Shown here: piece after piece, positions 1 to 64,000 of the stretch | How positions within the stretch are numbered: position 1 is the stretch's first letter | Layout: each line of letters opens with the position of its first letter | NCBI RefSeq assembly: GCF_008704795.1 | Contig: NZ_CP023690.1 | Span: forward strand, 7,388,501-7,452,500 | DNA from: Streptomyces spectabilis | GTDB lineage: Bacteria; Actinomycetota; Actinomycetes; Streptomycetales; Streptomycetaceae | Reading direction: 5' to 3' | DNA: 64,000 nucleotides | Notes under the pieces: model-generated | What the model was told of the DNA's origin: nothing | What the model saw: the letters and a program-made list of their open reading frames with translations, nothing else | Database searches by the model: none | Made by a program: the position numbers and the translations under genes

Positions 1-982
1 GCAGCCGCACGTACTCGACGAGGTGCGCCCCGGTGAAGGCCCAGGAGCCGATGACGTCGAGCTGGCGGTAGACGATCTGGTGCGGGTTGACCAGCGTGTC
101 ACCGGCGTCCGTGTACTGGCCGATGACCAGGTACGTGCCGCCCCTGCGGGCCAGGTAGAGGCCCTGGGCGACGGCCTGGGGGACACCGGCGCACTCGATG
201 ACGAGGTCGGCGCCCTGGCCGCCGGTGGCCGCGTGCACCTCGTTCAGGATGTGGTCCGGGTCGGTGGCGTCGGCGATGTTCAGGTGGACGTCGCCGATGC
301 CCGCGCGCGCCGCGGCCTCCAGACGCTCGGCCGGGCCGCCGATGACGATGACCTTGGCGGCCCCGGAGAGCTGGGCGAAGGCCGCGGCCGCGAGGCCGAC
401 CGGGCCGCTGCCCTGGACGACGACGACCTCACCGAGCCGCACCGGGCGGCGCTCGTACAGGGCGTGCACGACGGTGGGGCCCGCGCAGGCCAGTGACATC
501 GCGGCGAGCGGGTCGACGCCGTCGGCCGCCTTGACGACGGTGGTGCCCTCCTGCAGGACGATGTGGTCGGCCCACGAGCCGGACAGCTCGGGACCGTCCA
601 CGGTCGAGCGGTTGACCCCGTACGTACGGCGGTTCTCGCAGAGCGTCGGCTCGCGGTGGATCCGGCACGGGGGACAGGTCCCGCAGGCGATGGACGAGGC
701 CCACATGACGGAGTCGCCGGGCTTGAGCTCGGTGCCGAGGGCGTCGTGCGTGAGGCCCTCGCCCAACTCCCGTATCACGCCCAGGCCTTCGTGGCCCAGG
801 ACGAGCGGGGTGGGGATCGGCAGGTGGCCCTGGTGCAGATGCAGGTCGGTGCCGCAGATGCCGCCGTAGCCGCAGGCGACGATCATGCCGCGCTCCGGTG
901 CGGCGGGAAGCGGGTACTCGCGCAGCGCGAGGGGCTTGCCGAACTCCTCCAGGACGACGGCGCGGCCGGTGCGGGCGGTCAT
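1..982 (-). CDS. Zinc-dependent medium-chain alcohol dehydrogenase (partial)
   Basis: Medium-chain zinc alcohol dehydrogenase; about 327 codons are present and the 3' end lies beyond the left edge. The translation shows GGICGTD with the catalytic-zinc Cys, GHEGLG with the catalytic His, a four-Cys structural-zinc loop (CGTCPPC followed by a later Cys) and a Rossmann motif GSGPVGL. The ATG at 982 overlaps the stop of the upstream oxygenase gene as ATGA, so the two are translationally coupled. In griselimycin biosynthesis a GriF-type zinc dehydrogenase oxidises 5-hydroxyleucine made by GriE to the aldehyde, which cyclises toward 4-methylproline. The coupling here suggests the same pairing, by inference. 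The imine reductase that would finish the pathway is not visible and may lie to the left. The family is certain; the substrate is not. Confidence 0.85.
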   Translation of the reverse strand, partial: MTARTGRAVVLEEFGKPLALREYPLPAAPERGMIVACGYGGICGTDLHLHQGHLPIPTPLVLGHEGLGVIRELGEGLTHDALGTELKPGDSVMWASSIACGTCPPCRIHREPTLCENRRTYGVNRSTVDGPELSGSWADHIVLQEGTTVVKAADGVDPLAAMSLACAGPTVVHALYERRPVRLGEVVVVQGSGPVGLAAAAFAQLSGAAKVIVIGGPAERLEAAARAGIGDVHLNIADATDPDHILNEVHAATGGQGADLVIECAGVPQAVAQGLYLARRGGTYLVIGQYTDAGDTLVNPHQIVYRQLDVIGSWAFTGAHLVEYVRL

Positions 983-1791
983 ACGGTCGCCTCCTCGAGG
1001 TCGTCGAGGAAGGTGCCGTCGAGCGGGGCGAGCGGCGCGGAGTCGCGGCACACCACGTAGTCGGGACGGGCCTCGCCGGGCCAGCTCGGCAGATTGCTGA
1101 CCTCGTTGTACGTCGCGATGAGCAGGCGACGGGCGAAGGGCGACATGTTCGGGGCCGAACCGTGCACGATCTCCGAGGAGAAGAGCACCACGGAACCGGC
1201 CGGGCCCTTCGGGCTGACCATGCCGTGCCGGTCGACGAGGTCGGCCAGCTGCTCGGGGGAGAGCGAGATGTCGTCCGGGTCCAGGTGCTGGCTGGACTTG
1301 CGCTCCTCCTTGCGGCCCTCGTGCACGAGCCCGTCGCGGTGCGAGCCGGGCAGGAAGATGACCGGGCCGTTGAACTCGGTGACGTCGTCGAGGAAGACGC
1401 CCACGTTGACCTGGACCGGGGCGGGCAGGTTGTCGGAGATCTGCCAGGCGAGGAAGTCCTGGTGCCACGCCCACTTGTCGCCGCCGAAGGCGGGCTTGGC
1501 GTTGATCTTGAACTGGTAGACGTACACGTCGTCGGTGAGCAGCTGCTGGGCGGGGACCAGGATGCGCGGGTCACGCATGAGGCGGGCGTATTCGGCCTGC
1601 CGCTGGTGCGAGGAGTACACGGCGCGCACTTCCTCGCCGCCGTCCTCGATGATCCGGTGCGGACCCGGCGTGTTGCAGTCGCGCTGGAACGCCGTGCGCA
1701 GCCGGTCCACCTCGTTCTCGTCCAGCAGGGAATCGAGGAGTAGGAAACCGTTGTCCCGGTACTGCTCCAACTGCTCCTGGGTCAGACGCAT
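979..1791 (-). CDS. PhyH-family Fe(II)/2-oxoglutarate oxygenase, GriE-like leucine 5-hydroxylase
   Basis: 270 aa, phytanoyl-CoA dioxygenase family. The iron ligands are His110 and Asp112 (WAWHQDF) and His210 (EIVHGSAPN); Arg221 or Arg222 in SPFARRLL is the likely 2-oxoglutarate anchor. These positions, and long stretches such as QFKIN, AFGGD, VNVGVFL and DVTEFNGP, match my recollection of GriE, the free L-leucine 5-hydroxylase of griselimycin biosynthesis (recalled, not aligned). Expected reaction: L-leucine + O2 + 2-oxoglutarate to 5-hydroxyleucine + succinate + CO2. The start is set by AAGGAG about 10 nt upstream. It is second in a leftward operon (SDR, this gene, alcohol dehydrogenase), 67 nt after the SDR and overlapping the dehydrogenase by 4 nt. 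Alternatives are hydroxylation of a related aliphatic amino acid or of a carrier-bound residue. Confidence 0.85.
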   Translation of the reverse strand: MRLTQEQLEQYRDNGFLLLDSLLDENEVDRLRTAFQRDCNTPGPHRIIEDGGEEVRAVYSSHQRQAEYARLMRDPRILVPAQQLLTDDVYVYQFKINAKPAFGGDKWAWHQDFLAWQISDNLPAPVQVNVGVFLDDVTEFNGPVIFLPGSHRDGLVHEGRKEERKSSQHLDPDDISLSPEQLADLVDRHGMVSPKGPAGSVVLFSSEIVHGSAPNMSPFARRLLIATYNEVSNLPSWPGEARPDYVVCRDSAPLAPLDGTFLDDLEEATV

Positions 1792-1858
1792 GGTTCTTTT
1801 CGCTCCTTATGCGAGGGAGTTCACGTAGGGGGCGCGCACCTGGGTTCGCGCCGGGGGT

Positions 1859-2593
1859 TCACCCCATGAAATGTCCGCCGTCCACGATGAGCTGCTGCCC
1901 CGTGATGTAGGCCGACCGCGACGTCACCAGGAATTCGAGCGCGTCGGCGATGTCCTGCGGGGTGCCGATGCGCTTCTGGGGAATGGAGTCGAGGATGGCC
2001 GCGCGCCGTTCCGGCACGTCGAGCCGGTAGCGCTCGGTGACTTCTGGGGTGTCGGTAAAACCGGGGAGCAGGGCGTTGACCTGGATATGCGGAGCCAGTT
2101 CAAGGGCCATGCACTTGGTGAGCTGGAGCAGCCCCGCCTTGCTGGCGCAGTAGTTGGCGCCGTTCGCCCGCGGGCGGATCGCCGTGGTGGCACCGATATT
2201 GACGATGGAGCCGCCGCCGGCCTCGATCATGGCGGGCGCCAGTGCCTGGCTGAGATGGAAAGGACCGGACAGATTGGTCGCGACGACCTGGTCCCAGTCC
2301 TCCTCGGTCAGGGAGAGGAAGGACCGGTCGCGGTTGACCCCGGCGTTGTTCACCAGGATCCGGGGGGCGCCGTGCTCGTCGAGGATCCGCGCGCAGGCGT
2401 CGCGGATCTCGGCGGGCCTGCCGACGTCGACGCGGACTGGCACGATCTGTCCTTCGCCCGCCTCCGCCGCCTCCTTGGCCGCGGTCTCGTCGCTCCGGTA
2501 GAGGGCGAGCACCCGGTGGCCCAGGGCGCAAAGGCGCAGGCTCAGCGTCAGTCCGATGCCCCGGGTGCCGCCGCTGATCACTGCCGTCGCCAT
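1859..2593 (-). CDS. Short-chain dehydrogenase/reductase (FabG-like) with Ala at the catalytic Ser position
   Basis: 244 aa, classical SDR. The cofactor motif is SGGTRGIG (residues 7-14), with NNAG near 82-85 and the active-site Tyr148 and Lys152 in YCASK. At the usual catalytic serine, 13 residues before the Tyr, the sequence reads IGATT, so position 135 is Ala with Thr136 and Thr137 following. That is atypical and may mean altered catalysis or Thr rescue. It is the first gene of the leftward operon; its leader is one arm of the long inverted repeat described separately. It probably reduces or oxidises an intermediate of the nonproteinogenic amino acid or a tailoring step; the substrate cannot be read from sequence. 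The ATG is at 2593; a leader reading frame starting at 2832 runs 16 nt into the gene. Confidence 0.85.
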   Translation of the reverse strand: MATAVISGGTRGIGLTLSLRLCALGHRVLALYRSDETAAKEAAEAGEGQIVPVRVDVGRPAEIRDACARILDEHGAPRILVNNAGVNRDRSFLSLTEEDWDQVVATNLSGPFHLSQALAPAMIEAGGGSIVNIGATTAIRPRANGANYCASKAGLLQLTKCMALELAPHIQVNALLPGFTDTPEVTERYRLDVPERRAAILDSIPQKRIGTPQDIADALEFLVTSRSAYITGQQLIVDGGHFMG

Positions 2594-2694
2594 GAGAACT
2601 CCACAGAGGTGCGTGCTGCGGGGCGGTCGGCAGGGCGCGAGGCCCCGGCGCCGGGAAGGCCGGGCAGATCGCGCACGTCCATCACCCCGTACAG

Positions 2695-2918
2695 ACGAAT
2701 GGATCGGAAGAAGTGGTTCGGATCAGGCCGCCGCCCGCGGTGAGTTGGGCGGGGAATATCCCCGGGCGTACCGCCGCCGGTGAATTTCCAGACGCGTCGC
2801 CCAAGCCTCCCGGCCTGCGAACACACCCTCATGCCTGCGGCCTGTCGTGGTCAAGCAGACAAAGAGTGCCTGACAAGACCGCTTCGCGGCATCTCGGATG
2901 TCCTGTCCACAGGACACG
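2695..2918 (-). repeat. Left arm of long inverted repeat (sdr promoter and leader)
   Basis: Read on the minus strand, this block matches 3243-3480 read on the plus strand over its whole length with scattered mismatches and small indels. It starts at the operator (2899-2916), passes a TTGACC box (plus-strand 2849-2854), a nearly identical 42 nt stretch beginning at 2832, and a hairpin with arms 2750-2755 and 2759-2764. It ends in the start-like sequence that matches the beginning of NRPS 1. The sdr transcript and NRPS 1 therefore share a duplicated control region. Confidence 0.85.
2899..2916. promoter_or_regulatory. Palindromic operator 1 (TGTCCTGT-CC-ACAGGACA)
   Basis: Perfect 8 bp arms around a 2 bp centre, 44 bp upstream of the TTGACC box of the leftward sdr operon. 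Two degenerate copies stand at the same distance upstream of NRPS 1 and NRPS 2. This is probably the site of a cluster-specific dimeric regulator that is not encoded in the window. Confidence 0.7.
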
Positions 2919-3244
2919 GGGACGTCACACGGGTGCCGCGCCGGTGAATGACGTGCGGGTGGGCGCGGGGAATTGACGGTGCGCGTACGGTACAGGTTTC
3001 GTACGCCACGCAACGGGAAAGTCGGGCCTCCGCCGTGTGGTGCGGAACACCCCGACGCGGGGCCGCAGGTCATCGATCCGCGGGCCCCCGGCGGCACTTC
3101 GACGATGCCCGCACGACGCCGCCGCGCAACGCGGCGCAAACGCCCGGTACATGCCCCGCGATTGCTCTTCCGCGGCTTTCCGTGAACCCTGTTCGAGTCC
3201 GTGTCCGCCCTGCTCCCTCGCCGTGTCGCCGGAGGTCATTCGGA

Positions 3245-3262
3245 TGTCCTGTAGACGGGACA
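3245..3262. promoter_or_regulatory. Palindromic operator 2 (TGTCCTGT-AG-ACGGGACA)
   Basis: Same palindrome as at 2899 with one arm mismatch, 42 bp upstream of the TTGACC box at 3305 for the NRPS 1 transcript. Confidence 0.65.
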
Positions 3263-3304
3263 CCGGGGCCGCCGCGCAACGCCCTGCCAGGGACTCTTCT
3301 TTGC

Positions 3305-3334
3305 TTGACCCCGGCAGGGCGCAGGCGTGAGGGT
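3305..3334 (+). promoter_or_regulatory. Candidate NRPS 1 promoter
   Basis: TTGACC at 3305-3310, then 17 nt, then TGAGGGT. The arrangement is conserved in the mirror arm (minus strand, TTGACC at 2854-2849). The -10 is weak, and the same bases could start a leader reading frame at 3327, so the transcription start is unproven. Confidence 0.4.
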
Positions 3335-3471
3335 GTGTGCGCAGGCCGGGAGGCTTGGGCGACGCGTCAGGAATTCACCGGCGTCGATGCGCCCGGGGAT
3401 ATTCCCCGCCCCGGTCACCGCGGGCGGCGGCTTGATCTGAACCACTTCTTCGATCCATTTGTCTGTGTGGG

Positions 3472-9597
<6,126 letters not shown>

Positions 9598-9610
9598 GGA
9601 GAAACCCAGC

Positions 9611-10390
9611 ATGTCCATAGTGAGCCCCGAACTTGCCGGTGAGACCCCCTACATCTGGCGCGCCCGGCAGCCGCAGAGCAGGCACCGGCTTATCTGCTTC
9701 CCGCACGCGGGTGCGGGCGCCACGGCCTACGCCGAGTGGGCCGCCCTCCTGCCGCCGGAGATCGAGCTGGTCGCCGTGCAGCTGCCCGGACGCCAGGACC
9801 GCATCGCGGAGGAGCCGTTCAGCGAGGTCGGCCCGCTGGTCAGCGTGTTGACGCACGCGCTGCGGCCCGTGCTCGGCGGTTCGTACTCCTTCTTCGGCCA
9901 CTCCTGCGGCGCCGCGCTCGCCTTCGAGCTCGCCAAGGCCCTGCGCGCGAAGGGGCAGACAGGCCCCGAGCACCTGTTCCTCTCCGCCCAGGCGGCCCCC
10001 GGCGCGACCGGGATCCGCCAGCTGCACGACCTGTCCGACGACGAGTTCCGCGACGCGATGCTGACCCTCGGCGGCATCGACGAGGAGATCGCGAACGACG
10101 AGTTCGTCATGGACTCCCTGGTGCCCGTCCTGCGCGCGGACTTCAGCCTCTGGGAGCGCCACCGCACGGCTCCCGAGGCGCCGCTCGACTGCCCCATCAC
10201 CGTCCTGGCGGGGGAGGAGGACCCGCAGGCGCCGAAGGACTCCCTTGACGGCTGGCGCGACCAGACCAACGCCGAGTTCACCCTGCGCTTCTACTCCGGC
10301 GGGCACTTCTACTTCCTCGACTCGCCCGGCATCGTCGTCTCGGCCATCGCCGAGAAGGTGCTCGGCGCGGTGGCGGGGAGGACCGCATGA
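9611..10390 (+). CDS. Type II thioesterase
   Basis: 259 aa alpha/beta hydrolase of the editing thioesterase family that accompanies NRPS lines. It shows FPHAGAG (30-36), the nucleophile elbow GHSCG with Ser98, and GGHFYF near the C-terminus supplying the catalytic His. It removes misloaded or stalled acyl groups from carrier proteins, which could matter here because one adenylation domain is dead and loading in trans is likely. AGGGAG lies just upstream of the ATG, 13 nt after NRPS 1. The stop overlaps the next start as ATGA, so it is co-translated with the A-KR-T gene. Confidence 0.9.
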   Translation: MSIVSPELAGETPYIWRARQPQSRHRLICFPHAGAGATAYAEWAALLPPEIELVAVQLPGRQDRIAEEPFSEVGPLVSVLTHALRPVLGGSYSFFGHSCGAALAFELAKALRAKGQTGPEHLFLSAQAAPGATGIRQLHDLSDDEFRDAMLTLGGIDEEIANDEFVMDSLVPVLRADFSLWERHRTAPEAPLDCPITVLAGEEDPQAPKDSLDGWRDQTNAEFTLRFYSGGHFYFLDSPGIVVSAIAEKVLGAVAGRTA

Positions 10391-13300
10391 CGAGCCCGGA
10401 CGCCATCGGCGCACTCGACGAGATCACCGGCCGGATCACCGCGGCCGCCCGGACGGTGCCCGGGGTCGGCGACGCCGTCGCCGTGGCCCGCAAGGGGGTG
10501 CGGACGGCGGCCGCCGCCGCCCCGCTCCCCGCGGCCGCGCCGCCCGCGCCGGACGAGCAGGACCTCCAGGACGCCGTGCCCGCCGTCCTGGACGGCGGCC
10601 CCGTGCACGTCCCGGACGGCGCGCCGACCACGCTCCAGGAGGCCCTGCGGCAGGCGGCCCTCCTCGCGCCGGACAAGGGCACGATCTACCTCACCAAGGG
10701 ACACGACGACGTGTTCCAGAGCTACGCGGAACTCCTCGCCGACGCCGAGCGGGTCCTCGCCGGACTCCGCGCCGCGGGGCTGCGCCCCGGGGACGCGGCG
10801 CTGTTCCAGTTCGACGACAACAAGGCCTTCCTGACCGCGTTCTGGGCCTGTGTCCTCGGTGGCTTCGTACCGACCCCGGTCGGCGTGGCCACGACGTACC
10901 GGGCGGAGAACGAGACCAACCGCAAGCTCCACAACGCCTGGAAGCTGCTCGACCGGCCCGTGCTGCTCACCGACGACGCCACCGCTGAGGCGCTCGCCGG
11001 GGTGCGCGAGCTGTGGGGCGAGCCCGAGGTGCGCATCCGGACCGTCACCGAGCTCGTGGCCTTCGCGCCCGACAGCGACTGGTTCCCCGCCACCCCCGGG
11101 TCACCGGCGCTCAACCTCCTCACCTCGGGCAGCACCGGAATGCCCAAGTGCGTGCACCACACCCACGCGAGCCTGGTGGCCCGGTCCCACGCCGTGATCC
11201 AGCACTCCGGGCTCTCCGGCGACGACATCAGCCTCATCTACATGCCGTTCGACCACGTCACGGTCGCCTTCTACAACGTCCGTGACGTCTTCGCGCGGTG
11301 CCTGCACATCAACGCCACGACCGAGCACGCGCTCGGCGACCCGCTGCTCTGGCTCGGCTGGGTCGACCGCTACCGGGTGACCAACACCTGGGCGCCGAAC
11401 TTCGTCTACGCGCTGGTCAACGAGCACGCCGAGGAGGTCAGGAACAACCGCTCCTGGGACCTGTCGTGCCTGCGCGAGATCGTCAACGGCGGCGAGCCGG
11501 TGATCGCCTCGACCAGCCACCAGTTCCTGGACCTGCTCGCGCCGCACGGCCTCGCCGCCGACGCCATGCGCCCGGCGTGGGGCATGTCCGAGACCTGCTC
11601 CGGAGTGACGTACACCCAGCAGCACCGCGACGACCGCGCCGCGGGCACCGTCGCCATCGACCCCGCGTCGCTGACCGGGACCGTCCGCCACGTCGCCCCC
11701 GGCGACAAGGAAGCGGTCGTGCTCTCGACGGTCGGCAGCCCCATCCCGGGCGTGCAGCTGCGCATCGTGGACGACTCCGGCCGCGAGCTGCCCGAGGACC
11801 GCCTCGGCGAGCTGCGCATCCGCGGCGTGACGATCATGAACGGCTACTTCGCCAACGAGGAGGCCAACCGCGAGGCGTTCGACGAGGACGGCTGGTTCCG
11901 CACCGGCGACCTCGCGTTCGTCCACGACGGCGAGATCGTGATCGCCGGACGCAAGAAGGACCAGATCATCGTCCGCGGCATCAACTACATGGCGCACGAG
12001 ATCGAGAGCGTCGTGGAGCGGGCCGCGGGCGTGAAGGTCACCTTCTCGGCCGCCGTCGGGGTGCGGGAGCCCGGCGCCGACTCCGACCAGCTCGTGGTCT
12101 TCTTCGTGCCGGTGCGCTGGGACGCCGACACGCTGGCCGGGGTCAGCGAGGAGCTGCGCGCCCTGCTGCCCCGCGAGGTCGGCATCGCGCCCGACCTCCT
12201 CGTTCCCGTCACCGAGGCGGAGTTCCCGAAGACCGGCAGCGGCAAGGTCCAACGCGCCGCGATCGCGAGCGCGTTCCGCGCCGGTACGTTCGCCGACCGC
12301 GTCATCGGCGGCGACACCGCCGAGGAGCCGCCGGACACCTGGCTGTTCCGGCGGCAGTGGAGCGAGCTGCCCGCCCCCGCCGCGGCGGCGGACGGGGCCG
12401 GGACCGGCGTCCGGATCGTCATCGGCGACGACGCCGACACGGCGCGCCTGGGCGTCGAGGGCCCGGTCGTCACCGTCCGCAGGGGGGAGCGGCTCACCGA
12501 GCACGCGCCCCTGCGGTTCGAGGCGCGCACCGACGACCGTGAGGACCTGCGGCGACTGCTCGCGGCCGTGACCGAGGCCCACGGCCCGGTCGCCGCCGTC
12601 GTCCTTGCCCCGCCGCTGTCCGGCGGCGGCGATCCGCACGCCCGCCTCACCGCGGCGACGGCGGAGCTGTCCGCCCTCGTCGGGGCGCTCGCCGACGGTA
12701 CGTCCGGCCGCCCGGCGCTGCTCCTCGTCACCTCCGGCGCGGTGTACGTACGGGACGGGGACGCCGTCGACCTCGGCACCTGCGCGCTGCCCGCCCTGGT
12801 GCGGACCGCCGTCGCCGAGAACCCCGGCGCCGTGATCCGCCAGCTCGACCTGCCGGCCGACCCCGGCGCCTGGCCCGCGGCCGTGCGCACCGAACTCGCC
12901 GACTCCACGGGCACGGGCATCGTCGCCGTGCGCGCGGACCGGCGCTTCAAGCCGCAGGTGGCCCCGGTCGCCGACGACGTAGCACCGGCCCCCGCGCCGC
13001 TGGTCCCGGGCGGGCTCTACCTGGTCACCGGCGGCCTCGGCGGCATCGCGCACGAGATCACCGGCTATCTCGCCGCGGCCTACGGAGCGCGCCTGCTGCT
13101 CGTCGGCAGGTCGCCCGCCGAGGGCGAGAAGGCGGCCCGGCTCGCCGAGCTGTCCGCGCTCGGCAGCGTCGTGTACGAGCAGCTCGACATCACCGACGCG
13201 GCCGCCCTGGAAGCGGCGGTGGCCGCGGCCGAGGCACGCTGGGGACGCCCCCTGGACGGCGCCCTGCACCTGGCGGGGGCCAACCCCACGGGGCAGTGGG

Positions 13301-14199
13301 CCGACCTCGAACGGCACACCGTGGCCGCCGAGTCCGCGGAGACGTTCGCCGCCCAGTACGGGGCGAAGGTCGCGGGCACGCTCGCGGTGGCACAGGTCCT
13401 CAACTCGCGCCCCGACGCCTCGCTCGTGCTCTTCGGCTCCGTCAACGGCGAATTCGGCGGACATTCCTTCGGCGCGTATTCCGCGGCCAATGGATTCCTG
13501 GCCGGATTTGCAGATCACTGGCATCATGAGCGGCGCCGTACGGTGCATTGCCTGGCCTGGAGCATGTGGTCGGGCATCGGCATGAACGAGAATCAGTCGG
13601 ACGCGCCCGCGCGCAGCCGAGGTTTCCGTTCCATTAACGCTTCCGACGGTCTGCGGCTGTTCACCGAAGGCATCGTGACGCCGCACCACTACCTGATCGT
13701 CGGCCTCGACCTCGGGAATCCGGCCATCGTGGACGAGCTGGTGCCCGAGCAGCTGCGGATCGGTGAACTGCTCGTCGCCTACACCGCCGACGGCGTCGAG
13801 CCGGAGGCCGTGCACGCGGCCGTGGCGCCCAGCGTGCGGGACTGCCCGGTCCCGGTGCGCCTGGTGCGCGTGGACCGCGTCCCGAGGGACGCGGCGGGCG
13901 GTGTCGACGTCGCCCAACTGCTCGCCGACACGGCCGCCGACCGGCCCAAGCGCACCTTCACCGCGCCCGCGAACGAGCTGGAGCGGCAGATCGCGGGGCT
14001 CTGGTCGGACGCCCTCAACCAGCCGGAGATCGGCCGGGACGACTCGTTCTTCGACCTCGGCGGCAACTCGATCCGGGCCACGCGCCTGCTCGCCCTCGTC
14101 GACGAGACGTTCGCGGTCCGGGTGCCGACGCAGGAGCTCTACGAGCGCCCCACCGTCGAGGCGATGGCGGAGTTCGTCAGGCGCCGCACGACGGACTGA
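10387..14199 (+). CDS. Stand-alone A-KR-T protein (acyl/keto-acid adenylation, ketoreductase, carrier)
   Basis: 1270 aa. A roughly 60-residue Ala/Pro-rich lead is followed by an adenylation domain (TSGSTGMPKC near 246, WGMSET, GWFRTGD, GRKKDQIIVRG), a linker and structural half, a ketoreductase (TGGLGGIA near 880, SVNG and YSAANGF near 1031 giving the Ser-Tyr-Asn set), and a carrier domain with GGNSIRA near 1229. The adenylation domain looks more like keto/hydroxy-acid or fatty-acyl ligases of hybrid lines than like the amino-acid A domains around it. I infer that it activates an alpha-keto acid (or beta-keto acyl group), reduces it on the enzyme and hands over a hydroxy acid. It may start the chain or supply the module with the dead A domain. 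Last gene of the NRPS 1 transcript. Confidence 0.8.
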   Translation: MTSPDAIGALDEITGRITAAARTVPGVGDAVAVARKGVRTAAAAAPLPAAAPPAPDEQDLQDAVPAVLDGGPVHVPDGAPTTLQEALRQAALLAPDKGTIYLTKGHDDVFQSYAELLADAERVLAGLRAAGLRPGDAALFQFDDNKAFLTAFWACVLGGFVPTPVGVATTYRAENETNRKLHNAWKLLDRPVLLTDDATAEALAGVRELWGEPEVRIRTVTELVAFAPDSDWFPATPGSPALNLLTSGSTGMPKCVHHTHASLVARSHAVIQHSGLSGDDISLIYMPFDHVTVAFYNVRDVFARCLHINATTEHALGDPLLWLGWVDRYRVTNTWAPNFVYALVNEHAEEVRNNRSWDLSCLREIVNGGEPVIASTSHQFLDLLAPHGLAADAMRPAWGMSETCSGVTYTQQHRDDRAAGTVAIDPASLTGTVRHVAPGDKEAVVLSTVGSPIPGVQLRIVDDSGRELPEDRLGELRIRGVTIMNGYFANEEANREAFDEDGWFRTGDLAFVHDGEIVIAGRKKDQIIVRGINYMAHEIESVVERAAGVKVTFSAAVGVREPGADSDQLVVFFVPVRWDADTLAGVSEELRALLPREVGIAPDLLVPVTEAEFPKTGSGKVQRAAIASAFRAGTFADRVIGGDTAEEPPDTWLFRRQWSELPAPAAAADGAGTGVRIVIGDDADTARLGVEGPVVTVRRGERLTEHAPLRFEARTDDREDLRRLLAAVTEAHGPVAAVVLAPPLSGGGDPHARLTAATAELSALVGALADGTSGRPALLLVTSGAVYVRDGDAVDLGTCALPALVRTAVAENPGAVIRQLDLPADPGAWPAAVRTELADSTGTGIVAVRADRRFKPQVAPVADDVAPAPAPLVPGGLYLVTGGLGGIAHEITGYLAAAYGARLLLVGRSPAEGEKAARLAELSALGSVVYEQLDITDAAALEAAVAAAEARWGRPLDGALHLAGANPTGQWADLERHTVAAESAETFAAQYGAKVAGTLAVAQVLNSRPDASLVLFGSVNGEFGGHSFGAYSAANGFLAGFADHWHHERRRTVHCLAWSMWSGIGMNENQSDAPARSRGFRSINASDGLRLFTEGIVTPHHYLIVGLDLGNPAIVDELVPEQLRIGELLVAYTADGVEPEAVHAAVAPSVRDCPVPVRLVRVDRVPRDAAGGVDVAQLLADTAADRPKRTFTAPANELERQIAGLWSDALNQPEIGRDDSFFDLGGNSIRATRLLALVDETFAVRVPTQELYERPTVEAMAEFVRRRTTD

Positions 14200-14258
14200 G
14201 CGGTCGCGCGCCGCCGCCGGCGGCGCGCCGCCGGCGCGTCCGGCCGCCACGGCCCCGG

Positions 14259-14303
14259 CCGGTGCCCCGTTGTCCTGTCGCCAGGATAAAAGGGGCACCG
14301 GCC
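14259..14303 (+). terminator. Hairpin with embedded operator after the A-KR-T gene
   Basis: CCGGTGCCCC and GGGGCACCGG can pair perfectly (10 bp), and the loop contains the third operator-like palindrome. It may be a terminator, a regulatory site, or both. There is no U-tract, as is usual in Streptomyces. Confidence 0.5.
14271..14288. promoter_or_regulatory. Palindromic operator 3 (TGTCCTGT-CG-CCAGGATA)
   Basis: Two mismatches from the site at 2899. It stands 40 bp upstream of TTGACC at 14329, the same geometry as the other two transcripts. Confidence 0.55.
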
Positions 14304-14566
14304 GAGTGCTGCTCCGCCTTGAATTCGCTTGACCCCAGGGGGCGCTGCGGGAAAAGTTAGTGTCGCTCCGCCGTCAGCCCGAAGTGCCCGCCCGCCGCCC
14401 GCCCGATGCGTATTGCGCGGCAGGCACGAAAGGGCTCGTAGGACCGGCTCGCCCATTCGAGATTGATGACATCCACGGACGTCGAGTTCGCGCGCCATCG
14501 GCGCCCGTATTTGCGTATGCAATTGGCTCGTCTGTGCAGGAAGACCCACCGAGGAGTAAACGCGAA

Positions 14567-17500
14567 ATGATCCCTCTGTCCTTTGCGCAGCGCCGGCTGT
14601 GGTTCATCGACCGGCTCGAGGGCCCGTCGGCCACATACAACGTTCCGTTCGTGCTGCAGCTGGACGGAGCGCTGGACGTGGACGCCCTGCGCCTGGCGCT
14701 GCGCGACGTCGTGACCCGGCACGAGAGCCTGCGCACGCTGTTCGTCGAGGACGACGAGGGCAGGCCCGTGCAGCAGATCGAGCCTGCCGACGACCTCCTG
14801 ACGGACCTGCCCGTCCTCGACGTGACGCCCGAAGGCCTCGACGCCGCGACGGCCGAGGCCGCGTCCTACCGTTTCGACCTCTCCCACGAGATACCGGTGC
14901 GGGCACGGCTGCTGCGCACCGCCCCCGACGCGCACGTCCTGGTCCTCGTCGTGCACCACGCCGCCGCCGACGGCGAGTCGATCGCGCCGCTGAGCCGCGA
15001 CCTGGCCACCGCCTACACCGCCCGGGTGCGGTCCGAGGCGCCCCAGTGGGAGGAACTGCCGGTCCAGTACAAGGACTACACGCTGTGGCAGCGTGAGTAC
15101 CTCGGTGACGGCGACACCCCCGGCACCGTGCTGCACACCCAGCTCGACTACTGGCGCCGCGAGCTCGACGGCGCGCCGCAGCAGCTGCGCCTGCCCACGG
15201 ACCGCCCGCGGCCCTCGAAGGCCAGCCACGAGGGCGACGTCGTCGTCTTCACGGTCGACGCCGACCTCGCGGCCGCCGTCGACGCGGTGGGCAACCAGCG
15301 CGGTCTGACGCGCGCGATGATGATGCAGTCGACCCTCGCCATGCTGCTGCACCACCTCGGCGCCGGTGAGGACGTCTCCATCGGCTCGACCGTCGCGGGC
15401 CGCACCGACAGTGCGCTCAACGACCTGGTCGGCTTCTTCGTCAACACCTGGGTGCTGCGCACCGACCTGTCGGGCAACCCCACCTTCGAGCAGGTGCTCG
15501 ACCGCGTCCAGGACAAGGCGCTCGGCGCCTACGAGAACCAGGACGTGCCCTTCGAGCGGCTCGTCGAGGCGCTGAACCCGGAGCGCTCCACCGCCTACCA
15601 CCCCTTCTTCCAGGTGATGTTCAGCTGGCAGAGCACCGCTCTGGTCGAGCTGGAGCTGCCCGGTCTGACCGTCGCGCTCAAGGCCGTCGCCAACGAGACG
15701 TCGAAGTTCGACCTGGAGTTCAACTTCGCCTCCGACGAGCAGGGCCGCGTGCACTGCACCCTGGAGTACGCCACCGACCTCTTCGACCGGGCCACCGTCG
15801 AGGCGATGGGCGACCGCTTCCTGCGCATCCTGCGCGCGCTCGCGGCCGACCCCACCACCCGCGTCGGCTCGGTGGACGTGCTGTCCGCCACCGAGCAGCA
15901 CGTCCTCGCCGGGCGCAACGAGACCGCAGAGCCGACCCCCGAGGGGACCGTCGCCCAGCTCTTCGAGCGGCGCGCCGCGCTGACCCCGGACGCGATCGCG
16001 GTCACCACCGACACCCAGGACCTGACGTACCGGGAGCTCGACGAGCGGGCCAACCGCCTGGCGCACGAGCTGATCCGCCGCGGCGCGGGCCCGGAGACGC
16101 TCATCGGCCTCGCGGTGCCGCGCACCGCGGACCTGGTGACCTCCCTGCTCGGCATCCTCAAGTCCGGCGCGGCCTATGTGCCGATCGACCCGCGCTACCC
16201 CAGCGCCCGTCTCGGCCACATCCTCTCCGAGGCCCGCCCGCAGTTCATCCTGACCGACTCCGACACCGAGTCGGTGCTGCCCGACCACGAGGCCCCCCGG
16301 CTCCGGCTCGACGAGCTCGACCTGGAGAGCGGCGCGGCGGACACCCCCGCGGCCGGTCTGCGCCCGCACAACACCGCCTTCGTGATGTACACCTCCGGTT
16401 CCACCGGCAGGCCCAAGGGCGTGGCGGTCACCCACATCGGCGTGGTCAACGGCGTCACGCGTCTCGCCGCCGTGGTCGGCATCGAGCCCGGCTCGCGGAC
16501 CCTCGCCGGCACCTCCGTGAACTTCGACGTCTCGGTCTTCGAGATCATCACCACCCTGTCCGTCGGCGGCACCGTCGAGGTGGTCCGCGACGCCCTGGTC
16601 GTCGCCGAGCGCGGCGGCTGGAACGGCAGCGTCATCAGCTCGGTCCCGTCGGTCTTCGCCGAACTCCTGGACCAGGTGGGCGGGAAGATCCAGGCCGACG
16701 CGGTCGTCTTCGGCGGCGAGGCCCTGTCCGCCTCCCTCGTGGAGCGGGCCAGGGAAGCGATCCCGGGCGTGCGCGTCATCAACCCCTACGGCCAGACCGA
16801 GTCGTTCTACGCGACCGCCTTCCAGGCCGAGGAGGGCTGGACCGGCACGGCGGGCGCGCCCATCGGCGTCCCCCTTGGCAACATGCGCACCTACGTCCTG
16901 GGCGCGGGCCTGAAGCCGGTGCCGCCGGGCGTCGTGGGCGAGCTGTACGTGGCGGGCGAGGTGGCGCGCGGCTACTTCGGCCAGGCCGGGCTCACCGCCG
17001 AGCGCTTCGTCGCCGACCCCTACGGTCCGGTCGGCCACCGCATGTACCGCACCGGCGACCTCGCGCGCTGGAACGCGAGCGGCCAGCTGGAGTACGCGGG
17101 CCGTGACGACGCCCAGGTCAAGGTGCGCGGCTTCCGCATCGAGCCCGGCGAGGTGGAGGCGGCCCTCACCGCCCACCCCGGCGTGGCGAAGGCCGCCGTG
17201 GTGACGCGCCAGCACCAGGGCAGCACCCAGCTCGTCGGCTACGTGGTCGCCACCCAGCTCTGGGAGTCCGGCGACGTGGCGAACGTGGGCGACGTCGACG
17301 TCGACCTGACGGCCGCCGTCTCCTCGCGCGAGCTGCGCAGGTTCGTCTCCGACCGGCTGCCGGAGTTCATGGTGCCGTCGGTGTTCGTGATGCTCGACCG
17401 GCTGCCCCTGGACCCCAACGGCAAGCTGGACCGCAGGGCCCTGCCGGAGCCGGAGTTCACCGGCAGCGACTACCGGGCGCCGCGCAACGCGGTGGAGGAG

Positions 17501-20500
17501 GTCCTCGCCGGGGTCTACGCCGACGTGCTCGGCCTGGAGCGGGTCGGCATCGACGACGACTTCTTCGCCGTCGGCGGTGACAGCATCCGCTCCATCCAGG
17601 TGGTGGCGCGGGCCCGCACCCGGGGCGTGGAGGTCACGCCGCGGCAGATCTTCGAGTCGCGCACCGTCGCCGAGCTGGCCGAGACGGCCGCCAGCGGCGT
17701 CGAGGCCGGTCCGGTCCTGGAGGAGCTGGACGGCGGTGGCACCGGCTTCGTGCCGCACCTGCCGGTCGGCCACTGGCTGGACGAACTCGGCACCGGCGTC
17801 GACCGGTTCACCATGTCGATGACCGTCGACCTGCCCGTCGGCATGGACGAGACCGCCCTCGTCGCAACGCTCTCCGCGGTCCTCGACCACCACGACGCCC
17901 TGCGCTCGCGCCTGGTCACGGGCGCGACGCCCGGCCTCGAGGTGTCCGCACCCGGCACCGTCGACGTCGCATCCCTCGTGCACCGGGTCGCCTGCGACGG
18001 CACCTGGGCGAAGGGCTGGCACGAGCAGGCCGCCGCCGAACTCGACGCCGCCGCGAACCTGCTGGCCGCCGAGGCCGGGGTCATGGCGCGCTTCGTGTGG
18101 TTCGACGCGGGCACCGAGCAGCCCGGCCGCCTCATCCTCGTCCTGCACCACCTCGTCGTCGACGGCGTGTCCTGGAGCATCCTGCTGCCCGACCTGGCGG
18201 CCGCCTGGCAGGACGTCCGCGAGGGCCGCACCCCGGACCTCGCCCCGGTGGGCACCTCCGCCCGGCGCTGGGCGCACGCCCTGGCCGACGAGGCCGCGTC
18301 CACCGAGCGCGGCGCCGAGCTGGCGCTCTGGCGCTCCATCGTCTCCGGGCCCGACCCGGTCCTCGGCAGCCGTCCGCTCGACCCGGCCGTCGACACCATC
18401 GCGACCATCGAGTACGTCCACCAGGACCTGTCCGCCGAGGCCACGGACGCGCTCCTCACGAGCCTCCCCGCGGCCTACCGCGGCGGCGTCAACGACGGTC
18501 TGCTCGCGGCGCTCGCGCTCGCGGTGGCCAAGTGGCGCAAGCAGCGCGGCATCGACGACTCCGCCGCGTCGTCCCTGCTCGTGCGCATGGAGGGCCACGG
18601 CCGCGAGGAGGCCGCCGCGCCCGGCGCCGACCTCTCCCGCACGGTGGGCTGGTTCACCAGCATGTACCCCGTACGCCTGGACGTCGCGGGCGTCGACGTG
18701 GACGAGGCGCTCGCCGGCGGCACCGCCGCGGGCACCGCCGTCAAGGCGGTCAAGGAGCAGCTCCTCGCCGTCCCGGACAAGGGCATCGGCTACGGCCTGC
18801 TGCGCTACCTCAACCCGGAGACCGCCGAGGTCCTCAAGCGGTACGCCACCGGCCAGATCTCCTTCAACTACCTCGGCCACTACGCGGGTTCGGCGAACAT
18901 GCCGGAGAACCTGCGGGGCCTGGGCTTCACCCAGGTCGAGGGCACCACCGAGCTGGTGGCGGAGCTCGACGCCGCCATGCCCGCCCTCGCCGCGCTCAAC
19001 GTCACCGCGTACGTCGCCGACAGCGAGCAGGGGCCGCGTCTGACCGCCCGGCTCGACTACCCCTCCGGCCTCTTCACGCAGGCCGAGGTCGCCGACCTCG
19101 CCGCGCTGTGGCGCACCGCGCTCGAAGGCCTCGCGCGCCACGCCGCGCAGCCGACCGCCGGCGGCCTCACCCCGTCCGACGTGCCGCTGGTCGAGGTGGG
19201 CCAGGGCGACCTGGACACCTGGCAGGAGACGTACGCGGGCCTGGCCGACGTGCTGCCGCTGACCGCGATGCAGAGCGGTCTGCTGTTCCACACCGAGCTG
19301 GCCGGCGCGTCCTTCGACACCTACCAGATGCAGTTCGACTTCCACCTGTCCGGCGCGGTCGAGCCGGAGCGGATGCGGGCGGCCGGACAGGCTCTCCTGG
19401 ACCGCTTCCCCAACCTGCGCGCCGCGTTCACCACCGACAGCGCCGGTGACCGCGTCCAGATCATCCAGAGCCACGTGGAACTGCCCTGGCACGAGGAGGA
19501 CCTGAGCGCCTTCGAGGGCGAGGAGCGCGCGGAGCGGCTCAAGCAGTTCCTGGCCGCCGAGCACGGCACCCGCTTCGCCGTGGCCACGGCGCCGCTGCTG
19601 CGGATGTCCCTCGTCAAGCTGTCCGCCGACGCGTGGGAGCTGGTCTTCACCGCCCACCACGCCCTGTTCGACGGCTGGTCCATCCCGCTGCTCATGCAGG
19701 ACCTGATGCGGCTGTACGGCTCGGCGGGCGACGCCTCCGAGCTGGGCAGGCCCGGCAACTACCGGGACTTCCTCACGTGGCTCTCCCGCCAGGACAAGGA
19801 GGCCACCGCCCAGGCCTGGGCGAAGGAGCTGGACGGGGTCGACGAGCCCACGCTGCTGCTGCCCGTCGGCTCCGACGAGCCGGGCGAGTCCTCGGGCGCC
19901 GGCCAGATCGACGTGCCGCTCACGGCGGAGCAGTCCCGTGCGCTCTCGCGCCGCGCCAGCGAGCTGGGCGTGACCCTCAACACCGTGGTCCAGGGCGCCT
20001 GGGCGATGCTCCTCGCGGGACTGACGGGCCGTCAGGACGTGGTGTTCGGCGCCACGGTCTCCGGCCGTCCGCCGCAGGTCGCGGGCGTCGACGAGATGGT
20101 GGGCCTGTTCATCAACACCCTTCCGGTGCGGGTGGACTGCGCCCCCGGCGCGACGCTCGGCAGCGTCCTGAGCACGCTGCAGGACCGCCAGGGCGCGCTC
20201 CTCGACCACCACCACCACAGCCTCCTCGACCTGCACCAGAGCACCGGTCTGCGGGCGCTGTTCGACACGATGGTGGTCTTCGAGTCGTACCCGATCGACA
20301 GTGCCGCGCTCAGCGAGGCGTACTCCGCCGCCGGGATCTCCGTGACCGGGATCAGCCCGCTCAGCGGCACCCACTACCCGCTGACGGTCATCGCCGTCGC
20401 CGAGCCGCACCTGAAGGTGACCCTCCAGCACCAGCACCACCTCCTCGACACCGAGCGCGCGCGGGACATCTCCGTGCGCCTGGGCCGGGTCCTCGCCCAG

Positions 20501-23500
20501 CTCGCGGAGGACCCGCGGGCCCCGTTCGGCTCCATCGACCTCCTTGAGCCCGCCGAGCGCGAGCAGCTGGTCGTCGCGGTCAACGACACGGCCGCCGAGA
20601 CGCCCGAGCTGACCATCCCCGGCCTGTTCGAGCGGCAGGTCGCCGCGGTGCCGGAGAAGGTCGCGGTGACCTACGGCGACGTGGCGTACACCTACGCCGA
20701 GCTCGACGCCCGCGCGAACCGCCTCGCCCAGGAGCTGGCCGGCCGCGGCGTCGGCCCGGAGACCGTGGTGGGCCTCGCCCTGCCGCGCTCCGCCGACCTG
20801 GTCACCGGCATGCTCGGCATCCTCAAGGCGGGCGGCGCGTATCTGCCGATCGACCCGAAGTACCCGAGCACGCGCCTGGACCACATCCTGTCCACCGCGC
20901 GCCCGCAGCTCGTCCTCACCGACGCCGACACCGTCGGGGTGCTGCCGGAGACGGACGTCCCGTCCCTGTTCCTCGGCGACCTCGACCTCGAAGGCACCGC
21001 GGACGGCGAGCGGGCCGAGGTGCGTCCGCACAACGCCGCGTACGTGATGTACACCTCCGGCTCCACCGGCACCCCCAAGGGCGTCGTGGTCAGCCACGCG
21101 AACGTGGTCAACGGCGTCCTGCGGCTCGCCGACCGGGTCGGCGTCACCGCGGACACCCGGATGCTCGCCAACACGTCGGTCAACTTCGACGTCTCGGTCT
21201 TCGAGGTCGTCACCACGCTCGCCCAGGGCGGCACCATCGAGGTGGTCCGCGACGCCCTGGTCCTGGCCGAGCGCCAGGAAGTGACGGCGAGCGTGATCCA
21301 CACCGTGCCGTCCGTCTTCGCCGAGCTGGGCGAGCGCCTGCCCGCCATGACCGGCCTGGAGACGGTCGTCTTCGCCGGTGAGGCGCTGCCCGCGACGCTC
21401 GTGCACCGCATCCGCGAGTCCCTGCCCGACGTCCGGGTCGTCAACGCCTACGGCCAGACCGAGTCCTTCTACGCCTCCGCGTTCGCCATCCCGGCGGGCG
21501 CCGAATGGCAGGCCGCCGACAACACCCCCATCGGCACGCCGCTGGGCAACATGCGCACCTACATCCTCGGTGCGGGCCTCGCGCCCCTGCCGCCGGGCGT
21601 CGTGGGCGAGCTGTACGTCGCGGGCAACATCGCCCGCGGCTACTTCGGACAGGCCGAGCTGACCGCCGAGCGGTTCGTCGCCGACCCGTACGGCCCGGCC
21701 GGCGCGCGCATGTACCGCACCGGTGACCTGGCCCGCTGGAACGCCGACGGGCAGATCGAGTACGTCGGCCGCGAGGACGACCAGATCAAGATCCGCGGCG
21801 TGCGCGTCGAGCCCGCCGAGATCGAGGCCGCCCTGGCCACGCACCCGGCCGTCGGCCAGGCCGTCGTGGTCCCGCACGAGGGCGCGGGCGACAAGCAGCT
21901 CGTCGCCTACGTGGTCCCGGACCTGGACGGCACCGAGTACATCGAGGAGTCCGCCAAGCAGGTCGACGAGTGGGAGCAGATCTACGACGAGGTCTACTCC
22001 GCCACCGGCACCGAGTGGGGCGAGGACTTCACCGGCTGGAACTCCAGCTACACCGGTGAGGAGATCCCGCTCGACGAGATGCGCGACTGGCGCGACGCGG
22101 CGGTGGCGCAGATCCTGCGCACGGGCCCGCGCCGCATCCTCGAACTGGGCGTCGGCTCCGGCCTTCTGATGGGCCATCTGCTGAACGACGAGAGCATCGA
22201 GGAGTACTGGGCGACCGACCTGTCCTCGCAGGTCATCGGCCGACTCACCCAGGAGGTCGAGCAGGCCGGGTTCGCCGACAAGGTCACCCTGCGCCACCAG
22301 ACCGCCGACGACACCACCGATCTGCCCCGGGGGCACTTCGACACCGTCGTCCTGAACTCGGTGATCCAGTACTTCCCGCACGCCGCCTACCTGGACGACG
22401 TCCTCGCCAAGGCGCTCGACCTGCTCGCGCCCGGCGGCCGCATCGTGGTCGGTGACGTCCGCAACGCGGGCACGCTGCACCTGATGCGCACCGGCGTGCA
22501 GCGCACCCAGTACCCGAACGAGGCACCGGCGGCGGCCCACGCGGCCATCGCCCGCTCCATCCTCACCGAGCCCGAACTGGTCCTGGACCCCGAGTGGTTC
22601 CACCAGTTCGGCGAGAAGCACGGCGCGGCCGCGGTGGACATCCGCCTCAAGCCGGGCCAGGCCCACAACGAGCTGACGCGGCACCGCTACGAGATCTTCG
22701 TGCACAAGGACCCGGTGGACGCGGTCGACGTCAGCGACGCGCCCGCCGTGGACTGGGGCCGTCAGGTCGGCGACCTCGCCGCCCTGGAGGAGCTGGTCCG
22801 CGCCCAGGACGGTCCGGCGCTTCGCGTCACCGGCATCCTCAACGCCCGGATGATCGAGGAGGCCGACTGGGCCGCCGAGGTCAAGATCGTCGATGCGCCC
22901 CCCGCGGCCGAGTCCGCCGTGGACCCGGAGGCCCTGCACGAGTGGGCCGCCGCGCACGGCTGGAGCGTCCTGATGACCTGGTCGTCGGCGGCCGGCGAGA
23001 GCTTCGACGCGATCGTCCTGACCGACGCCGACGCCACCTCGCGGCCGGTGCGGGGCGGCTTCGTCCCGTCGCGCCGCGCCGACCTGTACCTGTCCAGCGA
23101 CCCGGCCGCGGCCACTCAGATCGGTGTCCTGGTCGGTTCGCTGCGCGGCTACCTCCAGGAGCGGCTGCCCGCCCACCTGGTGCCCGCGTCGGTGGTGGCC
23201 ATCGCCTCGGTGCCGCTGGCCGCCAACGGCAAGCTGGACCGCAGGGCGCTGCCCGCCCCCGAGCTGTCGGGGCAGGCCGGCGGCAGGCCCCCGCGCACCC
23301 TCCAGGAAGAGCTGCTCTGCGACCTGTTCGCCGAGGTCCTCGACCTGGAGCGGGTCAGCGTCGACGACAACTTCTTCGACCTGGGCGGCCACTCGCTGCT
23401 CGCCACCAAGCTCATCAGCCGCATCCGCGCCACCCTCGGCGCCGAGGTCGAGCTGCGCACCTTCTTCTCCCACCCCACGGTGGCGGGGATCGTGCCGCAC

Positions 23501-26500
23501 CTGGACGGCAGCGTCCGCACCCAGGCGCCCCTGGTCCGCGTGGCCGAGCGGCCCGAGCACCTGCCGCTCTCCTTCGCCCAGCAGCGCCTGTGGTTCGTCG
23601 ACCAGTTCGAGGGTCCGTCGGCGACGTACAACATGCCGATCGTGCTCCGTCTCAGCGGTGAGCTCGACATCCCGTCCCTGGAGACGGCGCTCAACGATGT
23701 CGTGGCCCGCCACGAGACCCTGCGCACGGTCTTCCCCGCGGTCAACGGCAAGCCCGAGCAGCAGATCCACTCCGTCGAGGACGCGCGGGTCACCCTGGCC
23801 GTGCGCGACTTCGACAGCGAGGACGAGGTGGCCGCGGCCCTCACCGAGGCCGCCCGGTACGCCTTCGCCCTGGAGAGCGAACTGCCCCTGCGCGCCCAGC
23901 TGTTCCGCAGTGGCCCGCAGGAGTCCGTCCTGTCCCTGGTGGTCCACCACATCGCGGCCGACGGCTGGTCCTACGCCCCGCTGGCCCAGGACCTGGCCGC
24001 CGCCTACACCGCGCGCGTCGGCGGCGCCGCCCCCGAGTGGACCGAGCTTCCGGTCCAGTACGCCGACTACACCCTGTGGCAGCACGAGCTGCTCGGCGAC
24101 GAGAGCGACCCGGACAGCCTGTTCAACAAGCAGTACGCCTACTGGGCGGAGCAGCTCGCCGGGCTGCCGGAGAAGGTCACCATCCCGACCGACCGGCCGC
24201 GTCCCGCCGTGCTCAAGGGCACCGGTGACCTGCTGCGCTTCACCCTGGACGCCGAGCTGCACCAGGGCATCGCGGACCTCGCCAAGGCCACCGGCACGAC
24301 GCCCTTCATGGTGCTGCAGAGCACCATGGCGGCCCTGCTGACCCGCCTCGGCGCGGGCACCGACATCTCCGTCGGCAGTGGCATCGCCGGGCGCACCGAC
24401 GAGAACCTGAAGGACCTGGTCGGTCTCTTCGTGAACCTGCTCGTGCTGCGCACGGACACCTCCGGCGACCCCACCTTCGCCGAACTTCTGGCCCAGGTGC
24501 GCAAGACCAGCCTGTCCGCGTACTCGCACCAGGACATCCCCTTCGAGTCCCTGGTGGAGAAGCTCAACCCCGAGCGCCAGCCGTCCGTCCACCCGCTGTT
24601 CCAGATCGCCCTGGCGCTCCAGAACAACGAGGCGGCCCAGTTCGAGCTGCCCGGACTGCGCGTGCAGGCCGACGGTTCCGGCACCGGAACCGCCCGCTAC
24701 GACCTGCTGCTCAGCCTGGACGAGACCTTCGAGGACCGGACCAGGCCCGCGGGCATCTCGGTCGCCGCCGAGTACTCCGACGAGCTGTTCGACGCCTCGA
24801 CGATCGAGACGCTGCTCACGCGCTGGCAGCGGCTGCTGACCACCGCGGTCACCAACCCCTCGCACCGCATCAGCTACGCGGACCTGCTCACCCCCGAGGA
24901 GCGGCGTCAGCTGCTCGCGGCGGAGCAGGAGCAGGGCGAGCGGGTGGCCGCCCCGGCGACCTTCCCGGAGCTGTTCGCGGCCCGGCTGCAGGCCGCGCCG
25001 GACGCCCTGGCGGTGGAGTCGGCCGACGTGACGTGGTCGTACGCGGAGCTGGACGCGCGGGCGAACCGCATCGCGCACTGGCTGATCGCCCGCGGCATCG
25101 GTCTGGAGCAGCAGGTGGCCGTGGCCATGCCGCGCTCGGCGGAGCAGGTCGCGGTGGCCCTGGGCATCCTGAAGGCGGGCGCCGCCTACATGCCCGTCGA
25201 CCTGGACTACCCGGCCGACCGCATCACGTACATGGTCGACGACGCCGCCCCGGCCGCCCTCCTGGTGACGCGGGCCGCGGTTGAGGACCTGCCCGAGGGC
25301 CTGGCCACCGAGGTCGTGGCCGTGGACGCCGAGGAGGTCCAGGCGGCCTGGCAGACGGCCCCGGACAGCACGCCCGCCACCGGTCTGACCCTGGACCACC
25401 CGGCGTACGTCATCTACACCTCGGGCTCCACGGGCCGCCCCAAGGGCGTCACCGTGCCGCACAGGGGCATCGCCGCGCTCAGCCACTCCACCCAGGAGCG
25501 GCTCGCCATCACCGCGGACGCCCGCATCCTGCAGGTCGCCGCGCCCAGCTTCGACGCCGCGTTCTGGGAGCTGGTGCAGTCCCTGACCACCGGCGCGGCG
25601 CTGATCGTGCCGACCGAGCGGCGCCTGGTCGGCGACGACCTGGTGCGCACCCTCACCCAGCGCCGCGTCACGCACGTGATGCTGCCGCCGAGCGTGCTCG
25701 CCGCGCTGCCCGCGGACACCCCGCGGACCCTGACCGAGCTGCGGACGGTGACCGTCGGCGGCGAGGCCTGCCCGCCCGGTCTGGCCTCGGCCTGGTCGCA
25801 GGGGCGTCGCTTCGTCAACGCCTACGGCCCCACCGAGACCACGGTCTGCGGTTCCATCTCCACCCCGCTGACCAGCGACCACACCCCCATCGGCACCGCC
25901 GTGGCCGACAACCGGGTGCGCGTGCTCGACGAGCAGCTGGCGCCGGTGCCCACGGGCACCCCCGGCGAGCTGTACGTGGCCGGTCCCAGCCTGGCCCGCG
26001 GCTACCTGGGCCGCCCGGCGCTGACCGCCGAGCGCTTCGTCACCGACCCCTACGGTCCCGCGGGTTCGCGGATGTACCGCACGGGCGACGTGGTGCGCCG
26101 GGGCGCCGACGGCCAGCTGGAGTACCTGGGCCGCAGCGACGACCAGGTCAAGCTCCGCGGCCTGCGCATCGAGCCCGGTGAGATCGAGGCGGCCCTGGCC
26201 GAGCACCACAACGTGGCCCAGGTCGTCGTCCTCGTCCGCGAGGTACGCGGCAGCAAGCAGCTGGTCGGCTACGTCGTACCGGTCGGCGCCCGCGAGTCCT
26301 CGGACGACTTCGACATCACCGCGGGTGTCTCCGCCAAGGAGCTGCGCCGCTTCGCGGCGGGCCGCCTGCCGGAGTTCATGGTGCCGTCGTCCTTCGTCCT
26401 GCTCGACGAGCTGCCGCTGACCCCCAACGGCAAGCTCGACAAGGCCGCGCTGCCCGAGCCCGAGGTGCCCGGCGGTGCCTACCAGGCGCCGCGCACGCCC

Positions 26501-29500
26501 GAGGAGCAGGCCCTTGCCGCCGCCTACGCGGAGGTCCTCGGCCTGGAGCGGGTCGGCATCGACGACGACTTCTTCGCCGTCGGCGGTGACTCCATCCGCT
26601 CCATCCAGGTCGTCTCCAAGGCCCGGGTCCACGGCATCGAGATCACGCCGCGGCAGGTCTTCGAGTGCCGTACGGTGGCCGCCCTCGCCGTGGCAGCCGC
26701 GACCGGCGGACCGGCCGTACCGGTCCGCGAGGAGCTGGAGGGCGGTGGCATCGGCCACATGCCGCTCCTGCCGATCGCCCGCTACATCACCGAACTGGGC
26801 GGCGGCTACGACCGGTTCGTGATGTCCATGGCGCTGAACCTGCCGCGCGGCATCGACGAGAGCGGTCTGATCGCCACCCTGTCCGCGGTCGTCGACCACC
26901 ACGACATGCTCCGCGCCCGCCTCGTCACCACGGACGAGACCGCCCTTGAGGTGGCCGAGCCCGGCACCGTCGACGTGGCCTCGCTGATCCGCCGCACGCC
27001 CAGCACGGGCGACTGGCAGGACGAGGCCTGGCGGGACGAGGCGAAGGCCGCGCTCGACGCCGCCGTACGGGAGCTCAACCCCGCGGCCGGCGACATGGCC
27101 CGCTTCGTGTGGTTCGACGCCGGTCCCGAGACCGCGGGCCGCCTGATCGTCGTACTGCACCACCTGGTGGTCGACGGCGTGTCCTGGCGGATCCTCGTCC
27201 CGGACTTCGCCGAGGCGTGGGAGCAGGTCCGCGAGGGCCGCACCCCCGAGCTCGCCCCGGTGCCCACCTCGATGCGCCACTGGGCCCACGCCCTCACCGA
27301 GGAGGCCGCCTCGCCCGGGCGGACGGCCGAACTCGCGCTGTGGCAGAACATCGTGGAGGGCCCGGACCCGCTGCTCGGCTCCCGGCCGATCGACCCGGCG
27401 GTGGACACGCGCGGCACCATGGAGTCCGTGGAGCTGCGGCTGGGCACCGAGGCCACCGAGGCGCTCCTGACGGCGCTGCCCGCGGCCTTCCACGGCGGGC
27501 CCAACGACGGTCTGCTCACCGCCCTCGCCCTGGCCCTGACGCAGTGGCGCAAGAAGCGCGGCGTGGACGAGTCCTCGCTGCTCCTGCGCCTGGAGGGGCA
27601 CGGCCGCGAGGAGGCGGCGGCGCCGGGTGTGGACCTGTCGCGCACGGTCGGCTGGTTCACCACCATGTTCCCCGTCCGCCTGAACGTCGAGGGCTTCGAC
27701 ATCGACGAGGCCGTCGCGGGCGGACGCTCCGCGGGCCACGCCATCAAGGCCGTCAAGGAGCAGCTCAACGCGATCCCGGACAAGGGCATCGGCTACGGCC
27801 TGCTGCGCTATCTCAACCCGGAGACCGCCGAGGTCCTCGAAGCGCGCCAGGCGGGTCAGGTCACCTTCAACTACCTGGGCCGGTTCGCCGACGGCGACCA
27901 GCCGGGCGGCGGCGGTGGCTGGGCCATCGCCTCCGACATGGAGGGCATCGCGGCCGAGCTGGACGCGGACATGCCCGCCCTGTCGACGGCGGAGATCAAC
28001 TCCTACGTGGTGGACACCGCGCAGGGCCCGCAGTTCAGCGCCTCCGTCAGCTACCCCGCCGGGCTGCTCGCCCGCGAGGAGGCGCAGGAGATCGCCGACC
28101 TGTGGCAGAACGCCCTCGAAGGCGTCGCCCGGCACGCCCGCACGCCGGACGCGGGCGGTCTGACGCCCTCGGACGTCTCCCTGGTGCGGGTGCGCCAGCG
28201 CGACCTCGAGCAGTGGGAGGAGCAGTACCCGGGCGTCCAGGACGTGTGGCCGATGACGGACGCGCAGTCCGGTCTGCTCTTCCAGAGCCAGCTCGCCGAC
28301 ACCTCCTTCGACGCCTACCACGTGCAGTTCGCGATGCACCTGTCCGGCGCGGTGGACCCGGAGCGGATGCGCGCCGCCGGTCAGACCCTGCTCGACCGGT
28401 ACGCCAACTTCCGCACCGCCTTCGTCTCCAGCGCCTCCGGGCAGCAGGTCCAGCTGGTCCTCGACCACGTCGACCTGCCCTGGCAGGTCGTGGACCTGCG
28501 GGACCTCGGTGAGCAGGCGCAGGAGGAGGCCTTCGAGAAGCTCCTCGCCGAGGACCAGACGGCGCACTTCGACCCGGCGGTCCCGCCGATGATGCGCATG
28601 ACCCTGGTGCTGCGGAGCGACGAGCTCTCGGAGCTGGTGTTCACCGTCAACCACGTGCTGTTCGACGGCTGGTCCTTCCCGCTGATGCTCCAGGACCTCA
28701 TCCGCGCCTACGCGGCGCACGGGGACATCTCAGCGCTTCCGCGGGTGCGGCCCTACCGCGACTTCCTGGCCTGGCTCGGCAAGCAGGACCAGGAGGCGGC
28801 CTACGAGGCCTGGGCGCGGGAGCTGGACGGAGTCGAGGAGCCGACGCTGCTCGCCCCCGCCGCGGCCACCACGGCCGTCCCCGACGGCCAGGACGCCACG
28901 GAACACGTGGACCTGCCGCTGTCCGCCGGGCTCGGCCAGGAACTCCAGCGCCGCGCCGGTGAGTTGGGCATCACGCTCAACATGCTGCTCCAGGGCGCGT
29001 GGGGCGTGGTCCTCGGCCACCTGACCGGGCGTCAGGACGTCGTCTTCGGTACGACGGTCTCCGGCCGTCCGCCGCAGGTGCCGGGCGTGGACGAGATGGT
29101 GGGTCTGTTCATCAACGCCCTTCCGGTGCGCGTGGAGTTCACGCCCCGGGACAGCCTCGCGGACCTGCTGACCGGGCTCCGTGAGCGCCAGGCGGTCCTC
29201 ATGGACCACCAGAACCTCGGCCTCACCGAGATCCACAAGGCCGCGGCCGTGGGCACGCTGTTCGACAGCATGATCATCTTCGAGTCGTTCCCGATCGACC
29301 GGGACGGGATGTCCGAGGCGCACGGCGAGGCCGGCGTCGCGATCACGGGCATGCGCATCCACAGCAGCACCCACTACCCGATCACCCTCGGCTCCGACCC
29401 GAACCTGAGCATGGCGGTCATCGAGTACCGCAAGGACCTGTTCGAGCGCGCCGAGATCGAGCGGATCGCCGCCCGCCTCGGCAAGGTCCTCGACCGGCTC

Positions 29501-32068
29501 GCCGCGGACCCGCACGCCCCGCTGGCGCAGCTCGACCTCGTGGACGAGGCCGAACAGGACGTGGTCCTGCGCCAGTTCAACGACACCGCCGCGGAGGTCC
29601 CCGAGAAGACGGCCATCCGTCTGATCGAGGAGCAGGTCGCCCGCACCCCGCAGGCCACCGCGGTCGTGCACGAGGACCAGCGGCTCACCTACGAGGAGCT
29701 GAACACGCGGGCCAACCGGCTCGCGCGGCACCTCACCGGGCGGGGCATCGGCCCGGACACCCAGGTGGCCGTGGTCCTGCCGCGCACCCCGGAGCTCGTG
29801 GTGGCGATCCTGGCGGTCCTCAAGTCCGGCGCCGCCTACGTCCCGATCGACCCCGGCTACCCGGGCACCCGCCTGCGGCACATCCTCGACACGGCCGGGC
29901 CGCGACTGATCGTCACCGACACCACGGTGGCCGACGTCCTGCCCGAGGGGGTGGACACCGAGCTGCTGCTGCTCGACGAGACGGACGTGTCGGCGTACGC
30001 CGACACCGATGTGTCCGACGGCGAGCGGACCGGTGCGCTGCTCCCCGACCACCTGCTGTACCAGATCTACACCTCCGGCTCGACGGGCCTGCCCAAGGGC
30101 GTGGGCCTGACCCACGCCAACATGGTCAACGCCCTGCACGGCATGGTGGACGAGGTCGGTCTCGGGTCGGGTCTGCGGATGCTGGCGAGCACCTCGATCG
30201 GCTTCGACGTGGCCAGCTTCGAGCTGCTGTTCACCCTCACCAACGGTGGCAGCGTCGAACTGGTCCGGGACGTCCTGGCGCTCGCCGAGCGCGACAGCTG
30301 GGACCTGGACGTCGTCAGCTCGGTGCCCTCGGCCTTCGCGGAACTCGTCGACCAGCTCGGCGAGCGCGTCACGCCCAAGGCGCTGCTCTTCGGCGGCGAG
30401 GCGCTCACCCCGGCCCTGGTGGACCGCATCCGCGCCCAGTGGCCGGACGTGCGGATCGTCAACTGCTACGGGCCGAGCGAGGCGTTCTACGTCACCTCGC
30501 ACGTCCTGGACAAGGACGCCTCGTACGCCGCGGGGGTGCCCATCGGGCGCCCGCTGAACAACCTGCGCGGCTACGTCCTGACGCCGTCCCTGACCCCGGT
30601 CGCCCAGGGTGCCGTCGGCGAGCTCTACCTCGCGGGCGCCGGTGTCGGCCGCGGCTACCACGAGCGCACGGCACAGACCGCCGAGCGCTACCTGGCCGAC
30701 CCGTTCGGCCCGGCGGGCGGGCGCATGTACCGCACCGGTGACCTCGCCCGCTGGAGTGCGGACGGGCACTTGGAGTACCTCGGCCGTGCCGACTCCCAGG
30801 TGAAGATCCGCGGCTTCCGCATCGAGCCCGGCGAGGTCGAGGCGGCGGTGGCGGCGCACCCGCGGGTCGCCCAGGCCGCGGTGGTCGCTCGCGCCACCGG
30901 GGGCAGCAAGCAGCTGGTCGCCTACGCGGTGCCCGAGGCCGGCGCGGAGCTCGAAGGCGCGGAACTGCGCTCCTTCGTGGCCGAGCGGCTGCCCGAGTAC
31001 ATGGTGCCCGCGGCGTTCGTCGCCCTGGAGCGCCTGCCGCTGTCGCCGAACGGCAAGCTCGACCACCGGGCGCTCCCGGCGCCCGACCTCACGGGGACGG
31101 CGGCCTACCGGTCGCCGCGCACGCCCCAAGAGGAGGTCCTGGCCGGCCTGTTCGCGCAGGTCCTCGGGGTGGAGAAGGTCGGCATCGACGACAACTTCTT
31201 CGACCTCGGCGGGCACTCCCTGCGCGCCACGCGCCTGGTGAGCCGGATCGCGGCCGTCCTCATGATCGAGGTGCCGATGCGGACGGTGTTCCAGGCGCCC
31301 ACGGTCGCCCAGCTGGCCGCGCGCCTCACGGCGGGCGGCGAGGGCGCCGAGGCCGAGAGCACCGACCCTTACGGGGTCGTCCTGCCGCTGAAGAGCGGCG
31401 GCACCGGCACCCCCGTGTGGTTCATCCACCCCGGTATGGGCCTCTCCTGGTCGTACCTGGGCATGGCCATGCAGCTCGGTGACCGGCCGGTGTATGGCAT
31501 CCAGGCCCGCGGCTTCGACGGCTCGCCGATCCCGGAGAGCTTCGAGGCGATGGTCCTGGACTACGTGGAGCAGATCCTGGCCGTCCAGGAAGAGGGGCCG
31601 TACCACTTCGTCGGCCACTCGATGGGCGGTACCCTGTCCCACGCCGTCGCCGCCGAACTCCAGCGCCGTGGCCACGAGGTGCCCTTCATCGCGCTCCTCG
31701 ACGCCGCGCCGACGAGTGCCTTCGTCTCGGGTGACGTGGTGCTCGACCGGTCCGTGGGCCGGGAGTTCCTCGCCGGTTACCTCCCGGGCGAGGAGGAGGA
31801 CGCCGAGCGCCAGACGCTCATCGAGAACGGCGCCCTGATCATGTCCGAACACGTACGGATCGCACGGGAGTTCACCCAGCCCGTGTACCGCGGCACGGCG
31901 CTGTACTTCAACGCGACGCTGAGCCCGGAGGCCCAGGCCTCGTTCTGGGACCCGTACGTCGAAGGGGATGTGCGCGTCAGCGACATCCACGCCACGCACT
32001 TCGGCCTGACCGCACCCAAGGTCGCGGCCGAGATCTGCACCGTCATCAACCGCCACCTCGCGGGCTGA
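14567..32068 (+). CDS. NRPS 2: C-A-T-E / C-A-NMT-T / C-A-T-E / C-A-T-TE
   Basis: 5833 aa from the ATG at 14567, chosen for its GAGGAG site and because [13 protein letters not shown] is a normal condensation-domain start; an upstream in-frame GTG at 14360 only adds unrelated residues. Approximate residues: C 1-440 (HHAAADG), A 461-950, T 1005, E 1054-1530; C 1560-2000, A 2015-2880 with an inserted methyltransferase 2457-2718 (ILELGVGSG near 2524), T 2943; C 3000-3450, A 3465-3960, T 4008, E 4059-4530; C 4558-5000, A 5018-5500, T 5549; thioesterase 5604-5833 (GHSMGG, Ser near 5685). The second residue should be N-methylated; the first and third should be D. My pocket readings are DVFSVGPYAK, DVFTVAAYAK, DAWMTGAVCK (aromatic-like) and DVFSLGCYVK; three are sister sequences I cannot assign. 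TE releases, probably by cyclisation. Confidence 0.93.
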
Positions 32069-32079
32069 CGGAGCAGCAC

Positions 32080-32120
32080 GTGGTGCCGGGCCCGGCCTAC
32101 GCGGCCGGGCCCGGCACCAC
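32080..32120 (+). terminator. Strong terminator hairpin after NRPS 2
   Basis: Perfect 18 bp arms (32080-32097 and 32103-32120) around a 5 nt loop, 12 bp after the NRPS 2 stop. Confidence 0.8.
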
Positions 32121-32126
32121 CCCTGT

Positions 32127-32155
32127 GTCCCCCTCACCAGCCGGGTGAGGGGGAC
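32127..32155 (+). terminator. Second hairpin before the P450 gene
   Basis: Perfect 12 bp arms GTCCCCCTCACC and GGTGAGGGGGAC with a 5 nt loop. A partial third copy of the right arm follows at about 32184. Together with the first hairpin it separates NRPS 2 from the P450 gene. Confidence 0.65.
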
Positions 32156-32229
32156 CGGCATCACCTCTGTCCCCCCTCGCCGGCCAGGTGAGGGGCCCAT
32201 GCGGCCATCAAGAGAAGAGAGACACCAGC

Positions 32230-33459
32230 GTGTCGGAGCAGATCATCACCCTGAGCAACAAGACCGTGAGCGACCCAGCGGAGTACGGGCCGCTGCGTGA
32301 CCACGGTCCCCTCTTCCGGGCGGCCATCGAGGGCCTTGAGTCCCCGGTCTGGTTCGTCGCCGGCTTCGACGACTGCAAGGAGATCCTGCACGACTCCCGT
32401 TTCATCCGTGACCAGTCGAAGCTGCCCGGGGCGGAGGGCCCGAGCCTGACGGACGAGATGCTCGAGCAGGTCGGCATGCCGCGGGAGTACTTCAAGTACT
32501 TCGGTCTCCTCGGTCTGTCCGACGGCGAGGAGCACACCCGGATGCGCAACGTGGTCGCGCGCGCCTTCACGGCCCGCCGCGTCAACGCGCTGCGCGCGGG
32601 CCTGGAGAAGAGCGCCGCGGACACCTACGCGGCCCTGGCCGCGAAGGGGGAGGGCGACCTGATCGGGGAGCTCGGCTACCCGTTCACGGCCGCCGCCATC
32701 TGTGAGCTCATGGGTGTGGACGAGGCCGACCGGCCGAAGCTCATGGGCTGGATCATGGAGTACGTCTCGTACGACACCGAGCGTCTCGTCGCGGCCATCG
32801 GCAACATCATCGACTACTACAAGGACCTCATCGCGCGCCGCCGCGCCGAGCCCACCGACGACCTCATCTCCGAGCTGACGAAGCCGGGCGGTCCCGACCA
32901 GGACCTGCTGACCGACGACGTCATCATCGCGATCTTCCTGCTGCTCACCAGCACGGGCATCGCGCCGCCCGCGCACTTCCTCGGCCAGGCGATACTCGCC
33001 CTGCTCCAGCACCCCGAGGAGCTGGCGAAGCTGCGCGCCGAGCCGAAGCTGCTCGCCCGCAGGACCGTGCCGGAGCTGATCCGCTTCGCCACGTCCGTGC
33101 CGACCGGTGGACCGCTGTACGCGGCCGAGGACTTCGAGTTCCGCGGCTGCCCGGTGAAGACTGGGGACGCCGTCATCCCGTCTCTGCTGGGCGTCAACCA
33201 CGACCCGCGGCAGTTCTCCGACGCGCTCAAGCTGGACGTCGCCCGTGACATGGGCCCCGGCGTCGGCCACCTCTCCTTCGGCAGCGGCTCGCACTACTGC
33301 ACCGGTGCGGCGCTCGCGCAGCTGGAGACGGAGATCGTCATCAACACGTTCCTGATCCAGAACCAGACCATGGAACTCGCGGTCAAGCCCGAGGAACTCC
33401 AGTACTTCGACGTCCCTGGCAAGGGCACTGCGCTCGGCGCCCTGCCGGTCCGCTTCTGA
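32230..33459 (+). CDS. Cytochrome P450 with non-canonical I-helix
   Basis: 409 aa from the GTG at 32230, chosen because a purine-rich site (AGAGAAGAGA) lies just upstream; the in-frame GTG at 32188 lies within hairpin sequence. Bacterial soluble P450: K-helix ExxR in PELIRF and the heme loop FGSGSHYCTG with the thiolate Cys357. In the I-helix, where most P450s have A/G-G-x-D/E-T-T, it reads TGIAPP (residues 242-247), so both the acid and the alcohol used for oxygen activation are missing. It probably oxidises the peptide or a carrier-bound residue of this cluster, perhaps with proton delivery from the substrate as in EryF, or catalyses an unusual reaction. It follows NRPS 2 on the same strand, behind two hairpins, so it may have its own promoter. 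Confidence 0.9.
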   Translation: MSEQIITLSNKTVSDPAEYGPLRDHGPLFRAAIEGLESPVWFVAGFDDCKEILHDSRFIRDQSKLPGAEGPSLTDEMLEQVGMPREYFKYFGLLGLSDGEEHTRMRNVVARAFTARRVNALRAGLEKSAADTYAALAAKGEGDLIGELGYPFTAAAICELMGVDEADRPKLMGWIMEYVSYDTERLVAAIGNIIDYYKDLIARRRAEPTDDLISELTKPGGPDQDLLTDDVIIAIFLLLTSTGIAPPAHFLGQAILALLQHPEELAKLRAEPKLLARRTVPELIRFATSVPTGGPLYAAEDFEFRGCPVKTGDAVIPSLLGVNHDPRQFSDALKLDVARDMGPGVGHLSFGSGSHYCTGAALAQLETEIVINTFLIQNQTMELAVKPEELQYFDVPGKGTALGALPVRF

Positions 33460-34296
33460 ATCCCTACTTACGTCCCCCAGCACCACCCGTACAGAGGCCG
33501 TCCGGCCCAACCCCCGAGGGGCCCGGGCGGCCTCACCCTTTTCACCGCGCGATGTCAAGGGCCGAGGGGATGCCGCGGAGGGAAGGCCTCCAACTACCGC
33601 AACGGTGCCGGTTATTGCATGAAATGCCTCTCCCTCATCCCGAAGGGCCGTATGGAAACCGTACACGTTGGCGGTAGATGCCGACACCACGAACTGTGGG
33701 GTGGTATGTTGAACGGCTGAAACAGACCCCTATCCGGCCTGGACGGAACCAGGCCCGAGCGCCACCCGTGACAAGGCGCCCGCGCCCGCCCCACCGGCCA
33801 CGTCGTGGCGGGGGCCAGGAGCGTCCCGAACTGACCTCGGCTGTCGGCGCGTTCGTACACATCGAAGGGATTTAGGCCGAAACTGTTCGACCTCGTGCAG
33901 GGTGTGCAACGTCAGGAGCCGGACGCAAGGGATCGTCGGCGTCACGGCAGCTGGACAGCTGCGAGGGCCGCCACGGACGGTATCCGGACAGGGGATCGAC
34001 GGATCGGCGTGGAGTTCGCTCTTCTCCACCGAGAGGCCAAGGGCCACATTCACCTGAACAGCCACTCGTCTCCGCTCCGCCGGGCCGACCGCTGGCCCAG
34101 CGACGGGCGTGTCCCGGCAGGCCGAAGGCGGGACCGGATCCGGTTCCGGCGTCCGTTATCAACCATGGTCGCCAGTCGAATGACCGTGTCTCGATAGTGA
34201 CCTTGACCATGATGAAACGTCACAGCGAGCCTGTTCGAGGGCCGAATCCCCAGAAACGCACTCCAGTTTCATGTGCCACTTGCGTATGGAGGTTCC
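33460..34296. other. Intergenic region between the NRPS cluster and the RiPP locus
   Basis: 837 bp. Apart from a hairpin at 33495-33533 I find no gene that I trust. Short open frames here lack ribosome sites and have no recognisable content. The promoter of the RiPP precursor must lie in the right half, but I cannot pick a convincing -35/-10 pair. Confidence 0.6.
33495..33533 (+). terminator. Terminator-like hairpin after the P450
   Basis: AGGCCG(T)CCGG-type left arm pairs with a CCGGGCGGCCT-type right arm with minor bulges, 35 bp after the P450 stop. Likely right end of the NRPS cluster. Confidence 0.55.
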
Positions 34297-34446
34297 ATGG
34301 ACATCCAGTTGAGCACCGAGGCCAGCAGCGACCTGGGCGAGCTAGAGGTACTCGAGATGGACGAACTGCAAGTCAGCGGTTCGTCCACGGCCTACAACTA
34401 CATCGCCAGGAATGCGGACCGTTCCTCGGACGCACCGGCGGGCTGA
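34297..34446 (+). CDS. RiPP precursor peptide (49 aa)
   Basis: 49-residue peptide with an excellent ribosome site (GGAGG at 34288-34292) directly upstream of two radical SAM genes. Residues 1-27 are strongly acidic with a hydrophobic ladder (LGELEVLEMDEL), as in RiPP leaders that bind a recognition element. A VSGSS turn follows, then a basic/polar tail beginning TAYNYIARN and ending in Ser/Asp/Ala/Pro/Gly. There is no Cys, no signal peptide and no membrane segment. The likely core is the last 20 or so residues, with Tyr33, Asn34, Tyr35, Ile36 and Asn39 as plausible C-methylation or crosslink targets. The function as a modified-peptide precursor is inferred from composition, size and neighbours. 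I do not recognise the family. Confidence 0.75.
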   Translation: MDIQLSTEASSDLGELEVLEMDELQVSGSSTAYNYIARNADRSSDAPAG

Positions 34447-34574
34447 CCCGCGGGCTGACGACGCATCGCCGAATGAGGGGCTCACAAGATCTTCCGCCGC
34501 TTGTGGGCCCCTTCGGTGAATTCCAGGACTTCGCGCACCCGGCCGGCTCCACCGTCCGGACCAGGACGGATGGC

Positions 34575-36521
34575 ATGGATCTGCTGCTGCTCTTTCCGCC
34601 GCTGACGGAGGCGACTCTCTTTCCGTATCTGAGCCTTCCCTATCTCGCCGGTCACGTCCGCCGGTCCGGCTACAGCGCCCACCAGGTCGATCTGAGCATC
34701 GAATTGGTCCATCGGCTTCTGGACGGCCCGACGCTCGCCCACGAGGCCCGGGCCCTGGACGACGCGCAGGATCTGCCCACCTGGTACCGGGCGGCGGTGG
34801 CCGACGCCTCCCTGCGGCACCTGGGCGAGATGCGCGACTTCGTCCTGACGAAGAACCCGGCGCCCCGCCTCGGTCCCGTACGAGCGGTGCGACTGGCCCG
34901 CCAGGCCGCCCGACTGACGCTGCGCGCATCGCCGCTGTCCCGCGTGTGGGACGACTACGACTCGCTCGACAAGGCGGTGCTCCGGCTGTCCCGGTCGCCG
35001 ATCGGTTCCCTCGACGTCGCGACCCGGAATCTGCACGGCCTGCTGACGGAGGCTCTCGACGCGTCCGCGCCGCGGGCGGTCGGCATATCCGTCGCCTTCT
35101 TCAGTCAGTTGGCACCGGCTCTGCTCATCGCCCAGTGGATCCGGCGGCGCCACCCCGGCATTCCCGTCTGCCTCGGCGGACAGCAAGTCATGCTGCGGCA
35201 CGACGAATTGGCCGCGCTGACCTCCGTACGTACGGCGGTGGACGCGCTCTGCGTCACGGCGGGCGAAGAGCCCCTGGAGCGCTGGCTGGCCCACCTCGCC
35301 GGAAACGCGCCGCTCTCCGACGTGCCGGGGATGAGATGGCTGAGCCCCGAAGGCGTGAAAGGCCCCGGCCGGCTGCCCACGCTGCGCTTCAAGGACGTAG
35401 GCGCACCTGATTACGACGGATTGAAGGTGCACTCCTATCTCAATGACACCGTCGTCCTCTCCATGGTGTCCTGTGTGGGCTGCTACTGGGGGCGCTGCGT
35501 CTTCTGTTCCTACGGCAACCGGTCGCTCGAACGCGGGGCCTATCAGCAGGCCTCACCGGCGCAACTCGCGGACACCGTAGGCCGGATCGTGGAGAGCACC
35601 GGAATCGACTTCGTCACCGTCGTCGACGAGAACACCAACCTGCGCCTGCTCGCCCGGGCTATGCGCCTGGTGCGCGAGAGCGGCCTCCGTGTCCGTTTCA
35701 ACACGCGCAACCGACTGGAACCGATCCTGCTCGACCCGGCCTTCTGCGAGGAACTGGCCGCACTCGGCTGCGAGGGAATGGCCGTCGGCTACGAAGGCGT
35801 CTCACAGCGGCTGCTCGACAAGCTGGACAAGGGCGTCCGTGCCGAGGACTTCCAGACCGTCCTCGACAACCTCGCGGCAGCGGGCATCCAGGTCAACCTC
35901 TCGGTCATGGGCGGCCTCCTGGACGAGACCGATGAGGAGGCCGAGGAGTCGCTCCGCTTCCTCGAACGCAACCGCGACAAATTCGCCGTCGACGCGTTCG
36001 AACTCATGGTGGCGGAGCCGGGAACCCTCCTGGTGGCCGATCCGCAGCGCTTCGGCGTGGTCCTCGACCGCTCGGACGCGTTCGCCGACAACCGCGAACT
36101 CAACTACCTGGGCGGCAGGGTGGGCAGGCGGCACACCGTCGTCGGCGGACCCGGGCGCCCCGACACGCTGAAGCGGCTGAAGCACGGCATGCGCCGGATC
36201 TCGGCGGCCGCGGCCGGACCCGTCGCGACCGTGGCGCGGCCCCCGGCGCGGCACAGCGCGCTGCGCCCGCACCCGTGGATCCGGTGCGCTCCGGAGAGGC
36301 TCTCCCCGCCCGGCCCGGACGGCGGCTCCTTCCTGCTGGCCGATCCGGTACGGGAACAGGTGTATGCACTGCCGAAGAACCACGTGACCCGAAGCGCCGC
36401 GCCCGACGGGCCCTTGACCGCGACCAGTGAGCGGGGCCGGTCCCTGCTCGGCAGGCTCGCCGCCGCGGATGCCGGTCTCATGTGCGACGCACCGCCACCG
36501 GCCGTCCGTCCGTCACGCTGA
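34575..36521 (+). CDS. Cobalamin-binding radical SAM enzyme 1
   Basis: 648 aa from the ATG at 34575, chosen because MDLLLLFPP is the usual first strand of a B12-binding domain; an in-frame ATG at 34473 would add 34 unremarkable residues. The N-terminal half is a Rossmann-like cobalamin-binding domain (AVGISVAFFSQ, PVCLGG). The radical SAM core has Cys300, Cys308 and Cys311 in a Cx7CxxC cluster motif (with Cys303 also in the loop), followed by barrel elements such as EGMAVGYEG and MGGLLDET. The C-terminus (about 520-648) is Arg/Ala/Pro-rich. Such enzymes most often methylate unactivated carbon using SAM and methylcobalamin, but other radical chemistry occurs. It lies 128 nt after the precursor and 12 nt before the second enzyme. 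I infer peptide modification; the target is unknown. Confidence 0.85.
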   Translation: MDLLLLFPPLTEATLFPYLSLPYLAGHVRRSGYSAHQVDLSIELVHRLLDGPTLAHEARALDDAQDLPTWYRAAVADASLRHLGEMRDFVLTKNPAPRLGPVRAVRLARQAARLTLRASPLSRVWDDYDSLDKAVLRLSRSPIGSLDVATRNLHGLLTEALDASAPRAVGISVAFFSQLAPALLIAQWIRRRHPGIPVCLGGQQVMLRHDELAALTSVRTAVDALCVTAGEEPLERWLAHLAGNAPLSDVPGMRWLSPEGVKGPGRLPTLRFKDVGAPDYDGLKVHSYLNDTVVLSMVSCVGCYWGRCVFCSYGNRSLERGAYQQASPAQLADTVGRIVESTGIDFVTVVDENTNLRLLARAMRLVRESGLRVRFNTRNRLEPILLDPAFCEELAALGCEGMAVGYEGVSQRLLDKLDKGVRAEDFQTVLDNLAAAGIQVNLSVMGGLLDETDEEAEESLRFLERNRDKFAVDAFELMVAEPGTLLVADPQRFGVVLDRSDAFADNRELNYLGGRVGRRHTVVGGPGRPDTLKRLKHGMRRISAAAAGPVATVARPPARHSALRPHPWIRCAPERLSPPGPDGGSFLLADPVREQVYALPKNHVTRSAAPDGPLTATSERGRSLLGRLAAADAGLMCDAPPPAVRPSR

Positions 36522-36533
36522 AGGAGTCACACG

Positions 36534-39080
<2,547 letters not shown>

Positions 39081-39086
39081 CGGAAG

Positions 39087-39731
39087 GTGCTTCACGACGA
39101 ATCCGCCGCGCCGCCGCGCTCCCTCAACGCGGCCGAATGGGACCACACGTACGACCGCACGGTCGCCGGATGGGACGAGGAGCCGCCACCCGTGCTCGGC
39201 GTACTCCTCGCCGCGTACGCTCCGCCCCCGGCCCGCATCATGGACGTCGGCTGCGGCCTCGGCACCACCGCGCGCTGGCTCGCCGACCGCGGCTACACCG
39301 TGACGGCCTGCGACTTCTCGACCCGGGCGATCGAAGAGGCCCGACGCCGCACACCGGCCACCGCGGCGGTGCGCTACGAGCTCCTGGACGCCACCGACCC
39401 CGCGTCACCCCTGCACGCGTTCCCGGTGGTCCTCGACCGCGGCGTCCTGCACACCTGCCCCACCGACGGCGAGCGCCGGACGTTCGCCGCGGCGATGTCC
39501 CGGATGTGCGGGCCCGGCGGACTGTGGTTCCACGTCGGCGCCGCCGCGCTCAGCGAGGAGGATGCCCTGAACCAGTCACGCGGACCGTCCTGGACCACGG
39601 AGAAGACCTTCCTCGACGCGGTGTCGCCGTGGTTCACGGTGCTCGCCCTCCACACCGCCGACTTCGGCCGCCGACCGGGGGTGACGGACTGGCCGGCCCG
39701 GTACGCGGTGCTCCGGCGCAGGGCGACCTGA
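39087..39731 (+). CDS. Class I SAM-dependent methyltransferase
   Basis: 214 aa Rossmann-fold methyltransferase. SAM-binding motif I is MDVGCGLGTT near residues 51-60, with the acidic residue of motif II in TACDFS and DRGVLH after strand 4. It begins with a GTG 6 nt after the radical SAM fusion gene and is the last gene of the RiPP operon. It is the size of enzymes that methylate small molecules or peptide side chains and termini. I infer O- or N-methylation of the modified peptide; a small-molecule role cannot be excluded. A convergent gene follows. Confidence 0.8.
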   Translation: MLHDESAAPPRSLNAAEWDHTYDRTVAGWDEEPPPVLGVLLAAYAPPPARIMDVGCGLGTTARWLADRGYTVTACDFSTRAIEEARRRTPATAAVRYELLDATDPASPLHAFPVVLDRGVLHTCPTDGERRTFAAAMSRMCGPGGLWFHVGAAALSEEDALNQSRGPSWTTEKTFLDAVSPWFTVLALHTADFGRRPGVTDWPARYAVLRRRAT

Positions 39732-39805
39732 ACGCAGGTGCCCGCTTGCTGCTACGGGCCGAGGTCGGGGATGGCTTCGACTGCGGTGGGCGCCGACACG
39801 ACGGG

Positions 39806-41656
39806 CTACCCCACGTCGACACCGTGCGCTCTGGCCAAGTCGTCGAGTCCGTCGGCCCAGCCCTGTCCGACTGCTCGGAGCTTCCACACCGGCCGGCCGT
39901 CGGCGGACCTGTGCCGGTACAGCTCCGCTACGACCATCGCGCGGATGGCCGGGTCGGCGGGTGGCTGGAAGGCCCAGACGGCGGTGGCGCACCCCACGGA
40001 CAGTTCCGCGTGGGTGAGGGAGCCGCACGTCAGTCCGGTGTCGACGTCCATGTTGATCGCGATCGTCATGCGCTGGACGTGCTCGGGCAGGGCCGCGAGG
40101 TGGACGGCGGCGCGCTCCACGGTGTGCGTGCCGTCGTTCAGCTTCCCCAGGAGACGCACGGCTCCCTCGGCGGCGGACGGCTGGTTGTAGAAGACGAAGT
40201 CCTCGTCGGAGGCGACCCGGCTCTGCGCGTCGGTGAGGAAGAGCGTGAGGTCGGCGTCCGCGCCGCCGAAGCTGAACGCGATGTGCAGCCCGTCCCACGC
40301 CTCGTCGGGCAACGTGAGGTTCTGCCCCGGCACGAGCGCCGTCGGGGCGGCGGGAGCGGGCTCGCCGATGGCGGGCGGCGGGGCCACGGACGGGGTCTGC
40401 GTCCTCCACTCGGCGAAGGTGCGGATCCGATAGTGGTCCGGGGCCGGTGCGTCGGGGGTGGCCGGGACGGTGGCACGGAGATCGCCATCCAGGTCGGCCA
40501 GCGTGGCGTCGACCGAGGCGGCGTCGTCCTGGGCGTGGTCGAGCAGGCTCTGCAGACCGGGCAGCCGACTGGTGTCCAGGGGCTTGATGGCGCTCGACAG
40601 GTTCCCGGAGGCGGTCGTGGTGACGGCGCAGGCCACGTCATCGCCGACGTCGAGGAACCGCAGCGCGTCCTCCGGCTCCCTCCAGGGGCCCGCCTCGACG
40701 GCCTGGCGGGACCACCGGCCGTACGCCGCGAATCCCAGCCGCTGGGTGTCCGGCATGCGCGTGATCACCGCGAGGTCGATCGCGGTGATCCCCGGCGCGA
40801 CGGCGAAGCCCTCCTTGAGGGTGGCGATGACGTTGGACCCCATGGCCGTGAGCCACCACAGGACCCGGTCCCGCTTGGTCAGCGTCTTCAGAGTGGGGCG
40901 CCCGGCGGAGGTGACTCCGGGGGTCTGGTCCGGCAGCGTGTCGATGTCCTGCTGGCGCATCACCACGGACATCACGGAGCCGTCGACCCCGACGGCGCAG
41001 CCTGCGGCGGGGTTGTCGGAGAAGGCGTAGTTGACCGTCTCGCACACGGTCGCCTCGTCGTTCGCGACGAGGGCCTGCCACCACTGGTGCGCCTCGGCGG
41101 CCAGCTCCCCGTGGACGCCCTGCAACCGCGCCTGCTCAGCGGCCAGGTACCCCGGCGCGTCCTGCTCGGCCCGCAGCTTCGCCTCCGCACGCCCGGAGCG
41201 GGCGAACACGCCGAGCCCCGCCAGGTGGAACGCCTTGGCCTCGGCCAGGGCCCAGGGCAGCCCCAACTGCGGCGGCCCGGGTACGGCCGGCGGGTGTGCG
41301 GGGGCGAACGACTGCAGGTGCACGCTGGTCATCTGCTGCCGCAGTGCGCGCAAGTGCGCGATGGCCGCGTCCCGTTCCGCCTCCTGCTGCGCCCGCTCGG
41401 CCTGCCGACGGGCCCGTTCCAGCTGTGCGCCCGAGGGCGCGGGGGCGGCCCGTGGCCGCGAGCGACTCGTACTGGTCCGGCGGCGCCCACCGCCCAGTGC
41501 GGTGGAGGCGTAGAAGGGCCCCATCCCGGACGACAGCGTCGTTCGTCCGCCGCCCACGTTCACCCGTGCCATACGCGGCCCGACGGACGTCCGCACGCCC
41601 CTGGTCGAAACACGCACACTCAGTCCGGGCACACCAACACGGAAACCGAAACCCAT
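39806..41656 (-). CDS. DUF4236 / TerD-domain fusion protein
   Basis: 616 aa. The first 50 residues (GFGFRVGVPGLSVRVSTRGV, TSVGPR) are a DUF4236 domain. Next comes a coiled-coil-like Arg/Glu/Ala segment (about 75-110), a long middle region without motifs I know, a Pro/Ala linker, and from about 420 a TerD-type beta-sandwich (FSFGGADADLTLFL, DEDFVFYNQP, then DGTHTVERAAVHLAALP), the calcium-binding fold of tellurite-resistance and stress proteins. Role unknown; TerD proteins are linked to membrane stress, phage and metal response. It is convergent with the RiPP operon and probably unrelated to it. Confidence 0.75.
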   Translation of the reverse strand: MGFGFRVGVPGLSVRVSTRGVRTSVGPRMARVNVGGGRTTLSSGMGPFYASTALGGGRRRTSTSRSRPRAAPAPSGAQLERARRQAERAQQEAERDAAIAHLRALRQQMTSVHLQSFAPAHPPAVPGPPQLGLPWALAEAKAFHLAGLGVFARSGRAEAKLRAEQDAPGYLAAEQARLQGVHGELAAEAHQWWQALVANDEATVCETVNYAFSDNPAAGCAVGVDGSVMSVVMRQQDIDTLPDQTPGVTSAGRPTLKTLTKRDRVLWWLTAMGSNVIATLKEGFAVAPGITAIDLAVITRMPDTQRLGFAAYGRWSRQAVEAGPWREPEDALRFLDVGDDVACAVTTTASGNLSSAIKPLDTSRLPGLQSLLDHAQDDAASVDATLADLDGDLRATVPATPDAPAPDHYRIRTFAEWRTQTPSVAPPPAIGEPAPAAPTALVPGQNLTLPDEAWDGLHIAFSFGGADADLTLFLTDAQSRVASDEDFVFYNQPSAAEGAVRLLGKLNDGTHTVERAAVHLAALPEHVQRMTIAINMDVDTGLTCGSLTHAELSVGCATAVWAFQPPADPAIRAMVVAELYRHRSADGRPVWKLRAVGQGWADGLDDLARAHGVDVG

Positions 41657-42514
41657 GGAGCCTCCCCTAGCCGCTACGGAAAGTCTTTCACCACCGGGGG
41701 CCCGACGCGCACCCGATGCGTTGGAGGGCTGCTCTTCCCGTAGGGCCTCGGCTCCCGTCGCACGTCGTGGACCTGCTCCTTGAGACCGGTGAGCTCCTCG
41801 TCGTGCTCGCCGCTACAGCCAGTCCCGCCGCTTGAAGATGAAGTACAGGCTCACGCACACCACACCCATCAGCCCGATCGCGAACGGATACCCGAAGGTC
41901 CAGCTCAGCTCCGGCATGGTGTCGAAGTTCATGCCGTAGATGGTGCCGACCAGGGTGGGGGCGAAGAGGATGGCGGCCCAGGAGGAGATCTTCTTGGAAT
42001 CCTCTACCTCACCCCGTTGACCAGGTCATTTGAGCTGCTGAGGTGGCCTGACCTGGGGGAATGCTTCTTTCAGACTCTTTCACGCTCGTTCAGCCTTGTG
42101 TTGCCGGTTCTCTCCAGACGCTCCCCATGCGGCTCAATTCTCCCCAGATGCTCCCCATGGAGCTTGCTCGATGGAGGCGGCTCAAGAGAGTTCGGGGCCC
42201 GATTGCTTTGTCACTTTCCGCATCTGCTGAGCGCCGATGTTCGTGTCCGGCCAGCTTCCCAGGGCGGAAGCGCCTCAACCTGGTCCGAACGACATGGGGT
42301 CGGCAGGTGTGATTGGTGACCGTTGTGCGGAGCCCTTGGCTGTACGTCGGTGGGCGCCTTGAAGTGGTGCTGGGGCACTGACCCCACTGTTGGCTTCTCT
42401 GCCCATTCGCCTCTCGGTTGTGCCGTTTCATGACGCTGGGCGGTGTCCGATGCCTGTGGTGTTCGGGGCCGCAGAGGGTGTGCAGGTGCGTGGTAGGCGT
42501 GTCGCTCGTGGTGC
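41657..42514. other. Gene-free region with corA remnant and hairpin
   Basis: 858 bp. It holds the corA 3' copy (41813-41996), a perfect inverted repeat CCAGGTCA/TGACCTGG (42021-42028, 42049-42056), and a TCTCCCCAGAT-type motif near 42132 that recurs near 47440. I see no intact gene. Confidence 0.6.
41813..41996 (-). pseudogene. corA 3' fragment (duplicate of 47527-47710)
   Basis: Copy of the last 60 codons and stop of the corA gene at 47527, about 99 percent identical by eye (two mismatches across the 187 bp repeat 41810-41996 versus 47524-47710, offset exactly 5714). It encodes both membrane helices and the GMN motif but nothing before them, and identity stops abruptly at 41996. It is a remnant, not a gene. 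Confidence 0.9.
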
Positions 42515-45400
42515 TTAATTCATTGCCCCTCCACTGGGCTCCCGCTGTCTGGGTGGGGCATTGCCACCCGAGGCCATGGCGAGGCAGTGAGCGGCTTCCT
42601 CCATGATGCACGCCGTACCGTCGGGGTCATCGGCGAGCAGCGCGACCGCCTGTTCGTAGCAGCCCAGGGCCTCTACGCAGCGGCCTTGAGCGCACAGGCA
42701 CCGGGCATTCCAGAGGGAGACCGTCCACAGGGGCACCGTGCCGCCGTCGGCTGCGGTTGCGGCTTTCTCGGCCAGCTCTAGCTGCTCCTCGGCCTGTGTG
42801 AAGTCCTCCTGCGCGATGAACAGGCGGGCGAGCGCGATGCGCAACTCGACGATGAGCAAGCCGATGTTCCCGCTCACGCTCAGCTGATCGCGCAGCAACC
42901 TCTGCAGCTCGTCCTCGGCGCCGCTGGACTCCGTCAGTTCCAACTGAAGGTCGAGCCGGGTTTGGATGAGGTCGGCGAGGCTCGCGGGGTCTACCGGAGA
43001 GTCGCTCCCGGCCGGCATGTAGAGACCGAGGAGACGGCTGATCAACGCGATGGCCGGGCGTTCACCTTCCCCGTGCAGAAGCAGACCGAGCAGGATCTGG
43101 GAAATGTGGTAATAGAGAGGGGAGAGCTGTGCGTCCGATTCGTCGAGTCGGGAAAGGAGCGCGCCGTACATGCTCTCTGCTTGTTCCGTATAACGCGTTT
43201 GCATGAGTGCGTGACCCACGTGGTGAAGCAGACTGATGTCCAGTTCGGACGGTTCCGTCTCGATGGCGGACATCAGCGCCTGCGCCTCCGCGGTCGCCCT
43301 CTCCTCCTTGCCCTGTTCCGCGAGCACCAGTACAAGGGCCGAGTGCGCCAGCAAACTGTTGTGCAAGGAGCCGTTCGAGCGCAGCCCGTCCAGAACCGCG
43401 CGCAGCTGTTCTTCCGCGGCAGGTAGCCGGCGGGTCGACTGCAAGGCACGTGCCCATCGGAACTGGAATTGCAGTGTCTCCAAGTCTTGTGGCCCCCGGT
43501 CGGCACGGCTCTCTTCGAAGAGCAGGCGTGCCTCGTCCACATCGCCGATGGCCTCGTAGTACTGGCCACGAATCGCGCCGACCACGGGACGGGTTTCCGG
43601 TAGAACGGCGGCTCGTTCCATCATCAACCTGAGTAGTTCATCGGCCTGATCCCGATGGTTGGAGGCCAGGCAGTAGCCGTAAGAGACCCATCCGGCTTCG
43701 ACGAACCAGGCCAGCGACTCCACGTCGTTCGCGGGAGCGGAGCGCAAGGCAGCCAGAACATGGGGGACCAGGACCTGCCGCCTTCGCCATTGATCAGGCG
43801 TATCCGTGCCCCCTCCCATCCATCGCGCCAGGCGGGCGCTGGCCTGCCACACTTCAGCGGTTTCATCTCCGTCGCGCACCTGTGCCGCGTTGGTCTCCAG
43901 TACCAGTGGGTGAGCTGTGAGACACAAGTTTGCCGCGTTCGCCGTGCCGCTTCCGCTTCCGCCGATCGAGACGTCCACGTCGACCAGGTTCAGCAAGCCC
44001 ACGTCGACGAGTGCGTCGACGGCTGCCTCGCCCTCTTCGAATCCTTCCGGGAACCCGCCCTCCAGAGTGACGAGACCGTAGGCGAGCAGCGCGGTGGGGA
44101 ACGGGGTGGTGGCGAAGCACGACAGGACCCGCATGAGCAATCTGGCTTCCGGCAGCCCTTGTCGGGTGAGCAAGTCGAGGCTGATCTCCCAGGTGTGGCT
44201 CACCAAACGGCGCAGCCGCTGCTCGTTCATGGGCGACCTGAGTGATTCACCCGCGTCGAGCAGCGGGGCGCCCAGCCGGTCGAGTTCCGCCTTGTACCCC
44301 GCGAAGTCCCCCACGGGCCGGATGTCCACGACGCCGCGCGCTAGGCCCAGGCTCCTTCGTGCCTTTGCCAGAAATGAGCCTGCCAAGTGCAGTCCCAGGG
44401 GCAGTCCACCCAGCCTCGTAGCGAGCGCACGAGCGTCCTCCGTCGGCCCGGCGTCTCCCGCCAGATCAGTGAGGACCTTCGCCCCGTCCTCGGCGGACAG
44501 CATGTCCACCGCTCGGCACACTGCTTCCGTTCCCCACAGCAGGGGGTTTCCGACGCGACTCGTCACCACGGTGAGGCCGGAGCGACTCGGTCGGATCCAC
44601 CCCGTGCCGTCCCCTGGCAAGCCGTGCTCCGAAGCAACGACCGATAGGTCGTCCACGGCGTCGACGACGAGCAGCCAACGCTCGCCCGCACGGTCCAGGC
44701 AACGCCAGACGAGATCCAGCGCGCTTGACTGCCCTGCCCAGGCGCGACTGAGGTCCTCTTCGGCCACGCCCAGTTCACGGGCCACCTGAGACATACCCGT
44801 CAGCAACCGCTCGTTCGTCGTCCCAGACACCCAGAACACTTGGTGTCCAAGGTCCCGGGCGTGCCGGGCAAGCCGCAGCGCCGCTGTTGTCTTTCCGCAT
44901 CCGCCGAGCCCGTGCAGGACCTGCACTTGCTCGCACCCCTCGGCCAGTGCCCTTCTCAGATCGGCCAACAGGCTGTCCCGGCCATGGAGACGGGTGGGCA
45001 GCTCTCCGTACGGAGGACGCACCGAGTAGGTGCCCGGATTCGGTCCGGAATCGGCCGGGTCGTCCCTCGCCGTCCGCCGGGGAATCCCCCCGGTCTGACG
45101 GCGTCGTTCCTGGTCCGCCGCCGTTCGTCTCGTCTGCCACGCGGCCAGGCCGCGCCGGGGTGTGCTGGACTGCTGCTGGGCCCTGGCTTCGAGCAGTTCC
45201 ACGAGGATGGCAAAGGGGCGGTCGTCCTCGGGAACACTCTTCCCACTGAACCACAGGCTGAGCTTGCCCTTGCCGAGACTGACCGGGGGACGTTGTCTGC
45301 TTCCCCACTGCGCGATCTGGGCGTACGTAGGGGAGCCGGCGTTCGTGCGCAGCTGCCTCAGCTCCGTCGCGAGCCGCTCGGCCGCGGACTGGTCGTCCAT
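42515..45400 (-). CDS. HTH / NB-ARC STAND ATPase with TPR-like C-terminus
   Basis: 961 aa. The N-terminus (1-70) resembles the helix-turn-helix-like lead (ELRQLRTNAG, YAQIAQW, LSLWFSGKSVP) common on Streptomyces STAND proteins. NB-ARC NTPase: P-loop GLGGCGKTT at 164-172, Walker B LLVVDAVDD near 243-251, and LGGLPLGLHLAG further on. The remaining 450 residues are helical repeats of TPR type (alternating Ala/Leu/Glu patterns). Such proteins are nucleotide-driven sensors or signalling switches; some defend against phage, others regulate transcription. It lies alone on the accessory segment bracketed by the corA repeats, next to decayed genes, so a mobile or defence role is possible but unproven. 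Confidence 0.85.
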   Translation of the reverse strand: MDDQSAAERLATELRQLRTNAGSPTYAQIAQWGSRQRPPVSLGKGKLSLWFSGKSVPEDDRPFAILVELLEARAQQQSSTPRRGLAAWQTRRTAADQERRRQTGGIPRRTARDDPADSGPNPGTYSVRPPYGELPTRLHGRDSLLADLRRALAEGCEQVQVLHGLGGCGKTTAALRLARHARDLGHQVFWVSGTTNERLLTGMSQVARELGVAEEDLSRAWAGQSSALDLVWRCLDRAGERWLLVVDAVDDLSVVASEHGLPGDGTGWIRPSRSGLTVVTSRVGNPLLWGTEAVCRAVDMLSAEDGAKVLTDLAGDAGPTEDARALATRLGGLPLGLHLAGSFLAKARRSLGLARGVVDIRPVGDFAGYKAELDRLGAPLLDAGESLRSPMNEQRLRRLVSHTWEISLDLLTRQGLPEARLLMRVLSCFATTPFPTALLAYGLVTLEGGFPEGFEEGEAAVDALVDVGLLNLVDVDVSIGGSGSGTANAANLCLTAHPLVLETNAAQVRDGDETAEVWQASARLARWMGGGTDTPDQWRRRQVLVPHVLAALRSAPANDVESLAWFVEAGWVSYGYCLASNHRDQADELLRLMMERAAVLPETRPVVGAIRGQYYEAIGDVDEARLLFEESRADRGPQDLETLQFQFRWARALQSTRRLPAAEEQLRAVLDGLRSNGSLHNSLLAHSALVLVLAEQGKEERATAEAQALMSAIETEPSELDISLLHHVGHALMQTRYTEQAESMYGALLSRLDESDAQLSPLYYHISQILLGLLLHGEGERPAIALISRLLGLYMPAGSDSPVDPASLADLIQTRLDLQLELTESSGAEDELQRLLRDQLSVSGNIGLLIVELRIALARLFIAQEDFTQAEEQLELAEKAATAADGGTVPLWTVSLWNARCLCAQGRCVEALGCYEQAVALLADDPDGTACIMEEAAHCLAMASGGNAPPRQREPSGGAMN

Positions 45401-45515
45401 CCGTCACCTGTTCAATCCGAACTTCCGTTGAACGCCTATTCCATCAGGTCTGGCTTGCGGCGATGCGGGGTTCAGCGGGAAACCGACCCGTTGAACCCCG
45501 CACAGATCCGGGCTA

Positions 45516-45698
45516 ATGGCCGACGACCGGCCGGAGAGGCAGGACCTGGAGAGAGGACGTGCGGTGAAGGAATTCGCAGCGAAGTGGCGGCACCGGGCTT
45601 GGCGGTTCGAAGCGCTGAAGACAGCGGGAGGATGGGTGGTCTCGGGTCTTGTCCGCGAACTCGTCAGCCGTGGTCTGTCCTCGTGGTGGGGGTCATGA
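45516..45698 (+). CDS. Small hypothetical protein (60 aa)
   Basis: Sixty codons from the ATG at 45516. Acidic start, then Lys/Arg/Trp-rich helices (EFAAKWRHRAWRFEALK, VVSGLVRELVSRGL). It is amphipathic and has no motif I know. The ribosome site is poor and it lies in a decayed stretch divergent from the NB-ARC gene, so it may be a remnant or not expressed. Confidence 0.3.
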   Translation: MADDRPERQDLERGRAVKEFAAKWRHRAWRFEALKTAGGWVVSGLVRELVSRGLSSWWGS

Positions 45699-45933
45699 GC
45701 CGAGTCCTTCACGATGCCCGACGGCGAGATCGCTAAGCGAGCGGGCGAGGGCGGCAGCCGGCTTCCCCGCTCGTCTGCCCGGCATGTCCAGCGACACTGG
45801 GCGACTCCGCGGTCTCAACTGGTCCTGAAATTGGCCAGGTTGATCGATGTGCCGGGCTTCTACCGTTGGGCCCACGACGTCACCAGGCCGCCCCGCCTCA
45901 GCTTTGCTCGCCCCGAGCAAGCAGCAGGATCGG

Positions 45934-46303
45934 TCAGCGGTTGCGGTCGGCGGCGTCGGCACGCTCGACGACGGCTCGCAATTCATCGATGGTGCCCGGT
46001 TCGGTGTCGGTTGGGATGCCGATGGCGGCGTCGTGGGTGGCGGCGGAGACGGTGCGCAAGGCGGCCCGCTCGTCGCGGTCCATGGACCGGCGGGGAGCCT
46101 GCTGGCCGAGGAGCACGGCGATGTCGGTGCTGAGGGCGGAGGCGATGGACAACAAGGGAGGGGAGGGAGGCGGTGCCGCCGCGTTCCAGCTTTCGGACGA
46201 CGCCGACCGACATAGCGGCGGATTCGGCCAGTTGTTCCTGCGTCATGCCGCTGCGGAGGGCCTTGAGCCGCTCAGCGGTGGTGTACTCCGACCATTGCAC
46301 GAC
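45934..46303 (-). pseudogene. XRE-family regulator, frameshifted and truncated
   Basis: Read leftward from about 46303: a helix-turn-helix (TTAERLKALRSGMTQEQLAE, SVGVVRKLERGGTASLPSL) that loses frame near 46155. There the plus strand reads GGGAGGGGAGGGAGG; removing one base restores the expected continuation LSIASALSTDIAVLLGQQ in the next frame, which runs to 45934 and stops. The usual family protein is much longer, so it is also cut short. Frameshift in a G-run plus 3' loss makes it a pseudogene, unless the run is a sequencing error. Confidence 0.75.
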
Positions 46304-46434
46304 AGCCACTTCCCATCCTGACCGGTTGGTCGTGAAACGCACCCGTGGCGCGTATTCGCCGACACTCTGCGGCTGGAGAGAAGTTGGTGCGAAGGCCGAA
46401 TCCAGCTCCTACGCGGCCAGGTCGGCGCGCACTC

Positions 46435-47070
46435 CTAGAGTGCCTGCAGTTCGGCGACCGTGTCCGCTTCGTGCGTCGCGAGCACGGTGGTGATGCCCAG
46501 GGCCTCGGCGGGCGGGAGGTTCACCGGATGGTCGTCGACGAACACACAGGCCGAGCCGGGCAGACCCAGACGCTCCAGCGTCAGCCGATAGATCGCCGGG
46601 TCCGGCTTCGCCATGCCGACCGCCTCCGAGATGACGTGTACGTCGAACAGGCTCCAGATGCCCACGTGTTCGTACGGGTTGAAGGGGTCCAGGCCGAAGC
46701 TGTTCGACAAGAGCGCGAGCCGGTAGCCCGCTTCCTTGGCGGCCCGTGCGAGAGCGGCCATCTGCCGTGCTGCGGGCACTCCGGTCCAGGCGCGCCCCAT
46801 CAGGTTCGACGGTTCGACATGCGCACCGAGCAAGCTGGCGGTGCCCTCGTTCCACTTGGCCTGGCCGATCTGCCCGACCTCCAACGCCGTGTACAGCCTT
46901 CGGCCTTCGGGGTTGTCATTGAGAGCGGAACGCCATGCCTCGGGGTGGAGCCCTTCCGCTTCGCACCACGCGCGGTGCACGGGGCGCGGGTCGGCGGTCA
47001 GTACCCCGGCGAAGTCCAGGATGAGTCCGCGTGGGGCGTTGCGATCGGTGGTGGCCGTGGCCTGCGGCAT
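46435..47070 (-). CDS. HAD-superfamily hydrolase
   Basis: 211 aa from the ATG at 47070, with GGAGAGGGAG upstream on the minus strand. HAD fold: motif I LDFAGVLT with nucleophile Asp19 but Ala21 at the usual second Asp, motif II LLSNSFG, Lys in AVGMAKPDPAIY, and motif IV FVDDHPVN. Similar to the haloacid-dehalogenase/phosphatase subgroup IA. Loss of the second Asp argues against a standard phosphatase and is seen in dehalogenase-like or unusual members. Substrate unknown. It lies between the XRE pseudogene and corA. Confidence 0.8.
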   Translation of the reverse strand: MPQATATTDRNAPRGLILDFAGVLTADPRPVHRAWCEAEGLHPEAWRSALNDNPEGRRLYTALEVGQIGQAKWNEGTASLLGAHVEPSNLMGRAWTGVPAARQMAALARAAKEAGYRLALLSNSFGLDPFNPYEHVGIWSLFDVHVISEAVGMAKPDPAIYRLTLERLGLPGSACVFVDDHPVNLPPAEALGITTVLATHEADTVAELQAL

Positions 47071-47526
47071 GCTGCGTACTCCCTCTCCGTTGGCCTCATG
47101 AGGGACGTTACCGCGTGCCTGGGGAGCAGGATGGTGTGAAGACCCTGGCCTCGCGCCTTCGCGGGGATGTGAGCAACACCGTTGTACTGGAGACTGCGAG
47201 AGCTGTCGTTTGCGCGGGAGGCTGGCTCCCACCGGGCGTCGTGGACGTGCTCCCTGAGGCCCGGCTCGCTCCTCGTGGTGCTTGATGCCGTGCGCCTTCG
47301 CGTACTCGTCCAGGTCGCGTGTGGCCGTTCAGTCAACACTCACCGTGACGGCGTACGCGGGGATCCGGCGGCAGTTGGTTGGCCGAAACTTGCGGAATGG
47401 CTGGCGATGCGGATGGTGCCCCGTTCCTCAGCGCGGCTCATTCTCCCCAGATTCTCCCCAGGGGGGCAGCAGGACCCGCCGGGTCCTTCGCCCACGCGAA
47501 GTCGATGAAGGATCGTCGGCGCCCCG
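47071..47526. other. Intergenic region left of corA
   Basis: 456 bp. No gene I trust. It contains a TCTCCCCAGAT-type motif near 47440 that also occurs near 42132. A weakly matching stretch at 47238-47283 resembles 41765-41808, which lies directly beside the corA remnant. Confidence 0.5.
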
Positions 47527-47710
47527 CTACAGCCAATCCCGCCGCTTGAAGATGAAGTACAGGCTCACGCACACCACACCCATCAGCCCGATCGCGAACG
47601 GGTACCCGAAGGTCCAGCTCAGCTCCGGCATGGTGTCGAAGTTCATGCCGTAGATGGTGCCGACCAGGGTGGGGGCGAAGAGGATGGCGGCCCAGGAGGA
47701 GATCTTCTTG
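47524..47710. repeat. 187 bp direct repeat (partner at 41810-41996)
   Basis: Right copy, lying within the 3' end of intact corA. The two copies bracket 5.5 kb that contains the NB-ARC gene, the XRE remnant and the HAD gene. Confidence 0.9.
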
Positions 47711-48702
47711 ATCTCCTCGTTCTGTTCGAAGCCTGCCTCGGCCAAGGCCCGCATCTCTGCGTTCTGTTGTTGGGTGACCAGGGTCGCGTTGACCGTGAGG
47801 ATGTCTGCCAGGGCCTGGCGGAAGCCGTCGACTCGTTCGCTGGTGTGGGTGACGTGGTCGGCTACGTCGCGGAGGTAGCGCTGGAGTTCCTCGTCGGTGC
47901 CGTACTTCGCGAAACCTGCCATGAGGGCGTGCAGCATGCCGACCAGGGGGCGGGTCGCGCGTTGGAACTCGACCATTTCGCGGGCGAGTTCGTAGATGCG
48001 GCGGGAGACCTCGGGGGCGCCGCTGAACACCTCGGTCTCGATTTCGTCGATGTCGTTCTGGACGCCCGACACGACCGGTGCGTAGCCGTCCACCACCGCG
48101 TCCAGGATGGCGTACAGGACGGCCTCCGGGCCCAGGCGCAGGAGTTCGGGGTCGTCCTCCATGCGGTGGCGCACCGCCGACAGGTCGGGGGCCGCGCCGT
48201 GCCGGACGGTGATCACGAAGTCGGGGCCGACGAAGACGTGCAGCTCGCCGAAGTCGACCTCCTCGGGCGCGTCGAGGTAGCGGGCGGCGCGCAGGACGAC
48301 GAAGAGCGTGTCGCCGTACCGTTCCAGCTTGGGGCGCTGATGGGCCTCCATCGCGTCCTCGACGGCCAGTTCGTGCAGGTCGAACTCGGCGGCCAGGGAG
48401 AGGAGTTCCGCCTCCGTGGGGCGGGCGAGGCCGATCCACGCCATGCCGTCGGGGCGGGCGCGCAGCTCGCGGTACGTCTCGGCGAGCGTCGTGGGGGAGG
48501 ACACGCGGATGCCGTCCCGGTAGAGGGCCGCCTGCACCACACTCGGCGCCTGCGGCGCGGTGCGCTCGGGGCGGCGGCGGGGTGGTTCGGCGGCCGGCGG
48601 GGTCTTGGGCCCCTCGGGCGTGCGGCGCTCCGCCGCGCGCCGCCAGGAGTGCTTGCGCGCCGACTGTGGGCGGGGGCTGTGTGCTCGTCGCTCCGGGGTC
48701 AC
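47527..48702 (-). CDS. corA: CorA-type magnesium/cobalt transporter
   Basis: 391 aa from the GTG at 48702. A mostly soluble N-terminal funnel domain is followed by two C-terminal membrane helices (ISSWAAILFAPTLVGTIY and FAIGLMGVVCVSLYFIF) with the signature YGMN between them. Expected role: pentameric channel for Mg2+ in the plasma membrane. The frame stays open upstream through a run of Asp/Arg/Thr-rich repeats to 49068, so a longer protein is formally possible; I chose the GTG because conserved sequence begins after it. Its last 61 codons are duplicated at 41813. Confidence 0.9.
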   Translation of the reverse strand: MTPERRAHSPRPQSARKHSWRRAAERRTPEGPKTPPAAEPPRRRPERTAPQAPSVVQAALYRDGIRVSSPTTLAETYRELRARPDGMAWIGLARPTEAELLSLAAEFDLHELAVEDAMEAHQRPKLERYGDTLFVVLRAARYLDAPEEVDFGELHVFVGPDFVITVRHGAAPDLSAVRHRMEDDPELLRLGPEAVLYAILDAVVDGYAPVVSGVQNDIDEIETEVFSGAPEVSRRIYELAREMVEFQRATRPLVGMLHALMAGFAKYGTDEELQRYLRDVADHVTHTSERVDGFRQALADILTVNATLVTQQQNAEMRALAEAGFEQNEEIKKISSWAAILFAPTLVGTIYGMNFDTMPELSWTFGYPFAIGLMGVVCVSLYFIFKRRDWL

Positions 48703-48725
48703 CGGGGGCCCTTCCTGTCGCCGTC

Positions 48726-48830
48726 GGTCCGGTCGGTTCGTTCGGTCCGGTCGGTTCGTTCGGTCCGGTCGGTCCGTGCGGTCCGTGCGGTCCGTGCGGT
48801 CCGTTGCGGTCCGTGCGGACCGTTCGGTCG
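48726..48830. repeat. Tandem repeat of 18 bp and 9 bp units upstream of corA
   Basis: An 18 bp unit (GGTCCGGTCGGTTCGTTC) occurs twice exactly and a third time degenerately, then GGTCCGTGC-type 9 bp units follow. All are multiples of three, so the corA frame stays open through them. Confidence 0.8.
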
Positions 48831-48994
48831 CCGGTCCGTCTGCCTGCTCGCTCGCCGGTCGGTCTGTTCGGTCGCCGGGCCGGTTGTCTGTCGTTTGCTG
48901 GTTGGTTCCGTCGCTTGTCGGGTCGGTCGTCTCGTTGGCGGTCGGTCCCGTCGTTTGTCGGGGTGGCGGGCTTTCGGTTGCCGGGGCCGACTGC

Positions 48995-49022
48995 CTGCTC
49001 AGGGCCTGACGGCCCTGAGCAG
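48995..49022. promoter_or_regulatory. Perfect hairpin in the divergent region
   Basis: CTGCTCAGGGCC and GGCCCTGAGCAG with a 4 nt loop. It lies upstream of both neighbouring genes, so it is better read as an operator or structural element than as a terminator. Confidence 0.4.
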
Positions 49023-49121
49023 GATATATGCGGCAGATGACGCGGGCGTGACCCCGGTGTGCCGCCACCCCGGGCGGGCTTGCGGACGGTAGCTGTCCGC
49101 AAGGCGCGTTAGCGTGCGGGC

Positions 49122-50252
49122 ATGACGAAGAACCCGTCGGTCCCGGTGCTGAGCCGCCGCGCGCTGAACCGTGCCACCCTCGACCGGCAGCTCCTGCTGC
49201 GCCGGGCGCGGATGTCCGCCGCGGACGCCCTCACCCACCTCGTGGGCCTCCAGGCGCAGAACGTGAAGCCGCCGTACTACGCGCTCGCCGCCCGCCTCGA
49301 CGGCTTCGCCCCCGAGGAGCTCTCGGACCTGATGGGCGCCCGCGCGGCCGTGCGGGCCGTCACCATGCGCTCCACCGTGCACACCCTCACCGCCGACGAC
49401 CTGCTCACGCTGCGCCCGCTGACCCAGGCCGCCGTCGACCGCGAGCTGCGGGCGTTCCGCAAGGGCCTGGGCGGCGTGGACCTGGACCGGCTCGCCGCCG
49501 TCGCCCGCGCGTACGTCGAGGAGGAGCCCCGCACCCCCGCCCAGCTCCGCGACGAGCTGGCGGGCCACTGGCCGGACGCCGACCCGGCCTCGCTCGGCAT
49601 CGCCGCCCGCGCCCGCCTCCCGCTGGTCCAGGTCACCCCGCGCGGCCTGTGGCGGCGCAGCGGCCGGGTCGCGCTCACCACGGCCGAGCACTGGCTGGGG
49701 CGCCCGCTCGTGGACCGGCCCGAGCCCGACGCCGTCGTGGAGCGCTACCTCGCCGCCTTCGGGCCCGCCTCCGTGCGGGACATGCAGGCCTGGGCCGGTC
49801 TGACGGGGCTCCGGGACGCCTTCGAGCGGCTGCGGCCCCGGCTGCGTACGTTCCGCGACGAGGACGGCGTCGAGCTCTTCGACCTGCCGGACGCGCCCCG
49901 GCCCGACCCGGAGACACCGGCGCCCCCGCGCTTCCTGCCCGAGTTCGACAACCTCCTGCTGTCCCACGCCGACCGCACCCGCGTCGTCCCGGCCGCGTAC
50001 AAGGCCCGCAACTGGAAGTCCAACCAGTCCTTCTGCACCTTTCTGGTGGACGGCCTCCTCGCGGGGGTGTGGCGCCTCGACGAGACAGGCGGCGGGGGCG
50101 GCGGAGCGGCCACGGTCGTCGTCGAGGCGTTCGGGACCCTGACCAAGGCGCAGCGCGCGGACGTCGAGGACGAGGCTGTCCGCACGGCGCGCGTGCTGGC
50201 CGCGGGCGCGTCCTCGTACGACGTGCGGTTCGGGGCCGTCATCGACGGCTGA
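49122..50252 (+). CDS. Winged-helix protein of the AlkZ/YcaQ (HTH_42) family
   Basis: 376 aa. The N-terminus shows LTHLVGLQAQNVKPPYYAL, with Gln44-Ala45-Gln46 matching the QxQ active-site motif of AlkZ-type DNA glycosylases. RSTVHTLTADD and the C-terminal LPEFDNLLLSHADR are also typical. AlkZ unhooks interstrand crosslinks of azinomycin; homologues without a nearby toxin gene are common in Streptomyces and probably repair alkylated bases. There is no link to the NRPS cluster here. The start at 49122 is the first in-frame ATG. LysR follows 44 nt downstream on the same strand. Confidence 0.8.
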   Translation: MTKNPSVPVLSRRALNRATLDRQLLLRRARMSAADALTHLVGLQAQNVKPPYYALAARLDGFAPEELSDLMGARAAVRAVTMRSTVHTLTADDLLTLRPLTQAAVDRELRAFRKGLGGVDLDRLAAVARAYVEEEPRTPAQLRDELAGHWPDADPASLGIAARARLPLVQVTPRGLWRRSGRVALTTAEHWLGRPLVDRPEPDAVVERYLAAFGPASVRDMQAWAGLTGLRDAFERLRPRLRTFRDEDGVELFDLPDAPRPDPETPAPPRFLPEFDNLLLSHADRTRVVPAAYKARNWKSNQSFCTFLVDGLLAGVWRLDETGGGGGGAATVVVEAFGTLTKAQRADVEDEAVRTARVLAAGASSYDVRFGAVIDG

Positions 50253-50296
50253 TCCCGCGCTCCGGGCGGGCGCACCCGCTGCGTAGGGTTTCCGGC

Positions 50297-51187
50297 ATGG
50301 AACTGCGGCAGCTCGGCTATTTCGTGACGGTCGCCGAGGAACTCCACTTCGGGCGGGCCGCGGAGCGGCTGCACATCGTGCAGTCGGCGGTGAGCCAGCA
50401 AGTGCGGCGCCTGGAGCGGGAGCTCGGCGCCGAGCTCTTCGACCGCTCGCCGCGCCAGGTGCGGCTCACGCCCGCGGGGGAGCGGCTGCTGCCCGAGGCG
50501 CGGGCCGTCCTCGCCGCCGCGGAGCGGGCCCGCTCCGCGGTCGGCGCCCGCCCGCGCGGCCTGCGGCTCGGAACCTGTACGGGGCTCGGGGAGCACCTCG
50601 ACCGCGTCCTCGCCCGCTTCGCCGAGCAGGCGCCGGGGGTGCCGGTCGAGCTCGTGTCGGTGCACGCTGGGGAGCGGTTCGCGCGGGTCGCGGACGGGCG
50701 CCTCGACGCGGCCTTCGTCCGGGCCGCCGAGCCCGTGTCCCGGGTGCGGGTCGTGCCGTTGTGGCGGGACCCCCTGGTGGCGGTCGTACCGGCGGGGCAC
50801 CCGGTAGCCACCCGCGCGGAGGCGTCCCTGGCCGACCTCGCGGAGGCGCCCCTGGCCCTCACCGCGCGCCGCACCAACCCCGCCCTGGTCGACCTCGTCG
50901 TCGGCGCCTGCCACGCGGCCGGGTTCACGCCGGTGCGCGGGCCGGTCGGCGGCTCGCTCCAGGACACCCTCGCGACGATCGGCGCGGGGGCCGCGCCGCT
51001 GTGGACCGTCGTGTACGCGTCGCACGCGCGGCTGCTGCGCAGCCCTCGGGTGGCGTTCGTGCCCTTCGCGGCGGAGCTCGCCCTGGAGACGGGGCTCGCG
51101 GTCCGGGACGGCGCGCCGGACGCCGCCGCTCCGCTCGACGCGTTCCTCGCGGCGTGCGCGGCCGCCGCTGACGATCTCGGTTCGTGA
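50297..51187 (+). CDS. LysR-family transcriptional regulator
   Basis: 296 aa. Standard N-terminal winged helix (MELRQLGYFVTVAEELHFG, VQSAVSQQVRRLERELG, LTPAGERLL) and a periplasmic-binding-like effector domain (LRLGTCTGLGEHLD onward, VAVVPAGHPVA). Likely activates or represses a nearby gene; the tautomerase gene 150 bp downstream on the same strand is the obvious partner. The ligand cannot be told from sequence. Confidence 0.9.
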   Translation: MELRQLGYFVTVAEELHFGRAAERLHIVQSAVSQQVRRLERELGAELFDRSPRQVRLTPAGERLLPEARAVLAAAERARSAVGARPRGLRLGTCTGLGEHLDRVLARFAEQAPGVPVELVSVHAGERFARVADGRLDAAFVRAAEPVSRVRVVPLWRDPLVAVVPAGHPVATRAEASLADLAEAPLALTARRTNPALVDLVVGACHAAGFTPVRGPVGGSLQDTLATIGAGAAPLWTVVYASHARLLRSPRVAFVPFAAELALETGLAVRDGAPDAAAPLDAFLAACAAAADDLGS

Positions 51188-51337
51188 TCGCCGCGATCGC
51201 GGTCTGCTTCTTGGTCGCGGTACGCGGGTGGGCTGAACTGGTGTCGTCCCGCAGGGGACACCGAGGAGCCGGCTCCAGCCGGTGCTTCGGACCATCGCCC
51301 GCGTCGGTAATTCCGGCCGTAGCCAAGGGAGTTCAGC

Positions 51338-51520
51338 ATGCCCACCGTCACCGTTCAGCAGGGTCCCCGGGACGTCGCCCTCAAGCGGGAGCTGGTGCGG
51401 CGGATCACGGACGCGTTCGTGGACGCGTACGCGATTCCGGCGGAGACCGTCACGGTGTGGATCGAGGAGTACGCGGCCGAAAGCTGGGGTGCCGCGGGCT
51501 CGTTGACCGCCGACAAGTAG
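51338..51520 (+). CDS. 4-oxalocrotonate tautomerase-family protein
   Basis: 60 aa, the usual subunit size. After Met removal Pro is the first residue (MPTVTVQQGP), the catalytic general base of the family. The Arg-rich helix (REPRDVALKRELVRR-like, here RDVALKRELVRRITDAF) and VTVWIEEY match the fold. It forms hexamers that tautomerise enol/keto acids in aromatic catabolism; some members act otherwise. AAGGGAG precedes the ATG. Follows the LysR gene. Confidence 0.85.
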   Translation: MPTVTVQQGPRDVALKRELVRRITDAFVDAYAIPAETVTVWIEEYAAESWGAAGSLTADK

Positions 51521-51605
51521 GCCCGGGGCTTCGCCCCTTCGCCCCCGTGTGGCGCGGCGCTGTGCGTCCGGTGCCGCGCCGTGGGTGGTTGTCGCGCTGC
51601 GCGCT

Positions 51606-51630
51606 CGTCCTCAAACGCCGGACGGGCTGA
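51606..51630 (+). repeat. Dispersed intergenic repeat, copy 1
   Basis: Element CCTCAAACGCCGGACGGGCT with flanking bases; copy 2 at 51757-51781 and an inverted copy at 56234-56258. From experience this is a very common intergenic repeat of Streptomyces. Confidence 0.8.
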
Positions 51631-51756
51631 GTACCCTTCGCCGTGGCGTTGCCAGTACGCCCGACAAGTAGGCCCGGGGCTTCGCCCCTTCGCCCCCGTG
51701 TGGCGCGGTGCCGTGCGTCCGGTGGCGTGCCGTGGGTGGTTGTCGCGCTGCGCGCT

Positions 51757-51781
51757 CGTCCTCAAACGCCGGACGGGCTGA
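51757..51781 (+). repeat. Dispersed intergenic repeat, copy 2
   Basis: Same 25 bp element as 51606-51630, exactly 151 bp further along. Confidence 0.8.
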
Positions 51782-51822
51782 GTACCCTTCGCCGTGGCGT
51801 TGCCAGTACGCCCGACCGGTGG

Positions 51823-52671
51823 CTACGGCAGCAACCCCGCTCGCCGCGCCGCCACCACCGCCTCCCACCGCGTGTGGACGCCCAGCTTGCGCATCGCCGA
51901 GCGCAGATAGGCCTTCACCGTCTCGGGGCGCAGGCCGAGGCGCTCCCCGGCCGCGGCGTTCGTGGTGCCCAGGGCGACGCAGGTCAGGACGTCGAGTTCG
52001 CGCGGGGTCAGGGCGACGGCGGGGGAGTCGCCCACGGCGGTCAGCGTGGTGCAGACGGCGAGGAGTTCGCGGCGCAGGGCGGCATCGGACGTGCGCGCCG
52101 CGAGCGCGCGCAGGGCGCCGTGCGCCTCCCGTACGCGCTCCCAAGCGGCGGGCCCGGGCCAGGGCCCGGCAGGCGCCGTGTCCCGCGCCGCCGCCACCAG
52201 GGCGCGGGCCTCCTCGCGCACCACGAGGGCCTGCTCGACGTCGCGCGCGGCGGCGACGGCCGCAGCGAGCGTGCGGTCCCCCAGCGGCTGCGCGGTGCGC
52301 AGGGCGCCGTACAGCAGTCCGCGCACCCGGCGGCGCACCACGACCGGCACCGCGAGCACCGAACGCAGGCCCTCCGCCTCCACGGCGGCGTCGTACTCGT
52401 GGCTGATGTGCCGCGAGGAGCTGTAGTCGGTGACGGCGCACGGCCGGGCCAGGGCCAGGGCCTTGCCGCCGAGGCCGTTGCCCAGGCGGATGCCGAGGCC
52501 GCGCAGGACGTGCGTGCCGGTGCCGGTGAGCTCGGCGATCCGCAGCTGCGGGGCGGCGTGGGGCTGCGCGTCGGTGAGCCCGCCGAACGCCACCGGAAGA
52601 CCCGTGGTGCGCCGCAGCCGCACCAGCGCGGCCCGTACGTCCCCCGCCTCACCCGCGCCCGCAGCCGTCAC
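51823..52671 (-). CDS. GAF-domain LuxR-type transcriptional regulator
   Basis: 282 aa. Residues about 15-150 look like a GAF sensor (LPVAFGGLTDAQ, LGNGLGGKALALARP, VLAVPVVVRRRVRGLLYGA). The C-terminus is a LuxR helix-turn-helix (LTPRELDVLTCVALGTTN, LGLRPETVKAYLRSAMRKLG). It is divergent from the acyl-CoA synthetase pair with a 145 bp gap, so it probably controls them; homologues in such positions respond to unknown small ligands. Confidence 0.85.
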   Translation of the reverse strand: MTAAGAGEAGDVRAALVRLRRTTGLPVAFGGLTDAQPHAAPQLRIAELTGTGTHVLRGLGIRLGNGLGGKALALARPCAVTDYSSSRHISHEYDAAVEAEGLRSVLAVPVVVRRRVRGLLYGALRTAQPLGDRTLAAAVAAARDVEQALVVREEARALVAAARDTAPAGPWPGPAAWERVREAHGALRALAARTSDAALRRELLAVCTTLTAVGDSPAVALTPRELDVLTCVALGTTNAAAGERLGLRPETVKAYLRSAMRKLGVHTRWEAVVAARRAGLLP

Positions 52672-52816
52672 GCGCCCGCCCTTTCACCGCACAGCACCCC
52701 CGTCCGGGGGTAGTGAGACCCACATCACGAACTCCACGATGGTACGGATGCGGAGTCGGCCGGGGAACGGCCGCGCAGCCGGCCGTGTGGACAGCGGAAC
52801 CTAGGGAGAGCGGGGC

Positions 52817-54586
52817 ATGCCGATGACGGTGACGGAGACGGGAGGCGGGACGGAGGCGTTCCGGGCCGCCCGGGACTTTCTGCTGCGCCACCGCGAGGAC
52901 TACGCGGCCGCCTACGAGGGCTTCGCGTGGCCGCGCCCGGAGCGGTTCAACTGGGCCCTCGACTGGTTCGACGTCATCGCCGAGGGCAACGACCGCACGG
53001 CCCTGCACATCGTCGAGGAGGACGGCTCCGAGGCCCGGCTGACCTTCGCCGAGCTCGCGCGGCGCTCCGCGCGGGCCGCCAACTGGCTGCGCGGGCTCGG
53101 CGTCACGGCCGGGGACCGCCTCGTCGTCATGCTCGGCAACCAGGTCGAGCTGTGGGAGGTCGCGCTCGCCGCGATGAAGCTGCGCGCCGTGGTCATCCCG
53201 GCGACGCCGTTGCTCGGCGCGGCGGACCTGCGCGACCGGATCGAGCGCGGCCGGGCCCGGCACGTGGTGGTGCGCGCCGAGGACACCGCCAAGTTCGCGG
53301 ACGTGCCCGGGGACTACACCCGGATCGTGGTCGGAGTCGGAGTCGGAGTCGGAGTCGGAGCCGGAGCCGGAGCCGGAGCCACCGCGTCCGCCGAGGCAGC
53401 CGGACCCACCGCGCCCACCGCGCCCGGCTGGATCTCGTACGACGGCGTCGACACCGCCCCGGATGCCTACGTGCCCGACGGCCCCACCCTCGCCACCGAT
53501 CCGCTGATGCTCTACTTCACCTCCGGCACCACCGCCCGGCCCAAGCTGGTCGAGCACACCCATGTGTCGTACCCCGTGGGGCACTTGGCGACGATGTACT
53601 GGATCGGGCTCAAGCCCGGCGACGTCCATCTGAACATCTCGTCGCCCGGCTGGGCCAAGCACGCCTGGTCGAACCTGTTCGCGCCGTGGAACGCGGAGGC
53701 GACCGTCTTCATCCACAACTACACGCGCTTCGACGCCGGTCGTCTGATGCGCGAGATGGACCGCGCGGGCGTCACCAGCTTCTGCGCCCCGCCCACCGTG
53801 TGGCGGATGCTCATCCAGGCCGACCTGACCCAGCTGAAGACCCCGCCGCGCGAGGTGGTCGCCGCGGGCGAGCCGCTGAACCCCGAGGTCATCGAGCGGG
53901 TGCGCAGCGACTGGGGGGTGATCATCCGCGACGGCTTCGGCCAGACGGAGACCGCCGTGCAGGTCGCCAACACGCCCGGCCAGCGGCTCAAGCCCGGCTC
54001 CATGGGGCGGCCCACGCCCGGCTTCCGCGTCGTGCTGCTCGACGCGGTGACCGGCGAGCCGGGGGCCGACGAGGGCGAGGTCGCGCTCGACCTGTCCACC
54101 GCCCCTGTGGGCCTGATGACGGGCTACCACGGCGATCCGGAGCGCACCGCAGAGGCGATGGCGGGCGGCTTCTACCGCACGGGCGACATCGGCGCGCGCG
54201 ACGCCGACGGCTATCTGACGTACGTGGGCCGCTCCGACGACGTGTTCAAGGCGTCGGACTACAAGATCTCGCCCTTCGAGCTGGAGAGCGCGCTGCTCGA
54301 ACACGAGGCGGTCGCGGAGGCGGCGGTCGTGCCCGCGCCCGACCCGGTGCGCCTCGCCGTGCCGAAGGCGTACGTGGTGCTCGCCGAGGGCCACGAGCCG
54401 GGCCCCGCCACCGCCAAGGCGCTCTTCGAGCACTCGCGCGCGGTCCTCGCGCCCTACAAGCGGCTGCGCCGCCTGGAGTTCGGCGCGCTGCCGAAGACGG
54501 TGTCCGGCAAGATCCGCCGCATCGAGCTGCGCGAGGCCACGGCACAGGGGTCCGACGCCGAGTACCGCGAGGAGGACTTCCGATGA
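52817..54586 (+). CDS. AMP-binding acyl-CoA synthetase 1
   Basis: 589 aa ANL-superfamily ligase: P-loop [39 protein letters not shown] and the C-terminal KTVSGKIRR lysine. Best fits the short/medium-chain acyl-CoA synthetase branch. Residues about 172-188 are a [17 protein letters not shown] run encoded by a hexanucleotide repeat, a low-complexity insert before the P-loop. GGGAG precedes the ATG. The stop overlaps the next start (ATGA), so the two ligases form an operon, probably under the divergent GAF/LuxR regulator. Confidence 0.88.
53333..53376 (+). repeat. Hexanucleotide microsatellite inside acyl-CoA synthetase 1
   Basis: GGAGTC repeats passing into GGAGCC repeats, all in frame, giving alternating Gly-Val then Gly-Ala. 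Confidence 0.85.
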
Positions 54587-56211
54587 GCACGGCCCCTTCG
54601 CGCGGCGCCGAGCCGTCGTACGCGCACGGCACCGGCTCCGTCCCGCTGCTCGGCGACACCATCGGGCAGAACCTCGACCGGGCGGTCGCCGCCTGGCCCG
54701 ACCGGGAGGCCCTCGTCGACGTGCCGTCCGGGGCGCGCTGGACGTACGCCGAGTTCGGCGCGGCCGTCGAGCGGCTCGCGCGCGCCCTGATGGGAGCCGG
54801 TGTCGAGCGGGGCGACCGGGTCGGGATCTGGGCCGTGAACTGTGCCGAGTGGGTCCTCGTCCAGTACGCCAGCGCGCGCGTCGGCGCCATCATGGTGAAC
54901 ATCAACCCGGCCTACCGCTCGCACGAGCTGTCGTACGTCCTGAAGCAGGCGGGCATCGGTCTGCTGGTCGCCACGCAGACGCACAAGAGCAGCGACTACC
55001 GCGCGATGGTCGAGCAGGTCCGCCAGGACTGCCCCGACCTGCGCCGGGTCGTCTACGTCGCGGACGGCTCGTGGGACGAGCTGCTCGCCGCGGCCGACTC
55101 CGTCACCCCTGCCCAACTGGCCGCCCGGGAAGCCGGGTTGACCTGCGACGACCCGGTGAACATCCAGTACACGTCGGGCACCACCGGCTTCCCCAAGGGA
55201 GCCACCCTCTCCCACCACAACATCCTCAACAACGGCTACTGGGTGGGCCGCACCATCGGCTACAGCGAGCAGGACCGCATCTGCGTGCCGGTGCCCTTCT
55301 ACCACTGCTTCGGCATGGTCATGGGCAACCTCGCGGCCACCTCGCACGGGGCGTGCGTCGTCATCCCCGCGCCGTCCTTCGACCCCGTCGCCACCCTGCA
55401 CGCCGTCGAGCGCGAGCGGTGCACGTCCCTGTACGGCGTGCCGACGATGTTCATCGCGGAGCTGAACCTCGCCGACTTCGCCACGTACGACCTGTCCTCG
55501 CTCAGGACCGGGATCATGGCCGGGTCGCCGTGCCCCGTCGAGGTCATGAAGCGGGTCGTCGCCGAGATGCACATGGAGCAGGTCTCCATCTGCTACGGCA
55601 TGACCGAGACCTCGCCGGTGTCCACGCAGACCCGCAGGGACGACGACCTGGAGCGCCGCACCGCCACCGTCGGCCGCGTCCTGCCGCACATCGAGGTCAA
55701 GGTCGTCGACCCCGCCACCGGCGTCACGCTGCCGCGCGGAAGCTCGGGCGAGCTGTGCACCCGCGGCTACAGCGTGATGCTCGGCTACTGGCGCGAGCCC
55801 GAGCGCACCGCCGACGTCATCGACTCCGGGCGCTGGATGCACACGGGCGACCTCGCGGTCATGCGGGACGACGGGTACGTCCGGATCGTGGGCCGCATCA
55901 AGGACATGATCATCCGCGGTGGCGAGAACATCTACCCGCGCGAGATCGAGGAGTTCCTGTACGCCCACCCGAAGATCGCGGACGTCCAGGTGGTGGGCGT
56001 GCCCGACGAGCGGTACGGCGAGGTGCCGCTGGCCTGCGTGATCCTCCACGAGGGAGTGGAAGGCCTGACCCTCGACGAGCTCCACACCTTCTGCGCGGGC
56101 CGCCTGGCCCACTACAAGGTCCCCGCGGCCCTCCAGGTCCTGGACACCTTCCCGATGACGGTCTCCGGAAAGGTAAGAAAGGTGGAGCTCAGGGAGCGCT
56201 TCGGAAACTGA
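54583..56211 (+). CDS. AMP-binding acyl-CoA synthetase 2 (FadD-like)
   Basis: 542 aa from the ATG at 54583, overlapping the previous stop. Motifs: [52 protein letters not shown] and VSGKVRK with the catalytic Lys. Full-length fatty-acid or aryl-CoA ligase. Both this and its partner make acyl-CoA from acid, ATP and CoA; the substrates may differ. No transport or beta-oxidation genes accompany them here. Confidence 0.9.
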
Positions 56212-56233
56212 CGAACGGACGCCGGCGAAGCTC

Positions 56234-56258
56234 TCAGCCCGTCCGGCGTTTGAGGACG
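56234..56258 (-). repeat. Dispersed intergenic repeat, inverted copy
   Basis: Reverse complement of the 25 bp element at 51606. It lies in the 90 bp gap between two convergent genes and could act as a bidirectional terminator. Confidence 0.8.
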
Positions 56259-56301
56259 AGCCCGCAGGGCGATAACCCCGCACCCCCTGCCCGGGAGAGG
56301 C

Positions 56302-56994
56302 CTACGTTCCGCGGGCGGCCAACGCCTCCGCAGCCCCGTTCAGCGCCGCAGGCACCCCGTCCAGCTCGATGCGGAACAGCGGCACCCCCAGCTCCGCGGC
56401 GCGCTCGCACGCCTCGGGCGTGAAGTCGGACAGGGCGAAGCACACGCACGTGACCTCGTGGGTGAGCGCGGTGAGCCACGCGCACTCCAGGTCGCGCAGG
56501 GACGCGGGCCGCGCCGACGGCTCGACATGGGCGAGGACGCCCCGGGCGGTGAGCCGCGCGCCCGACGGCGCGCGACCCTCGGGCCCGGCCACGGCGTCCC
56601 GCACGTCCGCGTAGCCCAGCCAGCGCAGATACCGCGCGGCCGTGGTCACGGCGTCGCGCGCGCTGCGCACCGGGACGGGCCGGAAAGCGGGCCGCGGCGG
56701 GGCGGGGCCGGGCCCCGGCGGCGAGGCGGCCTCCGTGCGGACCGGGATCCGCAGCACCGTCCCGCACGTACAGCCGACCTCCGGCCGGGGCCAGTCCGCC
56801 TCGCGCCCGCAGGCCCCGCACCGCACGGTCACCCAGTCGTCCGCCCAGCTCCGCTCGGTCACGGGCGTCGCGGCGGCGTCGTACGCGACCGGCGGGACGA
56901 CGGGCGCGCCGCAGGAACAGGGGAACGCGGGGGGAGCGTAGGCCTGCTCGTGACGGCACACCGGGCAGCGCACCGGAACCCCGTCCGTCGTCAT
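56302..56994 (-). CDS. Double zinc-ribbon hypothetical protein
   Basis: 230 aa from the ATG at 56994 (GGGAGG 11 nt upstream); an in-frame start at 57033 is also possible. Two Cys clusters near the start, CPVC/CSCG and CGAC/CTCG, look like zinc ribbons. A Pro-rich linker follows, then a C-terminal domain of about 130 residues (ARDAVTTAARYLRWLGY, LTALTHEVTCVCFALSDF, ERAAELGVPLFRIEL) that could be a restriction-endonuclease-like or substrate-binding fold. I do not recognise a named family. Convergent with the synthetase operon. Confidence 0.65.
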   Translation of the reverse strand: MTTDGVPVRCPVCRHEQAYAPPAFPCSCGAPVVPPVAYDAAATPVTERSWADDWVTVRCGACGREADWPRPEVGCTCGTVLRIPVRTEAASPPGPGPAPPRPAFRPVPVRSARDAVTTAARYLRWLGYADVRDAVAGPEGRAPSGARLTARGVLAHVEPSARPASLRDLECAWLTALTHEVTCVCFALSDFTPEACERAAELGVPLFRIELDGVPAALNGAAEALAARGT

Positions 56995-57333
56995 CTCCCG
57001 CACCGCCTCCCGCTGGTCACCCGTGCCCGTCACCCGTGGCCGTCACCCGTGCTCGTCACCCGTGACGCATGGCCGGACAAGCCTGGGCCCATGGTCTTAC
57101 GGAACGCAACTACCCCGATACGCGATTTTGAGCTTCGGCCCGCTCCAGGACCGGCACTCCCTTGACGACCCCGCCGCCCCGTCCTACATTGCTTCCACAT
57201 AACAGAAACTTAATTCCGCAATGTGAAAGTACAGCTCACGGCCGCGAGGCCAGCCCACCGCAGGACCGGAATTCACAGCTCACCGCGGGGCGCGACGGGA
57301 GCCCGAATTCGCCAGCTGGAGCAGGAGAACCCA
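56995..57333 (+). promoter_or_regulatory. Upstream region of glyoxylate carboligase
   Basis: 339 bp. No gene. It contains the candidate operator 57203-57222 inside a 7 bp inverted repeat (ACATTGC 57186-57192, GCAATGT 57218-57224), and GGAG at 57323-57326. Confidence 0.6.
57186..57224 (+). promoter_or_regulatory. Candidate glyoxylate-regulon operator at gcl
   Basis: The core CAGAAACTTAATTCCGCAAT (57203-57222) matches CAGAAACAAACTTCCGCTAT upstream of hydroxypyruvate isomerase, in the same orientation to each gene. Probably bound by the pathway regulator (IclR-like in other bacteria). Confidence 0.6.
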
Positions 57334-59121
57334 ATGGCTCGTATGACCGCTGCCCGCGCGGCAGTCGAGATCCTCAAGCGCGAGGGCGTCACCGCCGCGT
57401 TCGGTGTGCCGGGTGCCGCGATCAACCCCTTCTACAGGGCGCTGAAGGAGGGCGGTGGCATCGACCACACGCTCGCCCGCCACGTGGAGGGCGCCTCGCA
57501 CATGGCTGAGGGCTACACCCGCACGAAGCCGGGCAACATCGGCGTCTGCATCGGTACGTCGGGCCCGGCGGGCACCGACATGATCACCGGCCTGTACTCG
57601 GCCATCGGTGACTCGATCCCGATCCTGTGCATCACGGGCCAGGCGCCCACGCACGTGATCCACAAAGAGGACTTCCAGGCCGTCGACATCGCCTCGATCG
57701 CCAAGCCGGTGACGAAGATGGCCGTGACGGTCCTGGAGGCCGCCCAGGTCCCCGGCGTCTTCCAGCAGGCGTTCCACCTGATGCGCTCCGGCCGGCCGGG
57801 GCCCGTCCTGATCGACCTGCCCATCGACGTCCAGCTCACCGAGATCGAGTTCGACCCGGAGACGTACGAGCCGCTGCCGGTCTACAAGCCCGCCGCGTCC
57901 CGTGCGCAGATCGAGAAGGCCATCGGCTTCCTCCTCGCCTCGGAGCGGCCGCTGATCGTCGCGGGCGGCGGCGTCATCAACGCCGACGCCTCCGCGCTGC
58001 TCGTGGAGTTCGCCGAGCTGACGGGCACTCCGGTGATCCCCACCCTCATGGGCTGGGGCACCATCCCGGACGACCACGAGCTGAACGCGGGCATGGTGGG
58101 CCTGCAGACCTCCCACCGCTACGGCAACGCGACGTTCCTGGAGTCGGACTTCGTCCTCGGCATCGGCAACCGCTGGGCCAACCGCCACACCGGCTACAAG
58201 CTGGACGTGTACCGCGAGGGCCGCACGTTCGTGCACGTCGACATCGAGCCCACTCAGATCGGCAAGATCTTCGCCCCCGACTACGGCATCGCGTCCGACG
58301 CCAAGGCCGCCCTCGCGCTCTTCGTCGAGGTCGCGCGCGAGCTGAAGGCGGCCGGGAAGCTGCCCGACCGCACCGCGTGGATCGCCGCCGGGCAGGAGCG
58401 CAAGGCCACGCTCCTGCGCCGCACCCACTTCGACGACATCCCGATCAAGCCGCAGCGCGTGTACGAGGAGATGAACAAGGCCTTCGGCCCCGAGACGCGG
58501 TACGTCTCCACGATCGGCCTCTCGCAGATCGCGGGCGCCCAGATGCTGCACGTCTACAAGCCGCGGCACTGGATCAACTGCGGTCAGGCGGGCCCGCTCG
58601 GCTGGACCATCCCGGCCGCGCTCGGCGTCGCGAAGGCGGACCCGGAGGGCCAGGTCGTCGCGCTCTCCGGCGACTACGACTTCCAGTTCCTCATCGAGGA
58701 GCTGGCGGTCGGCGCCCAGCACCGCATCCCGTACGTCCACGTCCTCGTGAACAACTCCTATCTGGGCCTGATCCGCCAGGCCCAGCTGGGTCTGGACATC
58801 AACTTCCAGGTCAACCTGGAGTTCGAGAACGTCAACTCCCCGGAGCTCGGCGTCTACGGCGTCGACCACGTCAAGGTCGCCGAGGGCCTCGGCTGCAAGG
58901 CGATCCGCGTGACCGACCCGAACGAGCTGGGCGCGGCCTTCGAGCAGGCCAAGAAGCTGGCCCAGGAGTTCCGCGTCCCGGTGGTCGTCGAGGCGATCCT
59001 GGAGCGCGTCACGAACATCTCGATGAGCCGCACGGCCGACATCAGCGACGTGACCGAGTTCGAGGACATCGCCACCGAACCGTGGCACGCCCCGAGCGCG
59101 ATCAAGGCGTTCAAGGCCTGA
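57334..59121 (+). CDS. gcl: Glyoxylate carboligase (tartronate-semialdehyde synthase)
   Basis: 595 aa, the length of the E. coli enzyme. ThDP-dependent: joins two glyoxylate molecules to tartronate semialdehyde and CO2. The telling residue is Val51 ([13 protein letters not shown]), where nearly all other ThDP enzymes have Glu; this is the hallmark of Gcl. The ThDP motif [11 protein letters not shown]...[10 protein letters not shown] is present. The start at 57334 is set by GGAG 7 nt upstream. Its product is used by the reductase and isomerase genes encoded nearby on the other strand, which share its candidate operator. Feeds allantoin/glyoxylate carbon into glycerate. Confidence 0.95.
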
Positions 59122-59674
59122 CGGCTCCGCGCACCGTGGGGCGGCCCTCCGGGGCCGCCCCTTCGGCGTTCCCCGACGCGCGGCGGCGTACGCAGTAGTG
59201 GACGGTGAGCGCCAGGACCAGCGGACCCCACAGGCCGACCGGCAGGACGCAGATCCGGAACAGCAGGTCCCAGGCCGCGTTGTCGGCCGGGTCGAAGGCG
59301 AAGCCGATGCCGAGGGCGCCCAGGGTGAAGGGCCCGAAGAGCAGGGTCGCGCCGAGGCCGCCGAGCGTCGCCGGGACCAGGGCCACCGCGGGGTGCAGCC
59401 GCCGTCCGCCGACCAGCGGCACCCAGTTCGGCGCCACTTCGCCCCAGCCGCGGATCAGGCCGAAGGACAGCAGCGCGAACGCCTCGGTGAGCAGGCTCAG
59501 GCCGAAGACGTAGGGGACGGAGATCCACAGGCTCCCGATGGAGCCGGTTCCGCTGCCCATGTCGAAGCCGAAGGCGAACGGCAGCCGCCAGAGGCACTGG
59601 GGGAGCAGCACGAGCGGGATGAGGTGGGCCACGCGCTCGGCCCAGCGGGGTACGGGGAAGGCGGTCGTCGTCAT
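59111..59674 (-). CDS. Integral membrane protein, unknown function
   Basis: 187 aa from the ATG at 59674 (GGAAGG upstream). About four hydrophobic segments ([70 protein letters not shown]). It has no catalytic motif and I recognise no transporter family. Its 3' end overlaps the gcl 3' end by 11 bp, convergently. Confidence 0.75.
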
Positions 59675-60002
59675 GCCGTCGAGCCTTCCGCGCGGCCGCA
59701 CGGAGATCGTCACCACACACGACGAACCGCCTCCGCCGTACGGCGGAGGCGGTGCTGGGACCAGGGTGTACCCGAACGGCTGGGACCGCGGCGGCCGGGC
59801 GACGGTTCCCGGTCGCTCCTCCTCTGGTCGAAGGGGCGAGCGGGACCTTCACCACCGCACTGGCTCGCCTCGAGCCGCCGCGGTCCTCGTCCCCCCGCGT
59901 GCCGTGTGCCACCCCTCATCCGGGCCCACGGCGCCGCGGGATCCGCGCTGGGGGACCGACCTCCCGTCAAGTCCCCGGCGCAGTCTGTGAAGTGATGGTG
60001 TC
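59675..60002. other. Intergenic region between the membrane protein and catalase genes
   Basis: 328 bp. I see no gene, clear promoter pair or strong hairpin. Confidence 0.5.
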
Positions 60003-61469
60003 TCAGTCCTCGCGCAGGGCGCGCACCGCGTCCTCCACGCGCTTGCCGTAGTCGGCGTCGGCGGCGTGGAAGTGGGCCAGGTTCTTCTCGACGACGTCCT
60101 CGCGGGACACCTGGGACAAGCCGCCCGCGATGTTCGCGACCAGGCGGGACTTCTCCTCGTCCGACATCAGCCGGTACAGCTCACCGGCCTGGAAGAAGTC
60201 GTCGTCCTTGGTGTGGGCGGGCGCCTCGTGCGTGCCGGTGTGGCCGGTCACGGCCAGCGGCGCGGACAGCGGCCTGCCGGTCTCGGCGGGGCCGTCGTAC
60301 GAGTTGGGCTCGTAGTTCTTGCGCTCGCGGCCGTAGGCGTTGGCGGCCATGAAGCCGTCGCGGCCGTAGTTGTCCGCGGTGCCACCGGGAACAGCCCTCG
60401 GCGCGTTCACCGCGAGCTGGGTGTGGTTCACGCCCAGGCGGTAGCGGTGCGCGTCGGCGTACGCGAACAGCCGGCCCTGGAGCATCTTGTCGGGCGAAGG
60501 GCCGATGCCCGGCACGAAGTTGTTCGGCGAGAACGCGGCCTGCTCGACCTCGGCGAAGACATTGTCGGGGTTGCGGTCCAGGACCAGGCGGCCCACCCGG
60601 CGCAGCGGGTAGTCGCTGTGCGGCCACACCTTGGTCAGGTCGAACGGGTTGAAGCGGTAGTCCGCCGCGTCCGCCGCCGGCATGAGCTGCACGTGCAGCG
60701 TCCAGGACGGGTTCACGCCGCGCTCGATGGCCTGGAGCAGGTCCGTCTGGTGGGAGTTGGGGTCCTTGCCCGCGAGCTCCTGGGCCTGCTCGGTGGAGAG
60801 CGAGCGGATGCCCTGGTTCGTCTTGAAGTGGTACTTGACGAAGAAGGCCTCGCCCTGCGCGTTGGTCCACTGGTAGGTGTGCGAGCCGTAGCCGTTCATG
60901 TGCCGGTATGAGGCCGGTATGCCGCGATCGCCCATCAGCCAGGTCACCTGGTGCGTGGCCTCGGGGGCGTGCGCCCAGAAGTCCCAGACGTTGTCCGGCT
61001 CCTGCTTGCCCGTGAACGGGTCGCGCTTCTGCGAGTGGATGAAGTCGGGGAATTTCAGCGGGTCCTTGATGAAGAACACCGGCGTGTTGTTGCCGACGAG
61101 GTCGTAGTTGCCCTCCTCGGTGTAGAACTTCAGCGCGAAGCCGCGCGGGTCGCGGACGGCGTCGGCGCCGCCGAGGTTGTCGGCCACGGTCGAGAAGCGC
61201 AGGAAGACCTCGGTGCGCTTGCCGACCTCGGCGAGGAAGTCCGCGTGGGTGAAGCCGGTGACGTCGTCGGTCACCTCGAAGTAGCCGTACGCGCCCGAGC
61301 CGCGGGCGTGCACCACGCGCTCCGGGATGCGCTCGCGGTTGAAGCGGGCGAGCTTCTCCAGGAGGTGCTGGTCCTGGAGGAGGAGCGGGCCGCCGACACC
61401 TGCGGTGGCGGAATTCTGGTTGTCGGCGACAGGGGCGCCGGACTCGGTCGTGAGCACGCGCTTCGGCAT
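60003..61469 (-). CDS. Monofunctional heme catalase
   Basis: 488 aa from the ATG at 61469, 48 nt or so after a clear promoter. Catalytic His in [12 protein letters not shown], distal Asn in GNNTPVFF, proximal heme Tyr in [14 protein letters not shown], and the standard small-subunit length. Degrades hydrogen peroxide. In this neighbourhood it may remove peroxide formed during glyoxylate or purine breakdown; that is inference. Transcribed separately from the upstream reductase gene. Confidence 0.95.
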
Positions 61470-61523
61470 GGTGGTAGGTCGGCCTTCCGTGCAGAAATGC
61501 TGGAGCTGCTTGAGGTGACGCGA

Positions 61524-61552
61524 GCGTAAGGACGCCGGATCCGTCACGTCAA
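61524..61552 (-). promoter_or_regulatory. Catalase promoter with overlapping palindrome
   Basis: On the minus strand TTGACG, 17 nt, TTACGC. The -35 overlaps the inverted repeat CAACA-GTT-TGTTG (plus-strand 61550-61562), a likely repressor site. The position places the transcript start about 48 nt before the chosen ATG. Confidence 0.6.
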
Positions 61553-61654
61553 CAGTTTGTTGAAGTCGGAGGTGGGGCTGGGTTCCGGGCCGCGGCGGAG
61601 CTTGGGCGCGACAGGACAGGTGTCAGCGCCGCCGCGGCCCGGAAGTCTGGGGTG

Positions 61655-62548
61655 CTACGCGGCCCGGCCGCCGGAGAGGCGCTCGACGGAGCGGAGCAGC
61701 GCGGAGTGGTCGAGCCCGCCGTCGCCCTGGGCGCGCAGGCTGGCGACCAGCTGGGCCACCACGGCGCCGACGGGCAGCGCGGCACCGACGTTGCGGGCGG
61801 CGTCCGTGACGATGCCCATGTCCTTGTGGTGCAGGTCGATGCGGAAGCCCGGCTTGAAGTCCCGGTTCAGGAAGTTGTCCTTCTTGCGGGTCAGGACGGT
61901 GGAGCCGGCGAGCCCGCCGTTCAGGACGTCGAGGGCCGCGGCCAGGTCCACGCCGGACTTCTCCAGGAAGACCACGGCCTCGGCGCAGGCCTGGATGTTG
62001 ACCGCGACGATGAGCTGGTTGGCGGCCTTCACGGTCTGGCCCGAGCCGTGCGGGCCGCACAGCACGATGGTCTTGCCGAGGGCGTCGAACAGCGGCTTGG
62101 CCGCGTCGAAGTCCGCCCGCTCGCCGCCGACCATGATGGACAGGACGGCCTCGACGGCACCGGCCTCGCCGCCGGAGACCGGGGCGTCGAGCACCCGGAT
62201 CCCCTTGGCCGCGGCGGCCTTCGCGAGGTCGACGGAGGTCTGCGGGGTGATCGACGACATGTCGATGAGCAGCGCGCCGGACCTGGCGTTCTCCAGGATG
62301 CCGTCGGGGCCGTAGGCGATGGCCTCGACGTGCGGCGAGGCGGGCACCATCGTCACGACGACGTCGGCGTCGCGGACCGCTTCGGCGATCGAGGCGGCCG
62401 CGGTGCCGCCCGCGGCGGCGAGCCGGTCCAGCTTGTCCTGCTCCAGGGTGTAGCCGGTGACGGAGTAGCCGGCCTTGATCAGGTTCTCGGACATGGGCGA
62501 GCCCATGATCCCGAGTCCGATCCACGCGACCTTGGGGAGCGTGCTCAT
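61655..62548 (-). CDS. glxR: Tartronate semialdehyde reductase
   Basis: 297 aa beta-hydroxyacid dehydrogenase: Rossmann motif GLGIMGSPM, substrate motif DAPVSGGEAGA, catalytic Lys in GSGQTVKAANQ, and the KDMGI region. Reduces tartronate semialdehyde to D-glycerate with NAD(P)H, the step after glyoxylate carboligase. Second gene of a leftward operon, 49 nt after hydroxypyruvate isomerase. Symbol by context; general 3-hydroxyisobutyrate dehydrogenases look similar. Confidence 0.88.
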   Translation of the reverse strand: MSTLPKVAWIGLGIMGSPMSENLIKAGYSVTGYTLEQDKLDRLAAAGGTAAASIAEAVRDADVVVTMVPASPHVEAIAYGPDGILENARSGALLIDMSSITPQTSVDLAKAAAAKGIRVLDAPVSGGEAGAVEAVLSIMVGGERADFDAAKPLFDALGKTIVLCGPHGSGQTVKAANQLIVAVNIQACAEAVVFLEKSGVDLAAALDVLNGGLAGSTVLTRKKDNFLNRDFKPGFRIDLHHKDMGIVTDAARNVGAALPVGAVVAQLVASLRAQGDGGLDHSALLRSVERLSGGRAA

Positions 62549-62597
62549 GAGGGAACCTCTCTGCTTGCGTCGGTACGGCGGTGGGGCGGGCCCGGCG

Positions 62598-63431
62598 TCA
62601 GCCGCGGGCCCCGGCGGGCAGCCAGTCGAAGGACTCGTGGCTCGGGCGGTCGCCGGGCTTGTACTCCAGGCCGATCCAGCCCTCGTACCCGGCCTTCCGC
62701 ACCTGGTCGAGCAGGTCTTCCAGGGGCAGGGACCCGGAGCCGGGGGCGCCGCGCCCCGGGTTGTCGGCGATCTGCACGTGCCCCGTCTTGTCGGCGTACG
62801 CGGCGATCGCCCGCGGCAGGTCCTCCCCGTTCATGGAGAGGTGGTACAGGTCCATGAGGAACTTCGCGTTGCCGAGTCCGGTCGCCTCGTTGACCTTGTC
62901 CACGATCTCGACGGCCTTGGGGGCGCTGACGATCGGGCAGTGCGGCGACTCCGGGGCGTTCAGCGCCTCGACGAGCAGCACCGCGCCCACGCGGTGGGCG
63001 GCGCGGGCGGCCAGCACCAGGTTCTCCAGGGCGAGTTCGTCCTGGGCCGCCGGGTCCACGCCGTCGACGCGGTTGCCGTACAGGGCGTTGAGCGCCGTGC
63101 AGCCCAGGGACCGGGCGAAGTCCGCGGCGACGTCCACGTTCGCGCGGAACCTCTCGCTCTCCTCGCCGGGGATCGACAGGGCGCCCCGGTCGGGTCCCGG
63201 GAGCTGCCCGGCGTAGAAGTTCAGGCCCACCAGCTGAACGCCCGCGTCCTCGATCGCCTGCTTCAGGGCGTCGAGCTCGGACCGCTCGGGAGTGGGGGTC
63301 TCGACCCAGGGCCACCACAGCTCGACGGCCTTGAACCCCGCCGCGGCGGCGGCCGCGGGGCGCTCCAGGAGCGGGAGCTCGGTGAAGAGGATCGACAGGT
63401 TCACATCGAAGCGCTGGTCGGAGTATCCCAT
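62598..63431 (-). CDS. hyi: Hydroxypyruvate isomerase
   Basis: 277 aa xylose-isomerase-like TIM barrel. DVNLSILFTELPLLERP, the Glu in LLVEALN, DLYHLSMNGED and the GHVQIADNPGRGAPGSG loop are typical of Hyi. Interconverts hydroxypyruvate and tartronate semialdehyde. ATG at 63431 with AAGGAG 12 nt upstream; longer in-frame extensions further upstream have unrelated content. Co-transcribed with the reductase gene and preceded by a site matching that at gcl. Confidence 0.9.
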   Translation of the reverse strand: MGYSDQRFDVNLSILFTELPLLERPAAAAAAGFKAVELWWPWVETPTPERSELDALKQAIEDAGVQLVGLNFYAGQLPGPDRGALSIPGEESERFRANVDVAADFARSLGCTALNALYGNRVDGVDPAAQDELALENLVLAARAAHRVGAVLLVEALNAPESPHCPIVSAPKAVEIVDKVNEATGLGNAKFLMDLYHLSMNGEDLPRAIAAYADKTGHVQIADNPGRGAPGSGSLPLEDLLDQVRKAGYEGWIGLEYKPGDRPSHESFDWLPAGARG

Positions 63432-63453
63432 GGGGCTTCCGCGCTCCTTCCGT

Positions 63454-63473
63454 ATAGCGGAAGTTTGTTTCTG
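63454..63473 (-). promoter_or_regulatory. Candidate glyoxylate-regulon operator at hyi
   Basis: Minus-strand sequence CAGAAACAAACTTCCGCTAT; compare CAGAAACTTAATTCCGCAAT at gcl (57203-57222): 15 of 20 bases match. An adjoining TTCCG/CGGAA inverted repeat is centred near 63455. Confidence 0.6.
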
Positions 63474-63555
63474 CTTGATGGAAGACTGCCTCCGGTCCGC
63501 GGAAGCTGTCAAGAGGGGCTGCCGCAGATTCCGGAGTCCGAAGTAGGTTGAGGCC

Positions 63556-63813
63556 GTGCGATTGAGAGTGGAGTTCACGACCGAGCCCTTCGACCTGGAC
63601 GAGGCACCCCCGCACGCGGTGGTCGCCCGCGAGGTGGTGCAGGGGGCCGACCTCGACGCCGTGGACGTCGGCCCGTTCGGCAACACCGCCGAGGGTGACG
63701 CGGACGCCGTGCTCGCGGCGGTCGACGCGATGCTGCGCCGGTCCCTGAAGGCGGGCGCCACCCGTGTCTCGCTCCAGGTGAACGTCCTGGGTGCCGGAGA
63801 GGGGGAGGGCTGA
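63556..63813 (+). CDS. Thiamine-binding-type (DUF77-like) small protein
   Basis: 85 aa from the GTG at 63556. LRVEFTTEPFDLDEAPPHA, DLDAVDVGPFGNTAEGDAD and TRVSLQVNVLG match a small ferredoxin-fold protein widespread in Streptomyces and annotated as thiamine-binding. Ligand and role are unproven. The stop overlaps the next ATG (TGATG), so the two are coupled. Divergent from hyi. Confidence 0.65.
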   Translation: MRLRVEFTTEPFDLDEAPPHAVVAREVVQGADLDAVDVGPFGNTAEGDADAVLAAVDAMLRRSLKAGATRVSLQVNVLGAGEGEG

Positions 63814-64000
63814 TGCCCGGAGCGGGCGACGATCCCTTCGTCACGGCCGTCAAGCCGCTGGTCGACGCCATGGGCGGGCGGATGCTGCCGCCGGGTGACG
63901 CGGGCCCCGACGACGTGGTGCTCGCGTGGGAGGGCGTCGACGTGGTCGCCGTGCGCCTGCCGCAGCTCGCGGAGTCGCTCGACCACATCCTGCTCGCCCT
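63813..64000 (+). CDS. Partial gene coupled to the thiamine-binding-type gene
   Basis: About 62 codons before the window ends (MPGAGDDPFVTAVKPLVDAM, then GGRMLPPGDAGPDDVVLAWE). No motif visible in this part. In related genomes this spot often carries a regulator, but nothing here proves it. Confidence 0.6.
   Translation, partial: MPGAGDDPFVTAVKPLVDAMGGRMLPPGDAGPDDVVLAWEGVDVVAVRLPQLAESLDHILLA

Follow-up and report, generated by a model that had tools for sequence, protein, structure and literature searches.

A putative MNIO-less branch of the biphenomycin/YHxYxY RiPP family in Streptomyces spectabilis

A stretch of 64,000 nucleotides from the Streptomyces spectabilis genome (contig NZ_CP023690.1; here called the window) carries a gene for a short peptide, two genes for B12-type radical SAM enzymes and one for a methyltransferase. 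What would these genes make together, and do they form a class of their own? The original prediction, made from the sequence of the window, knew of no named RiPP class with this gene set and proposed C-methylation of a short core. Comparison with related loci indicates that the cassette is not stand-alone but a divergent, derived branch of the biphenomycin (pbs/bip)/YHxYxY RiPP family, as this family was described in 2025 (PMC12257519, PMC12707348). Text searches covering the body of published articles returned no report of the branch or of its core.

The cassette and its surroundings

The cassette and the two large genes upstream of it are arranged as follows.

14360-32068: large NRPS upstream of the cassette, 92-93% identical beside locus L066
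32188-33459: P450 upstream of the cassette, 92-93% identical beside L066
34297-34446, + strand: precursor peptide ORF of 49 aa, with an ATG start and GGAGG four bases upstream
34575-36521, + strand: rA, B12-type radical SAM enzyme of 648 aa, placed in the PbsB/BipD family by gene context and predicted to form a Tyr-Tyr C-C cross-link
36534-39080, + strand: rB, 848 aa, TIGR03975 B12-type radical SAM C-methyltransferase (residues 3-601) fused to DUF5825 (residues 676-846)
39087-39731, + strand: class I SAM methyltransferase of 214 aa, the third tailoring enzyme (Methyltransf_25, 55.7 bits)

The coordinates confirm the four genes and the gaps of 128, 12 and 6 nt between precursor, rA, rB and methyltransferase that had been described before. 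The Cx7CxxC motif previously ascribed to both radical SAM enzymes is present in rA as CVGCYWGRCVFC and, read in translation, in rB as CWWGQKHHCTFC. The list of two B12-type radical SAM enzymes and a methyltransferase stands, but it had missed the DUF5825 domain fused to the C-terminus of rB (168 bits, cut-off 25).

Precursor, rA, rB and methyltransferase recur in identical order in four genomes, always with 12 nt between rA and rB: the window, L037 (S. atriruber), L047 (S. silaceus) and L066 (G390). These are referred to as the YNY loci, after the core of their precursor. Among the genes common to all four, no protease, exporter, arginase, hydroxylase or TldD gene was seen; the source genome has a single TldD-type match, away from the cassette. 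The P450 was rejected as part of the system, since it was found beside two of the four YNY loci (window and L066) and the stretches fetched for L037 and L047 did not contain it. The NRPS was likewise rejected, yet an NRPS-like frame, 46% identical to that of the window, lies upstream of L037, and the NRPS neighbourhood may conceivably be more than chance. Apart from this frame, the wider flanks are common to the window and L066 only.

Related loci and the history of the branch

Counting each contig once, we assembled 20 loci with context and an rA relative of at least 50% identity, four of them YNY loci and 16 others; L039 and L051 (on the contig of L031), L054 (of L037), and L068 and L057 (of L042) were excluded from the counts as repeats. 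A single scan across genome contigs turned up 14 loci containing an rA relative, and a draw of 392 genomes of the genus gave 12 genomes with an rA match at 1e-60, yielding the MNIO-less L066 and L037 again (G120). A draw of 100 genomes searched with one protein gave 46 with any match at 0.001, only G000 and G011 being close, and further draws gave matches in 4 of 248 genomes, with nothing new, and in 3 of 394, including G669 (locus L074). Plasmid records held five partial matches to rA and no full-length relative.

A peptide of the family lies upstream of rA in all 20 loci, which agrees with the original reading of the cassette as a RiPP locus, and in none of them were the enzymes found without such a peptide. 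Three distant loci with rA at about 30% (L070, L071 and L072) possess MNIO and its partner and show no recognisable precursor upstream.

The 16 loci outside the YNY branch all carry genes for MNIO and a partner after rA (in L049 with broken frames), and neither was found in any of the four YNY loci. The identification as MNIO relies on PF05114, which scored 43-49 bits in each of the four proteins tested (L031, L040, L042 and L069), and elsewhere on similarity to that of L031. Identity to the window rA is 82-83% in the three loci with the window-like layout and 50-55% in 15 of the MNIO-bearing loci; the sixteenth, L049, aligns in pieces of 56-66%. L049 (Streptomyces sp. P3) has broken frames in rA, the partner, rB and DUF5825. 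In L031, sulfotransferase-like and lantibiotic-dehydratase-like neighbours (L031:14937-15803 and 5039-8110) were noted by eye only.

rB and a DUF5825 gene occur together in 14 of the 16 MNIO-bearing loci, and in all 14 the DUF5825 gene is separate and stands beside rB, as against the fusion in 4/4 YNY loci. The fetched stretches of the other two, L042 and L069, both with FHAFRF precursors, lack the pair. L042 (S. morookaense) combines its FHAFRF precursor with an rA counterpart, MNIO, the partner, a JmjC_2 protein and a TldD C-terminal domain; no rB homologue besides the rA gene itself was found there at 1e-6, and the locus looks like a bip-type cluster. Every YNY locus has a class I methyltransferase gene after rB, whereas a relative at 1e-6 was met in only one of the 16 MNIO-bearing loci (L067), upstream and on the opposite strand. 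This relative (L067:12357-12959) is 52% identical to the window enzyme. No NCBIfam family exceeded its cut-off among the 25 listed of the 43 matches of the window methyltransferase, nor did any for its relatives.

How did a branch without MNIO arise? In a tree of 22 rA sequences, drawn with a midpoint root, the four YNY rows form one group (100/100) whose sister is the FHAFRF group (98/99). A second tree, of 42 rows and with three distant MNIO-bearing loci as its root, unites the YNY rows and relatives at 67-75% in a group of 13 (100/100) that is sister to the YHxYxY group (99/94), with long branches meeting at the root (a program warning). L049 was omitted from both because of its broken frames. 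The nearest sister of the YNY branch thus differs between the two trees, but MNIO-bearing loci surround the branch in both, so that a single loss of MNIO in the YNY lineage would be the simplest reading. Since this would be one event, the four YNY loci are not independent tests of it. On sequence grounds, the precursor and rA share descent with the MNIO-bearing family. Nine of the 120 rA relatives listed have 67-71% identity, including proteins from Micromonospora and Actinoplanes, and none of the 62 peptides of our profile search (below) could be linked to them.

Precursor and enzymes

The window precursor consists of a leader, GELEVLEMDELQVSG, and a core with TAYNYIA (Tyr33-Asn34-Tyr35). All nine candidates from a protein search, the window's own included, are 49 aa long and contain GSSTAYNYIA, with both core tyrosines invariant; over codons 13-44 in four genomes, dN is 0-0.028 against a dS of 0.26-0.78. 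These two observations argue that the precursor is not a chance ORF. Seven of the eight records other than that of the window appear to come from contigs that also encode an rA relative at 81% identity or more, P0005 being the exception, although this is a hint only. The 62 peptides from a wider profile search comprise 46 with YHxYxY, six with FHxFxF, nine with TAYNY and one other, P0170. An aromatic-x-aromatic pair is present in 61 of them (Y-x-Y in 55, F-x-F in six), P0170 again excepted. This peptide, from S. monomycini, has YNH for YNY and an unrelated tail, and is perhaps a decayed copy. The window precursor does not carry the [F/Y]Hx[F/Y]x[F/Y] motif: its STAYNY shows Ser-Thr where [Y/F]-His would stand and retains Y-x-Y, and the cores align without gaps, YNYIA over the YTYIA of relatives and ST over their YH.

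rB has a clear assignment. It scores 609.1 bits against TIGR03975, 'RiPP maturation radical SAM C-methyltransferase' (cut-off 281.85), with a Pfam B12-binding match of 32.1 bits, at the cut-off, and among the YNY genomes its dN is 0.067-0.078 for a dS of 0.29-0.37. Membership of this family supports C-methylation of the peptide by rB, at family level. According to PMC12257519, a homologous radical SAM-DUF5825 pair C-methylates in clavusporin biosynthesis, and the same pairing, the two being encoded together, is found in the window locus as a fusion. DUF5825 occurs in 91 of the 392 genomes of the genus (103 matches); the best 30 of the 103 all adjoin an rB homologue (55-59%) on the same strand, and none is fused. 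The same genome carries a second, unfused B12 radical SAM and DUF5825 pair (L102, G000:C1:9400181-9402459). Kinship of DUF5825 with the MNIO partner was considered and received no support (hhalign probability 0.1%), and no relative with a solved structure appeared at E 1.

The placement of rA is less direct. Scored with 30 additional upstream codons (from 34485), it matches the radical SAM core at 57 bits (cut-off 29.5) and Pfam B12-binding at 23.4 bits, under the cut-off of 32.1, and it exceeds no curated NCBIfam cut-off: the best is TIGR04479 (P-methyltransferases), at 68 bits of 600, and TIGR03975 gives 66 bits for a cut-off of 282. Because L042 resembles the bip cluster, its rA counterpart leads us to equate rA with PbsB/BipD, a putative assignment by gene context.

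Could rA be a second methylase, so that both B12 enzymes methylate unactivated carbons and no ring is formed? The annotation of TIGR03975 members as C-methyltransferases and the distant similarity of rA to TIGR04479 and TIGR03975 would fit this. However, rA is 53% identical to its counterpart in L042 against only 26% to rB, and the aromatic-x-aromatic pair persists in 61 of 62 precursors; we regard methylation by both enzymes as unlikely. Of the C-methylation originally proposed, the part concerning rB is thus upheld at family level, whereas rA is more likely a cross-linking enzyme.

Another reading keeps rA as a bond-forming enzyme but gives it a different bond in the YNY branch, such as Tyr-Asn or Tyr-backbone, or an ether where a biaryl is expected. 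We compared rA positions across five FHAFRF, 13 YHxYxY, six distant (four named Bacillota) and 14 YNY rows, of which ten YNY and three FHAFRF rows are database proteins assigned by similarity and record match. Seven positions set the YNY rows apart: Tyr426 is unchanged in all other rows but replaced by Phe in these, and six more differ consistently. A change of bond might go with these differences and with the disappearance of the leading [Y/F]-H. Against it, of the 96 positions that do not vary among the FHAFRF, YHxYxY and six distant rows, 85 are retained in all 14 YNY rows, and seven private positions are not unusual, since the FHAFRF rows have nine and the YHxYxY rows four; both tyrosines, moreover, are invariant in the nine YNY peptides. 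A bond of another kind accordingly seems to us improbable, to about the same degree as methylation by both enzymes.

Predicted chemistry and its place among known systems

Our preferred reading, which we hold to be rather more probable than its competitors taken together, is a short biphenomycin-like RiPP made without MNIO, in which rA would join Tyr33 and Tyr35 unhydroxylated, rB would C-methylate the peptide and the methyltransferase would add another methyl. We infer each chemical step. The leader GELEVLEMDELQVSG would present the core; rA, by SAM radical chemistry like that of its PbsB-type relatives, would link the rings of Tyr33 and Tyr35 through a C-C bond, so that Tyr-Asn-Tyr becomes a ring of three residues; C-methylation of the peptide would be the work of rB and the DUF5825 domain fused to it, as the family of rB suggests; the class I methyltransferase would methylate an O, an N or a carboxyl; and leader removal and export would fall to genes outside the cassette.

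Ring formation without hydroxylation is suggested by the pattern of loss: the branch lacks MNIO, the partner and the leading [Y/F]-H all at once but retains Y-x-Y and rA, as would be expected if the ring no longer needed hydroxylation. The pbs work is instructive on this point. As reported in PMC12257519, PbsB joins ortho-tyrosines after the action of MNIO and arginase, and native cross-linking required this prior hydroxylation and arginase action; PbsB nevertheless macrocyclised an engineered, non-hydroxylated YTY peptide, and gave no cross-link with a YRY variant. Of the precursor residues, Phe5 was important to the MNIO, and His6 of the FH motif to the arginase and to PbsB, for which the H6A variant showed this His to be critical. 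The biaryl bond of the bip system is attributed to BipD (PMC12707348). Carried over to rA by analogy, part of this speaks against direct joining of Tyr33 and Tyr35: the His reported as critical for PbsB is missing from the window precursor, YRY was not cross-linked, and pbs needed hydroxylation and arginase (PMC12257519).

Might an MNIO encoded elsewhere hydroxylate the tyrosines in trans, leaving ordinary biphenomycin-type chemistry? The genome has one MNIO that we could find (L073, G000:C1:7250383-7251177), but it lies about 172 kb from the cassette, is BufB-like (best match BufB, 180.7 bits, below the cut-off of 310) and gave no tblastn match with the L031 MNIO at 1e-6; the partner and the leading aromatic, described as important for MNIO action in pbs (PMC12257519), are also gone, which makes hydroxylation in trans very improbable. 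We give equally little credence to a decaying remnant without a product, for although MNIO and partner are lost, the shared genes include no protease or exporter and P0170 looks decayed, precursor and rB are under purifying selection and the gene order is the same in all four genomes.

The direct cross-link in the window would combine features of several known systems. Biphenomycin-like RiPPs (pbs from Peribacillus simplex BE23, bip from S. griseorubiginosus) share with it the type of leader, the aromatic-x-aromatic core and, judged by gene context, a B12 radical SAM enzyme of the rA family. Unlike them, the window has no MNIO or partner, has a YNY core without [Y/F]-H, and adds rB-DUF5825 and the methyltransferase; the TldD-type protease of the pbs/bip clusters is absent from the genes common to the four YNY loci. 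The YHxYxY clusters (stg type, as described in PMC12257519) pair a PbsB-type radical SAM enzyme with a second B12 radical SAM enzyme and DUF5825, as does the window, but possess MNIO, the partner and a separate DUF5825 gene where the window has neither of the former and a fusion. The clavusporins, compared by description only (PMC12257519, PMC12951456), have an rB-DUF5825 pair and reported C-methylation, to which the window adds rA and the Tyr core. Biarylitides, cittilin and aminopyruvatide contain the three-residue Tyr-x-Tyr ring expected here, but cross-link Tyr to Tyr by a P450 rather than, as predicted for the window, by a B12 radical SAM enzyme.

It is in our judgement an even chance that the YNY branch is a naturally occurring lineage whose B12 radical SAM enzyme builds a Tyr-Tyr biaryl on plain tyrosines, with neither hydroxylation nor P450, and whose fused radical SAM-DUF5825 protein C-methylates, a biphenomycin-type ancestor having lost MNIO a single time and retained the ring chemistry. 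If true, this would add a way to biaryl rings of three residues that needs no P450 and is coupled with C-methylation. Surveys that start from the MNIO, as in PMC12257519, would miss the branch. The authors of that paper raise the question of why activation by MNIO should have evolved at all, given that tyrosines yield the same ring, and a lineage apparently without MNIO would make their question directly testable.
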